From NCBI RefSeq assembly GCF_000264945.2, contig NZ_CP013070.1, positions 1,984,001 through 2,048,000 on the forward strand: DNA of 64,000 nucleotides, read 5' to 3'. The stretch is from Sphingobium indicum B90A (GTDB lineage Bacteria; Pseudomonadota; Alphaproteobacteria; Sphingomonadales; Sphingomonadaceae). The translations under genes were made by a program, and so were the position numbers. The notes beneath the pieces were generated by a model. It saw only the letters and a list, made by a program, of their open reading frames with translations, ran no database searches and was not told where the DNA came from. This document shows positions 1 through 64,000 of this stretch, piece by piece; position 1 is the first letter of the stretch; every line of letters starts with the position of its first letter.

Positions 1-2522
1 CAGCGCGCCATGGCGTTGACGGTCTGGTTGTCGCCCAGTTCGATCGTGAACAGCGTGCCCTCCGGCACGTTCCACAAGCCTTCCAATTGCGCGCCGGTGG
101 CGGAGATGTTGCGGATGCGCCCGGTGTAGACATGGCCGTCATGGTGGACCGCGACGGTGCGCAGCATGGTCTTGCGTTCCGTCCGGCTCGACTGGAAGCC
201 CTGCGGCGTGACGACGCCGCCATGGCCATGCTGCTGGATCAGCACGTCCGCCGCCGGCAGCGGGCGGCCATAGACATAGCCCTGGATATGGCTACACCCA
301 AGGTTGCGGATCAGCGCGAGTTCGTCCTGCGTTTCCGCCCCCTCGGCCGTGGTGTCCATGCCCAGCGCTTCGGCCAGGCTGACGATCGCCTTGATGATCG
401 CGCTGTTGGGGCTGCCCTTGATCGCGGCGCCGCGCACGAAGCTCTGGTCGATCTTGATCTTGTCGAAAGGCGCTTTCTTGAGATAGCCGAGCGAGGAATA
501 GCCGGTGCCGAAATCGTCCAGCGCCAGGCGCACGCCGATGCCCTTCAAGCGCGAGAACATCAGATCCGTGCCGTCATCGTCGTTCAGGAACACGCTCTCG
601 GTGATCTCCAGCTCCAGCCGCTCGGCCGTCAGGCCGGAGGCGGCGAGCGCATTCATGACGATCGAGGGCAGGCCCTGATTGGCGAACTGGATCGGCGAGA
701 CGTTCACCGCCACCCGCACGCCATCCGCCCATTGCGCCGCATCGCGGCAGGCGGTGCGCAGCACCCATTCGCCGATCGGCCCGATCAGGCCGCTTTCCTC
801 CGCGATGGGGATGAAAAGCGTGGGGGAGATCGCCCCGCGCACGGGATGCTGCCAACGCAGCAGCGCCTCATAGCCGGCGATCTGTTCGGTACGAGAAGAT
901 ACCACCGGCTGATAGACGAGGTGCAAGGCGTTTTCGACCAGCGCCCTGCGCAGATCCTCCTCCAACTGGCGGCGATCCTCGGCATCGGCGTGCATTTCGG
1001 GCGAATAGAAGCGATAGACGCCGCGCCCGTCTCCCTTGGCGGCATAGAGCGCGAGGTCGGCGTTGCGGATGAGTTCATCCGCCGTGACGCCGTCCTGCGG
1101 GCAGAAGGAGATGCCGATCGACACGCCGATGACGACCGCCGTGCCTTCCACCATATAGGGCTGGGACACGTCGGTGATGATCGCCCGCGCCAGGTGATCC
1201 AGCATGATCTTGTCGGGCCGGCCGGGCAGCAGGATCTTGAACTCGTCGCCGCCCTGGCGGCCGACCAGTCCCTTGTTGCCGACCACGCGCTGGATGCGTT
1301 CGCTGACCTGGCGCAGCAGCGCGTCGCCCGCCGGGTGGCCCAGCGTGTCGTTGACGATCTTGAACCTGTCGAGGTCCAGCATCATCAGCGTGCAGTCGCG
1401 CGGCTGCCCCTTCTTGCCCGCGACCGCCTGCTCCAGCGAGCGCATCATCTGCACCCGGTTGGCAAGCCCGGTCAGCGAATCATATTGGGCGAGCCGCGTC
1501 ACCTCCGCCTGGCTGCGGCGCATTTCGGTGAGGTCCGTGCCGCTTCCCCGGAAGCCATGGAACTGGCCGAATTCGTTGAACACCGGCTGGCCGGAGATCG
1601 ACCACCAGCGTTCGTCCTTCGCCATGGCGGCGCGGACCGGGATTTCGGCAAAGCCCGTGCGCGCCGACAGGTGGAAGCCCAATGTGCGCTCGCCATCGCC
1701 ATCCTGCCGGTCGCCGGGGCGGATGATCTCCGTGATCGGGCGGCCGATCAGCGCCTCGTTACCCAGGCCGAGCGTGCGGGCCAATGTGTCGGAAATATAG
1801 GCGATGCAGCCATGGCGGTCGGTTTCCCAGAACCAGCCGCGGCCCGACTGCTCATATTCGCGGAGCAGCCGGTCGGAACGCTGCGCCCTCAAGTCCCGCT
1901 GGTGGAAGGCGATGGCGCGGTTCATGTCGGCCTGCGCCTGGCGCAGCGCGGCGACCAGCATCGCGGCGATGCAACTGATCAACAGGCCGATCTGGGCGAA
2001 ATCGCTTCGGTGCAGGATGGATGCGATCAGCAAGCCGCAGAAATAGCTGACGCCCAGCAGGCGCCGGTCGCCGAAGATCGAAACGGCCATCAGCGCAACC
2101 GCCATTTCCGCCACCAGGTTGCGCGACGGTTCGCCGGCGATCAGCGCCGGGCCCAGCATCAGGCTGAAGCTGAGGCCCGAGAGCAGCACCATGGGCAGCA
2201 TCAGCCATTTCTGGTGGTGCGGCCGCAAAAGCTGGAACCTGGCCCCGCGCGGCAGGACGATGGCGACGCCGTCGACCAGCAACATGGCCGCCAGAGCGAC
2301 GGCATGACCGGCATTGCCGTCGCCGTAGAGAGGCACGTGCAGCAACGCGGTGATGCAGAGCTTCCCCAGCAGGATCAGCGGCCAGAGTCGGGCGATATGG
2401 ACGAAAGTACCGGAAATCCAGGATGCGTCGACAGAGGCGCCGCTTTCGGCAAGGCCGAGCGCGGCGACGAGATCGGTCCGCCGCGTTTGCAGTTCTGCCA
2501 GGTTCGCCCGCAAGGAAGTCAT
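1..2522 (-). CDS. Membrane PAS-GGDEF-EAL-PilZ cyclic-di-GMP protein (3' end outside window)
   Basis: Predicted bifunctional diguanylate cyclase/phosphodiesterase controlling c-di-GMP at the inner membrane. Reading down from the ATG at 2522, residues about 25-180 form several hydrophobic segments, followed by a PAS-like region (about 200-330). An intact GGDEF motif lies near residue 424 (context GRQGGDEF). An EAL domain follows, with the motif EALLRW near 552 and DDFGTGYSS near 670. From about residue 775 to the window edge there is a PilZ-like segment (RKTMLRTVAVHHDGHV, then RNISATGAQLEG), so the protein probably senses as well as makes or degrades the messenger. At least 840 residues are visible and no stop codon is reached. 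Both enzymatic signatures look intact, so the net activity cannot be predicted. The gene lies downstream of dnaN on the same strand, 128 bp away, with a stem-loop between them. No clear Shine-Dalgarno precedes the chosen start. Confidence 0.93.
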   Translation of the reverse strand, partial: MTSLRANLAELQTRRTDLVAALGLAESGASVDASWISGTFVHIARLWPLILLGKLCITALLHVPLYGDGNAGHAVALAAMLLVDGVAIVLPRGARFQLLRPHHQKWLMLPMVLLSGLSFSLMLGPALIAGEPSRNLVAEMAVALMAVSIFGDRRLLGVSYFCGLLIASILHRSDFAQIGLLISCIAAMLVAALRQAQADMNRAIAFHQRDLRAQRSDRLLREYEQSGRGWFWETDRHGCIAYISDTLARTLGLGNEALIGRPITEIIRPGDRQDGDGERTLGFHLSARTGFAEIPVRAAMAKDERWWSISGQPVFNEFGQFHGFRGSGTDLTEMRRSQAEVTRLAQYDSLTGLANRVQMMRSLEQAVAGKKGQPRDCTLMMLDLDRFKIVNDTLGHPAGDALLRQVSERIQRVVGNKGLVGRQGGDEFKILLPGRPDKIMLDHLARAIITDVSQPYMVEGTAVVIGVSIGISFCPQDGVTADELIRNADLALYAAKGDGRGVYRFYSPEMHADAEDRRQLEEDLRRALVENALHLVYQPVVSSRTEQIAGYEALLRWQHPVRGAISPTLFIPIAEESGLIGPIGEWVLRTACRDAAQWADGVRVAVNVSPIQFANQGLPSIVMNALAASGLTAERLELEITESVFLNDDDGTDLMFSRLKGIGVRLALDDFGTGYSSLGYLKKAPFDKIKIDQSFVRGAAIKGSPNSAIIKAIVSLAEALGMDTTAEGAETQDELALIRNLGCSHIQGYVYGRPLPAADVLIQQHGHGGVVTPQGFQSSRTERKTMLRTVAVHHDGHVYTGRIRNISATGAQLEGLWNVPEGTLFTIELGDNQTVNAMAR

Positions 2523-2592
2523 ATATCCCGCGTAACGACAAGAGATTGAAAGAAACTTACCTGATCGGGGAGTTCCTGCGGTGAATGGTTCC

Positions 2593-2635
2593 CAAGACAT
2601 TCCCCTTCCCGCCTACGGAAGGAGGATATGTCTTG
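2593..2635. repeat. Nested palindrome between dnaN and the GGDEF-EAL gene
   Basis: CAAGACAT (2593-2600) pairs with ATGTCTTG (2628-2635), and inside it CCTTCC pairs with GGAAGG. It lies just beyond the dnaN stop codon. No T-run follows on the dnaN strand, so it is not a standard intrinsic terminator, but it may end or stabilise the dnaN transcript. Confidence 0.5.
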
Positions 2636-2650
2636 AAGCGGCTTAACCCC

Positions 2651-3763
2651 TCAGACGCGCATCGGCATCAGCACATAGAGGGCCGGGCTGCGGTCGTCTT
2701 CGCGGATCAGGGTCGGGGCGGCGGCGTCGGCCAGGTGCAGTTCCACCAGGTCGCTGTCGATCTGGCCAAGAATGTCCAGCAGATAGCGGGCGTTGAAGCC
2801 GATGTCGAAACCCTCGCCCTGGAAGGCGCCGGGGACTTCCTCCGCCGCCGTGCCGTTTTCGGGGCTGGTGACGGACAGGGTGATCTTGTCGCGGTCCAGC
2901 GTCATCTTGACGGCGCGGGTCTTTTCCGTGGCGATGGTGGCGACGCGGTCCACGCCTTCCTCGAAGCTGCGCGGGTCGATCTTGAGCAGCTTGTCGTTGG
3001 CGGTCGGGATGACGCGGCTGTAATCGGGGAAGGTGCCGTCGATCAGCTTGCTGGTCAGGATCGCGCTGCCCAGGCCGAAGCGGATCTTGCTGGCGGACAG
3101 GCTGATCTGCACCGATCCATCGACCTCATCCAGCAGCTTGCGCAGTTCGCCGATGCACTTGCGGGGCACGATGATGCCGGGCATGCCGTCCGCGCCGTCG
3201 GGACGGGGCACGGTGACGCGGGCGAGGCGGTGGCCGTCGGTCGCGGCGGCCTTCAAAACGGGTTGGCCGTCATCCGACACATGGAAATAAATGCCGTTGA
3301 GATAATAGCGCGTCTCTTCGGTCGAGATGGCGAAGCGCGTCTTGTCGATGATCTGCTTGAGCGTTTCGGCGGGCAGTTCGAAGCTGGTCGGCAGGTCGCC
3401 TTCGGCGATCACCGGGAAGTCGTCGCGGGGAAGGGTCGACAGGTTGAAGCGGGCGCGGCCCGCCTGGATCAGCATCTTGCCCTCCGCCGCGTGGAGCGAG
3501 ACCTGCGACCCCTCGGGCAGCTTGCGGGCGATGTCGAACAGGGTGTGGGCCGAAATGGTCGTCGCACCGGGCTGTTCGACCTGGGCGGAGACGCTTTCGA
3601 CGATCTGGAGGTCGAGGTCGGTCGCCATCAGCTTGATCGCGCCGTCCGCGGACGCTTCGATCAGCACGTTGGACAGGATCGGAATCGTGTTGCGCCGCTC
3701 GACCACCGACTGGACGTGGCTGAGGCTCTTGAGCAGCGTTGCGCGTTCGATGGTGGCCTTCAT
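2651..3763 (-). CDS. dnaN: DNA polymerase III beta subunit (sliding clamp)
   Basis: Homodimeric sliding clamp that tethers the replicative polymerase to DNA. The 370-residue product begins MKATIERATLLKSLSHVQ and shows the three repeated clamp domains and the typical C-terminus ending PMRV, which forms part of the partner-binding pocket. Length matches the family (about 366-375). The reading frame stays open far upstream, to 4162, but the family start is the ATG at 3763. The upstream extension is low-complexity and lies opposite another gene. The gene stands alone here: dnaA and recF, its usual neighbours in many bacteria, are about 35 kb and 10 kb away. Confidence 0.97.
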   Translation of the reverse strand: MKATIERATLLKSLSHVQSVVERRNTIPILSNVLIEASADGAIKLMATDLDLQIVESVSAQVEQPGATTISAHTLFDIARKLPEGSQVSLHAAEGKMLIQAGRARFNLSTLPRDDFPVIAEGDLPTSFELPAETLKQIIDKTRFAISTEETRYYLNGIYFHVSDDGQPVLKAAATDGHRLARVTVPRPDGADGMPGIIVPRKCIGELRKLLDEVDGSVQISLSASKIRFGLGSAILTSKLIDGTFPDYSRVIPTANDKLLKIDPRSFEEGVDRVATIATEKTRAVKMTLDRDKITLSVTSPENGTAAEEVPGAFQGEGFDIGFNARYLLDILGQIDSDLVELHLADAAAPTLIREDDRSPALYVLMPMRV

Positions 3764-3913
3764 GTCCCTGTTCTGTCCGTTTCTTTTCTTGCGAAAGCCC
3801 GGAGACAGTCGAATCCGGGCGACAATGATGGATGATCCTTCATAGCCGCTGTTGCGGCCCCTGCAAGCGCTGGGTGGCGCTTTGTTGCGGCGAGGGTTGC
3901 AAAAAGGAACGGC

Positions 3914-4429
3914 TTGCGCTTTGCCGGGGGAGTGAAAGCTTTGTGGCCCCTCGCTCTTTCCCTGCTGACCGTCGGCGGCGCCGCGCAGGCACGGGACTCG
4001 CTGGGCGTGTTCGAGGCGTGGGGGGCGTTTCGCGATCCGGCCCCTTCCCCATCCGGCGGCGGCCCGCGCTGCTATGCCATCGCCATGCCCGTAGCCGCGA
4101 AGTCGGAGGGCTTTGCGGCGGTCGGAAGCTGGCCGCGCCAGAGGGTGCGCGGGCAGGTGCATTTCCGATTGAGCCGGATGCGGGCGAATGACGCGGCGGT
4201 GATCCTGAATGTGGGGGATCGGCGGTTCACGCTGGTGGCGGGGCAGGTGGATGCCTGGGCGCCGGATATGCGGGCCGACGCGGCGATCGTCGCGGCGATG
4301 CGATCCGCGACCAGCATGAGCGTGCAGACGCGGGATGCGCGGGGGCGGGGTTTTGCGGATACCTATGCGTTGCGCGGGGCGGCTACGGCGATCGATGCTG
4401 CGGCTTTGGGGTGTGCAAGGATTCGGTAA
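3914..4429 (+). CDS. Exported protein, possibly IalB-like
   Basis: About 171 residues with an N-terminal signal peptide (hydrophobic stretch [12 protein letters not shown], cleavage after AQA) followed by a small periplasmic domain. Features include W and C residues early (AFRDP...RCYAIA) and a late GC pair. The pattern is reminiscent of invasion-associated locus B (IalB)-type proteins, but that is resemblance only and I assign no function. The start is uncertain. TTG at 3914 has an AGGA ribosome site six bases upstream. GTG at 3932 follows a G-rich stretch and would give a more compact signal peptide. The gene ends 164 bp before rlmN, and a palindromic repeat fills that gap. Confidence 0.7.
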
Positions 4430-4440
4430 GGCCTTCCCCC

Positions 4441-4542
4441 CTCCCCGTTCGCCCTGAGCTTGCCGAAGGGTTTTACTTTCTTTCGAGCGTTGAAGGTGAA
4501 GAGGAAGTAAAGCCCTTCGACAGGCTCAGGGCGAACGGGGGA
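4441..4542. repeat. Palindromic repeat, family 1 (GTTCGCCCTGAGC type), copy 1
   Basis: Left arm 4441-4470 and right arm 4513-4542 are near-perfect inverted repeats with the core GTTCGCCCTGAGC and GAAGGG. The inner part also pairs (TTTACTT with AAGTAAA). Copies with the same arms and a similar interior occur at 33811-33899 and 37471-37566. It is a dispersed intergenic palindrome of a kind common in sphingomonad genomes. Confidence 0.9.
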
Positions 4543-4593
4543 GGTTTAGCGCCGCCCTTCCAAAATCCCCCGAAATCCGCTAAGGGCGCGGGC

Positions 4594-5853
4594 ATGCAGT
4601 CAGTCGCCAATCCCCTGATGCCGATTCCCGGCGCTATCGATCCTGTGCCGGTGCCCCGCGCCGTGACGCCTCGCGAAGACGGGCGCGTCGACCTGATGGG
4701 GCTGTCGCGGCCGCAAATCGGGGGCGCGCTGGAAGAGGCCGGGCTGGACGTCAAGCAGGCGAAGCTGCGCTCGAAACAGTTGTTCCACTGGCTCTATCAT
4801 CGCGGCGAGACCGATTTCGACGCCATGACCGACCTTGCCAAGCCGATGCGCGGCTGGATGGCGGAACGCTTCGTCGTGGGGCGGCCCGAAGTGGTCGAGG
4901 CGCAGGTGTCGAGCGACGGCACGCGCAAATGGCTGCTGCGGTCCGACGACGGGCAGGATTATGAGATGGTGTTCATCCCGGACGCGGACCGGGGAACGCT
5001 CTGCGTCTCCAGCCAGGTCGGGTGCACGCTCAACTGCCGTTTCTGCCATACCGGCACGATGCGGCTGGTGCGCAACCTGACGCCGGGCGAGATCGTCGGG
5101 CAGGTGATGCTGGCGCGGGATGCGCTGGGCGAGTGGCCCAAGGGGAGCATGGCGTCGGCCAATGACGATGAGGCGGACGACGCATCCCAGTACAGCACCG
5201 ACGGGCGGATGCTGACCAACATCGTGATGATGGGCATGGGCGAGCCGCTCTATAATTTCGACCATGTGCGCGATGCGTTGAAGGTGGTGATGGACGGCGA
5301 CGGGCTGGCCCTGTCGAAGCGGCGGATCACCCTGTCGACCTCCGGCGTGGTGCCGATGATGGCGCGGGCAGGGGCAGAGATTGGCGTCAATCTCGCGGTT
5401 TCGCTGCATGCCGTGACCAAGGATGTGCGCGACGAACTGGTGCCGCTGAACAAGAAATACGGCATCGAGGATCTGTTGCAGGCCTGCGCCGACTATCCGG
5501 GCGCGAACAATGCGCGGCGCATCACATTCGAATATGTGATGATCAAGGACAAGAATGACAGCGACGCGGATGCGCGGGAACTGGTGCGGCTGCTGCGCCA
5601 GTATAAGCTGCCCGCCAAGGTCAATCTGATCCCGTTCAATCCCTGGCCTGGCACGGACTATGAATGTTCGACGCCGGAGCGGATCAGGCGCTTTTCCGAC
5701 ATCGTGTTCGAGGGCGGGATCAGCGCGCCGGTGCGCACGCCCCGCGGGCGGGACATCATGGCGGCCTGCGGGCAGTTGAAGTCGGCCAGCGAGAAGAAGA
5801 GCCGGGCGGAACTGGACCGGCTGGCGGCGGAGAAGCAAGCGGCGCTGGGATAG
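4594..5853 (+). CDS. rlmN: Dual-specificity 23S rRNA/tRNA adenine-C2 methyltransferase
   Basis: Radical-SAM enzyme that methylates C2 of A2503 in 23S rRNA and A37 in some tRNAs. The 419-residue product shows the radical-SAM cluster motif CxxxCxxC in [13 protein letters not shown]. The methyl-carrying cysteine is in the late motif MAACGQL. The N-terminal accessory domain contains [21 protein letters not shown], and a glycine-rich MGMGEPLYN motif follows the cluster. The ATG at 4594 was chosen because homology begins soon after it and the DNA upstream is a palindromic repeat rather than coding sequence. The product is slightly longer than E. coli RlmN, with an insertion after the cluster ([15 protein letters not shown]). 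A strong intrinsic terminator follows at 5893. Confidence 0.97.
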
Positions 5854-5892
5854 AGCGGGGTCGAATAGGCGCGCCTATGTGGCGTGAGATGG

Positions 5893-5927
5893 AAACCCCG
5901 CCCGGAACGGCGGGGTTTTTCTTTTTT
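5893..5927 (+). terminator. Intrinsic terminator after rlmN
   Basis: A perfect 10-bp stem (5893-5902 with 5909-5918), a six-base loop and a T-rich run to 5927. It lies 40 bp after the rlmN stop codon and just before the next gene. Confidence 0.9.
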
Positions 5928-5940
5928 GGGGGCGAACGGA

Positions 5941-6366
5941 ATGACGGACGATGAGATTGAGCGGATTGCGACGGGCTTTTGCGCGGGGACGCTGCCCAAG
6001 GAGGAATGGACGCACCGGGCGCATTTCTCGACGGCGCTGTGGCTGATGCTGCGGCGGCCGGACATCGTGCCGGAGCGCGACATGGCGGGAATGATCGCCG
6101 CCTATAATGAGAGCGTCGGCGGGGTGAACAGCGACACGTCCGGCTATCATGAGACGATCACCCTGGCTTCGCTGATGGCGGCGCGGGCGGTGCTGGCGGG
6201 GTTGCCGGGCGGGGCTTCGCCAGCGGAGGCCTTTGCGGCGCTGATGGAATCTCCGATGGCCGACAAGGATTGGCTGTTCGCCTACTGGTCGCGGGAGCGG
6301 CTGATGTCGGTGGAGGCGCGGCGCGCTTGGGTGGAACCGGATTTGAGGGCGCTACCCTGGGATTAG
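5941..6366 (+). CDS. Conserved hypothetical protein with a WTHRAH motif
   Basis: Soluble protein of 141 residues with no signal peptide or membrane segment. The early motif EWTHRAHFSTALW and the later SGYHETITLA contain conserved-looking histidines that could bind a metal or act in catalysis. I recognise this as a recurring bacterial uncharacterised family but cannot name a function. The ATG at 5941 lies directly behind the rlmN terminator; GAACGGA just upstream is a weak ribosome site. Given that terminator, it is probably a separate transcription unit. A short hairpin repeat (6401-6420) follows the gene. Confidence 0.8.
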   Translation: MTDDEIERIATGFCAGTLPKEEWTHRAHFSTALWLMLRRPDIVPERDMAGMIAAYNESVGGVNSDTSGYHETITLASLMAARAVLAGLPGGASPAEAFAALMESPMADKDWLFAYWSRERLMSVEARRAWVEPDLRALPWD

Positions 6367-6400
6367 GTAGCGAAGAATTCAACATGAGCGGCAGGACTGG

Positions 6401-6420
6401 GTTCCTGCCTTCGCAGGAAC
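6401..6420. repeat. Hairpin repeat, family 3 (CCTGCCTTCGCAGG), copy 1
   Basis: GTTCCTGC and GCAGGAAC form an 8-bp stem around CTTC, preceded by GGACTGG. Related copies are at 12359-12378 and 25362-25381. The copy at 25362 changes the second base pair on both sides (GCTCC...GGAGC), so pairing is preserved. Confidence 0.85.
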
Positions 6421-6463
6421 AGGAAGCGCTACCGATCATCGAGACGACGGAAGCAGGGCATGG

Positions 6464-6494
6464 AAAAAGGGCGGCCCCAGCCGGGCCGCCCTTT
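6464..6494 (-). terminator. Intrinsic terminator of the outer-membrane protein gene
   Basis: A perfect 12-bp stem (6466-6477 with 6483-6494), a five-base loop and, read on the minus strand, a run of T. It begins 23 bp after the stop codon of the beta-barrel gene at 6517. Confidence 0.88.
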
Positions 6495-6516
6495 CCCTGT
6501 TCCATCCGAGAGGGGA

Positions 6517-7032
6517 TTAGAAACGGAAACCGATGCCGACGACGCCAGCGTCGCGGCCGCCAATGCCGTCTTCATACTCGCTGCGCTGATATTCAGCCGA
6601 GATGTAAGTGTTGCCAGTCACAGCAAATTCCAGGCCGCCACCATAGCGCACGCCTTCGAACGATCCACCCGAGTTGCTGTTCGACGCTTCAACGCGGGTA
6701 TTGGCATAGCCCACCTTGCCGAAGGCCAGCACCTTCGGATTGAGGATATAGCCAAGACGCACCGAAGCGGAGAGATCGCGGCTAACTTCCACGCCGGCGC
6801 CCAGGCTGGTGGTGGAGTCGCTGAATGCCACTTCCGGACCAAAGGTTACGTTGGGCGTGATCGCAATGTCATAACCGGTGCTGGCGCCGTAAGCGAAGCC
6901 GTCGTTACCGTCGAACTTGTCATAACCCAGCGTCACGCCGGCGCGCGGGCCGGTGAAGGGCGCAGCGTCCTGGGCGAAAGCGGGAGCGGAAACGGCGGCA
7001 GCAGCAAGGGCTGCGAAAATCACAGTCTTCAT
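6517..7032 (-). CDS. Outer-membrane beta-barrel protein
   Basis: The 171-residue product has a classical signal peptide (MKTVIFAALAAAAVSAPAFA, cleavage before QDAAP) and alternating polar/hydrophobic strands such as RAGVTLGYDKF, FGKVGYANTRVEA and TYISAEYQRSEYE. It ends in the outer-membrane signature GVVGIGFRF with a terminal phenylalanine. This fits a small eight-stranded barrel of the OmpA/opacity type. The start codon at 7032 follows a GAGGA ribosome site. Codon use is less GC-extreme than its neighbours and the upstream region is relatively AT-rich, as often seen for highly expressed porin-like genes. It is monocistronic, with its own terminator. Confidence 0.9.
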   Translation of the reverse strand: MKTVIFAALAAAAVSAPAFAQDAAPFTGPRAGVTLGYDKFDGNDGFAYGASTGYDIAITPNVTFGPEVAFSDSTTSLGAGVEVSRDLSASVRLGYILNPKVLAFGKVGYANTRVEASNSNSGGSFEGVRYGGGLEFAVTGNTYISAEYQRSEYEDGIGGRDAGVVGIGFRF

Positions 7033-7442
7033 AAAGTCCTCATGTCATCAGAAACGCACAGTCCAGGAACAGGACAGGCGTTTGTTCTCTTTTTACGGGA
7101 TAGCGTTGCGTTATTTATTTCATCGCCATTTGGAATGCCGATTCTATTCGGTCTATCCTCCCGTCCTGCATGCAGCGATTGGTGTCGCTGACGACGCGCA
7201 TATGTAACCTGATTGTTATTGTTGCAAGTTGGATATGAACTTTACGAACGCATGATGCTTTTTCGCAACAGTCTGACTTTGCATGAAAATGGGGCGCCTC
7301 CCCTTTCCGTTCCCATGGGCGCTTCGACGCGCTTATGGACCTGCAAGCTGGCTCCCATATGAACGAAATCATGAAAAAAGCTTCATGCGCACAGCATCTC
7401 CATCCTTTTGACGCTGTCGGCCCAAAAGGGTATCCATGGCCC
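7033..7442. other. Intergenic region between divergent genes
   Basis: This 410-bp stretch separates the outer-membrane protein gene (minus) from the cytochrome b gene (plus) and must hold both promoters. It is more AT-rich than its surroundings, notably 7085-7320. I could not identify convincing -35/-10 pairs or a regulator site. The open frames crossing it lack family-like sequence. Confidence 0.6.
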
Positions 7443-8159
7443 ATGGAACGCGCCCTGCCCCAGCGGAAAACGGTGCTGCGCCACCGGCTGCCGGTGCGGC
7501 TGTGGCATTGGCTGAACGCGCTGCTGCTCTATGTGCTGTTCACCAGCGGGCTGGGCATCTTCAACGCGCATCCCCGGCTCTATTGGGGGCAATATGGGGC
7601 GAATTACGACCATGCCTGGCTGGGGCTGGAGCGGTTCGGAAGCTGGATCACCCTGCCCGCGCATTATGACCTGGCGATGTCGCGGCACTGGCACCTGAGC
7701 GCCGCGCCGATCTTCGCCTTCGCGCTGCTTTTCTACATGCTCTGGAGCCTGTTCGGCGGGCATCTGGGGCGCGACCTTGCCTTCCGGCGCGGGGAACTGG
7801 CGCCGCGCCATGTGTGGCAGGACATCCGCGATCATGCCCGGCTGCGCTTTCCCGCGGGGGAAGCGGCGCTGCGCTATAATGTGCTGCAAAAGGCCAGCTA
7901 TATCGCCGTGATCTTCGTCGCGCTGCCGCTCATGATCCTGACGGGCCTTGCCATGTCGCCGGGCATGAACGCGGCCTGGCCCTGGCTGGTCGACCTGTTC
8001 GGCGGCCGCCAGTCGGCGCGCTCGATCCATTTCATCGCGGCCTTCGCGCTGGCGGCCTTTTTCCTGGTGCATATGCTGATGGTGCTGCTCGCCGGACCCT
8101 TGAACGAAATCCGCTCGATGATCAGCGGGCGCTATCGCGTGCCGGAGGCGCGGCGTTGA
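7443..8159 (+). CDS. Cytochrome b561-type membrane subunit of a molybdoenzyme
   Basis: Di-haem b-type cytochrome with about four membrane helices and candidate haem-ligand histidines in RLPVRLWHWLNALL, SRHWHLSAAP and SIHFIAAF...FLVHMLMV. It probably passes electrons between the quinone pool and the molybdopterin oxidoreductase encoded next. The downstream gene starts inside this gene's stop codon (TTGA overlap at 8156-8159), so the two are probably translationally coupled. The frame opens at 7335, but the ATG at 7443 (MERALPQRK) gives the usual family N-terminus and was chosen. A GC-poor ribosome site (AAAAGGG) lies about 12 bases upstream. By analogy it resembles YedZ/MsrQ-type partners but belongs to the Ni/Fe-hydrogenase-like cytochrome b family. 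Confidence 0.88.
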   Translation: MERALPQRKTVLRHRLPVRLWHWLNALLLYVLFTSGLGIFNAHPRLYWGQYGANYDHAWLGLERFGSWITLPAHYDLAMSRHWHLSAAPIFAFALLFYMLWSLFGGHLGRDLAFRRGELAPRHVWQDIRDHARLRFPAGEAALRYNVLQKASYIAVIFVALPLMILTGLAMSPGMNAAWPWLVDLFGGRQSARSIHFIAAFALAAFFLVHMLMVLLAGPLNEIRSMISGRYRVPEARR

Positions 8160-8908
8160 GCCTGATCCTCAGCCGCCGCTCCCTGGTGCTGGGGGCCGCC
8201 GCGACGCTGGCGGGATGCGACCGGCTGGCGAAGAACGAGGCGGTACGGGACGCGCTGTTTTCCGCCGAGAATTTCCACAAATGGGCGCAGCGCGGCCTGA
8301 TGGCCCGCGACGCGCTGGCGCGGGAATTCCGGCCCGACCAGATCTCCCCCTTCTTCCGCCCCAACGGCACGGCCAATCCAAACACGCCCGAATATAAGGC
8401 GCTGTGGCGCAACGGCTTTGCCGACTGGCGGCTGCACGTGTCGGGGCTGGTGGGACAGCCGCTTTCCCTCTCCCTAGCGCAGCTCCACGCCCTTCCCCAT
8501 CGCGAGCAGATCACGCGCCACGACTGCGTCGAGGGGTGGAGCGCCATCGGCAAATGGCGCGGCGTGCCGCTGAAGCCTATCCTCGACGCGGCGCGGCTGC
8601 GGGACGGGGCGCGGTACATCGTCTTCCACTGCGCCGACGATATGGGCGGCGGGCGCGGCTATTATGAAAGCATCGACCTGGTGGACGCGTTCCACCCGCA
8701 GACCATCCTGGCCTTCGCGCTGAACGACGAACCCCTGCGCGTGGCGAACGGCGCGCCGCTCCGGCTGCGGGTGGAACGGCAACTGGGCTACAAGCAGGCG
8801 AAATATCTGATGAAGATCGAGGCGGTCGCAAGCCTGGAGGGCATAGGCGGCGGCAAGGGCGGCTATTGGGAGGACCGGGCCGGTTATGACTGGTATGCGG
8901 GCATTTGA
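8156..8908 (+). CDS. Molybdopterin-dependent oxidoreductase, sulfite-oxidase fold
   Basis: The 250-residue exported molybdoenzyme resembles the sulfite oxidase/YedY (MsrP) group. The candidate molybdenum-ligand cysteine is in HDCVEGWSAIGKWRG, and the C-terminal part shows GAPLRLRVERQLGYKQAKY. The N-terminus SRRSLVLGAAATLAGC combines a Tat-like twin arginine with a lipobox (LAGC), suggesting folded export and lipid anchoring. Translation starts at TTG (8156), overlapping the stop of the cytochrome b gene, which is strong evidence that they form one complex. The substrate is unknown; methionine sulfoxide or sulfite are possibilities. Molybdenum cofactor genes moeA and moaC lie 12-14 kb away. 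Confidence 0.9.
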   Translation: MSLILSRRSLVLGAAATLAGCDRLAKNEAVRDALFSAENFHKWAQRGLMARDALAREFRPDQISPFFRPNGTANPNTPEYKALWRNGFADWRLHVSGLVGQPLSLSLAQLHALPHREQITRHDCVEGWSAIGKWRGVPLKPILDAARLRDGARYIVFHCADDMGGGRGYYESIDLVDAFHPQTILAFALNDEPLRVANGAPLRLRVERQLGYKQAKYLMKIEAVASLEGIGGGKGGYWEDRAGYDWYAGI

Positions 8909-8939
8909 CGCCGACCGGATGACCTGACAGGGTAGCCCC

Positions 8940-10181
8940 ATGAAATTGTTTGATCGCGTCATCAAGCGGCTGGTCACGCGGGGCCAGCTCAGCATCTATT
9001 ATCATGACGGCAGGAAGATCACGGTTGGAACCCCTGAGCCGGGCTTTCCGTCGCTGGCGCTGAAATTCCACGACGCGCGGGTGCCGTTCGACATCGTCAA
9101 GGATCCGCGCCTGGGCATGGCGGAGGCGTTCATCGACGGGCGCGTCGCCATAGAGGGCGGCGGGATCATGGAACTGATCTCCCTCATCCGCATGAACAAT
9201 GCGTGGGAGACGGGCAAGTCGATCAGCGACCTTGGCGCCATAAAGCGCGGGTTCAAGGCCGTCCGGCGCAAGCTGTGGGCCGCCAATCACCGGGCGCGGG
9301 CAAAGGCCAATGTGGCGCATCATTACGACCTGTCGGGCGCGCTATACGCCCTCTTCCTCGACCGGGACCGGCAATATAGCTGCGCCTATTTCCCCGATGC
9401 GGACAATGAGGCGGGGATCAGCCTGGAACAGGCGCAGGAGGACAAGAAGGCGCATATCGCCGCCAAGCTGCACCTGAAACCGGGCATGAAGGTGCTGGAC
9501 ATAGGCTGCGGCTGGGGCGGCATGGCGCTGTACCTGCACCGCACCTGCGGCGTGGACGTGACCGGCATCACCCTGTCGGAGGAGCAGCTCAAGGTCGCGC
9601 GGCAGCGGGCGCAGGATGCGGGCGTGGCCGACCATGTGCGCTTCGAACTGATCGACTATCGCGACATCGACGGCCCCTTCGACCGCATCGTTTCGGTCGG
9701 CATGTTCGAACATGTCGGGACCGGGGATTACCGCACCTTCTACAACAAGTGCCGCGAATTGCTGACGCCGGACGGGGTGATGCTGGTCCACACCATCGGC
9801 CGGGTCGACGGGCCGGGCATCACGGACGCCTTCACCCGGAAATATATCTTCCCCGGCGGCTATATCCCCGCCTTGTCGGAAATGATCCAGGGCAGCGAGG
9901 GCACGCGCCTGATGGTCACGGATGTAGAGGTGCTGCGCATCCATTACGGCCTCACCATCCGCCAATGGTACAAGCGGACGCTGGCGCACAAGGCGGACAT
10001 CATCGCCCTGTACGACGAACGATTCTTCCGCTTATGGACCTTCTATCTGGCGGGCGCGGCCACCGTGTTCGAACATGGCGGCATGGTGAATTACCAGGTC
10101 CAATATGTTCGCGACCGCCGCAGCCTGCCGATCACCCGCGACTATATGCTGGAGGCGGAAAGCGCCCTTCGGGGCCGCTGA
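8940..10181 (+). CDS. cfa: Cyclopropane-fatty-acyl-phospholipid synthase family
   Basis: S-adenosylmethionine-dependent enzyme that adds a methylene bridge to unsaturated acyl chains of membrane phospholipids. The 413-residue product has the N-terminal CFA-synthase domain (FHDARVPFDIVKDPRLGMAEAFIDGR) and a Rossmann methyltransferase domain with motif VLDIGCGWGG near residue 186. Hallmark segments VAHHYDLSGALY, QYSCAYF and SVGMFEHVG are present. Length is near that of E. coli Cfa (382) with a short extension. It lies 31 bp after the molybdoenzyme gene on the same strand and could be cotranscribed, though no functional link is obvious. The symbol denotes the family; substrate preference cannot be read from the sequence. 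Confidence 0.93.
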   Translation: MKLFDRVIKRLVTRGQLSIYYHDGRKITVGTPEPGFPSLALKFHDARVPFDIVKDPRLGMAEAFIDGRVAIEGGGIMELISLIRMNNAWETGKSISDLGAIKRGFKAVRRKLWAANHRARAKANVAHHYDLSGALYALFLDRDRQYSCAYFPDADNEAGISLEQAQEDKKAHIAAKLHLKPGMKVLDIGCGWGGMALYLHRTCGVDVTGITLSEEQLKVARQRAQDAGVADHVRFELIDYRDIDGPFDRIVSVGMFEHVGTGDYRTFYNKCRELLTPDGVMLVHTIGRVDGPGITDAFTRKYIFPGGYIPALSEMIQGSEGTRLMVTDVEVLRIHYGLTIRQWYKRTLAHKADIIALYDERFFRLWTFYLAGAATVFEHGGMVNYQVQYVRDRRSLPITRDYMLEAESALRGR

Positions 10182-10291
10182 TCCATCCATGAACATTGGC
10201 TGACGACGCCGTTCCCGGACGGTTCAGTAAGGCCGGAGCATCTTTCCTTCATGACCCCGGCGACGGGCGTGCATGCTGAGGAGAAACGGAC

Positions 10292-10618
10292 ATGAACATC
10301 TTGTGGAAGGGCGCTGCCGCCCTGGGCCTGGCGATCACCGCCATGGGGGCGAGCGCGGCCCCTGCACAGGCGCAATATTATGGCGGCTATGGCTATCGCG
10401 ACGGGTATCGCGGCGATCGTTGGGACGACAGGCGTTGGGACGACAGGCGCTGGGACGACAGGCGCTGGGACGGGCGGCGCGACTGGCGGCATGACGACCG
10501 CCGCTATTGGCGCGGCGACCGGCGGTCCTGGCGCGGGCATTATCGCCAGCGTTGCTGGACCGAATGGCGCTACAATCATTATCGCGACCGGCGCGTGAAG
10601 GTGCGGGTGTGCAATTGA
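10292..10618 (+). CDS. Small exported Arg/Trp/Asp-rich repeat protein
   Basis: The 108-residue product has a clear signal peptide (MNILWKGAAALGLAITAMGA, cleavage after AQA). A mature low-complexity region rich in R, W, D and Y follows, ending in a more ordered tail with two cysteines (RQRCWTEW...VRVCN). Four consecutive five-residue units (RWDDR three times, then RWDGR) are encoded by 15-bp tandem repeats at 10418-10477. The layout resembles RcnB/BA14K-like small periplasmic proteins, but I assign no function. The ribosome site GAGGAGAAACGG precedes the ATG closely. A 10-bp hairpin (10641-10664) follows the gene. Confidence 0.85.
   Translation: MNILWKGAAALGLAITAMGASAAPAQAQYYGGYGYRDGYRGDRWDDRRWDDRRWDDRRWDGRRDWRHDDRRYWRGDRRSWRGHYRQRCWTEWRYNHYRDRRVKVRVCN
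10418..10477 (+). repeat. 15-bp tandem repeat, four units, in coding sequence
   Basis: Four in-frame units of the type CGYTGGGACGACAGG start at 10418, 10433, 10448 and 10463. The first two are identical, the third differs at one base, and the fourth is diverged at its end. Slippage could change the repeat number without shifting frame. Confidence 0.95.
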
Positions 10619-10640
10619 CCTGACCTTCTGCCATGAAATC

Positions 10641-10664
10641 CCTCCCCATCCGCCGATGGGGAGG
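10641..10664. repeat. Hairpin repeat, family 6 (CCTCCCCATC...GATGGGGAGG), copy 1
   Basis: A perfect 10-bp stem with loop CGCC. The same stem with loop GGGA occurs at 59661-59684. No T-run follows, so terminator activity is doubtful. Confidence 0.85.
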
Positions 10665-10735
10665 ATTGGAAAGGCCCGCCCATTCCGTCGTCTATCGCGA
10701 TTGCGCCCGGCAAGCGCTTGCGGCATTTTGACGGG

Positions 10736-11158
10736 ATGACCGATCCCATGCCCGTCATCCAGAGCCTGCTGTCCGGCCTGCCCATCTTCCTGCTGCACCT
10801 CGCCTCCGCAACGCTGGCCTGGCTGGCGGCGCTGGCGCTTTACATGTGGATCACCCCGCATGACGAATTCGCGCTGATCCGGGCGGGCAACGGGGCCGCG
10901 GCGATCTCGCTGGGCGGGGCTGCGATCGGGCTGGCCGTGCCGTTGGGTTTCTGCCTGGCGGGATCAGTCAATGTCTGGGACATCATGATCTGGGGCAGCG
11001 TGACGCTGATCCTGCAACTCATCGCCTTTCGCGCGGTCGATTTCCTGCTCGGCGCGCTGCCGACCCGGATCGAGGCGGACGAACGGTCCGCCGCCATCTT
11101 CCTCGCCATGATGAAGGTCGCCATAGCCTGCCTCACCGCCGGCGCGGTCGCGGGTTGA
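10736..11158 (+). CDS. DUF350 family membrane protein
   Basis: The 140-residue integral membrane protein has four predicted helices (around LPIFLLHLASATLAWLAAL, AAAISLGGAAIGLAVPLG, IMIWGSVTLILQLIAF and MMKVAIACLTAGAVAG) and the DUF350-type motif PHDEFALIRAGNGAAAISLGG. Function is unknown. The ATG at 10736 (MTDPMPV) was preferred over an in-frame TTG at 10718; ATG 10748 is also possible. It is followed after 3 bp by the serine-protease gene, so the two probably form an operon. Together they could act in envelope stress or quality control, but that is inference from adjacency only. Confidence 0.88.
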   Translation: MTDPMPVIQSLLSGLPIFLLHLASATLAWLAALALYMWITPHDEFALIRAGNGAAAISLGGAAIGLAVPLGFCLAGSVNVWDIMIWGSVTLILQLIAFRAVDFLLGALPTRIEADERSAAIFLAMMKVAIACLTAGAVAG

Positions 11159-11161
11159 GCC

Positions 11162-11989
11162 ATGGCGGGCCGACGCTTCGGCTGTCTGCCCGGCCTGCTC
11201 GGCATCATCCTCGCCCTGCTGTGGATCAGCGAGGTCACCAAGCCTACGCCGCTGCATGTCGAGGCGTTCGACCCGCGCTCGCCGCGCCGGCCGATGCCGC
11301 AATGGAGCGATGAGAGCTTCGTCATCGAGGAACGGACGGAGGCCCCCGCCGACAGCATGGGCACGACCTTCGCCATCGACCGGGACGGCGCCTGGCTGAC
11401 CGCCGAGCATGTCACCCATGGCTGCGCGCGGGTCGGCATAGAGCAGGGCGGCTTCGCCCGTCCCGTGTCGCGCCTGGTCGAAAGCCGGGAGGCCGATGCG
11501 GCGCTGGTGCGCGGCGGCGTGGCGAGCGACCACGCGCTGCCGCTGTCGGACCGCATGCCGCCGCCCGGATCGGTCGGCTATCATATGGGCTTTCCGGGCG
11601 GACAACCGACGCTGGTCATATCGGAACTGATCGGCGCCGCCCGCGCCCGACGTGGCGCTGGGCAGGATACGCAGCCCGTGCTCGCCTGGGCCGAACATGC
11701 GCGCATTCCGATGGGCGACGGCACTTTGTCGGGCATCAGCGGCGGGCCGGTCTTTGCCGAGGATGGCCATGTCGTCGGCGTCAACAGCGCCGCAACCGAC
11801 CGGCGCGGGCGCATATTGACCACGGCCCCCGATGCCATGATGCGGCTGGTCGTCGCCAGCCGGGCGGCGGGGGAACGGCCGGTCGCCTACCCCTTCCTGG
11901 ATCTGGCCGATGCACATGCCCGTTTCCAGTCCTGGCTGGCGCAGGGGGTTATCCGGCGCATCTTCTGCGATGTCGACGATGGACCGTAA
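11162..11989 (+). CDS. Membrane-anchored trypsin-like serine protease
   Basis: The 275-residue product has one N-terminal hydrophobic segment (CLPGLLGIILALLWISEV) that could act as signal or anchor, followed by a chymotrypsin-fold domain. A catalytic triad can be read as His in LTAEHVTHGC, Asp in ESREADAALVRGG and Ser in LSGISGGPVFAEDG. No PDZ domain follows, unlike DegP. It probably acts in the periplasm. It starts 3 bp after the DUF350 gene, which implies coexpression. The product is shorter than HtrA proteases, and the region after the serine motif is compact. Confidence 0.88.
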   Translation: MAGRRFGCLPGLLGIILALLWISEVTKPTPLHVEAFDPRSPRRPMPQWSDESFVIEERTEAPADSMGTTFAIDRDGAWLTAEHVTHGCARVGIEQGGFARPVSRLVESREADAALVRGGVASDHALPLSDRMPPPGSVGYHMGFPGGQPTLVISELIGAARARRGAGQDTQPVLAWAEHARIPMGDGTLSGISGGPVFAEDGHVVGVNSAATDRRGRILTTAPDAMMRLVVASRAAGERPVAYPFLDLADAHARFQSWLAQGVIRRIFCDVDDGP

Positions 11990-12051
11990 CGGTTGACGGC
12001 AGGTGGGCCTGGAGGCTAGGCCGCGCCCAGATTGACAGGATTTGGACCATC

Positions 12052-12327
12052 ATGAGCGATACGCCCCCCGACCGCCTTTCCACCAACCCGAAGAGTCCCT
12101 TTTTCGACATGGACGTGCTCCAGCGGGGCATCGGCATCCGCTTCAAGGACCGCGTCCGCAACGATGTCGAGGAATATTGCATCTCCGAAGGCTGGATTCG
12201 CGTGGCGGCGGGCAAGACCCGCGACCGTCACGGCCAGCCGCTGACGATCAAGCTGTCCGGGCCGGTCGAGGCCTGGTTCGAGAATCCTGCCGAGGGCGCG
12301 GAGGAAGCGGCGGACAAGGCGGAATGA
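12052..12327 (+). CDS. DUF3297 family protein
   Basis: The 91-residue soluble protein matches the DUF3297 pattern: PPDRLSTNPKSPFFD, then GIGIRFKDRVRNDVEEYCIS, GWIRVAAGK and LTIKLSGPVEAWF, with an acidic Ala/Glu-rich tail. Function is unknown; the family is widespread in proteobacteria and always small. A GGA ribosome element lies upstream of the ATG. It stands alone, 62 bp downstream of the protease gene, and is followed by a hairpin repeat (12359-12378) in the gap before the convergent CHAP gene. Confidence 0.92.
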   Translation: MSDTPPDRLSTNPKSPFFDMDVLQRGIGIRFKDRVRNDVEEYCISEGWIRVAAGKTRDRHGQPLTIKLSGPVEAWFENPAEGAEEAADKAE

Positions 12328-12358
12328 TTTTCGCCTGCGCTGCCTGAAAAGGAACCGG

Positions 12359-12378
12359 GTTCCAGCCTTCGCAGGAAC
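12359..12378. repeat. Hairpin repeat, family 3, copy 2
   Basis: GTTCCAGC and GCAGGAAC pair with one mismatch around CTTC. It lies in the 62-bp gap between two convergent genes. Confidence 0.75.
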
Positions 12379-12389
12379 ACCGGGATGCT

Positions 12390-13073
12390 TCAACGAAGGG
12401 CGGAGTCCCGCTTCACGTCCGCGATGATGTCGCGCAGCGAACGGGCCGAAGGCGTCGCATCGGCATAACCGATGGCGCGCAGGTCGAGCGCCAGGCGCGG
12501 CGGCGCGGCGGCGGCCCGGCGCGGTGAGGCGGCCTCCTCCTCCGGATCATCCTTGACGACGGTCATGCTGGCGAAGCGCGTGCTGACGCCCAGCGCCGGG
12601 TCTGGCCGGAACTCGCGCAATTGCGGCTTGTCGGGATAGATGAAGCCGAAGGTCGGGTTGCTGCGCGCGCCCATCTGGTTGGTCGGGCTGTGCCAGACGC
12701 GCACCGCGCTCCAGTCGCCTTCCTCGGACACGTCGACTGCCAGCACATCCTCCTCGATCGCGCCGGGCGCCGACCAGTTGGCATGCCGGATCAGCACGCG
12801 CCGGTCGTCCAGCACCCTGCTGACCACTGCGACATGGCCCAGCACCATCGGGCCGACGGGACGGAAGGCCAGCACCGCGCCCCTGCGGGGCGCATGGCCG
12901 CGCTTATAATGATTTTCCGCCTGGTCCCACCAGGTCAGCGCGTCGCCATAGATCCGGACGCCGGACACGGTGCGCGCATAGGGCACGCATTGCAGCACGG
13001 TCGCGCCCAGCACGGGCGTCGTCGCCAAGCCCGCCAGCAGCAAGGCTGCCCAGCGCATCATTCCCACTTTCAT
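12390..13073 (-). CDS. Exported CHAP-domain protein (paralogue 1)
   Basis: The 227-residue product has a signal peptide (MRWAALLLAGLATTPVLGA) and a CHAP (cysteine/histidine amidohydrolase) domain. The candidate nucleophile cysteine is in VLQCVPYARTVSG and the histidine in GHVAVVSRVLDDRRVLIRHANW. CHAP enzymes cleave peptidoglycan amide bonds or related substrates, so a cell-wall role is inferred. After the domain come PTFGFIYPDKPQ and a Pro/Ala-rich C-terminal tail of about 70 residues that its neighbour lacks. The next gene upstream on the same strand (13148-13678) encodes a close paralogue, indicating a tandem duplication. Confidence 0.9.
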   Translation of the reverse strand: MKVGMMRWAALLLAGLATTPVLGATVLQCVPYARTVSGVRIYGDALTWWDQAENHYKRGHAPRRGAVLAFRPVGPMVLGHVAVVSRVLDDRRVLIRHANWSAPGAIEEDVLAVDVSEEGDWSAVRVWHSPTNQMGARSNPTFGFIYPDKPQLREFRPDPALGVSTRFASMTVVKDDPEEEAASPRRAAAAPPRLALDLRAIGYADATPSARSLRDIIADVKRDSALR

Positions 13074-13147
13074 GCGACCCCAAAAGTCTCAGAATCGCCC
13101 CACCGCCAAGGAAACTAGGCGGCAGCCCTTAGGAAATGGTTAAAATG

Positions 13148-13678
13148 TCAGAAAGCACCACGGGCGGCCTCGGCGCCCGCGGTCGCGCGATCCGCCATGG
13201 CGATCTGCACCGGAGCCTCGCCCGCCTTGTGCGCGTAGATGAAGCCCTTGGCCGGGTTCGGGCGAAGGCCCAGGTCGCCGATCGGGCCATACCAGACGCG
13301 CACGTCGGTCCAGTCATTGTTCGGGGACACGTCGATGGCGCGGACGTTGCGCTCTATGCCGCCGCGATAGGACCAGTTGGCATGGGTCAGCAGCACCTCG
13401 CGCTCGCTGACCACCTTGCTGACCATGGCGACATGGCCGACCGGCATGGAACGGCTGGCAGAGAAGGCAAGGACGGCGCCGACGCGGGGTTCATGGCCGC
13501 GCTCATAGCGGCCCTCGGCCTGGCTCCACCAGCTATTGGCGTTGCCGTAAAGCTCGATGCCGGAAACCTGCCGGGCGAAGGGCACGCATTGCAGGACGCC
13601 GGCGGCGGCCGGGGTCGTGATCAGGGCGCCGAGTGCAAGCGTTGCCGCTGCGACAATAGCGCGAAAACCACCGATCAT
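13148..13678 (-). CDS. Exported CHAP-domain protein (paralogue 2)
   Basis: The 176-residue product has a signal peptide (cleavage after TPAAA) and a single CHAP domain. The cysteine is in VLQCVPFARQVSG and the histidine in VGHVAMVSKVVS...LLTHANW. It aligns along its whole length with the protein at 12390-13073 (shared VLQCVP, YGDA/YGNA, WWxQAExxYxRGH, GAVLAF and HANWS blocks) but lacks the long C-terminal tail. The 74-bp gap between them has no obvious terminator, so they may be cotranscribed. It probably acts on peptidoglycan in the periplasm. Why two copies are kept is unknown. Confidence 0.9.
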   Translation of the reverse strand: MIGGFRAIVAAATLALGALITTPAAAGVLQCVPFARQVSGIELYGNANSWWSQAEGRYERGHEPRVGAVLAFSASRSMPVGHVAMVSKVVSEREVLLTHANWSYRGGIERNVRAIDVSPNNDWTDVRVWYGPIGDLGLRPNPAKGFIYAHKAGEAPVQIAMADRATAGAEAARGAF

Positions 13679-13785
13679 AGGAATGCGACCCCCGATTATT
13701 GGAACGACTTAACCCCGTGAGACGCTTTAGGGCAGACGCCGGACGGGATGAAAAGCAACCAGCGACGAGTCGTTGTTGCAGCGCG

Positions 13786-14856
13786 TCAATCTGCGGAACG
13801 AAAGACCTGGCCGGCCGTTACGCCGAACCGGCTAGCCAGGGGCAAGTCGTTGAAAAGTCCTGGTTCCGTTCCCGTCATCCAGACCTGGCCGCCGGTTTCG
13901 CGCAGCCGGTCGAACAGCGCGGCCCGCCGCGACGGATCGAGATGCGCCGCCACTTCGTCGAGCAACAGCACCGGCGGCTGGCCGCGATGGGCCGAAACCA
14001 GCGCCGCATGGGCGAGCAGGATGGAGAGCAGCAAGGCCTTCTGCTCGCCTGTCGAGCAAAGCGCGGCAGGCTGCGCCTTGGCGGCGTGGACGACGGCCAG
14101 ATCCTGCCGGTGCGGGCCGGACAAGGTGCGCCCGGCGGCGGCGTCGCGGCGGCGCTCGCGGGACAGGCGGAACCCCAGGGGTTCCTCGCCCTCCCCTTCC
14201 CCCTCTATCGCCAGCAGCGGACGGGCGAAGGGATGGTCGGGCTGGTCCTCCAGCGCGGCCTGCAAGCGGCCCACCAGATCGAGGCGGGCAGCGGCAAGGG
14301 CCGCGCCATGCTCGTCCATCTGCGTTTCCAGCGCGCTCAGCCAGGAAGGATCGGCGGCGGACAGATCGTTCAGCAGCCGGTTGCGCGCCCGCATCGCCGC
14401 CTCATAGCGGGCGCTGTGCGTGGCATGGCCGGGGTGAAGCGCCAGCGTCAGCCGGTCCAGGAAACGCCGTCGCCCGCCGGGGCTGTCCGTGAACAGCCGG
14501 TCCATGGCGGGGGTGAGCCAGACAATGGACAGATGATCCGCCAGCGCGTTGGCGGAGGAGGCGACGCCGCCGATCCGCACCTGTCGCCGGTCGGGGGCGG
14601 AGGCGAGGACGCCGGTCCCCAGCATCACTCCATCCACCTCCGCCGCTATGCCGAAGCCGCCCGCGCCGTCCTGGCGCGCCATGTCGCGCAGGGCCGCTCC
14701 GCGCAGGCCGCGTCCCGGCGCCAGCATCGACACGGCTTCCAATATGTTGGTCTTGCCCGCGCCATTATCGCCGGTCAGCACGATGAAGCTGTGATCGGGC
14801 ATGATCAGCGCATCCGCATGGTTGCGGAAATCGCTCAAGGTAAGACGGCCGATCAT
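13786..14856 (-). CDS. recF: DNA replication and repair protein RecF
   Basis: SMC-like ATPase that loads RecA at gaps together with RecO and RecR. The 356-residue product has Walker [10 protein letters not shown] near residue 30, an ABC signature [16 protein letters not shown] and Walker [13 protein letters not shown]. Length matches the family. The gene stands alone, not next to dnaN, which is 10 kb away on the same strand. The start at 14856 ([13 protein letters not shown]) matches the conserved RecF N-terminus. A hairpin (GTCCCGC with GCGGGAC, 14927-14947) lies upstream in the 160-bp gap to the citrate synthase terminator. Confidence 0.96.
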
Positions 14857-15016
14857 GAGGCGGCTCTAACCAGTGCGGCGGCTTTGGGGAAGGGTGGAGT
14901 AAGAAGCATGGAGTGAACAGCCGATGGTCCCGCGAAGGCGGCGGGACGAGCAGCGTCTGGGAATTCTGAATGCCGGGAGATGGCCAACTTCAGCCACGCC
15001 CATCCCCGCCAGAACG

Positions 15017-15042
15017 AAAAACGGCGCCTCAAACGGGCGCCG
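15017..15042 (-). terminator. Intrinsic terminator after gltA
   Basis: The 7-bp stem CGGCGCC/GGCGCCG (15022-15028 with 15036-15042) is followed on the minus strand by five T. It begins 24 bp after the gltA stop codon. Confidence 0.85.
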
Positions 15043-15066
15043 CCTCCCTATCTCATTGAGCGCCGT

Positions 15067-16353
15067 TCAGCGCTTTTCGACCGGCACATAGTCGCGCTGC
15101 GCCGGGCCGGTGTAGAGCTGGCGCGGGCGACCGATCTTCTGCGCGGGGTCGGAGATCATCTCGTTCCACTGCGCGACCCAGCCGACGGTGCGGGCGAGCG
15201 CGAACAGCACGGTGAACATCTCGGTCGGGAAGCCGATGGCCGACAGGATCACGCCCGAATAGAAGTCGACGTTCGGATAGAGCTTCTTCTCGATGAAATA
15301 AGGATCGTTGAGCGCGATCTGCTCCAGTTCCTTCGCCACGTCGAAGATCGGGTCGTTGACGCCCAGCTTCTCCAGCACGTCCTTCGCGGTCTTCTGCATG
15401 ACGGTCGCGCGCGGGTCGTAATTCTTGTAGACGCGGTGACCAAAGCCCATCAGGCGGAACGGATCGTCCTTGTTCTTGGCACGGGCGATATATTCCGGAA
15501 TGCGGTCGACGGTGCCGATTTCGCGCAGCATGTTGAGCGCCGCTTCGTTCGCGCCGCCATGCGCCGGGCCCCAGAGGCAGGCGATGCCCGCCGCGATGCA
15601 GGCGAAGGGGTTGGCGCCCGACGAACCGGCCAGGCGCACAGTGGAGGTCGACGCATTCTGCTCATGGTCGGCATGCAGCGTGAAGATCTTGTCCATCGCG
15701 TCGACCACGACCGGATCGATGACATATTCCTCCGCCGGGACGGAGAAGGTCATGTTCAGGAAGTTGGCGGTGTAGCTGAGGTCGTTGCGCGGATAGACGA
15801 AGGGCTGGCCGACCGAATATTTGTAAGCCATCGCCGCGATCGTCGGCATCTTCGCGATCAGGCGGTGGCTGGCGATCTTGCGCTGTTCCGGATCGTTGAT
15901 GTCGGTCGAATCATGGTAGAAGGCCGACAGCGCGCCGACCACGCCGCACATGATCGCCATCGGGTGCGCGTCGCGGCGGAAACCACGATAGAAGGTGGTG
16001 AGTTGTTCATGCACCATGGTGTGGCGCGTGATGGTGCGGGTGAAATCCTCCAGTTCCTTCTTCGACGGCAGTTCGCCGTTGAGGAGCAGGTAGCTGACCT
16101 CCATGAAGCTGGACTGTTCGGCAAGCTGGTCGATGGGATAGCCCCGGTGCAGCAATATGCCCTTGTCGCCGTCGATATAGGTCAGGCCCGAATCGCAGCT
16201 CGCGGTAGAGGTGAAGCCGGGATCGTAGGTGAACATGCCGGTGTTGGCGTAGAGCTTGCGGACGTCGATGACCTGCGGGCCGACCGTGCCGTTCAGAATG
16301 GCATAGTCTTTCGCGTCGCCCCCGACGCTCAAAATGGCATTGTTATCCGACAT
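15067..16353 (-). CDS. gltA: Citrate synthase
   Basis: Condenses acetyl-CoA and oxaloacetate at the entry to the TCA cycle. The 428-residue product is the type II hexameric form, with the N-terminal [21 protein letters not shown] segment and active-site regions [12 protein letters not shown] (first His) and [13 protein letters not shown] (second His). The ATG at 16353 follows GGAGAACACC, a good ribosome site; an in-frame ATG seven codons upstream is less likely. It lies 17 bp after gltX on the same strand, so the pair is probably one operon with the terminator at 15017. Confidence 0.97.
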
Positions 16354-16370
16354 GGTGTTCTCCTGATACT

Positions 16371-17825
16371 TCAATTGCCCGATGCGTGCCTCACAGCGGA
16401 CAATCGTTCCAAGCTCTCCGCCTTCCCCAGAAGGAAAAGGACGTCGAAAATTCCCGGCGAAACCGTGCGACCGGTCAACGCCGCGCGCAAAGGCTGCGCG
16501 ACCTTTCCAAGCCCGAGGCCGGCATCCTCCGCCACGCGGCGTATCGCTTCCTCGATCGCTTCGACCGTCCAGGACTGGACGGGTGCAAGAGCGTCGGCCG
16601 TCTTCCCCAGCAGCGCGCGCGCGGAGTCGTCTAGCAGAGCCAGGGCCTTCTCGTCAAAATCGAGCGGGCAATTTTTGAACAGGAATTCCGCGCCCTCGGC
16701 AATTTCATTAAGCGTCCTGGCGCGGGGCTTGAGCGACGGCATGGCTGCGGCCAGCAGTTCCTGCCCGCCCTCAGGCAAGGCGATGCCCAGCCGGGCCGCG
16801 ACCCTTGGCGCGACCAATGCCGCCAGTCGAGCATCGTCGGCTTCGCGCAGATAATGGCCGTTCAAATTTTCCAGCTTCTTGATGTCGAAGCGCGAGGGCG
16901 AACGGCCGACGCCTGCAATGTCGAACAGTTCCACGGCCCGTTCGCGGGAGATGATCTCCTCATCGCCATGGCCCCAGCCCAGGCGCAGCAGATAGTTGAG
17001 CACCGCTTCGGGCAGCATGCCCATTTCGTCGCGATAGGCGTCCACGCCCAGCGCGCCGTGCCGCTTCGACAGCTTGGCCCCGTCGGACCCGTGGATCAGC
17101 GGGATATGGGCATAGACGGGTTCTTCCCAACCCATCGCCCTTATGATGCCTAGTTGGCGGAAGGCGTTGTTGAGATGGTCGTCGCCGCGAATGACATGCG
17201 TGACGCCCATGTCATGATCGTCGACCACCACGGCCAGCATATAGGTGGGCGTGCCGTCGGAACGCAGCAGGATCATGTCGTCCAGTTCCGCATTCTGCAC
17301 GACGACGCGCCCCTGCACGGCGTCCTCGATCACCGTCTCGCCCTCGCGCGGCGCCTTCAGGCGGATGACGAAGGGCGCGCCTTCGGGAGCCTCCGACGGA
17401 TCGCGGTCGCGCCAGCGCCCGTCATAGCGCATAGGCTGCTTGGCGGCGCGCTGCTGTTCGCGCAGTTCCGCCAGTTCCTCCGGCGTCGCATAGCAGCGAT
17501 AGGCATGGCCGCCCGCGAGCAACTGGTTCGCCACCTCGGCATGGCGCGGCGTCCGCTCGAACTGGAAGACCGCCGGCTCGTCGCCGCCCAGGCCCAGCCA
17601 TTCCAGCCCGTCGAATATGGCGGCGACCGCCTCTTCCGTGGAGCGGGCCCGGTCGGTATCCTCGATCCGCAGCAGGAACCTGCCGCCATGATGGCGCGCG
17701 AACAGCCAGTTGAAAAGCGCGGTGCGCGCCCCGCCGATGTGAAGAAAACCAGTGGGCGACGGCGCAAAACGGGTTACTACCTGCTTGTTCGAACCTGTAG
17801 CACTCACCGCTTCATTCCCTGACAT
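16371..17825 (-). CDS. gltX: Glutamate-tRNA ligase
   Basis: Class I aminoacyl-tRNA synthetase charging tRNA-Glu. The 484-residue product has the HIGH-type motif in [19 protein letters not shown] (His near residue 29), the KMSKS-type motif [10 protein letters not shown] and the C-terminal anticodon-binding region. Zinc-binding cysteines are not evident in the catalytic half. The ATG at 17825 ([11 protein letters not shown]) was chosen; the frame extends to 17894 but would run into the divergent comEC gene. It is probably cotranscribed with gltA downstream and diverges from comEC with only 27 bp between start codons. Confidence 0.96.
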
Positions 17826-17852
17826 TCGCCCGATTAGCCACCCGACACATCC

Positions 17853-20018
17853 ATGATCGCGACGCCCCCTAGCATGGCTTTCGAGCCACGACAAACCTCC
17901 GTTGTCACTTCTGTGCGGGGGAAAGCGGCGCGGATTGGGCGCGGGCTGGAGCTTTGGCTGGAGGAGGAGCGCGAACGCCTGCCCTTATGGGTTCCGGTCG
18001 CGCTGGCGATCGGCATAGCGGCCTGGTTCGTTCTTCCTAATCGCCTGGAATGGCTGGCCTTTTGTTGCGCGATGCTGGCGGCGGCCTGCGGCGCGCTGCT
18101 CTTGCCGCCAGGCGGGCGGATGCGCCGGGCGATCATCGCCGGGGGACTTCTGGCCTGCGCGGGATGTCTGCTGGTCTGGGGGAAATCGATGATGCTGGGA
18201 TCGCCGCCCCTTGCCCGCCCCACCTTCGTCGCGCTGAAGGGAGAGGTCCGGTCGGTCGAAAGGCTGCCCGCGCAACGCATGAGTCGCGTGCTGGTCCGGC
18301 CGATCGGCATGCCCGCCCTGCCCTCGCTGGTGCGCGTCAATCTTGACGATGCGTCGATGCCGGCGGGGGTCGGAGAGGGCGCCATTATCGCTTTCCGCAC
18401 AAGGTTGATGCCGCCCGCGCCGCCCAGCCTGCCGGGCGGCTACGATTTTGCGCGCCGCGCCTATTTCGAGGGCATCGGCGCGACCGGGCGCGCGCTGCCG
18501 CCGGTCGCGGTCCTGCGGCCCGCCACGGCCGCCCCCCGATTGAGGGCGCGCCTGTTCGAGCATGTTCTGGAGCGCGTTCCGGGCAAGGGCGCCGGCATCG
18601 CCGCTGCCCTGGCCACGGGCGATCAGGGCGCGATCGCGCAAGCGGATGCTGAGGCGATGCGGCGCAGCGGCCTTGCGCACCTGCTGTCGATCAGCGGCCT
18701 GCATGTGACGGCCCTGATCGCTGCGGTGATCTTCCTGCTGATGCGGATGATGGCGCTCAGCCGACGGGCGGCGCTCGACCGGCCGCTGATGCTGGTCGCC
18801 GCGGGCGGAGGAGCACTGGCGGGCATCGGCTATACGTTGCTGACCGGGGCCGAAGTGCCGACCGTGCGCTCCTGCATCGCTGCCTTGCTGGTGCTGGGCG
18901 GGATGGCGATGGGGCGCGACGCGATCACCCTCAGGCTGGTGGCGGCAGGGGCGCTGGTGGTGCTGGTTCTCTGGCCCGAAGCCTTGGTAGGGCCGAGTTT
19001 CCAGATGAGCTTCGCGGCGGTGATCGCCCTGGTGTCGCTGGGCGAGCATCCGGCCTTCCGTACCTTCGTGGCTGCGCGTGACGAGGGGATGTGGCGCCGG
19101 ATCGGGCGCAATCTGGCGGGCATGCTGGCGACGGGGCTGGCCGTGGAACTGGTGCTGGCGCCGATTGCGCTGTTCCATTTCCACAAGGCGGGAATGCTGG
19201 GATCGGTCGCCAATCTGGTGGCGATACCGCTCACCACCCTGGTCGTCATGCCGCTGGAGGCGATGGCCTTGCTGTTCGACCTGGGCGGATGGGGCGCGCC
19301 CTTCTGGTGGCTCACGGCGCGGGCACTCGACCTGCTGTTGCTGGTCGCTCATGGCGTGGCGTCCAGCCCCTGGGCGGTGGTGCTGGCCCCTGCCCAATCG
19401 GGCACGGTGTTCGGCCTGATCCTGATGGGAATGCTCTGGTGCCTGCTATGGCGAAGCGGGTGGCGCTGGGCGGGCCTGATGCCGGTGTCCGCGGGCATGA
19501 CGATGATCCTGGCCAGCCCGATGCCCGCCATATTGATCAGCGGCGATGGCCGCCATGTCGCGCTGCGCACCGCCGATGGCGGCATGGCGATGCTGCGCGC
19601 CCGCGCTGGCGGATATGCCCGCGACGTCATGGTGGAAAGCGCGGGTCATGACGGCACCTTGCAGGCATTGACGACGCTGCCCCAGGCGCGCTGTTCTCCC
19701 GATCTCTGCGCCGTTCGCCTGAGAGGTGGACGCCGGTACTGGAACCTGCTGCTGACGCGGAGCAGCGTGAAGATCGACAATGCGGTACTGGCGCGGGACT
19801 GCGCCCATGCGGACATCGTCGTCAGCGACCGTCGCCTGCCGGGCGCCTGTCGCCCCCGCTGGCTGAAGGCGGATCGACGGTTCCTCGCCCGGACGGGCGG
19901 CCTGGCCATCGATCTGGACCATGGCGCCATGCGCGGCGCGAAGGCATGGAATGACGAGCACCCGTGGATCGCGCGACCCTCCGGTCGGCCGCGCGGATAC
20001 AGGGGCGGTCAGTTATAG
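17853..20018 (+). CDS. comEC: ComEC/Rec2 family competence channel protein
   Basis: Polytopic inner-membrane protein of 721 residues, the family that moves single-stranded DNA into the cytoplasm during natural transformation. The N-terminal region has two or three helices and a DUF4131-like soluble domain. The competence domain carries [18 protein letters not shown] near residue 276 and many helices to about residue 530. The C-terminal region has the position of a metallo-beta-lactamase domain, but I see no HxHxDH zinc motif, so it looks degenerate. The 3' end overlaps the convergent lexA gene by 10 bp. Whether the strain is transformable cannot be judged from this gene alone. Confidence 0.92.
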
Positions 20019-20695
20019 CGGCGCAGCAACCCGGCCAGCTTGCCCTGGATGCGGACCTGCCGCGGATCGTAGATTTGCGGCTCATAGGCGCTGTTTGCGG
20101 GATCGAGCCGAACCTTCGGCCCTTCCCGCCGGAAATATTTGAGCGTCGCTTCATTTTCGTCGATCAGCGCGACGACGATCTGCCCCTCCCGCGCAACGTC
20201 GGTGCGTTGGATCAGCGCGAAATCGCCGTCGAGTATGCCTGCCTCGACCATCGAATCCCCAGCCACCTCCAACGCATAATGATCTCCGGTGCCCAGCAGC
20301 GCGGCGGGGACTGAAAGCATGTTCTGCCCCTCCAGCGCCTCGATCGGCACGCCGGCCGCGATGCGGCCATGCAGCGGAATCTCCAATATGTCGTTGGCGG
20401 CGACCGGCGGCTGGCTCAACGCCGGACCGCTCGTCAGCGGCGCCTTGGCCGGCACGACCAGCTTGGGCGCGCGATGCATGGCGTCGGGCAGCTTGAGCAC
20501 CTCCAGGGCGCGGGCGCGATTGGGCAGCCGGCGGATGAAGCCTCGCTCCTCCAGCGCGTTGATCAGGCGGTGGATGCCGGATTTGGACCGCAGGTCCAGC
20601 GCTTCCTTCATCTCCTCGAAAGAGGGAGACACGCCCCCCTCCTCCAGCCGGGTCTGAATGAAGCTCAGCAATTCCTGTTGCTTGGGTGTCAACAT
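20009..20695 (-). CDS. lexA: SOS repressor LexA
   Basis: Dimeric repressor of the DNA-damage response that cleaves itself when RecA filaments form. The 228-residue product has a winged-helix N-terminus ([17 protein letters not shown]), the Ala-Gly cleavage site in [11 protein letters not shown] near residue 113, the nucleophile serine in GDSMVEAG (about 148) and the general-base lysine in ATLKYF (about 186). AAGGAGG precedes the start. A GTTC-N7-GTTC box sits between start codon and promoter, so it represses its own gene. It converges with comEC and diverges from the small gene at 20849. Confidence 0.98.
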
Positions 20696-20713
20696 CTCGC
20701 CTTGCCCTCCTTG

Positions 20714-20728
20714 GAACGGATGGAGAAC
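20714..20728 (-). promoter_or_regulatory. SOS box (LexA operator) of lexA
   Basis: On the minus strand it reads GTTCTCCATCCGTTC, an exact GTTC-N7-GTTC alphaproteobacterial LexA site, 18 bp upstream of the lexA start and directly abutting the -10 element. Confidence 0.92.
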
Positions 20729-20756
20729 GCATAGGAAACGGAACGGGGCAAGTCAA
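20728..20756 (-). promoter_or_regulatory. Predicted sigma-70 promoter of lexA
   Basis: On the minus strand TTGACT (20756-20751), a 17-bp spacer and TATGCG (20733-20728). The SOS box follows at once, so bound LexA would cover the transcription start. Confidence 0.75.
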
Positions 20757-20782
20757 GCGCCTAACCGTTGGCCGCGTTTACG

Positions 20783-20807
20783 GGAACGCGGGAGGCCACG
20801 GGCCGTT
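20783..20807 (+). promoter_or_regulatory. Predicted EcfG (general stress response) promoter
   Basis: GGAAC (20783-20787), exactly 16 bp, then CGTT (20804-20807). This matches the GGAAC-N16/17-CGTT pattern recognised by the alphaproteobacterial stress sigma factor EcfG. It lies 41 bp upstream of a short gene with a strong ribosome site. Confidence 0.7.
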
Positions 20808-20848
20808 TAAAGCCTGCCTTCCCCGATGAAGGTGAATAGGAGAGAAAC

Positions 20849-21007
20849 ATGGCCAACCAGAACAATCAGGGCGGCGATCAACGTCGCGACCAGCAGGGCG
20901 GCGACCGCTCCCGCCAGGGTGGACGCCAGCAGCAGCAGGAAAACCGGCAAGGCCAGATGGGCGACGAGCGCCGTCAGGACAAGTCGCCCGGCAAGCAGCA
21001 GCGCTGA
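20849..21007 (+). CDS. Short Gln/Gly/Arg/Asp-rich hydrophilic protein (52 residues)
   Basis: Small gene supported by three signals: an AGGAGA ribosome site five bases before the ATG, an EcfG-type promoter upstream and a plausible hairpin downstream. The product begins MANQNNQGGDQRRDQQGGDR and continues in the same style. It has no hydrophobic segment and no cysteine, with repeated GGD/GGR and poly-Gln stretches (four Gln near residue 27), so it is probably disordered and highly soluble. The composition recalls stress-induced KGG-type or hydrophilin-like proteins, and the promoter supports a role in general stress, but no family can be named. It is divergent from lexA. Longer overlapping frames in the same stretch are not protein-like. 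Confidence 0.8.
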   Translation: MANQNNQGGDQRRDQQGGDRSRQGGRQQQQENRQGQMGDERRQDKSPGKQQR

Positions 21008-21065
21008 ACGGGTAAGGCGGCGTTCCGGCGCGGCCGATTGTCGCCGCCATCCATCAGGACTGCAC

Positions 21066-21097
21066 GGGAAGGGGGTCGCCTGGGCGGCCCCTTTCCT
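21066..21097. terminator. Possible bidirectional terminator hairpin
   Basis: An imperfect stem of GGAAGGGG and CCCCTTTCC with an inner GC-rich helix lies between the convergent 52-codon gene and moeA and touches the moeA stop codon. There is no long T-run, so the call is weak. Confidence 0.4.
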
Positions 21098-22278
21098 TAT
21101 GCGAGGGGGAGGACCGTGACGGGATCGCCGGCGGCTGCCGGGGCCGAACCGGCGGGGCGCAGGATAAGGCAGTCCGCCATGGCCAGTGCGGCGGTGGCGG
21201 CGCTGTCCTGCGACGTCACGGAAACAATGCCGGCTTCGGTGCGGAAGGCGCGTAGATAATCGTCCCGTTCCCCCGTGGCGGGCAGCGGGGCGGCGAGCGT
21301 TGCGGGCGCGGTGCGCGGCAGGGGCGACGCCGCGCCCATCATATGGCGGACAAGCGGAAGCAGGAACAGGGTCGCCGTCACGAAGGCGGACACCGGATTG
21401 CCGGGCAGGCCCAGGAAGACGGCGGAACCCAATGTCCCCGCCATCAGCGGCTTGCCAGGCCGCATGCGGATCTTCCAGAAATCGAGCGAGCCGCCCGCCT
21501 GGACGAAGGCCGGGCGGACGAAGTCGTGATCGCCCACCGACGCGCCGCCGGTCGAAAGAATGATGTCGGCTTCGCCGGCGCGGACGAAGGCCCGGACCGT
21601 GCCCGGCAGATCGTCGGGCACGATGCCCAGGTCGACGATGTCGCAGGAGAGGCCGGAGAGCATTGCCGCCAGCATGGGCGCGTTGGATGAGGGAAGCTGG
21701 CCCGGCTGCGTCGGCATGCCGGGCGGCACGAGTTCGTTGCCGGTGGAGAGCAGCGCGACCCGCGCCCGGCGCGAGACGGGCAACGCAGCATGGCCGCCAA
21801 GCACGGCCAGCGCGATCTGCGCGGGGCCAAGCGCGCCGCCGGCCTTCAGCAAAAGGCCGCCCTTGCGGAAATCGGAACCGGCCGGGCGGACATGGCGGCC
21901 GGTCGCCAGCGCCTCGTCCAATCCGCGCAGCACATCGCCTTGGCGCGCGGCGTTTTCCTGGATCAGGATGCTGTCCGCGCCCTGGGGCAAGGGCGCGCCG
22001 GTGAAGATGCGGCAGGCCTGGCCGGGTTCGAGCAGCGGCGGCGGCGGCCCGCCGGCCGCGCTTTCGGCAGCGACCTGCCACGGCCCCGGCCATTCGGCGG
22101 CGCGAACGGCATAGCCGTCCATGGCGGAAAGGTCGGCCCAGGGCTGGTCGCGCAGCGCGACGACATCCTCCGTCAGCCAGCGTCCAGCGCAGGCGGGAAC
22201 GGCCACATGCTCCGCCGGCAGCGGCGTCGCCAGCGCCATCAGGCGGCTTTGCGCCTCCGCGACCGGAAGCAGGCTCAT
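21097..22278 (-). CDS. moeA: Molybdopterin molybdotransferase
   Basis: Inserts molybdenum into adenylylated molybdopterin, the last step of cofactor synthesis. The 393-residue product shows the MoeA domain order: N-terminal [25 protein letters not shown], the MoCF-binding core with [10 protein letters not shown] and [13 protein letters not shown], and [11 protein letters not shown]. The C-terminal domain IV follows. Its start overlaps the moaC stop by 4 bp (ATGA at 22275-22278), so the two are translationally coupled. The moeA-moaC-trpC-trpD run joins molybdenum cofactor and tryptophan synthesis in one transcript. Confidence 0.96.
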
Positions 22279-22760
22279 GATGCCGGTCCGTCTCCGGCCG
22301 TCCAGTCGCCGGACTTGCCGCCGCTCTTGGCCAGCAGGCGCACCTCGCCGATCACCATGCCCTTGTCCAGCGCCTTGGCCATGTCATAGACCGTCAGCAA
22401 CGCGACCGACGCGGCGGTCAGCGCCTCCATCTCCACGCCGGTCTGGCCGGCCGTCTTCGCGGTCGCCGTCACGGACACGCCGCTGCCGTCCAGATTGAGG
22501 TCGATGCTGACGGAGCTGAGCGGGATCGGGTGGCAGAGCGGGATGAGGTCGGCAGTCCTCTTCGCCGCCATGATGCCGGCCACGCGGGCTACGGCCAGCA
22601 CGTCGCCCTTCTTCACCAATCCCTGCGCGATCGCCGCCGCGGCTTCGGGGGTCATGCTGATGCGCCCGCCCGCAACGGCCTTGCGCGTCGTCATCGCCTT
22701 GGCGGAGACGTCGACCATATGGGCCGATCCCTCCTCGTCCAGATGGGTGAGCTTGCTCAT
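22275..22760 (-). CDS. moaC: Cyclic pyranopterin monophosphate synthase
   Basis: With MoaA, converts GTP to cyclic pyranopterin monophosphate, the first step of molybdenum cofactor synthesis. The 161-residue product begins [21 protein letters not shown] and carries [13 protein letters not shown] and [26 protein letters not shown], both hallmarks of MoaC including the catalytic lysine-rich and histidine regions. It overlaps moeA downstream and trpC upstream, each by 4 bp. No moaA is seen in the window, so that partner must be encoded elsewhere. Confidence 0.97.
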
Positions 22761-23548
22761 CGGCCCGTGAGCAGCTTGCGCGTGGCGGCTTCGACGTCCG
22801 CCTGCCTCATCAGCGTTTCCCCGACCAGGAAGCAGTGCACGCCATGGTCAGACATGGCGATCAGGTCGTCATGGCCGCCGATGCCGCTTTCCGCGACGAA
22901 GGTGCAGCCCTCCGGCGCCTGCCCCACCAGTTCGTAGGTGCGGGCGAAATCGACGGTGAAGTCGCGCAGGTCGCGATTGTTGACGCCGATCAGGCGGGAA
23001 CGCAGCTTCATCGCCCGCTCCAGTTCCTGCGCGTCATGCACTTCGACCAGCGCATCCATGCCCAGGCCAAGGGCGGCGTCCTCTATCTCCGCCATCTGGT
23101 TGTCGTCCAGCGCGGCGACGATGATCAGGATCGCGTCGGCGCCGAACGACCGGCTTTCCAGCACCTGCCAGGGATCGACCATGAAATCCTTGCGCAGCAC
23201 CGGCAGGGCGCAGGCGGACCGGGCGGCGACCAGATAATCGTCATGCCCCTGGAAATAGGGTTCGTCGGTCAGAACCGACAGGCAGGCCGCGCCCCCCGCC
23301 GCATAGGCGCGGGCATGGGCGGGCGGATCGAAATCGGGGCGGATCAGGCCCTTGGACGGGCTGGCCTTCTTGACCTCCGCGATCAGGCCGAAGCCGGAGC
23401 GGGCGGCATCGTCCAGCGCCTTGCGGAAGCCGCGCGGCGGCGTCTGTGCGGCGGCGCGGGCGTGGAGCGAGGATATGGGCGTGGCGGCCTTGCGCCGGGC
23501 GACCTCATCCCGCTTCACGTCGCAGATTTCGATCAGCTTGTTGGTCAT
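22757..23548 (-). CDS. trpC: Indole-3-glycerol phosphate synthase
   Basis: Closes the indole ring in tryptophan synthesis. The 263-residue (beta/alpha)8 enzyme shows [46 protein letters not shown] and [12 protein letters not shown], which carry the catalytic lysines and glutamates. It is monofunctional, with no TrpF domain. Its start (23548) overlaps the trpD stop and its stop overlaps the moaC start, each by 4 bp, so expression is tightly coupled. The in-frame ATG six codons upstream lies inside trpD and was not chosen. Confidence 0.97.
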
Positions 23549-24537
23549 TTGAAAGCTATCCAGCAATTGAGCAACGCGTTGGCAAGGCCCCGGTCGATGG
23601 TTTCGGCGGCTTCCTCCACGCCCTCGCGGAAATCGGACACGGCGTCCGCGACGACGAGGGCGGCGGCGGCGTTCAGCAGCACCGCGTCACGATAGGGCCC
23701 GGTTTCGCCCTGCAACAGGGCGCGCAGGGCGGCGGCGTTATGGGCGGGGTCGCCGCCCCTGATGGCCTCGACCGGATGGGTGGAAAGGCCGAGTTCAGCG
23801 GCAGTCAGGCGACGCATCGCGACCAGGCCGCCGCCTTTCACCTCCGCCAGCGCGTTGCCGCCGGCCAGCGACAGTTCGTCCAGCCCTTCGTCGCCCGAAA
23901 CGATCATCGCATGGTCGACGCCCAGTTCCGCCAGCGCCTCCGCATAGATGGGGACATAGTCCGGGCGGGCGATGCCGACCAGTTGGCGGCGCACCCCGGC
24001 CGGATTGGCGAGCGGCCCCATCAGGTTGAAGATGGTGCGTTCCCCTATCGCCCGGCGAATGGGGCCGAGCCGCCTGAGCGCGGGATGATGGTTCTGCGCG
24101 AACAGGAAGCAGATGCCGAGATCGGCCAGCGTCGCTTCGGCTGTCGCGGCGGCGCGGTCCAGGTCCAGGCCGAGCGCTTCCAGCGTGTCGGCGGCGCCGG
24201 CCTTGGAGGAGGCGGCGCGATTGCCGTGCTTGGCCACCGGAACGCCCGCGGCCGCGACCACCAGCGACACGGCGGTCGAGACATTGAGCGTATGGTGCCC
24301 GTCCCCGCCCGTGCCGCAGACATCGATCGTGCCCGCCGGAGCCGTGACCGGGATCATGCGATGGCGCATGGCGCGGGCGGCGGCGGCGATCTCCGTCGCC
24401 GTCTCGCCCCGTCGGGCCATGGCGACGAGGAAGCCGGCGATCTCCTCTTCCGGCAGGTCGGCATCGAACAGCAGGTCGAAGGCCGTTGCGGCCTGTTGCG
24501 CGTCGAGGGGCAGGGTTGGATCGGGCAGGCGGGTCAT
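23545..24537 (-). CDS. trpD: Anthranilate phosphoribosyltransferase
   Basis: Transfers phosphoribose to anthranilate in tryptophan synthesis. The 330-residue product shows [17 protein letters not shown] (phosphoribosyl-pyrophosphate loop), [21 protein letters not shown] and [11 protein letters not shown], all family landmarks. The ATG at 24537 (MTRLPDPTL) was chosen because AAGG precedes it; the ATG at 24555 would add six residues. It overlaps trpC by 4 bp. TrpG lies 109 bp upstream on the same strand, with no obvious terminator between, so trpGDC-moaC-moeA is probably one operon. Confidence 0.96.
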
Positions 24538-24646
24538 CGTCGCTGCCTTAATCATGGGACGGCGCCGGAGTCGAGATGGGATGCGCGAAAGTCGCTGCGG
24601 CCTTGGAGGTATGAGGACCGCTGGCGAGGCCGAAAAGGAAAGCGGT

Positions 24647-25237
24647 TCAGCCCGTCACGCGTTCCCGAACCGGAATGCCCGCGATCCGCATGAAGTTCGC
24701 CAGCATGTCATGGCCATGTTCGGTGGCGATGCTTTCCGGGTGGAACTGAACCGAATGGATCGGCAGGTCGCGATGCCGGAAACCCATGACGGAGCCGTCC
24801 TCGCTGGTGGCGTTGACGATCAGCGTTTCGGGAATCTCCTCCACGATCAGCGAATGATAGCGGGTGGCGGTGAAGGGCGAAGGCAGCCCCTGGAACAGGC
24901 CGCTGCCGTCATGGGTGACGGGGGAGGTCTTGCCGTGCATCAGGCCGCCGCGCACCACCCTGCCGCCGAAATGCTGGCCGATCGACTGATGGCCCAGGCA
25001 TACGCCCAGCAGCGGCGCGCCCGCATCGGCGCAGGCGGCGACCAGATCGAGGCTGACCCCCGCCTCATTGGGGGTGCACGGGCCGGGAGACAGCAGGAAA
25101 GCCTGCGCGCCGGTGGAGAGCGCCTGCCCGGCGGAGATGGCGTCGTTGCGGACGACGTCCACCTGCGCGCCCAGTTCCATGAGATAATGGACGAGGTTCC
25201 AGGTGAAGCTGTCATAATTGTCGATGACGAGGATCAT
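24647..25237 (-). CDS. trpG: Anthranilate synthase component II (glutamine amidotransferase)
   Basis: Supplies ammonia to TrpE from glutamine. The 196-residue class I amidotransferase has the nucleophile cysteine in [15 protein letters not shown] and the His/Glu pair in [15 protein letters not shown]. TrpE itself is not in the window. PabB (48347-49522) needs the same type of partner and no separate PabA is visible here, so this protein may serve both pathways, as in some other bacteria; that is inference. The start matches the conserved [16 protein letters not shown]-terminus. Confidence 0.96.
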
Positions 25238-25361
25238 CGGGCGGCTTTAGCGAAGGATCGCGGTCGGGGAAAGGGCCGGGATCGCGTCGAGCGCGGCGCG
25301 CTGAGGCCTTGCGGGCATTGGGGGCCATGAAAGCCCAGTTCAAGCGGGAGGGCGGGACTGG

Positions 25362-25381
25362 GCTCCTGCCTTCGCAGGAGC
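25362..25381. repeat. Hairpin repeat, family 3, copy 3
   Basis: GCTCCTGC and GCAGGAGC pair perfectly around CTTC in the gap between trpG and the next gene. Compared with copy 1 the second base pair is changed on both strands. Confidence 0.85.
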
Positions 25382-25474
25382 ACGATGGCTTGGGCAGGCG
25401 TCCCGCCGCGTCGGGCGTAGCCCGCGCGCATGGGAGGCCTGTTCCGCCGGGCCATCCTGCGATAGCATCGCCCG

Positions 25475-25828
25475 ATGCGCGTCCTCACCGCCCTTCTCCC
25501 CCTTGCCGCGTTTCTGGCCGGGCCGGCCTGGGCGCAAGCCGGCGAACGGGCGGGGCACTATTATCTGCGCGGCGTGATGGAGACGGGGTCCGAACTGATG
25601 CTGCATCCGGACGGCCGCTTCCAATGGTATCTGGTCTATGGCGCGCTCGACCTGTTCGCGGAGGGGCGGTGGGCCGAGAGGGACGGCGCCGTCATCCTTA
25701 CCTCCGAAAAGACCAGGGACGTGCCCGAACCCGGCTTTCGCACGCTCGTCCTGACGATCCAGGACAGGTCGCTCGTCCCGCCCGACGGGCGCGGCGCCTA
25801 TGTGCGGCCCACCGACGACAAGGACTGA
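25475..25828 (+). CDS. Small exported hypothetical protein
   Basis: The 117-residue product has a signal peptide (MRVLTALLPLAAFLAGPAWA, cleavage before QAGER). The mature part reads HYYLRGVMETGSELMLHPDGRFQWYLVYGALDLFAEGRW, a compact beta-rich pattern seen in many small periplasmic proteins of proteobacteria. No catalytic or metal motif is evident and I do not recognise a named family. It converges with the S66 peptidase gene, whose stop lies 27 bp beyond its own. The start at 25475 is supported by the signal peptide; no strong ribosome site is visible. Confidence 0.8.
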   Translation: MRVLTALLPLAAFLAGPAWAQAGERAGHYYLRGVMETGSELMLHPDGRFQWYLVYGALDLFAEGRWAERDGAVILTSEKTRDVPEPGFRTLVLTIQDRSLVPPDGRGAYVRPTDDKD

Positions 25829-25855
25829 ACCCTCGGCTCGATGTCGTCGCTCCTT

Positions 25856-26929
25856 TCAGCGAACCGCCGCCTCCAGCAGCCGGATCGTTCCCGCGTCGGC
25901 GTCGATCTCCGCCCGGCAGCCGACCGGCAGGCTGAACTGGCTGGCGACATGGCCGAACAGCGCGCCCTGGAAAGCCGGCACGCCCAGCGGCGCGAGATGC
26001 TGCTGCAACACCTCCGCCAGGGTGAACCCGCCATAGGAGGCGCCGCTGGGGCCGCAATCGGTGCATTGCCCGAACGCCACGCCCGCCACCCTGCCCAGCA
26101 CGCCGGCGAGCGCCAATTGGGTCAGCATCCGGTCGATTCGATAGGGCTGCTCGCTCACATCCTCGATGAACAGGATCGCGCCGTCGAAATCCGGCAGCCA
26201 GGGCGTTCCCATCAGCGTCGAGAGCACGGTCAGGTTCCCGCCCAGCAGCCGCCCGCTCGCCTTCCCGCCCCGGAAGGTCAGGATGCGCCCGCTGCGTTGC
26301 ACCAGCCGGTCCTCATGCCCCTCCGGATTGGCCATCAGCGGCGTCGCCCCTTCGAAGGCGACGGCGCGGAAGGCGTCCCAGGAAAAGCGCGGCCAACTGC
26401 TCGCCGCATTGGGGCCGTGGATGGTGACGAAACCCGCCCGCGCCGCGAAGGCCAGATGCAGCGCGGTAATGTCGGAAAATCCGACCAGCAGCTTGGGATT
26501 GGCCCTGATCTTCGCGAAGTCGAGATAGGGCAGGATGCGCGCGCAGCCCCATCCGCCCCGGGTGGCGAACACCGCCCGCACCTCCGGATCGGCGAACATC
26601 GCGTTGACGTCGGCCGCCCTGTCGGCATCGGTCCCGGCCAGATAGCCGTGACGTTCGACCAGATGCCGGGCGGGCTTGGGCGCCAGCCCCATGGCGACGA
26701 TCGTTTCCTTGACCAGATCGAGGTCGAAGGCATCGTCGGTGAAGCCCGCCGGCTCGATCAGGCCCACCTTGTCTCCGGGGCGCAGCCGGGGCGGCTTCAC
26801 CACCCCGGCGGGGGACGCGGCCAGGGCCTTGGGAGCCGTCATCGCGGCGCCCAGAGTGGCCATCAATGCCCGGCGGTCCAGCCTCAAAAGCCGCTTCCAT
26901 TCCTGCGGCGATAGCTGCCCCCGACCCAT
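25856..26929 (-). CDS. LD-carboxypeptidase family protein (peptidase S66)
   Basis: Serine peptidase family that trims the terminal D-alanine of peptidoglycan tetrapeptides or processes related substrates. About 357 residues, with the catalytic serine region FATRGGWGCARILPYLD and the later FLIxEDVSEQPYRIDRML-type segment (here ILFIEDVSEQPYRIDRML). The N-terminus RLDRRALMATLGAAM contains a twin-arginine pattern and cleavage-like AASPAG, suggesting Tat export, which is unusual for the cytoplasmic LdcA type. The start at 26929 overlaps the cupin gene by 46 bp; ATG 26863 is an alternative. It probably forms an operon with the cupin gene. Confidence 0.88.
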   Translation of the reverse strand: MGRGQLSPQEWKRLLRLDRRALMATLGAAMTAPKALAASPAGVVKPPRLRPGDKVGLIEPAGFTDDAFDLDLVKETIVAMGLAPKPARHLVERHGYLAGTDADRAADVNAMFADPEVRAVFATRGGWGCARILPYLDFAKIRANPKLLVGFSDITALHLAFAARAGFVTIHGPNAASSWPRFSWDAFRAVAFEGATPLMANPEGHEDRLVQRSGRILTFRGGKASGRLLGGNLTVLSTLMGTPWLPDFDGAILFIEDVSEQPYRIDRMLTQLALAGVLGRVAGVAFGQCTDCGPSGASYGGFTLAEVLQQHLAPLGVPAFQGALFGHVASQFSLPVGCRAEIDADAGTIRLLEAAVR

Positions 26930-27327
26930 TGCATGTCGATGTCGGGATAATGCGCATCCCCCAGCGGAACGCGCCCCACCGCCAGGAAAACGCAATCCTC
27001 GCCGCTTTCGTTCACCAGATGATGGCCGTTGGGATCGCCCTTCGGAAAGGATGCCATGTCCCCGGCATGCAGCGGCGTGCGCCCTCCTTCCTCGACCAGC
27101 ACCGCCTCGCCGCTCAGCATGACGACGAACTCGTCCTCATCCTCATGCCAGTGCCGTTGGGAGGATGCCGCGCCGGGCTTCAGAACCACATGGCTGACGC
27201 CGAAATCCGAAAGGCCGGTCGCCGGCCCCAGCCTGCGCACCCATCGCCCCGCCACCGCGCCCGCATGTTCAGGCGGATAGCCTGTCCGATTGGTCTGTTC
27301 GATGGCCGCAAGGTCGACCTTGGGCAT
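26884..27327 (-). CDS. Cupin-domain protein
   Basis: The 147-residue single-domain cupin has metal-ligand pattern HWHEDEDEFVVMLSGEAVLVEEGG in the first motif and FPKGDPNGHHLVN in the second. Many such proteins bind a metal and small molecules; the substrate here is unknown. The start at 27327 is fixed by a strong AGGAGG ribosome site seven bases upstream, although the frame is open to 27375. It overlaps the start of the S66 peptidase gene downstream and probably shares its transcript. It is divergent from dapE. Confidence 0.92.
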   Translation of the reverse strand: MPKVDLAAIEQTNRTGYPPEHAGAVAGRWVRRLGPATGLSDFGVSHVVLKPGAASSQRHWHEDEDEFVVMLSGEAVLVEEGGRTPLHAGDMASFPKGDPNGHHLVNESGEDCVFLAVGRVPLGDAHYPDIDMQWVGGSYRRRNGSGF

Positions 27328-27431
27328 GACATGTCCTCCTGCCGGCAGCGCCGCCGGCGCTTCCGCCGGCTTCAAAAATGCGCCCTGTTCTCCACCGCAT
27401 TTTGCGCGCCGCGCCTGTTTCAGCCGGCTTC

Positions 27432-27442
27432 AAAATGCTCTA
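27432..27442 (+). promoter_or_regulatory. AAAATGCTCTA motif upstream of dapE
   Basis: The motif ends 10 bp before the start codon. The same 11-mer, or a one-base variant, lies 12 bp before ubiE (41394-41404) and before the ABC-F gene (54977-54987, minus strand). Role unknown. Confidence 0.35.
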
Positions 27443-27452
27443 ACGCAACCGC

Positions 27453-28595
27453 ATGAGCAAGACCAGCACCGATGCCAACCCAATCGACATAGCCGAGAAG
27501 CTGATCGCCTGTCCCTCCGTCACGCCCGCCACGGGGGAGGTTTTCGCCGTGCTGGAGGCGATGCTGAAACCGCTGGGCTTCACCGTCGACCGCTTCCTGG
27601 CCGGTGAGGCGCCGGACGGCCCGGTGGAAAATCTGCTGGCATGGCGGACGACCGGGCCGGGCAGGCATTTCGCCTTTGCCGGGCATCTGGACGTGGTCCC
27701 GCCGGGCAATGGCTGGGCGAGCGATCCCTTCCGGCCGGAGATTCGCGGCGAGCTGCTCTACGGGCGCGGAGCCGTCGACATGAAGGGCGCCATCGCCGCC
27801 TATGTCGCGGCCCTGCACGACCTGCCCGAAGACCTGCCCGGCACGATCAGCCTGATCATCACCGGCGATGAGGAAGGCGCGGCCGTCCATGGCACGCTGG
27901 CCCTGATGGAGCGGATGGCCGCGCACGGCCTGCGTCCTGACCTCTGCATGGTGGGCGAGCCAACCTCCTCGCGGCGGCTGGGCGACGTCATCAAGATCGG
28001 CCGGCGCGGATCGGTCAACATGTGGATCCATGTCGACGGCGTGCAGGGCCATGTCGCCTATCCGCATCTGGCCGACAATCCGATCCCGCGCCTGATCCGC
28101 ATCCTTTCCGCCATCGACGCGCTGGTGCTGGACGAGGGCAATGACTGGTTCCAGGCGAGCAATATCGAGATCACCAACCTGGACGTCGGCAATCCGACGA
28201 CCAACGTGATCCCCGCCGCCGCGCAGGCGCGCATCTCGATCCGCTTCAACAATGAACATGGCGGCGCGGAGCTGGTCGACCGCATCGCCGCCATCGCCGC
28301 GGCCGAAGGGGGCAGGGTGGAAGCGAAGATCAGCGGCGAACCCTTCCTGACGGAGCCGGGCATGCTGTCGGACATGGTCGCGGGCGCGATCCGCGACGTG
28401 ACGGGGGTGGAGGCGGAACTGTCGACCACCGGCGGAACGTCCGACGCGCGCTTCCTCTCGCGCCTGTGCCCGGTGGTGGAATTCGGCCTCAACAACGCGA
28501 CCATGCACAAGCTGGACGAGGCGGTAGCGCTGGCCGACCTGCGCGACCTCGCCGAAATCTATCGGCTGGTTACGGCGAAGGCCCTGGCGAGCTAG
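27453..28595 (+). CDS. dapE: Succinyl-diaminopimelate desuccinylase
   Basis: Zinc peptidase-family enzyme of lysine and peptidoglycan precursor synthesis that removes succinate from N-succinyl-LL-diaminopimelate. The 380-residue product has metal-binding motifs FAFAGHLDVVPPG (His) and YGRGAVDMKG (Asp), the catalytic/ligand glutamates in ITGDEEGAAVHG and MVGEPTS, and the dimerisation domain with HVDGVQGHVAYPHLADNP. Late motif STTGGTSDARF and the terminal NNATMHKLDE histidine complete the family. It stands alone and is followed by a nested palindromic element. Confidence 0.96.
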   Translation: MSKTSTDANPIDIAEKLIACPSVTPATGEVFAVLEAMLKPLGFTVDRFLAGEAPDGPVENLLAWRTTGPGRHFAFAGHLDVVPPGNGWASDPFRPEIRGELLYGRGAVDMKGAIAAYVAALHDLPEDLPGTISLIITGDEEGAAVHGTLALMERMAAHGLRPDLCMVGEPTSSRRLGDVIKIGRRGSVNMWIHVDGVQGHVAYPHLADNPIPRLIRILSAIDALVLDEGNDWFQASNIEITNLDVGNPTTNVIPAAAQARISIRFNNEHGGAELVDRIAAIAAAEGGRVEAKISGEPFLTEPGMLSDMVAGAIRDVTGVEAELSTTGGTSDARFLSRLCPVVEFGLNNATMHKLDEAVALADLRDLAEIYRLVTAKALAS

Positions 28596-28601
28596 TCTAA
28601 C

Positions 28602-28818
28602 CAGCGTGGACAATTCAAGACTTGTCGGACTGAGTGATTTGGGTGGGGAGCGGACGTTCCCCTATTCGTCACCCCTCCCCCCTGTTCGTCACCCCGGACT
28701 TGATCCGGGGTCCCGCTGCCTTGGACGAGGCGGGCGCTCAGACAAGAAAGCGGGACCCCGGATCAAGTCCGGGGTGACGGAAAACCCATTTCCCGACATT
28801 TCGAGTTTGTCCACGCTG
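28602..28818. repeat. Composite nested palindrome containing family 2 repeat, copy 1
   Basis: The outer ends CAGCGTGGACAA (28602-28613) and TTGTCCACGCTG (28807-28818) are perfect inverted repeats. Nested inside is the family 2 palindrome (28688-28778), whose 29-bp arms, beginning GTCACCCCGGACTTGATCC, are perfect inverted copies. Family 2 also occurs at 43776-43865 and 55447-55532, but the outer ends are seen only here. The left flank (28641-28675) also matches the flank of the 43776 copy in inverse orientation. Confidence 0.85.
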
Positions 28819-28874
28819 CCCAGGACCCATCGACATTCATTTCAGGGTGAGCGGGAAGCGAATAGGCCGCCGCC

Positions 28875-30554
28875 TCAGACGGAGCGTTGCCTGGCCAGCG
28901 GCGCGGGCGCGGCGAAGCGGGCGAGATAATCCTCCTCGCCCATCGGCCGCGCCAGATGATAGCCCTGGAACAGCGTGCAGCCGATCACGCGCAGCATTTC
29001 CATCTGCGCCTCGGTCTCCACCCCCTCGACCACCACTTCCATGCCCAATCCCTGGATCAGCCCGACGACGGCGCTGCAAATCGTGCGGGCTTCGGCCGAA
29101 ACGGCGATGTCGCGGACCAGCGAACGGTCGATCTTCACCCGGTCGACCGGCAATTCGCGCAGTCGCGAGAGGTTGGAATAGCCGGTTCCGAAATCGTCGA
29201 TGGCGATGCGCACGCCGTCCCGCCGCAGGGCGCGGATCTGGTCCAGAGTCCGCGCCTTCATCTCCATTGCCAGCGATTCGGTGATCTCCAGTTCCAGCAT
29301 GATCGCCGGCGCCCGATGCGCGTCTATCGCATGACGCAGGCGCATGAAGAAATCGGCCTGCCCCAGTTCGCGGGAGGATATGTTGATCGCGATCCGCTGC
29401 CTGACACCGGCCTGCGACCAGCGCGCCGCCGTCTCGCACACCCGGCCCATGACCCAGTCGCCCAGCGCCACGATGGCGCCGCTTTCCTCCGCGATGGGCA
29501 CGAAGGAGCCGGGCATCACCAGCTCGCGTTCCGGATGCGCCCAGCGGATCAGCGCCTCGGCGCCGATGACCCGGCCGCTGCCGATCTCGATCTGCGGCTG
29601 GAATTCCAGCAGGAACTCCTCCCGTTGCAGGCCCAGCAGCAGGTCGCGCTCCAGCTCGGCGCGGTCGGCGGCTTCCAGCGCCAGTTCGGTGGTGAACATC
29701 TCGGCCCGGTTACGGCCCTGATGCTTGGCATGATACATGGCGATGTCCGCCGACCGCAGCAGCGCGGACAGCGTGTCGCCATGTTCAGGATAACAGGCGA
29801 CGCCGATCGACGCGCCCAGGTCGACATGCTGGCTGCCCAGGTCGAAGCGCTCGCGCAGCGCGAACTGGATGGCGCGGGCGATCCGCCCGGCGCTGTCCAT
29901 GTCCGACAAGCTGGGGACGAACAGGGTGAATTCATCGCCCGCCAGGCGACCGATCAGGCAATCGCCCGCGCCCGCGCTGGCCTGCGCCATGGCGACTTCC
30001 CGCAGCCGGCCGGCGACGCGCGCCAGCAACTGGTCGCCCGCCGCATGGCCCAGCGTGTCGTTGACGCCCTTGAACCCGTCCAGGTCGATGAAGAACAGGG
30101 CGGCAAGCCCCTCCTCGCTGCGTTCCGCCAGCAGCCGTTCGACCTGCCGGCAAAAGCTGATGCGGTTGGCGAGGCCCGTCACCGGATCGAACAGGGCCAG
30201 CGCCTGCACATGGTCCAGATTGGTGCGCACCTGGCTGAACAGGCTTTCCATCGCCACCGACAGATCGGGCAGTTCCTGGCCGATGTCGCGGGGCACGGCG
30301 GATTGCAGGTCGCCATGCGCCGCCGCCAGCAGGCGTTCGGTCGCGCCGTCGATGGCGCTTGCGGTCGTGGCCACGGTCCGGCGGGCGGACGCCCAGCTCA
30401 GCGTACCGCACAGGATCGCGATGATGAGGGATCGGCCGACGCCGTCCATGTCCGTGGCCTGCCCCTGGCCCAGGACCAGCGACAGGATGAACACCAGCGC
30501 CCCCGCGGCACAGGCGAAGGCGGTGGCGCGGCTCGTCAATGTCACGCCCTGCAT
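28875..30554 (-). CDS. Membrane GGDEF-EAL protein with AGDEF variant
   Basis: C-di-GMP turnover protein of about 559 residues. Two N-terminal hydrophobic segments (ATAFACAAGALVFILSLVLG and RSLIIAILCGTLSWA) are followed by a HAMP-like linker, a GGDEF domain and an EAL domain. The cyclase motif is AGDEF (context IGRLAGDEF) instead of GGDEF; some such variants keep activity, others act as sensors. The EAL part looks complete (AEALIRWAHPE, LELEITES, IDDFGTGYSN, VEGVET), so net phosphodiesterase activity is the likelier reading. The start at 30554 has an AGGGAGG ribosome site; 30596 is an alternative ATG. Confidence 0.93.
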   Translation of the reverse strand: MQGVTLTSRATAFACAAGALVFILSLVLGQGQATDMDGVGRSLIIAILCGTLSWASARRTVATTASAIDGATERLLAAAHGDLQSAVPRDIGQELPDLSVAMESLFSQVRTNLDHVQALALFDPVTGLANRISFCRQVERLLAERSEEGLAALFFIDLDGFKGVNDTLGHAAGDQLLARVAGRLREVAMAQASAGAGDCLIGRLAGDEFTLFVPSLSDMDSAGRIARAIQFALRERFDLGSQHVDLGASIGVACYPEHGDTLSALLRSADIAMYHAKHQGRNRAEMFTTELALEAADRAELERDLLLGLQREEFLLEFQPQIEIGSGRVIGAEALIRWAHPERELVMPGSFVPIAEESGAIVALGDWVMGRVCETAARWSQAGVRQRIAINISSRELGQADFFMRLRHAIDAHRAPAIMLELEITESLAMEMKARTLDQIRALRRDGVRIAIDDFGTGYSNLSRLRELPVDRVKIDRSLVRDIAVSAEARTICSAVVGLIQGLGMEVVVEGVETEAQMEMLRVIGCTLFQGYHLARPMGEEDYLARFAAPAPLARQRSV

Positions 30555-30649
30555 GTGCCTCCCTGCCCAGCCAGCCCGAGGTTTGGACTGGATCATCGGG
30601 ATATGAAGGACAGTGGTTAAGAAAAGGTCAGTGGATCCGTCCGAAAGGC

Positions 30650-31183
30650 TTATTTTTTGCGCCGCAGGATGACGTAGAGCGCCCCGTCGCCGCCATGGCG
30701 CTGATGCGCGATCCGCACGCTGGCGATGCGATCGGCATAGCTGCTGGTTTCCAGCCAGTGGCCGATCTCGCCGCGAATGGCGCCGCGGCGCGGACCGCCG
30801 CCTGCCGACGGGCTTTTCGGCGGTTTCCCCGTGACGATCAGCATGATGCGGACGTCCCTTGCCCAGGCCGAGGCCAGCGCCTGGTTAAGCCGGGCATGGG
30901 CTGCCGACAGGCTGTGGCCGTGCAGGTCTATGGTCATGTCGGGCGTCAGATTTCCGCTACGGATTCTGCGCTCCCAACCTGAATCCAGGGTGGCCGCGGG
31001 CGTGCGCGGCTGGGCCGTCGCGACCGTCCGGGCGGAGGGAACCGTTAACCCTGTCTTCTCCTTGGCGGGAACCGGAACCGTGGGGATGGCGGAGACGCGC
31101 GCGCCCGGCCTCAGCGGCCTGATCGAGCGGGTCAGCGCCGTCCAGAGCGCCTGTTCATCGGAGGTGAGACTGCGCCGAGGCAT
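30650..31183 (-). CDS. Smr-domain protein
   Basis: The 177-residue protein has a disordered N-terminal half and a C-terminal Smr (MutS2-related) domain with the signature IDLHGHSLSAAHARL followed by VTGKPP and IAHQRHGGDGALYVILRRKK. Stand-alone Smr proteins are nucleases or nucleic-acid-binding proteins, some acting at stalled ribosomes; the role here is not defined. It lies 12 bp after mltA on the same strand, which in turn overlaps the Tim44-like gene, so the three form an operon typical of alphaproteobacteria. Confidence 0.93.
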   Translation of the reverse strand: MPRRSLTSDEQALWTALTRSIRPLRPGARVSAIPTVPVPAKEKTGLTVPSARTVATAQPRTPAATLDSGWERRIRSGNLTPDMTIDLHGHSLSAAHARLNQALASAWARDVRIMLIVTGKPPKSPSAGGGPRRGAIRGEIGHWLETSSYADRIASVRIAHQRHGGDGALYVILRRKK

Positions 31184-31195
31184 CGCCGCATGACG

Positions 31196-32455
31196 TCAGG
31201 GCTGCTGGCCGAGGCGCGCCGCCGATCCGATCGGCAGCAGGACGAGCGCGCTGCCCCGCGCCGACATGCCGCCCGCGACGCTGCGCGCATTGCTGCCCGC
31301 GCCCCAGAAGCTGTCGAAGCGATTGGCGCCCTTGATCGCACCGCCGGTATCCTGCGCTATCCATATGCCGTTGGGTTCCGCCCGGTCGAGCGAAAGCAGC
31401 ACCGGCGCGCCCAGCGGCACATAGCGGGGATCGGCGGCCACCGTGGCTTCGGGCGTCACCGCGACTCCCATCGCCCCAAGGGGGCCGGCGCCGGTCAGTT
31501 CGCGGAAGAAGACGAAGCTCTTGTTCTCGTTCATGATCGCCGCGCCCTCGGCCGGATGGGCGCGCAGATATTGCATGATGTCCTGCATCGACCCGGCCTG
31601 GATCAGGCCGCGATCCTTCATCAGCTTGCCGATGCCGGTATAATCGAGCCCATTCTGGCCGTCATAGCCGATCCGCATGACCCCTCCATCGGGCAGCAGT
31701 AGCCGTCCGCTGCCCTGCACCTGAAGGAAGAAGAATTCCACCGGATCGGCGGCCCATGCCAGTTCCAGCCCCCTGCCGGCGAGCGACCCCGAAACGATCT
31801 GCGACCTTTCGTCGAAGGGCACCAGATTGGTGCCGTCGACCTTGCCGCGAATGGTCTTGCCCTTCAGGCTGTCGCTGAACTGGCCCAGATTGACGTCGAT
31901 CAGATTGGGCGGGCGGCGGTAGATCGGCACGTCATAGCCAGGCTGCCGCATGCGTGACCCAGCGATCTCCGGCTCATAATAGCCGGTGACGAAGGCCTTT
32001 CCATCGCCCACCTGCACCGCCTCGAAATAGCGGGCGAAAAATTCGCCGGCCGAAGCTTCCGGCCAGCTCGACGCGGCGGCGCAGGCGCTGTTCCAGTCCG
32101 AACCGCGCGTCAGTCCGCTCTGGTCGTTCCGCCGCATCAGCGAAGGGCAGGACAGGCGAAAGGCCTGCAACGCCTTGCGCGAACGATCGCCGGACGGAAT
32201 GAGGTCGGCAATGGCCGGGCCGGGCGTGACGCCGGCGCTAACAGCATTGGCCGTGTCCGTCGGCGCGGCCGCGGGGGGCGTGACCGGCACGGGCGGACGA
32301 GGGGTGGCGGGAACGGGACGGGTTGCGGTCTCTCCACCGCCGCGAGGCGGCCGGGCCGGCGCAGGCCCGCCCGCGCCGGGCGGGATCACGCCGCCCGCGC
32401 AAGCCGACAGCAGCAGCGCCGCGGCCAGCGCCCCCCACGACTGACGCAGGGTCAT
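31196..32455 (-). CDS. mltA: Membrane-bound lytic murein transglycosylase A
   Basis: Cleaves peptidoglycan glycan strands to 1,6-anhydro products at the outer membrane. The 419-residue lipoprotein precursor has a lipobox (LLLSACAGG), a long Pro/Ala-rich linker (about residues 20-85), the MltA domain with TGYYEPEIAGSR, and a C-terminal 3D domain with IAQDTGGAIKGANRFDSFWG, whose aspartates are catalytic in the family. Its start codon overlaps the stop of the Tim44-like gene by 4 bp. The Smr gene follows after 12 bp. Confidence 0.96.
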   Translation of the reverse strand: MTLRQSWGALAAALLLSACAGGVIPPGAGGPAPARPPRGGGETATRPVPATPRPPVPVTPPAAAPTDTANAVSAGVTPGPAIADLIPSGDRSRKALQAFRLSCPSLMRRNDQSGLTRGSDWNSACAAASSWPEASAGEFFARYFEAVQVGDGKAFVTGYYEPEIAGSRMRQPGYDVPIYRRPPNLIDVNLGQFSDSLKGKTIRGKVDGTNLVPFDERSQIVSGSLAGRGLELAWAADPVEFFFLQVQGSGRLLLPDGGVMRIGYDGQNGLDYTGIGKLMKDRGLIQAGSMQDIMQYLRAHPAEGAAIMNENKSFVFFRELTGAGPLGAMGVAVTPEATVAADPRYVPLGAPVLLSLDRAEPNGIWIAQDTGGAIKGANRFDSFWGAGSNARSVAGGMSARGSALVLLPIGSAARLGQQP

Positions 32456-33120
32456 GCCGCCTCATCGGTCTCGCTGAGCTTCCAGTTGGGATCGGTGCTG
32501 CGCAGGTCGCGCGTGAACGTCCAGATGTCGTTGGTGCCGACGGCGTCGGTCAGCGAGCCGGCAACCACATTGCCGTCGCGGTCGCGGGTGACGGCGGCGA
32601 TGTCCGCTTCGAAGCGCAGCGAAATCTCCGCCATGCGTCCGGTGACGCCCGCGTCGACGATCTGCACCTTTTCGATGCGGACAAGGCGGTTGTCGAGGAC
32701 ATGGCCCTCCGCCTCCCGCGCCGCGATCGCTTCCTCGAAGGAGGCCAGCACATCGGCGTCGCACAGCCATTCCAGTTCCTGCCGGTCGCCGCGCCAGAAC
32801 GCCTCCAGCACCATCTTGTAGGCGGCCTTGGCGCCTTCCACGAACTGGGGCACGTCGAAGCTGCGGTCCGCCGCGATCAGCGCGCGCACGCCCGCTTCGC
32901 CGCCGGGCGCGATCAGCCCTTCGGACAGCCGGACCGAATCGCCCGCCATTTCCGGAACCGGGCGCGGCTGCACGATCGTCACCTTGGCGCGTTCCTCCGC
33001 CGGGCGAAGCGCGGGCTCCTGCTCATGCCCGGTCCGCTTGCCGAGCACCGAATAAAGCCGCAACGCCAGAAAACCGGCAATCATGGCGAGGATAACGATC
33101 ACATACACGGGGTCAGGCAC
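32452..33120 (-). CDS. Tim44-like membrane protein
   Basis: The 222-residue protein has one N-terminal membrane segment (YVIVILAMIAGFLALRLYSV) and a C-terminal Tim44/TimA-type domain (VEGAKAAYKMVLEAFWRGD, then DNRLVRIEKVQIVDAGV and WTFTRDLRSTDPNWKL). The family is related to mitochondrial Tim44; in bacteria it is membrane-associated with unclear function. Translation starts at GTG 33120 (MPDPVYVIVI); no ATG fits the family N-terminus, and the open frame further upstream crosses the secB gene on the other strand. It overlaps mltA by 4 bp and diverges from secB with 174 bp between start codons. Confidence 0.9.
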   Translation of the reverse strand: MPDPVYVIVILAMIAGFLALRLYSVLGKRTGHEQEPALRPAEERAKVTIVQPRPVPEMAGDSVRLSEGLIAPGGEAGVRALIAADRSFDVPQFVEGAKAAYKMVLEAFWRGDRQELEWLCDADVLASFEEAIAAREAEGHVLDNRLVRIEKVQIVDAGVTGRMAEISLRFEADIAAVTRDRDGNVVAGSLTDAVGTNDIWTFTRDLRSTDPNWKLSETDEAA

Positions 33121-33294
33121 CCTTTGGACTGAATCTGAAACTGTAACGCAACCAACATAGGCATGTTTCCGCGCATATTCAAATGGCCGCTGTTCAAGTG
33201 CCGCATTGCCCCCTCCCGCCGCCCCTGCTAAGCGCGCGGATCGACAGGCGCGGACATTCCGCCCCCAGCAAACCTTAAGAACCAGGGAAATCAG

Positions 33295-33792
33295 ATGGCC
33301 GAGGAAGCCGATACCGTTCAGACCACCGGCAATGGCGCCGACAACGGCCCGCAGATCGCGCTGATCAGCCAATATGTGAAGGACATGTCCTTCGAAAATC
33401 CGAACGCGCCCGCCGTATACCAGTGGCAGGACCAGCCGCAGATCGACGTGCAGTTCAACATCGGCGCCGACAAGGTGGGCGAGGAAGTGGTCGAGGTATC
33501 GCTGAAGATCGAGGTCAAGGCGACCGCGCCGCAGGGCACCGCCTTCGCCGTCGAACTGGTCTATGCCGCGATCTTCGGCATGCGCAACGTGCCGGAGGAC
33601 CAGATGCAGCCCTTCATGCTGGCGGAAGCGCCGCGCCTCATCTTCCCCTTCGCCCGCCGCGTGCTGGCCGACGCGATCCGCGATGGCGGCTTCCCGCCGC
33701 TGCTGCTCGATCCCATCGATTTCGGGGGGCTTTACATCCAGCAGGCCGAGGCGATGGCGCAGACCGCGGGCGAACCGGCAGGGCACGCCTGA
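33295..33792 (+). CDS. secB: Protein-export chaperone SecB
   Basis: Tetrameric chaperone that keeps preproteins unfolded and delivers them to SecA. The 165-residue product shows QIALISQYVKDMSFENPNAP at its N-terminus, the substrate-groove strands (IDVQFNIGADKVGEEVVEVS) and LIFPFARRVLADAIRDGGFPPLLLDPIDF, the standard SecB C-terminal motif. AGGGA precedes the ATG. Divergent from the Tim44-like gene, a neighbourhood often found in alphaproteobacteria. A family 1 palindrome separates it from murJ. Confidence 0.97.
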   Translation: MAEEADTVQTTGNGADNGPQIALISQYVKDMSFENPNAPAVYQWQDQPQIDVQFNIGADKVGEEVVEVSLKIEVKATAPQGTAFAVELVYAAIFGMRNVPEDQMQPFMLAEAPRLIFPFARRVLADAIRDGGFPPLLLDPIDFGGLYIQQAEAMAQTAGEPAGHA

Positions 33793-33810
33793 GTCTGGGA
33801 ATGATCCATC

Positions 33811-33899
33811 CCCCCGTTCGGGCTGAGCTTGTCGAAGCCCTCCACTTTCTTCCGATCAAGAAGAAGTGCAGCCCTTCGACAAGCTCAGGGCGAACGGGA
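33811..33899. repeat. Palindromic repeat, family 1, copy 2
   Basis: CCCGTTCGGGCTGAGCTTGT at the left pairs with the inverted arm ending CGAACGGG at the right, enclosing an inner pair ACTTTCTTC / GAAGAAGT. It lies between secB and murJ, ending 15 bp before the murJ start. Confidence 0.9.
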
Positions 33900-33913
33900 G
33901 GAGAGGTCTTGCC

Positions 33914-35503
33914 ATGAAGCTCGCCAAGGCCCTCGGTTCCGTCGGCGGGCTGACGCTCGCCAGCCGGATACTCGCGCTGGTGCGCGATTCGCTGGCGGCG
34001 CGCTATGTCGGGGCGGGCTTCGCGTCGGACGCCTTCAACGGGGTCGCCTTCCGCCTGCCCAACATGTTCCGCGCCCTCTTTGCCGAGGGCGCCTTTTCCG
34101 CCGCCTTCATCCCGATGTTCAACCGCAAGGCGGCGGGACCGGGCGGGGTCGCGGAAGGCTATCATTTCGCCGAGCGCGCCCTTGCCGTGCTATTGCCGGT
34201 GCTGGTCGTCTTCACCGCGCTCCTGATCGCGGCGGCGTGGCCGATCACCTGGGCACTCTCCGGCGGCTTCTCCCGCCAGAATCCTACGCCGGAGCAGTTC
34301 GCCTTCGCGGTCATGCTTTCGCGCATCACCCTGCCCTATCTGGCACTGATCAGCCTGGCGTCGCTGCTGGGCGGGATATTGAATTCGCTCGACAAATTCT
34401 GGGTGAATGCGGCCGCGCCGATCCTGCTCAACGTGGCGATGATCGCGGGGCTGTGGCTGTTCCATGGCGCCGACGAATATGAAACGGCGCGGGTGCAGGC
34501 GATTTCCGTCACGGTCGGCGGCGCGCTGCAACTGCTCTGGCTGATCTGGGCCTGCCGCCGGGCGGGCGTGTCGATGAAGCTCAAGCGCCCGCGCTTCGAT
34601 GCCGATGTGAAGGAATTGCTGCGGCTGATCGTCCCGGCGGCGGCGGGGGCCGGGGCTTCGCAGATCAACTTGCTGATCTCGACCGCTCTGTCGGGCTGGC
34701 TGCTCGCCTCCGGTTCGATCACCTATATCTATTATGCAGACCGGCTGAACCAGTTGCCGCTGGGGCTGATCGGCATCGGCCTGGGCACCATATTGCTGCC
34801 GACCATTTCGCGCCTGCTTTCCACGGGGCAGGACAGGCAAGCGATGGACACGCAGAACCGGGGCATCGAACTGGCGCTGTTCCTGACGCTGCCCGCGACC
34901 GTCGCCTTCATCACCGTGGCGGAACCGATCGTGCGGGGCCTTTTCCAATATGGGCGCTTCACCGTCGAGGATGCGGAGCGTTGCGGATGGGCGCTGTCGG
35001 CCTTTTCCATCGGCCTGCCATCCTATGTGCTCGTGAAGGTGTTGACGCCCGGCTATTATGCGCGGGGCGATACGAAGACGCCGGTGCGCTATGCGATGCT
35101 GTCGATCCTCATCAACATCATCGGCAATATCGTGCTGATCCCGCTGCTGGGCCATGTCGGGCCGCCGCTGGCGACGGCGCTCTCCTCCACCGTCAATGTG
35201 GCGATGCTCTATTTGACATTGGTGAAGCGCGGGCATTTCGCCGCCGACGCGCAATTGCGGCGGCGCCTGCCCCGGCTGGCGGTGGCTGCGGCCGCGATGG
35301 GCGGCGTGCTTTATGCGGGCGAGGGAGTGCTCGATCCGTGGCTCGGCGGGGCGATGGTCCAGCGCTATGTCGCGCTCGCCCTGCTTGTCGGCGCGGGGAT
35401 CGCGCTGTACGGGGTGGCCTGTTTCGTCACGGGCGCCTATCGGCTGTCCGACCTCAAGGCGCTGATGCGGCGCAAAAGTGCAACCAAGACAGAGAACGGA
35501 TAG
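33914..35503 (+). CDS. murJ: Lipid II flippase MurJ
   Basis: Moves the peptidoglycan precursor lipid II across the inner membrane. The 529-residue product has about 14 membrane helices and family landmarks RDSLAARYVGAGFASDAFN, FRALFAEGAFSAAFIPMF and PTPEQFAFAVMLSRITLPYL. Charged and polar residues line the central cavity. The ATG at 33914 has GGGAGGAGAGG just upstream, which overlaps the end of the family 1 repeat. The trpS gene begins 4 bp after its stop, so the two are cotranscribed. Confidence 0.96.
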   Translation: MKLAKALGSVGGLTLASRILALVRDSLAARYVGAGFASDAFNGVAFRLPNMFRALFAEGAFSAAFIPMFNRKAAGPGGVAEGYHFAERALAVLLPVLVVFTALLIAAAWPITWALSGGFSRQNPTPEQFAFAVMLSRITLPYLALISLASLLGGILNSLDKFWVNAAAPILLNVAMIAGLWLFHGADEYETARVQAISVTVGGALQLLWLIWACRRAGVSMKLKRPRFDADVKELLRLIVPAAAGAGASQINLLISTALSGWLLASGSITYIYYADRLNQLPLGLIGIGLGTILLPTISRLLSTGQDRQAMDTQNRGIELALFLTLPATVAFITVAEPIVRGLFQYGRFTVEDAERCGWALSAFSIGLPSYVLVKVLTPGYYARGDTKTPVRYAMLSILINIIGNIVLIPLLGHVGPPLATALSSTVNVAMLYLTLVKRGHFAADAQLRRRLPRLAVAAAAMGGVLYAGEGVLDPWLGGAMVQRYVALALLVGAGIALYGVACFVTGAYRLSDLKALMRRKSATKTENG

Positions 35504-35507
35504 AAGA

Positions 35508-36512
35508 ATGCGCGTCCTTTCCGGCATCCAGCCGACCGGCAATCTGCACCTGGGCAATTATCTGGGCGCGATCCGCAACTGGGTGCGGATGCAGGATGAG
35601 ATGGACAGCCAGAGCCAGTGCTTCTTCTTCCTGGCCGACATGCATTCGATCACCGTGCATGAGGGGCGCGAACAGCGCATCCGCAATGTCCGCTACATGG
35701 CCGCCGCGCTGGTGGCCGCCGGGATCGACCCGGACCGTTCCGTCCTGTTCAACCAGGCGCGGGTGCCCGCCCATGCGGAACTGTGCTGGCTGCTGAACGG
35801 CACGGCGCGGATCGGCTGGCTCAATCGCATGACCCAGTTCAAGGATAAGGTCGGCAAGGATCGCGAGGGGGCGTCCATCGGCCTGTTCGTCTATCCGGTG
35901 CTCCAGGCGGCGGACATCCTGGTCTACAACGCCACCCATGTGCCGGTGGGCGAGGATCAGAAGCAGCATCTGGAACTGGCCCGCGACATCGCGACCAAGT
36001 TCAACACCGATTTCGGCGTGGAATTGTTCACCCTGCCCGACCCGATCATCCCGAAGGAATCGGCGCGCATCATGTCGTTGCGCGACGGCACAGCGAAAAT
36101 GTCCAAGTCCGACCCGTCCGACATGAGCCGCATCAACCTGACCGACGATGACGACGCGATCATGCAGAAGGTGAAGAAGGCGAAGACCGATCCCGAACCG
36201 CTGCCCGAAAGCGCAGAGGGGCTGGCCGGGCGTCCGGAGGCGAATAATCTGGTCGGCATCTATGCGACGCTGGCGGGCAGGACCGCCGACGCCGTCTGCG
36301 CAGAGTTCGCGGGCAAGGGCTTCGGCGCGTTCAAGCCGGCCTTGGGCGAACTGCTGGTGGAAACGCTCCGCCCGATCCGCACGCGGTTCATGGAATTGCG
36401 CACCGACGACGCGGCGCTGGACGCCATCTTGGAAAAGGGAGCGGCCAAGGCGTCTGCCGCTGCCGAGCCCACGCTCCGCGCGGCCTATGACGCGATGGGC
36501 CTGATGCGCTGA
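35508..36512 (+). CDS. trpS: Tryptophan-tRNA ligase
   Basis: Class I synthetase charging tRNA-Trp. The 334-residue product has the HIGH-type motif TGNLHLGNYLGAIRNW near residue 15 and the KMSKS motif GTAKMSKSDPSD. Length agrees with the family. The ATG at 35508 lies 4 bp after the murJ stop, with GATAGAAG upstream. A GC-rich repeat of CGGCGGCCG follows the stop and may act as a weak terminator. The 196-bp gap to the next gene is otherwise featureless. Confidence 0.97.
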   Translation: MRVLSGIQPTGNLHLGNYLGAIRNWVRMQDEMDSQSQCFFFLADMHSITVHEGREQRIRNVRYMAAALVAAGIDPDRSVLFNQARVPAHAELCWLLNGTARIGWLNRMTQFKDKVGKDREGASIGLFVYPVLQAADILVYNATHVPVGEDQKQHLELARDIATKFNTDFGVELFTLPDPIIPKESARIMSLRDGTAKMSKSDPSDMSRINLTDDDDAIMQKVKKAKTDPEPLPESAEGLAGRPEANNLVGIYATLAGRTADAVCAEFAGKGFGAFKPALGELLVETLRPIRTRFMELRTDDAALDAILEKGAAKASAAAEPTLRAAYDAMGLMR

Positions 36513-36708
36513 TGCCGCGGCGGCCGTCGAAGCGGCGGCCGTTTCCGGTCTGACGGAATGATCCGTGCCGCGCCGTCATAGGGATGGCAGGACATGGTTT
36601 GCGCCCGTTCGCCCGTTACGCGCGTTCAAACGATGTTCAGTTGCGTTTTGTTAAGGCAGGACGCAAGATGTTTGGCAGGCTTGGTGCCTGGTACAGGACG
36701 CAAGAAAA

Positions 36709-37359
36709 ATGACCCGTTTCAAAAAGATCGGCTTGCTCGCGGCGCCCGCCCTGGCGCTCGCGGCGCTTTCAGGCTGCGCGACGTCGTTCAAGGCGGACGT
36801 CGCCCGCTTTCAGCAGCTTCCGGCCCCCGCCGGCCAGAGCTTCACCATCGTCGCGGACGATCCGCGCCTGGCAGGCGGCCTTGAATTTTCGCATTATGCC
36901 GACCTTGTCGGCCAGCGGCTGACCCAGACCGGCTATGTCGCGGCCGGCGATCCGGCGCGGGCGGACCTGATCGTGCGCGTGGCCTATGGCGTCGACAATG
37001 GGCGGGAAAAGGTGCGCTCGACCGGCTTCGGCGCGCCGGACCCGTTCTTCTACGGCGGATGGGGCTGGCGCGGCCGCTGGGGCCGCCCCTGGGGCTATGG
37101 CTTCTATGATCCGTGGCTGTTCGGTCCGGGCGGCTATAATGACGTGACCAGCTATACCGTCTACACCGGCGACCTCAGCATGAAGATCGACCGCGCCGCC
37201 GACAATCGCCGCCTGTTCGAGGGCAAGGCGCAGGCCCAGTCGCTGTCCAACAAGCTGACCTATCTGGTGCCGAACCTGATCGACGCGATGTTCACCGGCT
37301 TCCCCGGCCAGAATGGGGAAAATGTGAAGATCACGCTGCCGCCCGAAAAGAAGGGTTGA
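36709..37359 (+). CDS. DUF4136 family lipoprotein
   Basis: The 216-residue product has a signal peptide ending in a lipobox (LAALSGCATSFKADV), so the mature protein starts at cysteine 23 or so. The DUF4136 pattern follows: a conserved early domain (AGQSFTIVADDPRLAGGLEF), a Gly/Trp/Arg-rich insert (YGGWGWRGRWGRPWGYGFYDPW) and a C-terminal part with LSMKIDRAADNRRLFEGKA. Such proteins are outer-membrane-associated with no assigned activity. AGGACGC lies upstream of the ATG. An intrinsic terminator follows at 37400. Confidence 0.92.
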   Translation: MTRFKKIGLLAAPALALAALSGCATSFKADVARFQQLPAPAGQSFTIVADDPRLAGGLEFSHYADLVGQRLTQTGYVAAGDPARADLIVRVAYGVDNGREKVRSTGFGAPDPFFYGGWGWRGRWGRPWGYGFYDPWLFGPGGYNDVTSYTVYTGDLSMKIDRAADNRRLFEGKAQAQSLSNKLTYLVPNLIDAMFTGFPGQNGENVKITLPPEKKG

Positions 37360-37399
37360 GCGGTTTTTCAGGCGGGCGGCTTATGGCCATGCCCAATTA

Positions 37400-37428
37400 C
37401 CCGGCGGTCGAGGATCGCCGGGTTTTTT
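37400..37428 (+). terminator. Intrinsic terminator after the DUF4136 gene
   Basis: The 7-bp GC stem (CCCGGCG at 37400-37406 with CGCCGGG at 37416-37422) is followed by six T. It lies about 40 bp after the stop codon. Confidence 0.9.
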
Positions 37429-37470
37429 ATGGGGCTGTGGGGTTTTTGGCCACTAGCGGACCTCAGAAAA

Positions 37471-37566
37471 CCGTTCGGGCTGAGCCTGTCGAAGCCCTTC
37501 ACTTTTCTTTTAAATCACGCATCCGAAGAAGAAGTAAGGCCCTTCGACAAGCTCAGGGCGAACGGG
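37471..37566. repeat. Palindromic repeat, family 1, copy 3
   Basis: CCGTTCGGGCTGAGCCTGTC at the left pairs with the inverted arm ending CGAACGGG. It lies between convergent genes, with an AT-richer centre than the other two copies. Confidence 0.88.
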
Positions 37567-37604
37567 GAGAGAAAGCGAACTGTCGCCTTCCATCTATAGG
37601 GCGA

Positions 37605-38210
37605 TCAGGGGATACGCCGCGCCGTCAGTATCTTCACCGGCTCTTCCAGCATCTGCCCCTTCATCACGCCCTCGCCCGCCGTGGGCGATTTGGGCGCGGC
37701 GAGGATCGTCTTCACCGCGTCCAGCCCCTCCACCACATGGGCGAAGACGGCGAAGCCCTGATTGTCGCCCGGCGCTTCGGGATGCGCGTCCATGCCCGGC
37801 ATCTTGCCTAGCACGATGAAGAAATCGCCGGTGGCGCTGCCGGGCGCATAGCGGGCCATGGAAAGCGCGCCGTCATCATGGGTGAGGCCGGTCTGGCTGG
37901 TCGGTTCATGCTTGATCGGCGGCAATATGCGCTTTGGGTCGTTCTGCGCCCCGCCCTGCACGAAACCATAATCGCCCGTGCCGACGCCGCGATAGAATGA
38001 TGTGCCGTCCAGCCGCTTCTGATCGACATAGCGCAGGAAATTGGCGGCGGTGACGGGCGCCTGGGCGAGATGCACGGCCACCACTATCCGCCCGCTGCCG
38101 GTTTCCAGCGCGACCTTCACATCGGCGGGCGGCGGAACCGGGGCCGTCTGGGCGGAAGCGGGGGTGAAGGCGATGAAAGCGGCAAGGAAAAGGGCAAGCT
38201 GTCGGATCAT
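37605..38210 (-). CDS. Periplasmic peptidyl-prolyl cis-trans isomerase (cyclophilin)
   Basis: The 201-residue product has a signal peptide (LALFLAAFIAFTPASA) and a cyclophilin domain: VKVALETGSGRIVVAVHLAQAP, AANFLRYVDQ, SFYRGVGTGDYGFVQGGAQ, ATGDFFIVLG and QGFAVFAHVVEGLDAVKTI. It catalyses proline isomerisation during envelope protein folding. Some active-site residues of classical cyclophilins (the FxxxxG...R pattern) look altered, as is common in this bacterial subgroup. The ATG at 38210 was preferred over an upstream TTG. It lies 31 bp downstream of dnaA on the same strand. Confidence 0.93.
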   Translation of the reverse strand: MIRQLALFLAAFIAFTPASAQTAPVPPPADVKVALETGSGRIVVAVHLAQAPVTAANFLRYVDQKRLDGTSFYRGVGTGDYGFVQGGAQNDPKRILPPIKHEPTSQTGLTHDDGALSMARYAPGSATGDFFIVLGKMPGMDAHPEAPGDNQGFAVFAHVVEGLDAVKTILAAPKSPTAGEGVMKGQMLEEPVKILTARRIP

Positions 38211-38241
38211 GGGCAAAGCCTAATCCAAAGCCACCCGGCTG

Positions 38242-39651
38242 TCAGCCTTCCAACTGGCGCTGCAGGGCGCGAATGTCGGCGTCCATGTCCGGATTGCTCT
38301 GACGCAGTTCCTCGATCGTGCGCACGGCGTGGATCACGGTGCTATGGTCGCGTCCGCCGAAGATGCGGCCGATTTCGGGCAGGGAACGCGGCGTCATCTT
38401 CTTGGCGAGGTACATCGCCACCTGACGGGGACGCGCCACCGCCCGCGCCCGGCGCTTGGAACGCATTTCCGCCGCGTCGATCTTGTAATGCGCGGCACAG
38501 GCCTTCTGTATCTCGTCCACGGTGATGCGGCGGGCATTGGCGCGCACCGCATCCGCCAGCATCGCCTGCGCGAATTCCAGGTCGATGGAGCGGCCAGTAA
38601 GCTGGCCGTAAGCGATCAGCTTGTTGAACGCGCCCTCCAGTTCGCGCACATTGGAACGGATCGAGCGGGCAAGGAAATCCACCACGGCGTCGGGCACCGG
38701 CGGATCGCCGGCGATGGCGCGCTTCGCCTCCAGGATCGCGAGGCGCAGGTCCAGTCCGGCAGGACGGATGTCGGCCACCAGCCCGCCAGCCAGGCGCGAG
38801 AGGATGCGCGCATCAATCGCGTCCAGCATCTGCGGCGCGCGGTCGGCGGTCACGACGATGCGGGCGCCCGAATCGATCAGGTCGTTGATCGTGTGCAGGA
38901 ACTCCTCCTGCGTCGATCCCTTGCCGGCGATGAACTGGATGTCGTCGATCAGCAGCAGCCGCGCCGCCCGCAACCGCGCCTTGAACATCATGGTTTCATT
39001 GGCGCGCATCGCGTTCACGAATTCCATCATGAACCGCTCGGCCGACATATAGAGGACCGGGGCCGAAGGCGAATGGCTGGAAAAGAGCCGGGCGATGGCG
39101 TGGAGAAGGTGCGTCTTGCCCTGGCCGGTGCCGCCATGGATGAAGAGGGGGCTGAAGCGCGGCTGGGCTTCCCCGGCCATGGCCTGGGCCGCCGAAAAGG
39201 CGAGATGATTGGTCTCGCCCGTCACGAACCCGTCGAAGCCATGGCGCGGCTGGAAATTGGAAGCGGGTGGCAGGTCGGCGGCGCCGTCGTCGGCAACGGT
39301 CTCCTCCGCCTGGTGCAATTCCAGAATGCGGGGTCCGACCGCATTGGGGGCACGCAGCAGGCGCAGCTCCCGCACGCCCGCTCCCGCGCAGCGCCACGCC
39401 ATCCGCAGGCGGTCGCCGAACTGGCCCGACACGAAATTGGCCGTGAAGTCGGAAGCGAACAGCAGGTCGAGCGTCTGCGATTCGGGGCAATAGTCGCCCA
39501 GTTGCGCGGCCTTCAGCCACTGGTCGAACATGCGCGCGCCGATATCGCGGCGCAGGCCGGCGCGAATGGTCGCCCAGGCAGTCTCCAGGCGCGCATTCTG
39601 CTGCGTGTCGAGACCGCTCAAACTTCCAATCACTGCCGCAATATCCTTCAT
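38242..39651 (-). CDS. dnaA: Chromosomal replication initiator DnaA
   Basis: AAA+ ATPase that opens the replication origin. The 469-residue product has the N-terminal interaction domain (ARLETAWATIRAGLRRDIGA), Walker A HGGTGQGKTHLLHA, Walker B LLLIDDIQF, and the C-terminal DNA-binding domain with GRIFGGRDHSTVIHAVRTI. Length agrees with alphaproteobacterial DnaA. The gene follows rpsT after 444 bp on the same strand. That gap contains four GANTC sites in less than 200 bp and an AT-rich palindrome, which could mediate methylation-dependent or other control. It is separated from dnaN by 34 kb and recF by 23 kb. Confidence 0.97.
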   Translation of the reverse strand: MKDIAAVIGSLSGLDTQQNARLETAWATIRAGLRRDIGARMFDQWLKAAQLGDYCPESQTLDLLFASDFTANFVSGQFGDRLRMAWRCAGAGVRELRLLRAPNAVGPRILELHQAEETVADDGAADLPPASNFQPRHGFDGFVTGETNHLAFSAAQAMAGEAQPRFSPLFIHGGTGQGKTHLLHAIARLFSSHSPSAPVLYMSAERFMMEFVNAMRANETMMFKARLRAARLLLIDDIQFIAGKGSTQEEFLHTINDLIDSGARIVVTADRAPQMLDAIDARILSRLAGGLVADIRPAGLDLRLAILEAKRAIAGDPPVPDAVVDFLARSIRSNVRELEGAFNKLIAYGQLTGRSIDLEFAQAMLADAVRANARRITVDEIQKACAAHYKIDAAEMRSKRRARAVARPRQVAMYLAKKMTPRSLPEIGRIFGGRDHSTVIHAVRTIEELRQSNPDMDADIRALQRQLEG

Positions 39652-40095
39652 AAACAGTCGACCCCCATCAACTGCACCCCCATAGGCAGGGGCGATGCGA
39701 CACAGAGACCCGTTCCGGAAAAGCCCCGCCTTTCCGAACGCCTTGCATCAACCAACCTTCTGATGACCGCCGGAAATTCGATTCGAGTGGCGGCCGGAGG
39801 ATCAAAATAGACAGGCCTGCTTCATCGGATCAAGGGCGCTGCCTGTCAAAAATGTTAAATAAACCCGTTGACTCGGCAAACTCCGCAGAAAAGGCCGGTT
39901 TGATAAATTATCACCATTTTTCAGTTACTTATAAGCTTGCCCAAGCAGGCCCCGCGCTCGAATCGAAGGAGAATCGCGGGAAACCGGGGCTTCCTCCAAA
40001 ATGACCCTTTGGTGAACAGAATATGAAAAAGCCCGCCCTGCATGATTGCGGGGCGGGCCTGTCCTGACTGACGAGCTTAAAAAAGCGGCTGCGTC
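39652..40095. promoter_or_regulatory. dnaA upstream region with GANTC sites and an AT-rich palindrome
   Basis: This 444-bp gap is unusually AT-rich for the window between about 39845 and 39945. It contains GANTC sites at 39780, 39870, 39960 and 39971 (targets of CcrM-type methylases in alphaproteobacteria) and the perfect palindrome TGATAAATTATCA at 39901-39913. No DnaA box matching TTWTNCACA was found, so I do not call an origin. The dnaA promoter must lie here, but no clear -35/-10 pair stands out. Confidence 0.5.
40026..40058 (-). terminator. Intrinsic terminator after rpsT
   Basis: The 8-bp stem GCCCGCCC/GGGCGGGC (40031-40038 with 40051-40058) has a 12-base loop and five T on the minus strand. 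It lies 37 bp after the rpsT stop. Confidence 0.92.
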
Positions 40096-40359
40096 TCAGC
40101 CGAGAGCGCTGACGCGCTTCGTCAGACGGCCGAACTTGCGGGCCGCAGTGTTCTTGTGCAGCACGCCGCGGGCCACGCCGCGAGCGAGTTCCGGCTGGAC
40201 CGACTGAAGCGCCGTGGTCGCGGCAGCCTTGTCGCCGGCGGCGAGGGCGGTTTCGACCTTCTTCACCAGGGTGCGAATCCGGCTGATGCGGGCGCCGTTG
40301 ATCTCGGCGCGGCGGGCGTTGCGGCGGATGCGCTTCTTGGCTTGCGGCGTATTGGCCAT
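40096..40359 (-). CDS. rpsT: 30S ribosomal protein S20
   Basis: Primary 16S rRNA-binding protein of the small subunit. The 87-residue basic helical protein begins [20 protein letters not shown] and has the conserved [15 protein letters not shown] and [15 protein letters not shown] segments. It has its own terminator, so dnaA downstream probably relies on its own promoter. The rpsT-dnaA pair is a common alphaproteobacterial arrangement near the origin. Confidence 0.98.
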
Positions 40360-40478
40360 TTATTGTCCTCGGTTCTCGTCAAATCTCGTGAAGGAGCCCG
40401 TCGGAATCGCCAACCAGCTCTCGTGAAGGTGCGCCCCTTACAGGGGAACCGGGGTTGCGTCAACCGCCGAGCGCCCCG

Positions 40479-41291
40479 CTATTTCTGGCATTTCGGGCAG
40501 AAAAAGGTCGATCTGCCCCCGTCCACGCGGCGCCTGATGGGCGTGCCGCAGACGCAGGGCTCCCCTTCGCGGCCATAGACCCGCCATTGCTTGGAGAAAT
40601 AGCCCAGTTCCCCGTCGGGCCGCGCATAGTCGCGCAGGGTGGAGCCGCCCGCGGCGATGGCGGCGGCCAGCACCTCCCGAATCGCGTCGACCAGCAGGAC
40701 GAGACGCGCCCGGCCGACCCGGCCCGCTTCGCGCGTCGGGGCGATGCCCGCCATGTTCAGCGCCTCGCAGACATAGATATTGCCCAGTCCCGCGACGATG
40801 CGCTGGTCGAGCAGCGCGGCCTTGATCGACGTCGCCTTGCCCTTGAGCGCGGCGGTCAGGCTATCGGGGGTGAAATCCGGCCCCAGCGGTTCCGGTCCCA
40901 TGCGGGTGAAGGGATTATAGGCTTCCCGCGCCTCGCTGCGAACCAGGTCGAGCGAGCCGAAGCGGCGCGGGTCGTTCAGCGCAAGCAGCCGCCCTCCCCC
41001 CGTCCCGATCAGCAGATGATCATGCGCCCCGATCTCCGCCGGATCGATTCGCCAGCGGCCCGACATGCCAAGGTGGAAGATCAGCGTGTCGCCGCGATCG
41101 GTGTCGATCAGGCCATATTTGGCGCGGCGCGACAGGCCGGTGACGGTGGCGCCGGTCAGCCGCTGGCGCAGGTCGACGGGTATCGGGAAGCGCAGGTCGG
41201 CGCGCCGCGGCTCCACCCGCGTCAGGAGCGAGCCTTGCAGGACGGAGCGCAGGCCCGCCACGGTGGTTTCGACTTCGGGAAGTTCGGGCAT
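40479..41291 (-). CDS. mutM: Formamidopyrimidine-DNA glycosylase
   Basis: Removes 8-oxoguanine and related oxidised purines, then cuts the abasic site. The 270-residue product begins MPELPEVETTVAGL (catalytic Pro and Glu), has the helix-two-turn-helix region (LDQRIVAGLGNIYVCEALN) and a C-terminal zinc finger. The first cysteine pair is spaced C-x-C (EPCVCGTPI) and the second is CPKC, ending at residue 270. It is divergent from ubiE with 125 bp between start codons. Confidence 0.97.
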   Translation of the reverse strand: MPELPEVETTVAGLRSVLQGSLLTRVEPRRADLRFPIPVDLRQRLTGATVTGLSRRAKYGLIDTDRGDTLIFHLGMSGRWRIDPAEIGAHDHLLIGTGGGRLLALNDPRRFGSLDLVRSEAREAYNPFTRMGPEPLGPDFTPDSLTAALKGKATSIKAALLDQRIVAGLGNIYVCEALNMAGIAPTREAGRVGRARLVLLVDAIREVLAAAIAAGGSTLRDYARPDGELGYFSKQWRVYGREGEPCVCGTPIRRRVDGGRSTFFCPKCQK

Positions 41292-41393
41292 GGCCCTCTA
41301 TGTAATGCGCCGGACGGCCCGGCAACAGGCGACTTGGCGCATGCGGCGGGCCATGGACATTTTACCCGATCTCAGATGTTTCCTCTGCCCGGA

Positions 41394-41404
41394 AAAATGC
41401 TCTA
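41394..41404 (+). promoter_or_regulatory. AAAATGCTCTA motif upstream of ubiE
   Basis: The motif continues as the palindrome CTCTAGAG and ends 12 bp before the start codon. See also 27432 and 54977. Confidence 0.35.
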
Positions 41405-41416
41405 GAGCGTGCGGCC

Positions 41417-42148
41417 ATGAGTGAAACCGCTTCCTTTGGCTATCGCGATGTCGAAGCCGCCGAAAAGCAGGGGATGGTCCGCGCCGTCTTCTCCAACGTC
41501 GCGTCCAGATATGATCTGATGAACGACGCCATGTCGGGCGGCGCGCATCGGCTGTGGAAGGACCAGTTCGTCAACCGGGTGAAGCCGCGCCGGGACGAGC
41601 GGATACTGGACATGGCGGGCGGCACAGGGGACATCGCCTTCCGCCTGCATCGCCATGGCGCCCAGGTGACCGTGTCCGACATCAACCCCGAAATGCTGAC
41701 CGTGGGCGTCGAGCGGGCGAAGAAGAAGGGGCTGGAGGGCCTCATCTGGTCGGAACAGAATGCGGAGGAGCTGAGCTTCGCGGACCGGGCGTTCGACGCC
41801 TATACGATCGCCTTCGGCATCCGCAACGTGACCCATGTCGACAGGGCGCTGCGCGAGGCGCATCGGGTGCTGAAGTTCGGCGGGCGATTCTTCTGCCTGG
41901 AATTTTCCACCACGACATGGCCGGGCTTTTCCGACGTCTATGACGTCTATTCGCACCGGCTGGTGCCCCGGCTCGGCAAGCTGCTGGCCGATGATGAGGA
42001 CAGCTATCGCTATCTGGTCGAATCGATCCGCCGCTTCCCCCCCATGCCGGAGTTCGAGCGGATGATCCGCGACTCCGGCTTCGTGCAGACGAAGGTGGAG
42101 CCGATCCTCGGCGGACTGGTGGCGATCCATAGCGGGTGGAAAATCTGA
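41417..42148 (+). CDS. ubiE: Ubiquinone/menaquinone C-methyltransferase
   Basis: SAM-dependent C-methylation step in ubiquinone synthesis. The 243-residue product has the N-terminal region SRYDLMNDAMSGGAHRLWKD, SAM motif I ILDMAGGTGDIAF, IAFGIRNVTHVDRAL and the family signature GGRFFCLEFSTT. UbiB follows after 49 bp on the same strand. The mutM/ubiE-ubiB arrangement is widespread in alphaproteobacteria and often origin-proximal. Confidence 0.96.
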   Translation: MSETASFGYRDVEAAEKQGMVRAVFSNVASRYDLMNDAMSGGAHRLWKDQFVNRVKPRRDERILDMAGGTGDIAFRLHRHGAQVTVSDINPEMLTVGVERAKKKGLEGLIWSEQNAEELSFADRAFDAYTIAFGIRNVTHVDRALREAHRVLKFGGRFFCLEFSTTTWPGFSDVYDVYSHRLVPRLGKLLADDEDSYRYLVESIRRFPPMPEFERMIRDSGFVQTKVEPILGGLVAIHSGWKI

Positions 42149-42197
42149 TGGGGCGCCCGTCACGTCCTTCTCCCGCAGGGGAAGGGCATAAATAGCG

Positions 42198-43739
42198 ATG
42201 CCTTCCCACCTCACGCATATCTGGCGGCTGCTGAAATGGGGCCGCACCCTGGCGCGGCATGGCGCGCTGACCGGGATCGAGCGCGATCCGCTGACGCCGA
42301 CGCCGGTGCGGCGGCTGGTGCGGGTGGCGCGGCTGGGCGCGCGGGTGCCCCGGCAGCCGCGCTATGCCGACGCCTTCCAGTCGATCGGCCCGGCGGCGAT
42401 CAAGCTGGGCCAGACGCTGGCGACGCGCCCCGACCTGGTGGGGGAGGATGCGGCGAACGACCTGCTGCGCCTGCAGGACGCCCTGCCCCCCGTGCCGTTC
42501 GCCACCATCCGGGCGCAGATGGAGCAGAGCTTCGGGCGGCCATTGGAAACGCTCTACAGCCGCTTCGACGAGGCGCCGGTGGGAGCCGCATCCATCGCGC
42601 AGGTGCACCGCGCCGTGACGACGGACGGGCGCGACGTCGCGGTGAAGGTGATCCGTCCCGGCGTCATCGACCAGTTCAACCGCGACATCCAGACCTATGA
42701 ATGGGCCGCCGCCCATGTCGAGATGCTGGGCGGCGAAGTGGCCCGCCTCCGTCCCCGCCTCGTCATCGCGAACATGAAGCGCTGGACGGCGCGGGAACTG
42801 GACCTGCGGCGCGAAGCGGCATCGGCTTCGGAACTGGGCGAGGCGATGGAGGCCATGCCCGGCTATCGCGTGCCTGCCATCGATTGGGACCGCACGACCG
42901 GCAAGGTCATGACGATGGAGTGGATCGACGGGGTCAAGATCTCCGACCGGGACGCGCTGATCGCCGCCGGCCATGATGTGAAGGAGATCGCGGCAAGGCT
43001 GGTCAACGCCTTCCTGCGCCAGGCGATCGCCGAAGGCTTCTTCCATGCCGACATGCATCAGGGCAATCTGTTCGTCACCGCCAATGGCGACATCGTCGCG
43101 ATCGATTTCGGCATCATGGGCCGGATCGACCGGCGGGCGCGGATGTGGCTCGCGGAGATCCTCTACGGCCTCATCACCGGCAATTACCGCCGCGTGGCGG
43201 AAATCCATTTCGAGGCGCAATATGTGCCGGGCCATCACAATGTCGAGGAGTTCGCGACCGCGCTCAGAGCCGTGGGCGAACCGATGCGGGGCAAGCCGGT
43301 GCGCGAACTGTCGGTCGGCGGCATGCTGGACGGCCTGTTCGCCATCACCCGCGATTTCGACATGCAGACCCAGCCGCATCTGCTGCTGCTGCAGAAGACG
43401 ATGGTGATGGTGGAGGGCGTCGCGACCGCGCTCGACCCTGACATCAACCTGTGGGAGACGAGCGGCCCCTATGTGAAGGAATGGCTGCGCGCCGAACTGG
43501 GGCCGGAGGCGAAGGCCGCCGACGCGCTGATCGAGAATGTCCGGATCTTGCAGCGCCTGCCGGGCCTCGTGAAGCGGATCGAGGAGGCCTTTCCGGAAAA
43601 GGGCGGCGCCCCCCCGCCGCCGCCCCTGACGGAGGTCAGGCTGATCCGGGTGGGCAGCGGCTGGCGCTACATGCTGGTGGCGCTGCTGGCTGGCCTGGCG
43701 GGGGCTGGCGCAATGGCGGCGGCTACGACCTTTCTATAG
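42198..43739 (+). CDS. ubiB: Ubiquinone biosynthesis kinase-like protein UbiB
   Basis: Atypical protein-kinase-like ATPase needed for ubiquinone synthesis. The 513-residue product has the KxGQ motif GPAAIKLGQTLATRPDLV, an alanine-rich nucleotide loop (GAASIAQVHRA), HADMHQGNLFV with the catalytic Asp/Asn and AIDFGIMGR with the DFG-type triad. One C-terminal membrane helix (MLVALLAGLAGAGAMAAAT) anchors it to the inner membrane. It follows ubiE and is probably cotranscribed. A family 2 palindrome lies just beyond. Confidence 0.96.
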   Translation: MPSHLTHIWRLLKWGRTLARHGALTGIERDPLTPTPVRRLVRVARLGARVPRQPRYADAFQSIGPAAIKLGQTLATRPDLVGEDAANDLLRLQDALPPVPFATIRAQMEQSFGRPLETLYSRFDEAPVGAASIAQVHRAVTTDGRDVAVKVIRPGVIDQFNRDIQTYEWAAAHVEMLGGEVARLRPRLVIANMKRWTARELDLRREAASASELGEAMEAMPGYRVPAIDWDRTTGKVMTMEWIDGVKISDRDALIAAGHDVKEIAARLVNAFLRQAIAEGFFHADMHQGNLFVTANGDIVAIDFGIMGRIDRRARMWLAEILYGLITGNYRRVAEIHFEAQYVPGHHNVEEFATALRAVGEPMRGKPVRELSVGGMLDGLFAITRDFDMQTQPHLLLLQKTMVMVEGVATALDPDINLWETSGPYVKEWLRAELGPEAKAADALIENVRILQRLPGLVKRIEEAFPEKGGAPPPPPLTEVRLIRVGSGWRYMLVALLAGLAGAGAMAAATTFL

Positions 43740-43775
43740 AGGGGCGCTTCGGCCAGTTGCGGTCATCCGTTTTCC

Positions 43776-43865
43776 GTCACCCCGGACTTGATCCGGGGTC
43801 CCGCTGTCTTGGGCTGGGCGCTAGTTTACAAGAAAAGCGGGACCCCGGATCAAGTCCGGGGTGAC
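43776..43865. repeat. Palindromic repeat, family 2, copy 2
   Basis: The arms begin GTCACCCCGGACTTGATCC and end in the inverted copy (43837-43865); both arms are 29 bp and perfect. The right flank (43866-43900) matches in reverse complement the left flank of the 28688 copy, so the repeat unit is larger than its palindrome. Confidence 0.9.
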
Positions 43866-43897
43866 GAATAGGGGAAAGGTCCGCTTCCCACCCCAAC

Positions 43898-45013
43898 TCA
43901 GCCATTGGGTACGATCAGATATTTCTCCCCCGTCCGGCGGGCGCTATATGTCAGCACCGCGTCGCGGCTCAGCGCTTCCTTGAGGGAGATGCGCGCCTTG
44001 TAATGGCTGGCGAAGGTGGTCGTCAGGCCATCGCGCACCCGCTGGCGCAGGCGCTCGGCGGTTTCGGTGCTCGCCTTTTGCAGGAAGGAGAAAAGCAGCC
44101 AGCCGCCGATATTCCAGCCAAAGCCGAAGCTGCGCGTCAGGATGGTCGGCGACATGTCCAGCGCGCCGTAGATATAGGCCTGCTTCAATATGTCCGAGCC
44201 ATAGCGGCTATAGGGCGCGTTCTTGCTCACCACCTGCTCCATGGCGTTGAGAATCTGGCTGACCAGATGGCCGCCGCCGATCGCGTCGAAGGCGATGGTG
44301 GCGCCGGTGGCAGCGACCGCATCCTGAAGCCGGGCGACGAAGTCCTCCTTCGAACTGTCCAGCACATATTCGGCGCCCATGTCCTGGAGGATCGCCACCT
44401 GCGCTTCATTGCGGACGATGTTGACCAGCGGAATGCCGTCCTCCTGGCAAATGCGCACCAGCATCTGGCCCAGATTGGAGGCGGCGGCGGTGTGCACTAT
44501 CGCCCTGTGCCCTTCACGCGTCATGGTTTCGACGAAGCCCAGCGCCGTCAGCGGGTTGACGAAGGCCGACGCCCCCTGCTCCGCCGTGACATCGTCCGGC
44601 AGGGCCATGCAGCCTGCGGCGCCAAGCAGGCGGTATTCCGCGAACATGCCGCCCCCGATCATCGCGACCCGCTTGCCCAGCAATGCCTGGGCTTCCGGCG
44701 CCTCGCCCGCGGCCATGACGGTGCCGGCGGCTTCATTGCCGATGGTCATGGGCTGGCCGACGCGCCCCGCCAGCGCTCGGCGCGCCGGATCGGACATGCG
44801 GGCAACGATCCGGCCCTCCGCATAATCGGCATTCGCCAGATCGGCGGCAGCGAACAGCAGACCCAGGTCGGAAGGATTGATCGGCGCGGCTTCCACCCGG
44901 ACCAGCACTTCGTCGCCCTTGGGCGCGGGGAGCGTTTCTTCCGCCAGTTCGACGGTCAGGCGACCGTCTTCATGCAGGGTCGAGAGCAGCTTGAGGCCGT
45001 GGGTGTCGCTCAT
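43898..45013 (-). CDS. Zinc-type alcohol dehydrogenase/quinone oxidoreductase family protein
   Basis: The 371-residue MDR-superfamily NAD(P)H oxidoreductase has an N-terminal GroES-like domain (GDEVLVRVEAAPINPSDLGLL, TIGNEAAGTVMAAG) and a Rossmann domain (IVHTAAASNLGQMLVRICQEDG). Cysteine zinc ligands are not seen, which fits the quinone-oxidoreductase branch. The substrate is unknown. The ATG at 45013 follows a GGAAA ribosome element; a longer open frame upstream is noncoding in appearance and overlaps msrA. It starts 11 bp after the msrA stop on the same strand, so the two may be cotranscribed. Confidence 0.92.
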   Translation of the reverse strand: MSDTHGLKLLSTLHEDGRLTVELAEETLPAPKGDEVLVRVEAAPINPSDLGLLFAAADLANADYAEGRIVARMSDPARRALAGRVGQPMTIGNEAAGTVMAAGEAPEAQALLGKRVAMIGGGMFAEYRLLGAAGCMALPDDVTAEQGASAFVNPLTALGFVETMTREGHRAIVHTAAASNLGQMLVRICQEDGIPLVNIVRNEAQVAILQDMGAEYVLDSSKEDFVARLQDAVAATGATIAFDAIGGGHLVSQILNAMEQVVSKNAPYSRYGSDILKQAYIYGALDMSPTILTRSFGFGWNIGGWLLFSFLQKASTETAERLRQRVRDGLTTTFASHYKARISLKEALSRDAVLTYSARRTGEKYLIVPNG

Positions 45014-45024
45014 GAAATTTCCTT

Positions 45025-45696
45025 TCAAGCAGAGGGGCGGTCGCTGTAAAATGCGGGAAACAGCGCCTTGAGGGCCGTCAGCTTGGGTATGTCCCATCGC
45101 TGGACATAGGGGTGGCGGGGGTTTTTCCTCAGGAAGTCCTGATGATAGTCGTCCGCATCCTGGAAGCCGGTGAAGCGTTCGATGCGGGTGACGATGGGGT
45201 CGCGCCAGAGGCCCGATTGGCCAAGCTGGACGAGATAGGCCCTGGCGGCCCGTTCCTGCTCCGCGTTCAGGGGGAACAGCGCGCTGCGATATTGCGTGCC
45301 GTGATCCGGACCCTGATAGTCGAGCGTGGTCGGATCGGCGATCACCGAGAAGAAGATGCGCAGCAACGTGCCGTAGCTGACCTGCCTGGGGTCGTAGGTG
45401 ACGCGGACGGATTCGGCAAAGCCGGTATCGCCCTCGCTCACCTGTTCGTAATCCACCCTGCGGCCACGCGGGCCGCCCGCGAAGCCGGACACGGCGAGAC
45501 GCACGCCCTTCACATGCGAAAAGACGCCTTCGACGCCCCAATAGCAGCCGCCCGCGAAAATGGCGGTTTCGAGCTTTCGGGCCGGGGCGGCGTCAACCGC
45601 CGGAACCGGCGCGAGCACCGCCCGTTCCGCGCGCAAGGGGGAAGCGACGGCCAAAGCCGCCAGAAAGGCGAGGGCGATGCCGTCAGCGCGCCGCAT
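45025..45696 (-). CDS. msrA: Exported peptide methionine sulfoxide reductase MsrA
   Basis: Reduces methionine-S-sulfoxide in proteins. The 223-residue product has an N-terminal signal-like segment (GIALAFLAALAVASPLRAE), so it acts in the periplasm, and the active-site motif FAGGCYWGVEGVF with catalytic cysteine. GPDHGTQYRSALF and the HQDFLRKNPRHPYVQ tail complete the fold; a classical resolving-cysteine pair at the C-terminus is absent, so it may depend on another reductant. The start at 45696 overlaps the small gene upstream by 14 bp. Confidence 0.95.
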   Translation of the reverse strand: MRRADGIALAFLAALAVASPLRAERAVLAPVPAVDAAPARKLETAIFAGGCYWGVEGVFSHVKGVRLAVSGFAGGPRGRRVDYEQVSEGDTGFAESVRVTYDPRQVSYGTLLRIFFSVIADPTTLDYQGPDHGTQYRSALFPLNAEQERAARAYLVQLGQSGLWRDPIVTRIERFTGFQDADDYHQDFLRKNPRHPYVQRWDIPKLTALKALFPAFYSDRPSA

Positions 45697-45850
45697 TGTC
45701 CACAATCGGAGCCGGGGCCGACGCCGCCATGGCCTGGCCGGTCAGCGGCGGCGCGTCGCTGTTCGGCTGAAGCACGAAGACGCCGATCGCGCCGATCGCG
45801 AACCCGCCCAGAAAGCGCAGGAACAGGTCGGATTTCAAGAAGGCCAACAT
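45683..45850 (-). CDS. Small membrane protein upstream of msrA (55 residues)
   Basis: This short gene starts at ATG 45850 with a GGAAG ribosome site and ends inside the msrA start region (14-bp overlap), suggesting translational coupling. The product begins MLAFLKSDLFLRFLGGFAIG and continues with GAIGVFVLQPNSD, giving one membrane helix and a Pro/Ala-rich exposed tail. No family is recognised. Context suggests a membrane partner or anchor of the periplasmic MsrA or of the adjacent dehydrogenase, but this is inference. Confidence 0.7.
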   Translation of the reverse strand: MLAFLKSDLFLRFLGGFAIGAIGVFVLQPNSDAPPLTGQAMAASAPAPIVDNAAR

Positions 45851-46060
45851 GGCGTTCTTCCTTTCGGTCGTCTCGGCCGCCGCAAGGGGCGGCCATGAAT
45901 GTCGCGCGGCTTAGTCCCGGATGAACGCTGCGCCAGGGCAGTTTCGACCAACGCCCGATGCGGAACGATGGATGTCGGACCAAGCCAGTTTCGGTTCGAA
46001 ACGGGATATAAACTCCCTCTCTCCATCCGCAAGACGGCGACGGGGAAATTTTCCATTTCC

Positions 46061-46230
46061 TAGGCTGTATCGACATTCAGAAGATGGCGAGCCGAAAATG
46101 GTGGTTTTCCGTGACCCGGCGCGCAGCCTACTCAAAGTAGGTGAGCACCGGAAGCACGGAAATTGAAGCGAGGCACGTGACTCGCTTCAACCATTTGCAG
46201 GCCGTCAGGGCTGAATGTCGATACAGCCTA
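46061..46230. repeat. Covarying palindromic element, copy A (170 bp)
   Basis: Perfect 20-bp ends: TAGGCTGTATCGACATTCAG (46061-46080) and its exact reverse complement (46211-46230). Nested inside are AAATGG/CCATTT (46096-46101 with 46191-46196), TTTCCGTG/CACGGAAA (46106-46113 with 46155-46162), CCGG/CCGG, and a terminal hairpin CCTACT-caa-AGTAGG (46127-46141). An extra 10-bp hairpin (46163-46190) is unique to this copy. Copy B at 55204-55348 shares the core but has different, compensated arms. Confidence 0.9.
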
Positions 46231-46325
46231 AAAGAGGGGGGTCGGGAGGGGAAGGCAGGCCTGTTCCGCCCTTCCCCTCTCCAGCTTCAATCCCTCACCC
46301 ATCTTCGACAGGGGGATTGAAACGG

Positions 46326-47528
46326 TCACTTCAAGGCAGCGCAGGCCTCCTGGATGCGGGTGCAGGCCTTGCGCAGCACCTCATCGGAGGTGGCGTAGCT
46401 GATGCGGAAGGCCGGGGAGAGGCCGAAGGCCGCGCCATGGACGGCGGCGACCTTGGCTTCGTCCAGGAAATAGCCGATCAGCGCTTCGTCGCTGTCGATG
46501 ACCTGCCCCTTGGGCGTCGTCTTGCCGATCAGGCCGCTGGCGTCGGGATAGACGTAGAAGGCGCCCTCCGGCGTCGGGCAGTCCAGCCCCGGCGCGTCGT
46601 TCAGCATGGCGACGACCATGTCGCGGCGTTTCTTGAAGGCGGCATTGCGTTCCTCCAGGAAATCCTGATCGCCGGTCAGCGCGGCGACGGCGGCCGCCTG
46701 GCTGATCGAGCAGGGATTGCTGGTCGACTGCGACTGGAGCTTGCCCATCGCCTTGATCAGCCATTCCGGGCCGCCGGCAAAGCCGATGCGCCAGCCCGTC
46801 ATGGAAAAGGCCTTGGAACAGCCGTTGACCGTCAGCGTGCGGTCGTAGAGGTCGGGACAGACCTGCGCGATGGTGGCGAAGGGCGTCGGCGCATACCAGA
46901 CATGCTCATACATGTCGTCGGTCATCACCAGCACATGCGGATGACGCAGCAGCACCTCGCCCAGCGCCTTCAGCTCCGTCGCCGAATAGGCCGCGCCCGA
47001 CGGGTTGGAGGGCGAGTTCAGCATGACCCACTTGGTCCTGGGCGTGATCGCGGCGTCGAGCTGGGCGGCGGTGATCTTGTAGCCCTGGCTCGCCGGCGCC
47101 TCGATGAAGACCGGGGTGCCGCCCGCGAAGTTCACGATGTCGGGATAGCTGACCCAATAGGGCGCCGGAATGATGACCTCGTCGCCGAGATCGACGGTCG
47201 CGACCAGCGCGTTGAACAGCGTGTGCTTGCCGCCCGAATTCACGCTGATCTGGCTGCGCTTGTAGAGCAGGCCATTGTCGCGCTTGAACTTGAAGGCGAC
47301 GGCGTCCTTGACGTCGGCGGTGCCGTCGACATCGGTGTAGCGGGTGAGGTTCTTGCGGATCGCCTGGATCCCCGCCTCCTTCACGAAGTCGGGCGTGTCG
47401 AAGTCCGGTTCGCCGGCGGAGAGGCCAATGACGTCCACGCCTTCGGCTTTCAGGGCATTCACGCGCGCGCTCATCGCCAGGGTGGCGGAGGGCTGGATGC
47501 GACCGAGGGCTGCGGAAGTCTGGCTCAT
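46326..47528 (-). CDS. Pyridoxal-phosphate aminotransferase, aspartate type
   Basis: Class I fold-type aminotransferase of 400 residues, most like the aspartate/prephenate aminotransferases of alphaproteobacteria. The pyridoxal-phosphate lysine is in NGCSKAFSMTGWRIGF. LNSPSNPSGAAY, SVNSGGKHTLFNA and the substrate arginine region FRISYA are present. It probably makes aspartate from oxaloacetate; the exact substrate cannot be read. Downstream hairpins (46286-46321 and 46246-46279) may end its transcript, and element A lies further downstream. Confidence 0.92.
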   Translation of the reverse strand: MSQTSAALGRIQPSATLAMSARVNALKAEGVDVIGLSAGEPDFDTPDFVKEAGIQAIRKNLTRYTDVDGTADVKDAVAFKFKRDNGLLYKRSQISVNSGGKHTLFNALVATVDLGDEVIIPAPYWVSYPDIVNFAGGTPVFIEAPASQGYKITAAQLDAAITPRTKWVMLNSPSNPSGAAYSATELKALGEVLLRHPHVLVMTDDMYEHVWYAPTPFATIAQVCPDLYDRTLTVNGCSKAFSMTGWRIGFAGGPEWLIKAMGKLQSQSTSNPCSISQAAAVAALTGDQDFLEERNAAFKKRRDMVVAMLNDAPGLDCPTPEGAFYVYPDASGLIGKTTPKGQVIDSDEALIGYFLDEAKVAAVHGAAFGLSPAFRISYATSDEVLRKACTRIQEACAALK

Positions 47529-47676
47529 CGTGACAATCTTTCTGAAGAATCCCCAAGGCCCGCAATGATACGGACGGCAGGCTCCTTAGTGCGCAACGAA
47601 AGAAGGGGCAACCGCCAGTTGGCGTCCGGTGGCCGCAGGTGCGGATATAAGGGTCAGGGAAAATCGGTTCGGCGCA

Positions 47677-48300
47677 TCAACGCGACAGCGACGCCGCCAC
47701 CATGCCGCGCGCGGCATTGCCGATGAAGAAGCCATTTTCCAGGTCGCGGGGGCGCAGGTCCGCCTCCACCGCCTCGCCCATGTCGAGCAGGCTGCGGCGC
47801 AGCACGCCCGGCAGCACGCCGCGCGACAAAGGCGGCGTCAGCAGCTTGTCGCCGCGTTCGATGAAGATGGAGGAGAAGCTGCCCTCCGTCACGAAGCCCT
47901 CCTCATCCGTCATCACCACCTCATAGGTGCCCCCGCGATGCAAGGCGTCGCGGTAGAGGGAGCGGTCCGTCGTCTTGTGCGCCAGCCGCGCATCGGCGGC
48001 GGGCGCGTTGCGGGGGACGAGCGCGACCTGCATGATCGCCTGCGGCCAGGTGCGATATTCGCGCACTTCGATGGCGATGGAGCCCCGGCGCGACACCAGC
48101 AGGCGAAGGCGGCTGCGCTCCCGCAGGCGGAAGGTCGCGGCCTGAAGCTCATTGCGCACGTCATGACGGTCGAAGGCGAAGTCGAGCGCTTCCGCGCTGG
48201 TCTTCAACCGCTCCAGATGCAGTTCCAGCAATCTGATGCCTTCGACCGGATCGAAGGCCATGGTTTCGAGCAGATCGAACCGTCCGTCAGCCAATGCCAT
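47677..48300 (-). CDS. pabC: Aminodeoxychorismate lyase-like protein (class IV aminotransferase fold)
   Basis: Pyridoxal-phosphate enzyme that releases pyruvate from aminodeoxychorismate to give p-aminobenzoate for folate. The 207-residue product begins MALADGRFDLLETMAFDP and has LLVSRRGSIAIEV, HKTTDRSLYRDALHRG (with the cofactor lysine), VTEGSFSSIFIE and PLSRGVLPGVLRR. The N-terminal part typical of complete lyases is short: the sequence resembles the C-terminal half of fused PabB-PabC proteins. It starts 46 bp after the pabB stop on the same strand with a weak ribosome site, suggesting a split of the fused form. Confidence 0.85.
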   Translation of the reverse strand: MALADGRFDLLETMAFDPVEGIRLLELHLERLKTSAEALDFAFDRHDVRNELQAATFRLRERSRLRLLVSRRGSIAIEVREYRTWPQAIMQVALVPRNAPAADARLAHKTTDRSLYRDALHRGGTYEVVMTDEEGFVTEGSFSSIFIERGDKLLTPPLSRGVLPGVLRRSLLDMGEAVEADLRPRDLENGFFIGNAARGMVAASLSR

Positions 48301-48346
48301 GGAAAACCGCAAACCCCTTATGCCGATCGATGATGGCGCCGATGAA

Positions 48347-49522
48347 TCAGGCCGGTGCGAGGAAGCGCCCCTTGGCCAGGCATTCCGCCCATTCGGACGC
48401 GACATCCGAATCCGCGACGATGCCCGATCCCAGACCCAGGCGCCCCTCCCTGCTGCCTTCTTCGACGCAAATGGTGCGGATGGCAACATTGAACGCGGCG
48501 TCGCCCGACGGATCGATCCAGCCCATGGAGCCGGTATAGACGCCGCGCGCGAAGGGTTCGACCGCATCGATGATCTCCATCGCCCGAACCTTGGGCGCGC
48601 CGGTGATCGACCCGCAGGGGAAGAGGACGCGCAGCACGTCGACCGGGGAAAGGCCAGGCAGCAGCCGCGCCCGGACGGTCGACACCATCTGGTGGACGGT
48701 CGGATAGGTTTCCACCTTGAACAGGTCGGGCACCGTGACCGTGCCGGCGCGGGAGACCCGCGACAGATCGTTGCGCAGCAGGTCGACGATCATCAGGTTT
48801 TCGGCGCGCTGCTTGGCGTCCCGCTCCAGCCATTGGATGAGGTCGGCGTCGCGGGCCAGGTCGGGATCGCGGGGGGCGGTGCCCTTCATCGGGCGCGCGG
48901 TCAACTGGCCGCGGACATGGGTGAAGAACAGCTCCGGCGAAAAGGAGAGGATCATATGGTCGCCGGTGCGCAGCATGCCGCCATAACCGGCCTGCTGTCG
49001 CGGGCGGATCGCGGCATAGAGCGCCATGGGATCGCCGCTGAAATGCGCGGCGCAGGGAAAGGTCAGGTTGACCTGATAGATGTCGCCGGCGCGGATATAG
49101 TCCTGGACCTGGGCGAAGGCGGCGCGATAGGCGCCCTCGTCGATCAGCGGCTGGACGCTGTCCACCCCGGCGCCCGCCGGATCGGGCAGCAGGCCGGTCA
49201 TGGCGCCCGGATCGATCAGGCGCACCCCTTCGAACAGGCCGAACCAGAGAAGCGGCGTCTTCGGCCGGTCCTGCCGGTGCCGCTCCGCCAGCGGGTGGAG
49301 GCGATCCTCCAGCGCCAGCCCGGCTTCATAGGCGATGAAGCCGGCGGCGTGCAGCCCGGCCTCCGCCGCTTCGGCCAGGCGGTCCAGCGCCGGCTGCACC
49401 TCCGCCAGCCGATGGGCGGCGATGACCGACACCGGATCGCGATAGAGGCGCGCGGGGGCGGGCGCCCGCGTGCGGGCGTCGTCGAACAGGACGAAGGTTT
49501 CGGTCGGTCCCGGAAGGCGCAT
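48347..49522 (-). CDS. pabB: Aminodeoxychorismate synthase component I
   Basis: Chorismate-utilising enzyme of folate synthesis. The 391-residue product has DYIRAGDIYQVNLTFP, RPMKGTAPRDPDLARD, NLMIVDLLRNDLSRVSRAGTV and FPCGSITGAPKVRAMEIID, the standard chorismate-binding motifs, and an ending RIGLGSGIV-type segment (here LGLGSGIVADS). It needs an amidotransferase partner; trpG at 24647 is the only candidate in this window. It diverges from the DUF983 gene. The motif PMKGT with lysine supports PabB rather than TrpE, which would have a different residue there. Confidence 0.93.
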   Translation of the reverse strand: MRLPGPTETFVLFDDARTRAPAPARLYRDPVSVIAAHRLAEVQPALDRLAEAAEAGLHAAGFIAYEAGLALEDRLHPLAERHRQDRPKTPLLWFGLFEGVRLIDPGAMTGLLPDPAGAGVDSVQPLIDEGAYRAAFAQVQDYIRAGDIYQVNLTFPCAAHFSGDPMALYAAIRPRQQAGYGGMLRTGDHMILSFSPELFFTHVRGQLTARPMKGTAPRDPDLARDADLIQWLERDAKQRAENLMIVDLLRNDLSRVSRAGTVTVPDLFKVETYPTVHQMVSTVRARLLPGLSPVDVLRVLFPCGSITGAPKVRAMEIIDAVEPFARGVYTGSMGWIDPSGDAAFNVAIRTICVEEGSREGRLGLGSGIVADSDVASEWAECLAKGRFLAPA

Positions 49523-49613
49523 GGCCGCTTCTTAACAGGCTTTGCGCGGCGCGGAAGCTCTAACAGGATGCGCGCATATTGCGCGGACCGTCCATTGGCC
49601 ATAGGGGAAGGCG

Positions 49614-50027
49614 ATGGATCAGGGATTGCCCCATGACGATGCGGCGCGGCCTTTGCGGCCGGCGCTCGCGCTTGCCCTCAGGGGCCGTTGCCCCGCCTGC
49701 GGCGAAGGCCGCATGTTCGCGCGCTTCCTGAAGCCAAGCCCCGCCTGTCGCCATTGCGGGCAGGCGTGGGACGCGTCGCGGGCGGACGATTTCCCCGCCT
49801 ATATCGTCATATTGCTGCTGGGGCACCTGCTCGTGCCGCTGATGATAGAGGTGAACGCGGCGCTGGACATTCCGCTGGGGGTGCAGGCGGCGCTATGGCC
49901 CGGCCTTGCGATCCTGCTCGCGCTGGCGATGATCCAGCCGGCCAAGGCCGCGGTCATCGCCTTCCAGTGGAGCCGCCGCATGGACGGCTTCCGCCAGGAC
50001 CGATCGACATTCAGTCGGGGCGGATGA
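49614..50027 (+). CDS. DUF983 family membrane protein
   Basis: The 137-residue protein has a zinc-ribbon-like N-terminal region with two CxxC pairs (GRCPACGEGRMF and CRHCGQAWD) followed by two membrane helices (YIVILLLGHLLVPLMIEV and ALWPGLAILLALAMIQPA). This is the DUF983 pattern; members often lie near cytochrome oxidase genes, but no such genes are here and the function is unknown. The 3' end overlaps the convergent thioesterase gene by 17 bp. Confidence 0.92.
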   Translation: MDQGLPHDDAARPLRPALALALRGRCPACGEGRMFARFLKPSPACRHCGQAWDASRADDFPAYIVILLLGHLLVPLMIEVNAALDIPLGVQAALWPGLAILLALAMIQPAKAAVIAFQWSRRMDGFRQDRSTFSRGG

Positions 50028-50448
50028 TGAAATTGCGTTCCATCGCCTCGCGCAGGGTTTCGTCTATGGCGCGACGTCCCTCCGACCCATGGGTGACGAC
50101 GGTGGTGTCTGCGGTCGCGACGCACACCCCTTTCTGAAAGCCGGCCGAACTGATGGTCCAGCTCGTGCGGCCGATATGGCCGATCGCGCAATGCACCTCG
50201 AACGGATAGGGGAAATGGGCTTCCTCGACGAAATTCAGGTTCACGTTCGCGACCAGCCAGCGCACCCCCTGTTCCTGCGGATGGCGGCCCAGATGATGGT
50301 GGAACCGGATGCGGGCCGTTTCGAATATGCCGGAGATCGCCACATTGTTGATGTGGCCCATCGTGTCGATGTCCTGGAAGCGGGTGTCGATGCTGGTGAC
50401 GAAACGATAAGCTGCCGGGCTAAGGCGCCAGGATTCGGGTTTGGCCAT
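50011..50448 (-). CDS. Acyl-CoA thioesterase-like hotdog-fold protein
   Basis: The 145-residue protein of the 4-hydroxybenzoyl-CoA thioesterase group carries TRFQDIDTMGHINNVAIS at the start of the hotdog fold, with the aspartate and asparagine positions that are active-site candidates. LVANVNLNFVEEAHFPYPFEV and the WTISSAGFQKGVCVATADTTVV strands follow. The substrate is unknown. It overlaps the end of the DUF983 gene tail to tail, and its start lies 213 bp from the divergent cytochrome b561-YceI gene. Confidence 0.9.
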   Translation of the reverse strand: MAKPESWRLSPAAYRFVTSIDTRFQDIDTMGHINNVAISGIFETARIRFHHHLGRHPQEQGVRWLVANVNLNFVEEAHFPYPFEVHCAIGHIGRTSWTISSAGFQKGVCVATADTTVVTHGSEGRRAIDETLREAMERNFIIRPD

Positions 50449-50661
50449 GTCCTGCTTGTCCTGTGTCCTGTTTTCCTATGCTCTTAGCCACTGGCCGCCG
50501 GGATGCAATCATCAGGTGGAAATTGGTCGGGCTGCGACCTTTATGACACAGGCGCGAAGGCCGTTCATCCGTTGAGGTAACGGATCGTTTCCCGGCGCGG
50601 CGGTGGACTTCCGCGCAGGCGCGGCATAGCTTCCGCGCCACATTGTCGCATGGGGGTCTTG

Positions 50662-51900
50662 ATGCAACGCTATAGCCGGCTGGCCATTTTCCTGCACTGG
50701 GCGATCGCCGCCCTGCTCGCCTTCCAGATCGCGGTGGGATGGGCGCTGGAAGATCTCGGCGCGCGCGGCTTCGCGCTGTTCCAATGGCACAAGTCGATCG
50801 GCATCTCTATCCTGCTGCTGACCTGCGCCCGCATCGCCATACGCTATTGGAAGCCGCGCCCGGCGCCGGTCGAGCGCGGCTGGCAGGGCGCCCTGGCCAA
50901 GGCGGTGCACGCGGGGCTCTACCTCTTCATGCTGGGTGCGCCGCTGACGGGATGGGCGCTGGTGTCGACCGCGAAGGTGAAGGTGCCGACCCTGATCTTC
51001 GGCATCGTCCCCCTGCCCCACCTGCCCCTGCCCATGAACGCGCATGAACTGGCCGAGGGCGGGCACGGCCTGATCGCCTGGATCGGCATCGCGCTGTTCG
51101 CGCTGCATGTCGCGGGCGCGCTGCGGCATCATGTCCTGAAGGGCGACGGGTTGCTGTGGCGGATGATGCCCGCCCGCTCTCCGCTGTGGCTGGCGGCCTT
51201 GCCCGCGCTGATCGCGCTGGGGTTCGTCCTGGGGCGCGTCATCCTGCCTGCGCCCGCTCCGAAGGCGGCCGCCGCGCCGGTCCTGCCAGCGGCGGTCGGG
51301 GAGGAAGAAGAAACGCCCGCCAATGCCGCAGAGCCGGCCGACAGTGCCGGCAATGCTGCTGTCCCGGCCGAAGCCGACAATGCGGCGGCGGCGGAAGAAC
51401 CGGCCGGCCCGCCGCCCTCCTGGGCGGTGCAGCCCGGCGGGACCATCGGCTTTTCCGTCGGGAACGGCGGCGAGACGATCAGCGGCGGCTTTTCCAGATG
51501 GACGGCGAAGATCGCGATGGACCCGGACCATCCGGACAGCGCCGACATCCGCGTGGAGATCGACCTGGCAAGCGCCAGCGTCGGGGACAGCTACAAGGAC
51601 GGCATGCTGGCCGGGGACGAATTTTTCGGCGCGGCGGCGCACCCCAAGGCCGTCTTCACCGCAAAGGGCGCGGAGAAGGCCGGCGCGAACGGCTATCGCG
51701 CCTCTGGCACCCTGACCCTCAAGGGCGTGAGCAAGCCGCAGAGCATCCGCTTCACCCTGTCCGGCACCGGCAAGGCGCGCAAGGTTTCCGGATCGGCCAC
51801 CATAGCCCGCGCATCCTTCGGCGTCGGCAATGGCGACAGCAGCGCGGGGCTGGACCCCAAGGTATCTGTCAGCTTCGGGTTCAGTGCCAAGGCGGAATGA
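50662..51900 (+). CDS. Cytochrome b561-YceI fusion protein
   Basis: The 412-residue two-domain protein starts with a cytochrome b561 domain (about residues 1-190, four helices) with haem-ligand histidines in RLAIFLHWAIAALL, FQWHKSIG, KAVHAGLYLF and FALHVAGALRHH. It is joined through an Ala/Pro/Glu-rich linker (about 200-265) to a YceI domain (about 270-412) with the lipocalin-like pattern GTIGFSVGNGGETISGGFSRW and GTLTLKGVSKPQSIRFTL. YceI proteins bind isoprenoid lipids, so the fusion suggests lipid or quinone handling at the membrane. The ATG at 50662 is preceded by GGGGGT; ATG 50650 is an alternative. The transporter gene follows after 43 bp. Confidence 0.9.
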   Translation: MQRYSRLAIFLHWAIAALLAFQIAVGWALEDLGARGFALFQWHKSIGISILLLTCARIAIRYWKPRPAPVERGWQGALAKAVHAGLYLFMLGAPLTGWALVSTAKVKVPTLIFGIVPLPHLPLPMNAHELAEGGHGLIAWIGIALFALHVAGALRHHVLKGDGLLWRMMPARSPLWLAALPALIALGFVLGRVILPAPAPKAAAAPVLPAAVGEEEETPANAAEPADSAGNAAVPAEADNAAAAEEPAGPPPSWAVQPGGTIGFSVGNGGETISGGFSRWTAKIAMDPDHPDSADIRVEIDLASASVGDSYKDGMLAGDEFFGAAAHPKAVFTAKGAEKAGANGYRASGTLTLKGVSKPQSIRFTLSGTGKARKVSGSATIARASFGVGNGDSSAGLDPKVSVSFGFSAKAE

Positions 51901-51943
51901 CCGGCGGATAGATTTACATCGGGACTTCTGCCAAAGCGGCGTC

Positions 51944-53053
51944 ATGGACAATAAAGAGCCGTCAGCAGCGCGGATAGAGGATGGAGTCTTCCTGGGCTTC
52001 GTCCTCATCGTCTCGGTCGCCTTCGCCCTGGTGATCGAACCCTTTTTCGCGGCCATATTGTGGGGCGTGATCGCCGCCATCCTGTTCGCCCCCGTCAACC
52101 AGGGATTGGTCGGCATGATGCCCCGGCACCGGAACAGCGCGGCGGCGCTGACGCTGCTGTTGATCGTCGCGCTGGTGATCGTGCCGGCCATCATCCTGGC
52201 CATGGCGCTGGTGCAGGAAGCGACCCTCTTCTACGCCAAGGTGCAAACCGGCGAGATCAACTTCGCCCGCATGTTCGCGCAGTTCCAGGCGAGCCTGCCC
52301 AGATGGGCCGCGGCCTTTCTGGAGCGGCTGGGCATCACCAATTTCGCCGCGGTGCGCGAGATGCTGAGCGAGGGCATAACGTCCAGTTTCCGCACGGTGG
52401 CGACGCAGGCGCTGCAGATCGGGCAGAGCGCCTTCAGCTTCCTGATGGCGCTGGGCGTGATGCTGTACCTGACCTTCTTCCTGTTGCGCGACGGGCCGAA
52501 GCTGGCGGCGATGGTGGACCGGGCGGCGCCGATGCGCACCGCCTATCGCCAGGCGTTGATGCAGCAGTTCGTCATCGTCACCCGCGCCACGATCAAGGGC
52601 AGCATCGTCGTCGCCATCGTGCAGGGGGTGATCGGCGGCGTGGTGTTCTGGGCGCTGGGGCTGCCGGGGGCGCTGCTGTGGGGCGTGCTGATGGGGGCCT
52701 TCTCGCTGATCCCGGCGGTCGGGACGGGGCTGGTCTGGGTGCCGGTCGCCATCTACCTGTTCGTGACCGGGGCGGTGGTGGAGGGATTGATCCTCGCCTT
52801 TTGCGGCATGTTCGTGATCGGGATGGTGGACAATATCCTGCGTCCGATACTGGTCGGGCGGGATACGCGGATTCCCGACTATGTGGTGCTGATCACGACG
52901 CTGGGCGGGATCGACCTGTTCGGGTTCAACGGCATCGTCATCGGGCCGGTGATCGCGGCGCTGTTCATCGCGACGTGGAATATCGTGACGAAGATGCGGA
53001 CGGGGGCGGATGGGTTGGAGGGGCCTTTGACGGAGGAACCTTCGGGCGGGTGA
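51944..53053 (+). CDS. AI-2E (PerM/YdiK) family transporter
   Basis: The 369-residue inner-membrane protein has about eight helices and the family pattern: FLGFVLIVSVAFALVIEPFF, VALVIVPAIILAMALVQEA, LYLTFFLLRDGP, FWALGLPGALLWGVLMG and LIPAVGTGLVWVPVAIYLF. Members export varied substrates, including sodium/protons and autoinducer-2; the substrate here is unknown. The start at 51944 was chosen for the family N-terminus (MDNKEPSAARIEDG); upstream frame sequence overlaps the previous gene. It lies 43 bp after the b561-YceI gene and converges with the ABC-F gene 27 bp beyond. Confidence 0.92.
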   Translation: MDNKEPSAARIEDGVFLGFVLIVSVAFALVIEPFFAAILWGVIAAILFAPVNQGLVGMMPRHRNSAAALTLLLIVALVIVPAIILAMALVQEATLFYAKVQTGEINFARMFAQFQASLPRWAAAFLERLGITNFAAVREMLSEGITSSFRTVATQALQIGQSAFSFLMALGVMLYLTFFLLRDGPKLAAMVDRAAPMRTAYRQALMQQFVIVTRATIKGSIVVAIVQGVIGGVVFWALGLPGALLWGVLMGAFSLIPAVGTGLVWVPVAIYLFVTGAVVEGLILAFCGMFVIGMVDNILRPILVGRDTRIPDYVVLITTLGGIDLFGFNGIVIGPVIAALFIATWNIVTKMRTGADGLEGPLTEEPSGG

Positions 53054-53080
53054 AGGTCAGCGCTGGTGCGGAGCAGGCTC

Positions 53081-54964
53081 TTATAGTTCCTCCAGCGCGG
53101 CGCTGGCTTCCATCCAGCTTTCTTCGGCCGCTTCCAGTTTCTTTTCGAGGTCGGCGCGCTTCATCATCAGTTCGGTCATGGTCATCTTCGCCTCCGCGCC
53201 GGTCGCGCTTTTGGGGTCGAACAGCGCCTGGTCGATGCGGCTGCGTTCGGCGGCCAGCGCGGCCATTTCCTTTTCCGCCCTGCTGACGGCGTTCTTCGCC
53301 GCCTTCTGCCGTTCGCGCCATTGCGCGGCGTTGCGCTTTTCCGCCTTGCGGTCGGTCTTCGGGGCATCGCCCCCCGAACCCCCATTGCCGCCACCGTTTC
53401 CGTCGGCCTTGCGCAGGATGATGTCGGTATAATCCTCCAGGCTGCCGTCGAAGGGCTGGGCCGTGCCGTTGTCGACCAGCACGAGGCGGTCGGCCACCAG
53501 TTCGATCATGTGGCGGTCGTGGCTGACGATCACCACCGCGCCCGAATAGTCGTTCAGCGCCTGCACCAGCGCCTCCCGGCTGTCGACGTCGAGATGGTTG
53601 GTCGGCTCGTCGAGGATCAGCAGGTGCGGCGCGTCGCGGGTGATGAGGGCGAGCGCCAGCCGCGCCCTTTCGCCGCCCGACATGGAGCCGACCTTCTGCG
53701 TGGCCCGCTCGCCGGAGAAGCCGAAGCGGCCCAGCTGGGCGCGGACGGCGGCGGGGGTTGCGCCCTTCATCACCCGGCTCATATGTTCGAGCGGCGTGTC
53801 GCCGACGTCCAGTTCCTCCACCTGATATTGGGTGAAATAGCCGACATTCATCTTGGCCGAAGCGTTCATCGCGCCTTCCATCGGCTTCAACTGCGCGGCG
53901 ATCAGGCGGGCCAGCGTGGTCTTGCCATTGCCGTTGCGGCCGAGCAGCGCCAGCCGGTCGTCGGGGTCGATGCGCAGATTGACGCGGCGCAGGACGGGCG
54001 TGTCGTTGTAACCGACCGCCGCCATGTCCATGGTGATGAGCGGTGGGCGCAGTTCGGGCGGGCTGGGGAAGCCGAAATGCAGCGTCGGGTCTTCGATGGC
54101 GGCGGCGATGGGCTGCATCTTCGCCAGCGCCTTGGCGCGGGACTGGGCTTGTTTCGCGGTGGAGGCGCGGGCGGAGTTGCGGGCGACATAATCCTGCAAT
54201 TTCTCACGCTCCGCCTGCTGCTTGGCGCGGGCGGCCTCCTGCTGGGCGAGGCGTTCGGCGCGCTGCCGTTCGAAGGCGTCGTAGCCGCCGGGATAGAGGG
54301 TGACCCTGCCCCCCTCCAGATGCAGGATATAGTCGACCACATTGTTGAGCAGGTCGCGCTCATGGCTGATGACGACGACGGTGCCGCGATAGCTTTTGAG
54401 GAAGTTTTCCAGCCAGAGCGTCGCTTCCAGGTCGAGATGGTTGGACGGCTCGTCGAGCAGCAGCAGGTCGGGATTGGAGAAGAGCAGGGCGGCGAGGGCC
54501 ACGCGCATCTTCCAGCCGCCCGAATAGCTGTCGAGCGGGCGGCCCTGCATTTCCTCGTCGAAGCCCAGGCCGACCAGGATGCGGGCGGCGCGGGCCGGCG
54601 CGGTATAGGCGTCGATGGCGTTCAGCCGTTCGTAGATATGGCCGAGGCGGTCGGGGTCTTGCGTATGCTCCGCCTCCGCCATCAGTTCGGCGCGTTCCCT
54701 GTCGGCGGCGAGGACGGTGTCGAAGGGGGTGGCGGTGCCCGACGGCGCTTCCTGCGCGATATAGCCGAGGCGGGTGTCGCGGGGCATGTCGCAACTGCCC
54801 TCATCCGGGTCGATCTGGCCGATCATCACCTTCATCAGGGTCGATTTGCCCGCGCCGTTGCGGCCGATGAGGCCGACGCGGCTGCGCGGCGGCAGCGCGG
54901 CGCTGGCGCGGTCGAGAATAGCGCGGCCGCCGAGGCGCACGGTGATGCCGTTCAGGTTGAGCAT
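53081..54964 (-). CDS. ABC-F family ATP-binding protein
   Basis: Translation-associated ATPase with two nucleotide-binding domains and no membrane segment; ABC-F proteins act on ribosomes. The 627-residue product has Walker A GLIGRNGAGKSTLMK and GRNGNGKTTLARL, signatures SYSGGWKMRVALAALL and MSGGERARLALALI, Walker B LLLLDEPSNHLDLEA and LLILDEPTNHLDVDS. The linker carries a charged coiled-coil-like region (QQAEREKLQDYVARNSARA). A Lys/Glu-rich C-terminal coiled coil is present, as in Uup or YheS types. The frame is open upstream to 55162, but the family start is MLNLNGITVRL at 54964. The motif AAAATGCTTTA lies 12 bp upstream. Confidence 0.94.
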   Translation of the reverse strand: MLNLNGITVRLGGRAILDRASAALPPRSRVGLIGRNGAGKSTLMKVMIGQIDPDEGSCDMPRDTRLGYIAQEAPSGTATPFDTVLAADRERAELMAEAEHTQDPDRLGHIYERLNAIDAYTAPARAARILVGLGFDEEMQGRPLDSYSGGWKMRVALAALLFSNPDLLLLDEPSNHLDLEATLWLENFLKSYRGTVVVISHERDLLNNVVDYILHLEGGRVTLYPGGYDAFERQRAERLAQQEAARAKQQAEREKLQDYVARNSARASTAKQAQSRAKALAKMQPIAAAIEDPTLHFGFPSPPELRPPLITMDMAAVGYNDTPVLRRVNLRIDPDDRLALLGRNGNGKTTLARLIAAQLKPMEGAMNASAKMNVGYFTQYQVEELDVGDTPLEHMSRVMKGATPAAVRAQLGRFGFSGERATQKVGSMSGGERARLALALITRDAPHLLILDEPTNHLDVDSREALVQALNDYSGAVVIVSHDRHMIELVADRLVLVDNGTAQPFDGSLEDYTDIILRKADGNGGGNGGSGGDAPKTDRKAEKRNAAQWRERQKAAKNAVSRAEKEMAALAAERSRIDQALFDPKSATGAEAKMTMTELMMKRADLEKKLEAAEESWMEASAALEEL

Positions 54965-54976
54965 GGAGGGGGCCTC

Positions 54977-54987
54977 TAAAGCATTTT
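54977..54987 (-). promoter_or_regulatory. AAAATGCTTTA motif upstream of the ABC-F gene
   Basis: One-base variant of the motif at 27432 and 41394. It is read on the minus strand and ends 12 bp before the start codon. Confidence 0.35.
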
Positions 54988-55203
54988 CAAAGCGGGTGGT
55001 ATCACCTGCTGACTCGGAAAATGCGGAAACGAAAAAATAGAGGCGCGAGGTGGGGTGAAGGCGTCGGGGTGGAGTTTTGCAGCAGGTGCTGTCGTTGCGA
55101 AGTTCACGGCGTTGTGGCCCACGCATTTGCGTGGGTGCGGAGTGGTGGCGTTGATTTCGCAATAGGAGAATTTTTGCGGAATGGGTGCGCGGAGGTGCCC
55201 GCT

Positions 55204-55348
55204 TAGGGTGTGTGGGGATTCAGTTCAGGGCGAGGCGAAAATGGTGGAATTCGAGAACCGGCGCGCAGCGTACTTCAGTACGTGAGCACCGGAAGCGCAG
55301 AAGTCCGCCATTTGCAGCCCGCCATGGGCTGAATCCCCACACACCCTA
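55204..55348. repeat. Covarying palindromic element, copy B (145 bp)
   Basis: Perfect 20-bp ends: TAGGGTGTGTGGGGATTCAG (55204-55223) and its exact reverse complement (55329-55348). Inner helices match copy A: AAATGG/CCATTT (55239-55244 with 55308-55313), GGAATTC/GAAGTCC (55246-55252 with 55300-55306, one mismatch), CCGG/CCGG and terminal hairpin CGTACT-tc-AGTACG (55269-55282). Between copies five arm positions and one hairpin position change, all with the partner base. Confidence 0.9.
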
Positions 55349-55446
55349 GTGCGGGGTGGGTGGGTTGACGGTGGGAAAGAGCCGGTGGGGTTATGGCATG
55401 GTCGCGGGGGTGTAGGACAGGGTTTCGCCCACTCCATCCGGGTTTC

Positions 55447-55532
55447 GTCACCCCGGGCTTGACCCGGGGTCCAGCTTCCCCTGGCGCGGCGGAAGAAAAG
55501 AAAGCGGGATCCCGGGTCAAGCCCGGGATGAC
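55447..55532. repeat. Palindromic repeat, family 2, copy 3
   Basis: Diverged copy with arms beginning GTCACCCCGGGCTTGACCC and the inverted partner ending at 55532. It lies 28 bp beyond the stop codon of the GH3 gene. With element B it fills the 596-bp gap between the GH3 and ABC-F genes. The remaining part (54988-55203) shows only a short palindrome, CCCACGCA/TGCGTGGG, at 55118. Confidence 0.85.
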
Positions 55533-55560
55533 GTTATGGGGTGAAGGCCCATGGCCGCTG

Positions 55561-57819
55561 CTATCCTGCGGCGTAGAGGGTGAAGGCGCCCTGCAGGCCG
55601 CCGACGCTGGACTGGCCGATCCACAGGTCGAAGGCGCCGGGTTCGGCGATGCGGCGGTTGCCTGCGCCGACGAATTCCAGGTCGATGCGGGAGAGGGAGA
55701 AGCGGAGCGTCTTGCTTTCCCCCGGTCCCAGCGTGACGCGCTCTATGCGTTTGAGTTCGCGGATGGGGCGGGTGCGGCTCGCCACGCGGTCGCGGATGTA
55801 GAGTTGGACCACTTCGCTGCCCTTGCGCTGGCCCTTGTTGGTGACGCGGACGGTGATGCCGATGGCGGCGTCCCAGCGGAGCGCGGTGTCGGAGAATTTG
55901 AGCTGGTCGAGAACGAACTCGCTGTAGCTGAGGCCGTGGCCGAAGGGAAAGCGGGCGCTGTTGTCGGTGGTCGTGTAGCGCGAGCGATATTCGGTGCGGT
56001 TGTCGATCACCGGGCGGCCGGTCGATTTGCGGTCGTAGAAGAAAGGCTCCTGCCCCGATTCCCAGGGGAAGCTGACCGGCAGCTTGGCGGAGGGGTTTTC
56101 CCTGCCGAAAATAATGTCGGCAATGGCGTGGCCGGATTCCGAACCCAGGAACCAGGTGGCGAGGATCGCCTGCGCATTGGCCACGCCGTCGTGCAGCGCG
56201 AGGGCGCGGCCGTGGCGGAGCAGGACGATGACGGGCTTGCCGGTGGCGGCGACCGCGTCGGCCAGCGCCTGCTGCACGATGGGGATTTCGATGGCGGTGC
56301 GCGATTGCGCCTCCCCCGACATGTCCTGCGATTCACCCAGCGCGAGGAGGACGATGTCCGCCGCCTTCGCGGTCTCCACCGCCTTGGCGACGCCGCCGTC
56401 GATGGGCGTCAATATGCCGCTGCCCGGCGCGATCAGCAATTTGGACGGGTCCGGCATGGCGGCGCGCAGGCCGGTGGCGATGTCGACGCCCTTCCCCTTG
56501 TCGCCGTAAAAGGCCCAGGGGCCGTAGACGTTCATCCTGTCCTCCGCAAAGGGGCCGATCAGGGCGATGGTCTGGCCCCTGGCGGGGTCGAGGGGGAGGA
56601 CGCCGTTGTTCTGGAGCAGCACGATGGAGCGCGTGGCGGCTTCGCGGGCAAGGGCGCGATGGGAAGGCGTGAAGATGCGGGTCTTTTCCACTTCCTCATT
56701 CAATGAGCGGTAGGGGTTTTCGAACAGGCCGATGGCGGTCTTGACGTAGAGGATGCGGCGGACGGCCACGTCGACCGTCTCCATCGGCACCGCGCCGCTC
56801 TTCACCAGATCGGGGATGTGGCGGATATAGAGGCCGCTCTGCATCGACATGTCGACGCCCGCGAGAATGGCGAGGCGGGCGGCGTCGCGCTCATCCTCCG
56901 CATAGCCATGGGCGATCAGTTCCTCGTCGGCGGTATAGTCGGAAAAGACGAAGCCGCGGAATTTCATCTCGCCGCGCAGCAGGTCGGTGAGGAGGTCGCG
57001 GTCGGCTGTCGCGGGGACGCCGTTGATCTCGCTGAACGCCGCCATGGTGGCGAGCGCGCCTGCCGCGAAGGCCGCGCCGAAGGGGGGCAGATGCGTCTCC
57101 CGCAGCGTCTCTTCGCTGATGTCGACGCTGCCATATTCCAGGCCGCCCGCGACCGCGCCATAGGCGGCGAAATGCTTGGGGCAGGCGAGCAGGCTGTCGT
57201 CGCGGCGCAGATCGCGGCCCTGAAAGCCGCGCACGCGGGCGGCGGCGAAGAGGCTGCCGAGGGCGACGTCCTCCCCCGCCCCCTCCACCACCCGGCCCCA
57301 GCGCTGGTCGCGGGCGACGTCGACCATCGGCGCGAAGGTGAGGTGCAGGCCCGCCGCCGTCGCCTCCACCGCCATGGCGCGGGCGGTGCGTTCGGCGAGC
57401 GCCGGATCGAAGCTGGCCGATTCGGCGAGGGTCACGGGGAAGATGGTCTTCAGGCCATGGATCACGTCGCCCGCGAACAGCAGGGGGATGCCGAGGCGGC
57501 TTTGTTTGAGCGCGATGTCCTGTGCGCGGCGGGCGCCCGCCACGCCGATGCCGTTGAACAGGCAGCCGACCCTGCCCTTGCGGATCTCGTCCGCCAGTTG
57601 CCTTTCATTCTGGATGCCGACCTGCGGATTGGGCGGGTTATAGGGGCGGAAACTGTCGGCCAGGCAGGTCATCTGGCCCGCCTTTTCCTCTATGGTCATG
57701 CGAGCGATCAGGTCGTCCACGCGCTCCACCTCGCCCGCCGCGAGGGCGCGGCGGGGCAGCGGGAGCGTGAGGAAGCCGGCAAGGGCAGCGGTCAGGACGG
57801 CGCGGCGGTTGATGCTCAT
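55561..57819 (-). CDS. Beta-glucosidase-type glycoside hydrolase, GH3 family
   Basis: The 752-residue exported enzyme resembles BglX. An N-terminal Tat/Sec-like signal (SINRRAVLTAALAGFLTLPL) is followed by the GH3 barrel domain (DDLIARMTIEEKAGQM, PKHFAAYGA, nucleophile aspartate in GFVFSDYTADEEL), the second GH3 domain (SIVLLQNNGVLPLD, DIVLLALGESQDMSGEA) and a C-terminal fibronectin-like domain. It probably releases glucose or other sugars from beta-linked oligosaccharides in the periplasm. It is the only obvious catabolic enzyme in the window and has no transporter beside it. The start at 57819 was chosen over an upstream frame extension. Confidence 0.94.
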   Translation of the reverse strand: MSINRRAVLTAALAGFLTLPLPRRALAAGEVERVDDLIARMTIEEKAGQMTCLADSFRPYNPPNPQVGIQNERQLADEIRKGRVGCLFNGIGVAGARRAQDIALKQSRLGIPLLFAGDVIHGLKTIFPVTLAESASFDPALAERTARAMAVEATAAGLHLTFAPMVDVARDQRWGRVVEGAGEDVALGSLFAAARVRGFQGRDLRRDDSLLACPKHFAAYGAVAGGLEYGSVDISEETLRETHLPPFGAAFAAGALATMAAFSEINGVPATADRDLLTDLLRGEMKFRGFVFSDYTADEELIAHGYAEDERDAARLAILAGVDMSMQSGLYIRHIPDLVKSGAVPMETVDVAVRRILYVKTAIGLFENPYRSLNEEVEKTRIFTPSHRALAREAATRSIVLLQNNGVLPLDPARGQTIALIGPFAEDRMNVYGPWAFYGDKGKGVDIATGLRAAMPDPSKLLIAPGSGILTPIDGGVAKAVETAKAADIVLLALGESQDMSGEAQSRTAIEIPIVQQALADAVAATGKPVIVLLRHGRALALHDGVANAQAILATWFLGSESGHAIADIIFGRENPSAKLPVSFPWESGQEPFFYDRKSTGRPVIDNRTEYRSRYTTTDNSARFPFGHGLSYSEFVLDQLKFSDTALRWDAAIGITVRVTNKGQRKGSEVVQLYIRDRVASRTRPIRELKRIERVTLGPGESKTLRFSLSRIDLEFVGAGNRRIAEPGAFDLWIGQSSVGGLQGAFTLYAAG

Positions 57820-57935
57820 CAGGGGAAGTGTAGCAGATGTCGGATGAACCGCACTTATCCCGTCGACGCATGCAAGCAACCGGCGGAGAGATGGGCTGAG
57901 CCATAAGGCCGGTCAGTGCGGCCTGAGGGGGGCGA

Positions 57936-58022
57936 TGGTGGACAGGGCTGGATTCGAACCAGCGTACGGGAAACCCGGGCAGATTTACAGTCTGCTGCCT
58001 TTAACCACTCGGCCACCTGTCC
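57936..58022 (-). tRNA. tRNA-Tyr (GUA anticodon)
   Basis: Read on the minus strand, GGACAGG at the 5' end pairs with CCTGTCC before the discriminator A and an encoded CCA. The D-arm starts GGCCGAGTGG, the anticodon arm is AGACTGTAAATCT with GTA, there is a long class II variable arm, and the T-arm contains GGTTCGAATCC. About 84 nt without CCA, as expected for tRNA-Tyr. It is divergent from rlmB. Confidence 0.97.
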
Positions 58023-58125
58023 AGTCGCCTAACCGCGTCGGAGAGTGCCCCGACCGGCTGGAGGGCGCTCCAATGGCGAAAGGAGACTTGCCTGTCAATG
58101 GCTCAATGTGAAAAGAGCGCTTCCC

Positions 58126-58866
58126 ATGAAAAGAGGAAATCGCACCGGAAAGGCCAAGGGCACTTTCCCCCGTTTTTATGGACGGCATGCCGTCATCGCC
58201 GCGCTGGCCAATCCCGACCGGGTGGTGCGCAAGATATGGGGGACGCGGGACGCTTTGAATGCGCTCGACCTGCCGCCGGTCCTGCCCATCGTCTATGCCG
58301 ATGTTGCCGATCTGGGCCGGATGGTGCCGTCGGACGCGCCGCATCAGGGCATCGTGGCGGAGGTGGAGCCGCTGGACGATGTGTGGCTGGGCGACGTGCT
58401 GGAGGCGGGGCAGGACGACAAGCGCCCGGTGCTGGTGCTGGACCAGGTGACGGACCCGCATAATGTCGGCGCGATCCTGCGGTCTGCGGCGGCGTTCGAC
58501 GCGCTGTGCATCGTGACGCAGGACCGGCATGCGCCGCCCGAATCGGGGGTGCTGGCGCGGTCGGCTTCGGGCGCGCTGGAGATCGTGCCCTGGGTGCGGG
58601 TGGTGAACCTGGCCCGCGCTCTGGATGAGATCGCGGAGGCGGGTTACTGGCGCATCGGGCTGGACGGCGCGGCGGAGCAGACCCTGGGCGAGGCCATCGG
58701 CACGTCACGGGTCGCGCTGGTGCTGGGGGCCGAGGGCGAAGGGCTGCGGCACAACAGCATGGCGCATTGCGACATTTTGGCTAAACTGCCGATCAGTCCG
58801 CGCATGGAAAGCCTGAACGTGTCCAATGCGGCGGCGATTGCCCTCTACGCGGCGGCCAGCCGGTAA
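58126..58866 (+). CDS. rlmB: 23S rRNA 2'-O-methyltransferase, RlmB/SpoU family
   Basis: Methylates the ribose of a guanosine in 23S rRNA (G2251 in E. coli). The 246-residue product has an N-terminal substrate-binding domain (FYGRHAVIAALANP) and the knotted SPOUT catalytic domain with motifs VLVLDQVTDPHNVGAILRSA, VLGAEGEGLRHN and LPISPRMESLNVSNAAAIALY. The ATG at 58126 (MKRGNRTGKAKG) was chosen, as the frame upstream crosses the tRNA flank. The ribosome site is weak. A tRNA gene next to a translation-related methyltransferase is fitting but probably coincidental. Confidence 0.95.
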   Translation: MKRGNRTGKAKGTFPRFYGRHAVIAALANPDRVVRKIWGTRDALNALDLPPVLPIVYADVADLGRMVPSDAPHQGIVAEVEPLDDVWLGDVLEAGQDDKRPVLVLDQVTDPHNVGAILRSAAAFDALCIVTQDRHAPPESGVLARSASGALEIVPWVRVVNLARALDEIAEAGYWRIGLDGAAEQTLGEAIGTSRVALVLGAEGEGLRHNSMAHCDILAKLPISPRMESLNVSNAAAIALYAAASR

Positions 58867-58888
58867 GAGCGACTGACGGGGGGTGGAC

Positions 58889-59629
58889 ATGGGCGCTTTT
58901 CTTCGCTTCGCCGGGGTGCTGGCGGCCAGTCTGCTGCTGTCGGCCTGTCTGGTGACGCCGGGCAGGTTCGAATCGACGCTGGATATCCGCGCCGACCGGA
59001 GTTTCAGCTTCACCTATAAGGGCGAGATATTGGCGTCGGATGTCGGCAAGGGGCTTGGCTCCATGCCGTCGGGCGACGATCCGATAGACGATGCCGCGCC
59101 CAAGGATAGGCAGAGCAGCCTGCGCACCGCGCTTCAATCGAAGGAGCAGGGGGAGAGTTTCGACGGCAAGGACGGCAAGGGCGACGAGCAGCAGATGCAG
59201 GCCATCGCGGCGGCGCTTTCGAAGGAAAAGGGATTTCGGTCGGCCCGCTATATGGGGAACCGGCGGTTCGAGATCGACTATGCCATCGGCGGTCGGCTGA
59301 CCCACGCCTTCCTCTTTCCGTTCAACAGCGATGCGCAGATCGTGCTGCCCTTCGTCGCGGTGGAACTGCGCGGGGAGGACCGGGTGCGGGTGAAGGCGCC
59401 GGGCTATTCCAACGGCTATGACAAGAGCCAGAACCCGATGGGCGGGGGCGCGGGCGAGGATGCGGCCAAGGCGCTGGACGGGCTGTTCACGCTGACCACC
59501 GATGCGGAGATCGTCAGCCAGAATCAGGAGGACGGCGCGCAGAATATGCCGCAGGGCAAGCGGATCGTGTGGAAGGTGACGCCGCTGACCGGCGAGGCGC
59601 CTGCGGCCACGCTGAGGGTGCGGCCTTAG
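58889..59629 (+). CDS. Lipoprotein of unknown function
   Basis: The 246-residue product has a signal peptide with lipobox (LLLSACLVTPGRFE), so the mature protein starts at a lipid-modified cysteine. The domain begins STLDIRADRSFSFTYKGEI and ends with KRIVWKVTPLTGEAPAATL, a beta-rich pattern. A central region is rich in Lys, Asp and Gln (SKEQGESFDGKDGKGDEQQ). I recognise no named family. GGGGGGTGG precedes the ATG at 58889; GTG 58883 is an alternative. It follows rlmB by 22 bp and could be cotranscribed. Confidence 0.85.
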   Translation: MGAFLRFAGVLAASLLLSACLVTPGRFESTLDIRADRSFSFTYKGEILASDVGKGLGSMPSGDDPIDDAAPKDRQSSLRTALQSKEQGESFDGKDGKGDEQQMQAIAAALSKEKGFRSARYMGNRRFEIDYAIGGRLTHAFLFPFNSDAQIVLPFVAVELRGEDRVRVKAPGYSNGYDKSQNPMGGGAGEDAAKALDGLFTLTTDAEIVSQNQEDGAQNMPQGKRIVWKVTPLTGEAPAATLRVRP

Positions 59630-59660
59630 CGGCGGTGGACGGTTGGGGGTGCGACCTGTT

Positions 59661-59684
59661 CCTCCCCATCGGGAGATGGGGAGG
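59661..59684. repeat. Hairpin repeat, family 6, copy 2
   Basis: A perfect 10-bp stem CCTCCCCATC/GATGGGGAGG with loop GGGA, the same stem as at 10641. It overlaps the start of the long palindrome that follows. Confidence 0.85.
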
Positions 59685-59768
59685 GGGACCGGCCGAAGGC
59701 TGGTGGAGGGGAAGGGGGCACGACCTGCGTATTTCCCCTCCACCAGCCTTCGGCCGGTCCCCCTCCCC
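59678..59768. repeat. Long perfect palindrome (35-bp arms)
   Basis: Arms 59678-59712 and 59734-59768 are exact inverted repeats around a 21-base loop. Outside the arms short CCTCCCCAT-type sequences recur. It lies between convergent genes (lipoprotein and ferredoxin) and could form a strong cruciform or transcript hairpin. Confidence 0.92.
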
Positions 59769-59803
59769 ATGCTTCGCATAGGGAGGAATTTTTTGGGGGG
59801 GAC

Positions 59804-60121
59804 TCAGTCTTCCGGGGCGATCGTCACGCGCAGGCCGTCCAGCGAATCGCTGAACTGCAACTGGCAGGACAGGCGGCTGGTCTCGTTGCGATGGTCGGAA
59901 CTGTCGAGCAGGTCGTTCTCATCCTCGCTGATCGCGGGCAGGCTGTCGGCGAAGGCCGGGTCGACGAAGACATGGCAGGTCGCGCAGGAGCAGCAGCCGC
60001 CGCACAGCGCCAGCAGTTCGTCAAAGCCGTTGTCGCGGATGATCTCCATCACGGAAAGGCCGCTCTGCGCCTCCACCGCCTGTTCTTCGCCCGAACGGTT
60101 GACCACGATCAGTTTCGCCAT
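59804..60121 (-). CDS. [2Fe-2S] ferredoxin, adrenodoxin/putidaredoxin type
   Basis: The 105-residue electron carrier begins [13 protein letters not shown]. Cluster ligands are in [18 protein letters not shown] (C-x5-C-x2-C pattern) and a fourth cysteine in RLSCQLQF, with the acidic partner-binding region DENDLLDSS between. Such ferredoxins serve cytochrome P450s or ring-hydroxylating oxygenases; no such partner is in the window, so it may serve several enzymes. The start at 60121 matches the family N-terminus; the frame is open to 60181 but the extension is not conserved. Confidence 0.95.
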
Positions 60122-60198
60122 GTACCCAGATCCCTCATATCTTTTCCCGCCGCTCATGTCGGACGGGCGACGGGAAATCAAGGGCCGGGCGACAATTG

Positions 60199-60816
60199 AT
60201 GGTGAATACAGCGGAAGAGTTGCGGGCCAGCCTGGACGTCATCGCCGCCATGGAGCCGGGTTTCGCCGCGGCGATCGGCCGGGTCGGCTATCCCCTGCCC
60301 CGCATGCGCGAACCGGGCTATGAAACCCTGCTGCGCACCATCGTCGGCCAGCAGGTGAGCGTCGCCGCGGCCGCCGCCGTCTGGCGCAGGCTGGAGACGG
60401 AACTGGGCGCGGGCTGCGCGCCGGACGCCCTGCTCTCCCGCGATTTCGACGCGCTGCGCGCCTGCGGCCTGTCGCGGCAGAAGCAGGGCTATGCCCGCAG
60501 CCTGGCGGAACTGGTGGTGAGCGGCGGCATCGACCTGCACGACCTGCCCCAGGACGATGAGGAAGCCATCGCGCAACTGGTGCGGATCAAGGGGATCGGG
60601 CGCTGGTCGGCGGAAATCTATCTGCTGTTCGCGGAAGGGCGGCCGGATGTCTGGCCGGCGGGAGACCTGGCGGTGCAGATCGAGATCGGGCGGATATTGG
60701 GCCTGCCCGAACGGCCCGGCGAGAAGCTGACCCGGGAACTGGCCGAACCCTGGCGCCCCCATCGCGGCGCGGCGGCGATCATGGCCTGGCACCATTATAA
60801 TACGGAGGTCTTGTAA
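60199..60816 (+). CDS. DNA-3-methyladenine glycosylase, AlkA-like
   Basis: Removes alkylated bases from DNA. The 205-residue helix-hairpin-helix protein has [18 protein letters not shown], the HhH motif [18 protein letters not shown] and the catalytic aspartate candidate in WPAGDLAVQ. It lacks the N-terminal domain of E. coli AlkA and resembles the short AlkA/Mag1 type. The ATG at 60199 was preferred over a TTG one codon upstream. The next gene starts at a GTG directly after its TAA stop, so the two are coupled. Confidence 0.93.
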
Positions 60817-61044
60817 GTGCCCCTGCCCCATGCCCGCTACATCGTCCTGGAACATGAGGGCGTGTGGAAGATCAACCTCGACAACCGCTATTACGGCCCC
60901 TTCGCGACGCGGGAGGCGGCGGTGCAAAACGCCACCGACACCGCCCGCAAGGCCAGCGGCGCGGGCTATCCCGCCTCCGTGCTGCTGATGCGGGGCACCG
61001 CGTTCGAAACGCTCTGGACCAGCGTGCCGCCCGACGGCGCCTGA
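60817..61044 (+). CDS. Small DUF2188-like protein
   Basis: The 75-residue protein begins at GTG 60817, immediately after the stop codon of the glycosylase gene. The pattern YIVLEHEGVWKINLDNRYYGPFATREAAVQNATDTARK with a later YPASVLLMRG is typical of small DUF2188-like proteins of unknown role. Gene coupling suggests coexpression with the DNA-repair glycosylase, though not a function. A hairpin (GGCG, bulged C, CTGAAA / TTTCAG, CGCC at 61036-61059) spans its stop codon. Confidence 0.85.
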   Translation: MPLPHARYIVLEHEGVWKINLDNRYYGPFATREAAVQNATDTARKASGAGYPASVLLMRGTAFETLWTSVPPDGA

Positions 61045-61116
61045 AAAAATTTCAGCGCCTTGGGGAACCGCCCGGCGATTTGCGCATTTTACGCCTCCGG
61101 TTGCCTGGACGTTGGA

Positions 61117-61554
61117 ATGAGCAAAAAGGTTCTGATCGTAGAAGACGAGATTTTCGTCGCGCTGGAAATCGAGCATATCGTGGAGGACGCGGGCTTTACC
61201 GTCGGCGCCATCGCGGCGGATCGCCAGGCGGCGCTCGACGCGGCCTATGATTGCGACATCGCCCTGGTCGATCTCAACCTGCGCGACGGCCCGACCGGGC
61301 CGGGCATCGGCGTCGAACTGGCCAGCCAATATGGCATCCGCGTCATCTATGTGACGGCCAATCCGGCGCAGATCGGCGCCGCCTCCGTCGCTGCGCTGGG
61401 CGTCATCACCAAGCCTTTCCGCGCCCGCAGCATCGCCGAGACGCTGCATCTGGCCGCCACCGAGCGGCCCGAACTGGAAGCCGCCGAAATCGCCGGCTTC
61501 ACCCCTTTCCTGCCGGCGTCCGGCTCATGGAGCGCGCTGGAATCCAGAGGCTGA
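61117..61554 (+). CDS. Single-domain response regulator
   Basis: The 145-residue receiver-only protein has acidic residues in VLIVEDEIFVALE, the phospho-acceptor aspartate in IALVDLNLRDGP (about residue 52), threonine in VIYVTANPAQIG and lysine in GVITKPFRA (about residue 99). There is no output domain, so it probably relays phosphate or acts by binding. The convergent gene encodes an HWE-family histidine kinase and their 3' ends overlap by 56 bp, which points to a pair. GGAAC-N16-CATT lies upstream (61064-61088), close to an EcfG promoter but one base off. Confidence 0.93.
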   Translation: MSKKVLIVEDEIFVALEIEHIVEDAGFTVGAIAADRQAALDAAYDCDIALVDLNLRDGPTGPGIGVELASQYGIRVIYVTANPAQIGAASVAALGVITKPFRARSIAETLHLAATERPELEAAEIAGFTPFLPASGSWSALESRG

Positions 61555-63014
61555 GGCTGAGGCCCTCGGGCCGCCAGTCACGGGTCATGCGGCCGCCCAG
61601 TTGCCGTTCGACGCTGAGCTGCATCAGGCGGCTGCCGAAACCCTCGCCGGTCGGGGGGACGGTCGACGGACCGCCCTCCTCCCGCCAGTCGATGCGGATC
61701 TGGCCGTCCTCGTCCTTCACCTCCATCTTCACCCGCCCGTCGGGCAGGGAGAGCGCGCCATATTTGGCGGCGTTGGTCGCCAGTTCATGGAACAGCAGCG
61801 CCAGCGGCGTGGCCGAGCGGTCGTCGATTTCGGGATTGTCGCCGGAAAAATGGATGCGCGGACCCAGCGCGTCGCGATAGGGCGCGAAAATCTGTTCCAA
61901 TATGCCCCAGAGCCGCCCCTCGCCCTTGTCCGGCTGCGAATTGGGGCCGTGGGGCCGCACGAAATCATGGGCGCGCCCCAGCGCCATGATGCGGTCGCGC
62001 AGGTCGTCGGCGACGGCGCGGATTTCCGGATGCTGGCGCGCCGACAGGCCGATCAGCCCGGAAATCACCGAAAATATGTTCTTGATCCGGTGGGAGAGTT
62101 CATGGGCGATGACCTCCCGCTCCTCCACCATGGCGATCTGGTCGTTAATGTCGGTGCAGGTGCCGATCCAGCGCACGATCGCCCCATGTTCGTCCCGGAT
62201 CGGCAGGGCGCGGCCCAATGTCCAGCGATAATCGCCGCCATGATGGCGCAGCCGATATTCGATCTCATAGGGTTCGCCGGTTTCCAGCGAATGGCGCCAG
62301 CGCCCCCAGGCGCGTTCCTGATCGTCCGGATGGAACATGCCGTTCCATCCCTCGCCATCGGTCGATCCCGCGGGAACGCCGGTGAATTCATACCAGCGGG
62401 CATTGTAATAATCATGATAGCCGTCCGGCAGCGTCGACCAGACCATTTGCGGCATGGTGTCGGCCAGGGTCCGGAACATGCGGTCGCTTTCCGCCACCGC
62501 CTGCGCGTCCCTTTGCTGCCGGGCGATCACGTCGCGGTCGCGGCGGCGGCCCTCCAGTTCCACCATGACCTGGCGGGCGAGCAGGGAAAGCCCCTGGCGC
62601 TGAAGATCCGTCAGGTCGTCGCGCGGCTTGTCGTCGATGACGCAGAGCGCGCCCAGCGACGCCCCTTCGCCGTCGATCAGCGGCGCACCGGCGTAGAAAC
62701 GGATGAAGGGCGCCCCCGTGACGAGGGCGTTGTCGCGAAAATCGGGGTTCCGCGTCGCGTCGGACACCACGAAGATTTCCGGACCCTGCATGGCATGGGC
62801 GCAGAAGGATATGTCGCGGGGGGTTTCTTCCACATCCAGGCCGTTGCGGGCGAGGAAACGTTGGCGTTCATCCTCGACGACGCTGACCAGGGCGATGGGC
62901 GCTTCGCACAGCGCGGCGGCGAAGGCGGTGATCTGGTCGAGCGTGTCGAAGCCCCCGGTATCGAGATCGTAGCGCGCCAGCAGCGCCGCGCGGTCCGTCT
63001 CGAGCCCGCGTCCT

Positions 63015-63022
<8 letters not shown>
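61499..63022 (-). CDS. HWE-family histidine kinase with GAF and PAS domains
   Basis: The 507-residue soluble sensor kinase has a GAF domain (about residues 25-165; [30 protein letters not shown]), a PAS domain with PAC-like end (about 185-310; [40 protein letters not shown]) and the HWE core: phospho-acceptor region [31 protein letters not shown] and a late DWREEGGP. This family is common in alphaproteobacteria and feeds general stress and light responses. It overlaps the response regulator convergently by 56 bp and the upstream murA gene by 8 bp. Confidence 0.95.

Positions 63023-64000
<978 letters not shown>

Follow-up and report, generated by a model that had tools for sequence, protein, structure and literature searches.

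Two palindromic elements in the 64,000-nucleotide stretch of Sphingobium indicum B90A DNA analysed here (the window) are, with a probability of about two in three, non-autonomous MITEs of the IS427 type, whose core strand would have to fold as a single-stranded molecule if the element is to be amplified or tolerated. In the scheme we propose, an IS5-family (IS427-type) transposase would act in trans on the element ends, duplicating TA at a YTAR target; at some stage on which amplification or tolerance depends, the core strand would fold alone, either as RNA or as ssDNA; spread would be confined to lineages whose pairs match, and resident copies would then decay by one-sided mutations.

The two copies in the window

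Copy A occupies 46061..46230 on the plus strand, which is also its core strand, and is 170 bp long; copy B (55204..55348, plus strand) is 145 bp long and belongs to the GGGTGTGTGGGG arm subfamily. The initial annotation had given these lengths, together with perfect 20-bp arms, and both hold: the arms, TAGGCTGTATCGACATTCAG and TAGGGTGTGTGGGGATTCAG, are complementary at 20/20 positions, each inside its own copy. The left arm, or terminal inverted repeat, of copy A (46061..46080, plus strand) is TA followed by GGCTGTATCGACATTCAG, and the identical sequence on the minus strand forms the right arm (46211..46230); the arms of copy B lie at 55204..55223 (plus) and 55329..55348 (20 bp, minus). As first described, the two copies differ at five arm positions (5, 9, 11, 13 and 14), each change being compensated on the other arm, and a sixth compensated pair lies in the hairpin of the conserved core, CCTACT/AGTAGG in copy A (46116..46151, plus strand; 2030116-2030151 on the genome contig) and CGTACT/AGTACG in copy B (55258..55292, plus strand). 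The palindromes are not due to chance, because the predicted plus-strand RNA folds, -101.5 kcal/mol for copy A (z -13.4) and -97 kcal/mol for copy B (z -13.0; 200 shuffles each), lie some 13 standard deviations below shuffled sequences.

All genes flanking the two copies are on the minus strand, again as annotated: MsrA and an aspartate-aminotransferase-like gene beside copy A, an ABC-F ATPase and a beta-glucosidase BglX-like gene beside copy B. The extra hairpin reported for copy A is likewise present (TTGAAGCGAG..CTCGCTTCAA, 46163..46190, plus strand). It is found in some copies only, and its internal position varies: this TTGAA..TTCAA hairpin sits differently in L018, L019, L034, L045, L046 and the window copy, as if it had itself been inserted more than once, to judge from placement. 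The arms of copy B (55204-55223 and 55329-55348) contain GATTC/GAATC, that is GANTC, the site of the cell-cycle methylase CcrM; those of copy A contain no GANTC.

The window holds other repeats besides. A solo arm of a third type, CAGGACCGATCGACATTCAG, lies at 49995..50014 (plus strand), where a minus-strand, thioesterase-like ORF with weak profile matches, below cut-offs, has its 3' end; the arm is probably a truncated copy that supplies the end of the ORF. A second palindromic repeat, of CCCTTCGAC..GTCGAAGGG type, has two copies (33798-33913 and 4443-4540), and a third, of CGTCACCCCGG..CCGGGGTGACG type, has three (43766-43875, 28687-28779 and 55446-55533), one of them about 100 bp to the right of copy B. 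A perfect 38-bp inverted repeat with a 19-nt spacer is found at 59676-59770.

Insertion sites and a candidate partner

Five sites on Sphingobium megaplasmids, found by BLAST and then aligned, allow filled and empty states to be compared. At three of the five (L201, L202 and L199) TA is single in the empty site and double in the filled one: L201 reads GTC-CTAG-CG when empty and C-TA-element-TA-G when filled; the empty site of L202, TTTAAAG, agrees with TA duplication, as does L199 when set against empty L228 (CCCTAATC). For L200 and L217, filled and empty sites agree in insertion point, but the empty one shows a dinucleotide other than TA; TA is also absent from L222, a second empty site for L199. 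In the records used, the difference between filled and empty spans is 143-144 bp for three sites (L200, L201 and L202) and 145-148 bp for the other two (L199 and L217). The target is best written YTAR: C or T precedes the element in 85 of 88 copies, and A or G follows it in 86 (the count covers copies that begin and end with TA and score 31 or more for the arms, plus own-genome copies; others were dropped). YTAR is an IS5-type target.

The family thus has the MITE traits of terminal inverted repeats and multiple dispersed copies, and it lacks the capacity to encode a transposase, since extracted copies of 123-190 bp are too short. The initial annotation had argued against a MITE spread by a transposase, on the ground that ends should then stay constant; that argument fails, given the empty sites, the YTAR target and an insertion sequence with matching ends, while the accompanying remark that the TA ends fit TA target duplication is borne out at the three sites above. 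A stand-alone immobile RNA gene is rejected on the strength of the empty sites, as is an origin of the arms from the target by inverted duplication, for no arm sequence is seen in the aligned empty sites. Reduced forms also occur. A 24-bp solo sequence in the S. indicum genome (L113:192-215, C1), TAGGCTGTATCGACATTCAGCCTA, consists of the left arm plus four right-end bases, and by its composition could possibly be an excision or deletion footprint; further half or shortened copies are L108, L110 and L116-L118.

A search for the end pattern TAGGNNNNATCGACATTCAG, with one mismatch allowed, finds it in 14/25 genomes, against one match overall for the reversed control. In genome G014 two such ends lie 823 bp apart (L107), enclosing two overlapping ORFs; the first matches PF13340, the second PF01609 and NCBIfam NF033580, each above its own cut-off, and the transposase scores 154.9 bits against the NF033580 cut-off of 110. 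The 20-bp ends of this element are TAGGCGGGATGGACATTCAG and TAGGCGGGATCGACATTCAG; a second element, of 854 bp, in G016 (L169) has the ends TAGGGCGGATCGACATTCGG and TAGCGCGGATCGACATTCAG. No conserved MITE core was seen by eye in the L107 element. As tabulated, members of the IS427 group measure 832-865 bp, with ends near 20 bp and two overlapping ORFs, and all listed members but one make a 2-bp target duplication (PMC3281130). The two partner elements resemble this group in length and repeat size, and the L107 element also in its two overlapping ORFs, though at 823 bp it falls slightly under the listed range; the MITE itself differs in having no transposase.

The inner part of the ends of both insertion sequences is as in the MITE arms; positions 5-8 are different. 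Within G014, three of these four bases are not shared between the ends of the insertion sequence and the arm most MITE copies carry, so that any assignment of an exact transposase to each arm type is tentative. The S. indicum genome itself has one remnant end of an insertion sequence with matching ends (L109) and five transposase matches, of which the one examined has other ends. On these resemblances the MITE appears to be mobilised in trans by IS5-family transposases of IS427 type. An IS630-type origin, suggested by the TA target, was also pursued and rejected: a DDE_3 search gave IS630-type genes, and 30 such loci had no end pairs of this kind around the gene. At one of them (L103) a complete MITE copy adjoins the gene.

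Arms, core and the probable folding strand

Arm sequence is largely a property of the genome. In the Sphingobium-type genomes looked at, most copies carry their genome's own arm: the commonest is TAGAGCCAATCG in G012, TAGGGCCAATCG in G008, TAGGCGGTATCG in G011 and TAGGGCCGATCG in G014, and S. indicum has mostly TAGGCTGTATCG, alongside arms like those of copy B and, in a minority, a GGACCG type. Variation between subfamilies and genomes far exceeds variation within them; lineages have different arms, as do the copies within several genomes, but inside any one copy the two arms mostly pair. Two elements, L012 and L013, have one arm from each of two subfamilies.

Whether arm changes are correlated depends on the depth at which one looks. 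Within young subfamilies (56 copies in nine clusters of at least three, with smaller clusters dropped and the Tom plasmids pooled), arm positions 3-20 depart from the cluster consensus by 27 one-sided and 3 two-sided changes. Between cluster consensuses there are 122 two-sided changes and no one-sided ones (36 cluster pairs, which represent five arm types and so are not independent). Uncorrelated arm changes, which the initial annotation had named as evidence against a structured element, are thus present inside young subfamilies and absent between them. Maintenance of the fold in each copy is not claimed, because at the shallow divergence within subfamilies one-sided changes are expected first.

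These arm data could be accommodated by a plain MITE, in which the transposase needs equal ends, the interior is passive, and the compensated arms are subfamilies fitted to different insertion-sequence transposases. The largely genome-specific arm types agree with such an element, as does the behaviour of the insertion sequences of this clade, whose ends vary between species and nearly match within one insertion sequence. We nevertheless regard it as unlikely, on account of the interior: inner helices, which an end-binding transposase is not expected to read, covary, and the loops are conserved across the class. The three private two-sided changes seen in single copies among near-identical siblings (L008, L026 and L217) invite a different account, templated correction between arms by quasi-palindrome or hairpin-templated repair, with no selection on structure, since three events were judged more than independent double mutation would readily yield. 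Such correction leaves unexplained both the conserved internal loops and the asymmetry among one-sided changes described below, and we consider it very improbable as the source of the pattern.

The interior is shown by comparison of copies to be an old core, conserved in sequence and in structure, the whole element being one long hairpin with conserved internal loops. A covariance model was built from 32 copies, namely L206 and 31 of the 34 non-redundant copies that lack the extra hairpin (all chosen from 109 extracted elements); in that alignment two-sided changes occur in 30/51 pairs. A class-wide alignment of 88 copies (101 rows from 82 selected sources, after removal of opposite-strand duplicates) has two-sided changes in 29/33 inner pairs, and its many internal changes are of several pair types. 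Standard pairs make up 91.8% of arm and 91.7% of inner positions, against 52% and 74% when shuffled and 30-46% when slid, figures that are inflated by the kinship of the copies and by the fitting of the alignment to structure. From Sphingobium through rhizobia to other families, covariation is seen in helices lying outside the terminal inverted repeats. The covariance-model check proposed at the outset does find covariation in further copies, with the internal loops conserved. Since a mobile element can also give rise to covariation, covariation by itself is no proof of an RNA gene.

Which strand folds may be asked of the one-sided changes themselves. A cruciform in double-stranded DNA, under selection as a site that binds protein or responds to supercoiling, should accumulate G-T and A-C mismatches equally, since both strands extrude; counting the two, position by position, is thus a simple strand test. 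Ten clusters (63 copies) yield, for paired sites read on the core strand, one-sided transitions that make 53 G-T and 17 A-C. When each cluster and site is allowed a single count, 41 distinct events stand against 16 (p=0.0013), of which the arms contribute 16 against 6 and the inner pairs 25 against 10; position by position, G-T is the commoner at 24 and A-C at 7 (p=0.003). That the asymmetry extends to inner pairs within subfamilies is a further point against the plain MITE. A small control of unpaired sites gives 5 against 8 (paired versus unpaired, Fisher p=0.048), and there are discordant clusters, one of 11 copies with 6 of each and one of three copies with no G-T and 3 A-C. In the class alignment, which being fitted to structure favours G-U, G-U exceeds A-C at 16/17 informative arm pairs and 23/26 inner pairs.

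In 101 rhizobial and related elements (124 were found by the core pattern alone, and 23 with weak or duplicate arms were dropped) the arms hold 91 G-T and 28 A-C mismatches, or 78 against 27 or 55 against 24 after related copies are collapsed. The excess sits in one eight-position block, 37-44 bases left of the core (76 against 12; 15 against 16 elsewhere), and because of this the rhizobial set alone may show a fixed difference between left and right ends; so local an excess is what a plain MITE could also display. Within that block the arms of L302-L420 have G-T pairs together with a frequent G-A mismatch, a fixed left/right difference, as if the two ends were told apart.

The near-perfect long inverted repeat and the symmetric target would suit a cruciform, as would the lack of strand preference in rhizobial arms outside the block (15 versus 16); the 41 to 16 imbalance in subfamilies and the preponderance of G-U at inner pairs of the class alignment would not, and the prospect that a cruciform is the selected form seems to us very slim. 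The mismatch counts favour, with moderate confidence, one folded strand, RNA or ssDNA, over the double-stranded cruciform. Of the two molecules that the initial annotation supposed to be under selection, folded RNA or cruciform, a folded molecule is thus upheld by covariation and the cruciform is disfavoured by the G-T excess, part of which is local.

Distribution, gene ends and relatives

In the S. indicum genome the exact core pattern finds 9 copies and the relaxed one (up to 3 mismatches) 16, with no matches to the reversed pattern. The covariance model returns 78 rows, reduced to 42 distinct places on 3/4 contigs because most copies match on both strands (150 of 2167 candidates were scored). 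With one mismatch, the core pattern is present in 19/41 genomes, every one among the 25 of the same genus, and absent from all 16 genomes of other genera. The family core motif is GCGnAG(C/T)GTAC..GTAC(G/A)TGAGCAnCGGAAG. Among 29 loci from other genomes the primary motif is found within four substitutions in 22, and in 3 it is missing even at six.

The covariance model matches 32/385 genomes and 29/277 genera in a class-wide sample (E<=1e-4). A pattern scan of named genomes yields at least 119 stretches, the matches listed including Mesorhizobium, Phyllobacterium, Devosia, Agrobacterium, Ochrobactrum, Asticcacaulis and Stappia, along with Sphingopyxis, Sphingosinicella, Sphingobium, Rhizobium and others; ten selected genomes of that scan have 2 to 65 covariance-model rows each, some counting both strands. 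In a sample of the phylum 43/398 genomes matched, 22 of them outside the class, though so pair-rich a model may score other long hairpins. The plasmid records matched (23 in one search, 31 in another) are alphaproteobacterial by genus name. Copy B has no match in E. coli, and a phage origin was rejected, copy A having no match in a phage collection. Rfam at gathering scores finds one tRNA in the window and nothing in the element, and at E<=1 gives two matches in nine loci with copies, none overlapping the element.

The copies have a marked position relative to genes, as called by a crude score from length and GC3. In the S. indicum genome (29/30 loci scored), 27 loci with both neighbours called comprise 15 convergent, 12 tandem (6 in each direction) and no divergent pairs. 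The end of the right-hand antisense gene coincides with the element's final three bases in 12/21 cases, and that of the left-hand sense gene with the element's first three in 5/21. Among 81 rhizobial and related elements the right-hand antisense stop codon lies 49-51 bases from the core, which are the last three bases of a typical element, in 50/69, and the left-hand sense stop lies at the mirror position in 4/36. Where the stop is TAG, the element's own TAG end could supply it; the TA target is not the whole reason for this placement, because the stops at that position are TGA in 20 cases and TAG in 18, about equally often, with TAA less frequent (7). Tandem genes are antisense to the core strand in 40 cases and sense in 5 (97 elements), so that gene bias and folding bias point to opposite strands: in rhizobia the neighbours read the strand opposite the core. 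Elements with no sense gene called upstream show the G-T excess as well (37 versus 14). Replication strand was considered as a separate cause. The core lies on the C-rich strand in 34/39 copies of Mesorhizobium sp. AR07 (G427:C1), in 16/38 in the S. indicum chromosome, where no such bias exists, and, weakly, in 9/13 in A. vitis chromosome 1; it was set aside, as in Mesorhizobium (20 copies looked at) it appears to follow gene orientation.

Several known repeats resemble the family. RUP, ERIC/IRU and Correia/NEMIS are bacterial MITEs with TA ends; they too are multicopy elements of 100-200 bp with target duplication, predicted (as transcripts) to form one long hairpin, and ERIC is reported to have an orientation-dependent effect on mRNA stability (PMC2229807). 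They live in other hosts. For the present family an IS5-family partner with IS427 features is proposed; the arms vary from one genome to the next, and the conserved core is shared by several families of the class. The remaining likenesses are by description. Bru-RS1 and Bru-RS2 of Brucella are likewise repeated palindromic intergenic elements of alphaproteobacteria, of 103-106 bp against 123-190 bp for extracted copies here (PMC2267715, PMC10800456); an Ochrobactrum genome carries the present family. RIME and Sm repeats, of unknown function, are likewise intergenic, present in dozens, and conserved in sequence and structure in rhizobia (PMC2573895, PMC2245857). CIR repeats (Caulobacter, Brucella) are about 110 bp, conserved in alphaproteobacteria and share GANTC with the arms of copy B, but have two stem-loop arms joined by a linker in place of one hairpin (PMC2229807). 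Searches of one open-access library listed no earlier description of this family; in part of the class it has possibly been noted already under local repeat names.

A more far-reaching reading, which we offer tentatively and think doubtful, sees a class-wide, possibly wider, hyperparasite of insertion sequences: a single conserved folded core would persist from Sphingomonadales to Rhizobiales and in many further families, the ends would be swapped time and again for those of the resident IS5-type transposase, the core strand would fold single-stranded to propagate, and copies would be kept at stop codons in one orientation. If true, it would imply an RNA or ssDNA step not expected of a DDE transposon derivative. 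In any case this IS5/IS427-type MITE combines a folded core of unexpected age with ends specific to the genome and a placement biased towards gene ends. The interiors of bacterial MITEs are usually regarded as debris between two ends; here the interior has conserved loops and compensated helices common to a class, and it is the ends that change with the genome. That raises a concrete question for this family: whether the fold of a MITE, and the strand that folds, may be needed for movement or for tolerance at gene ends.
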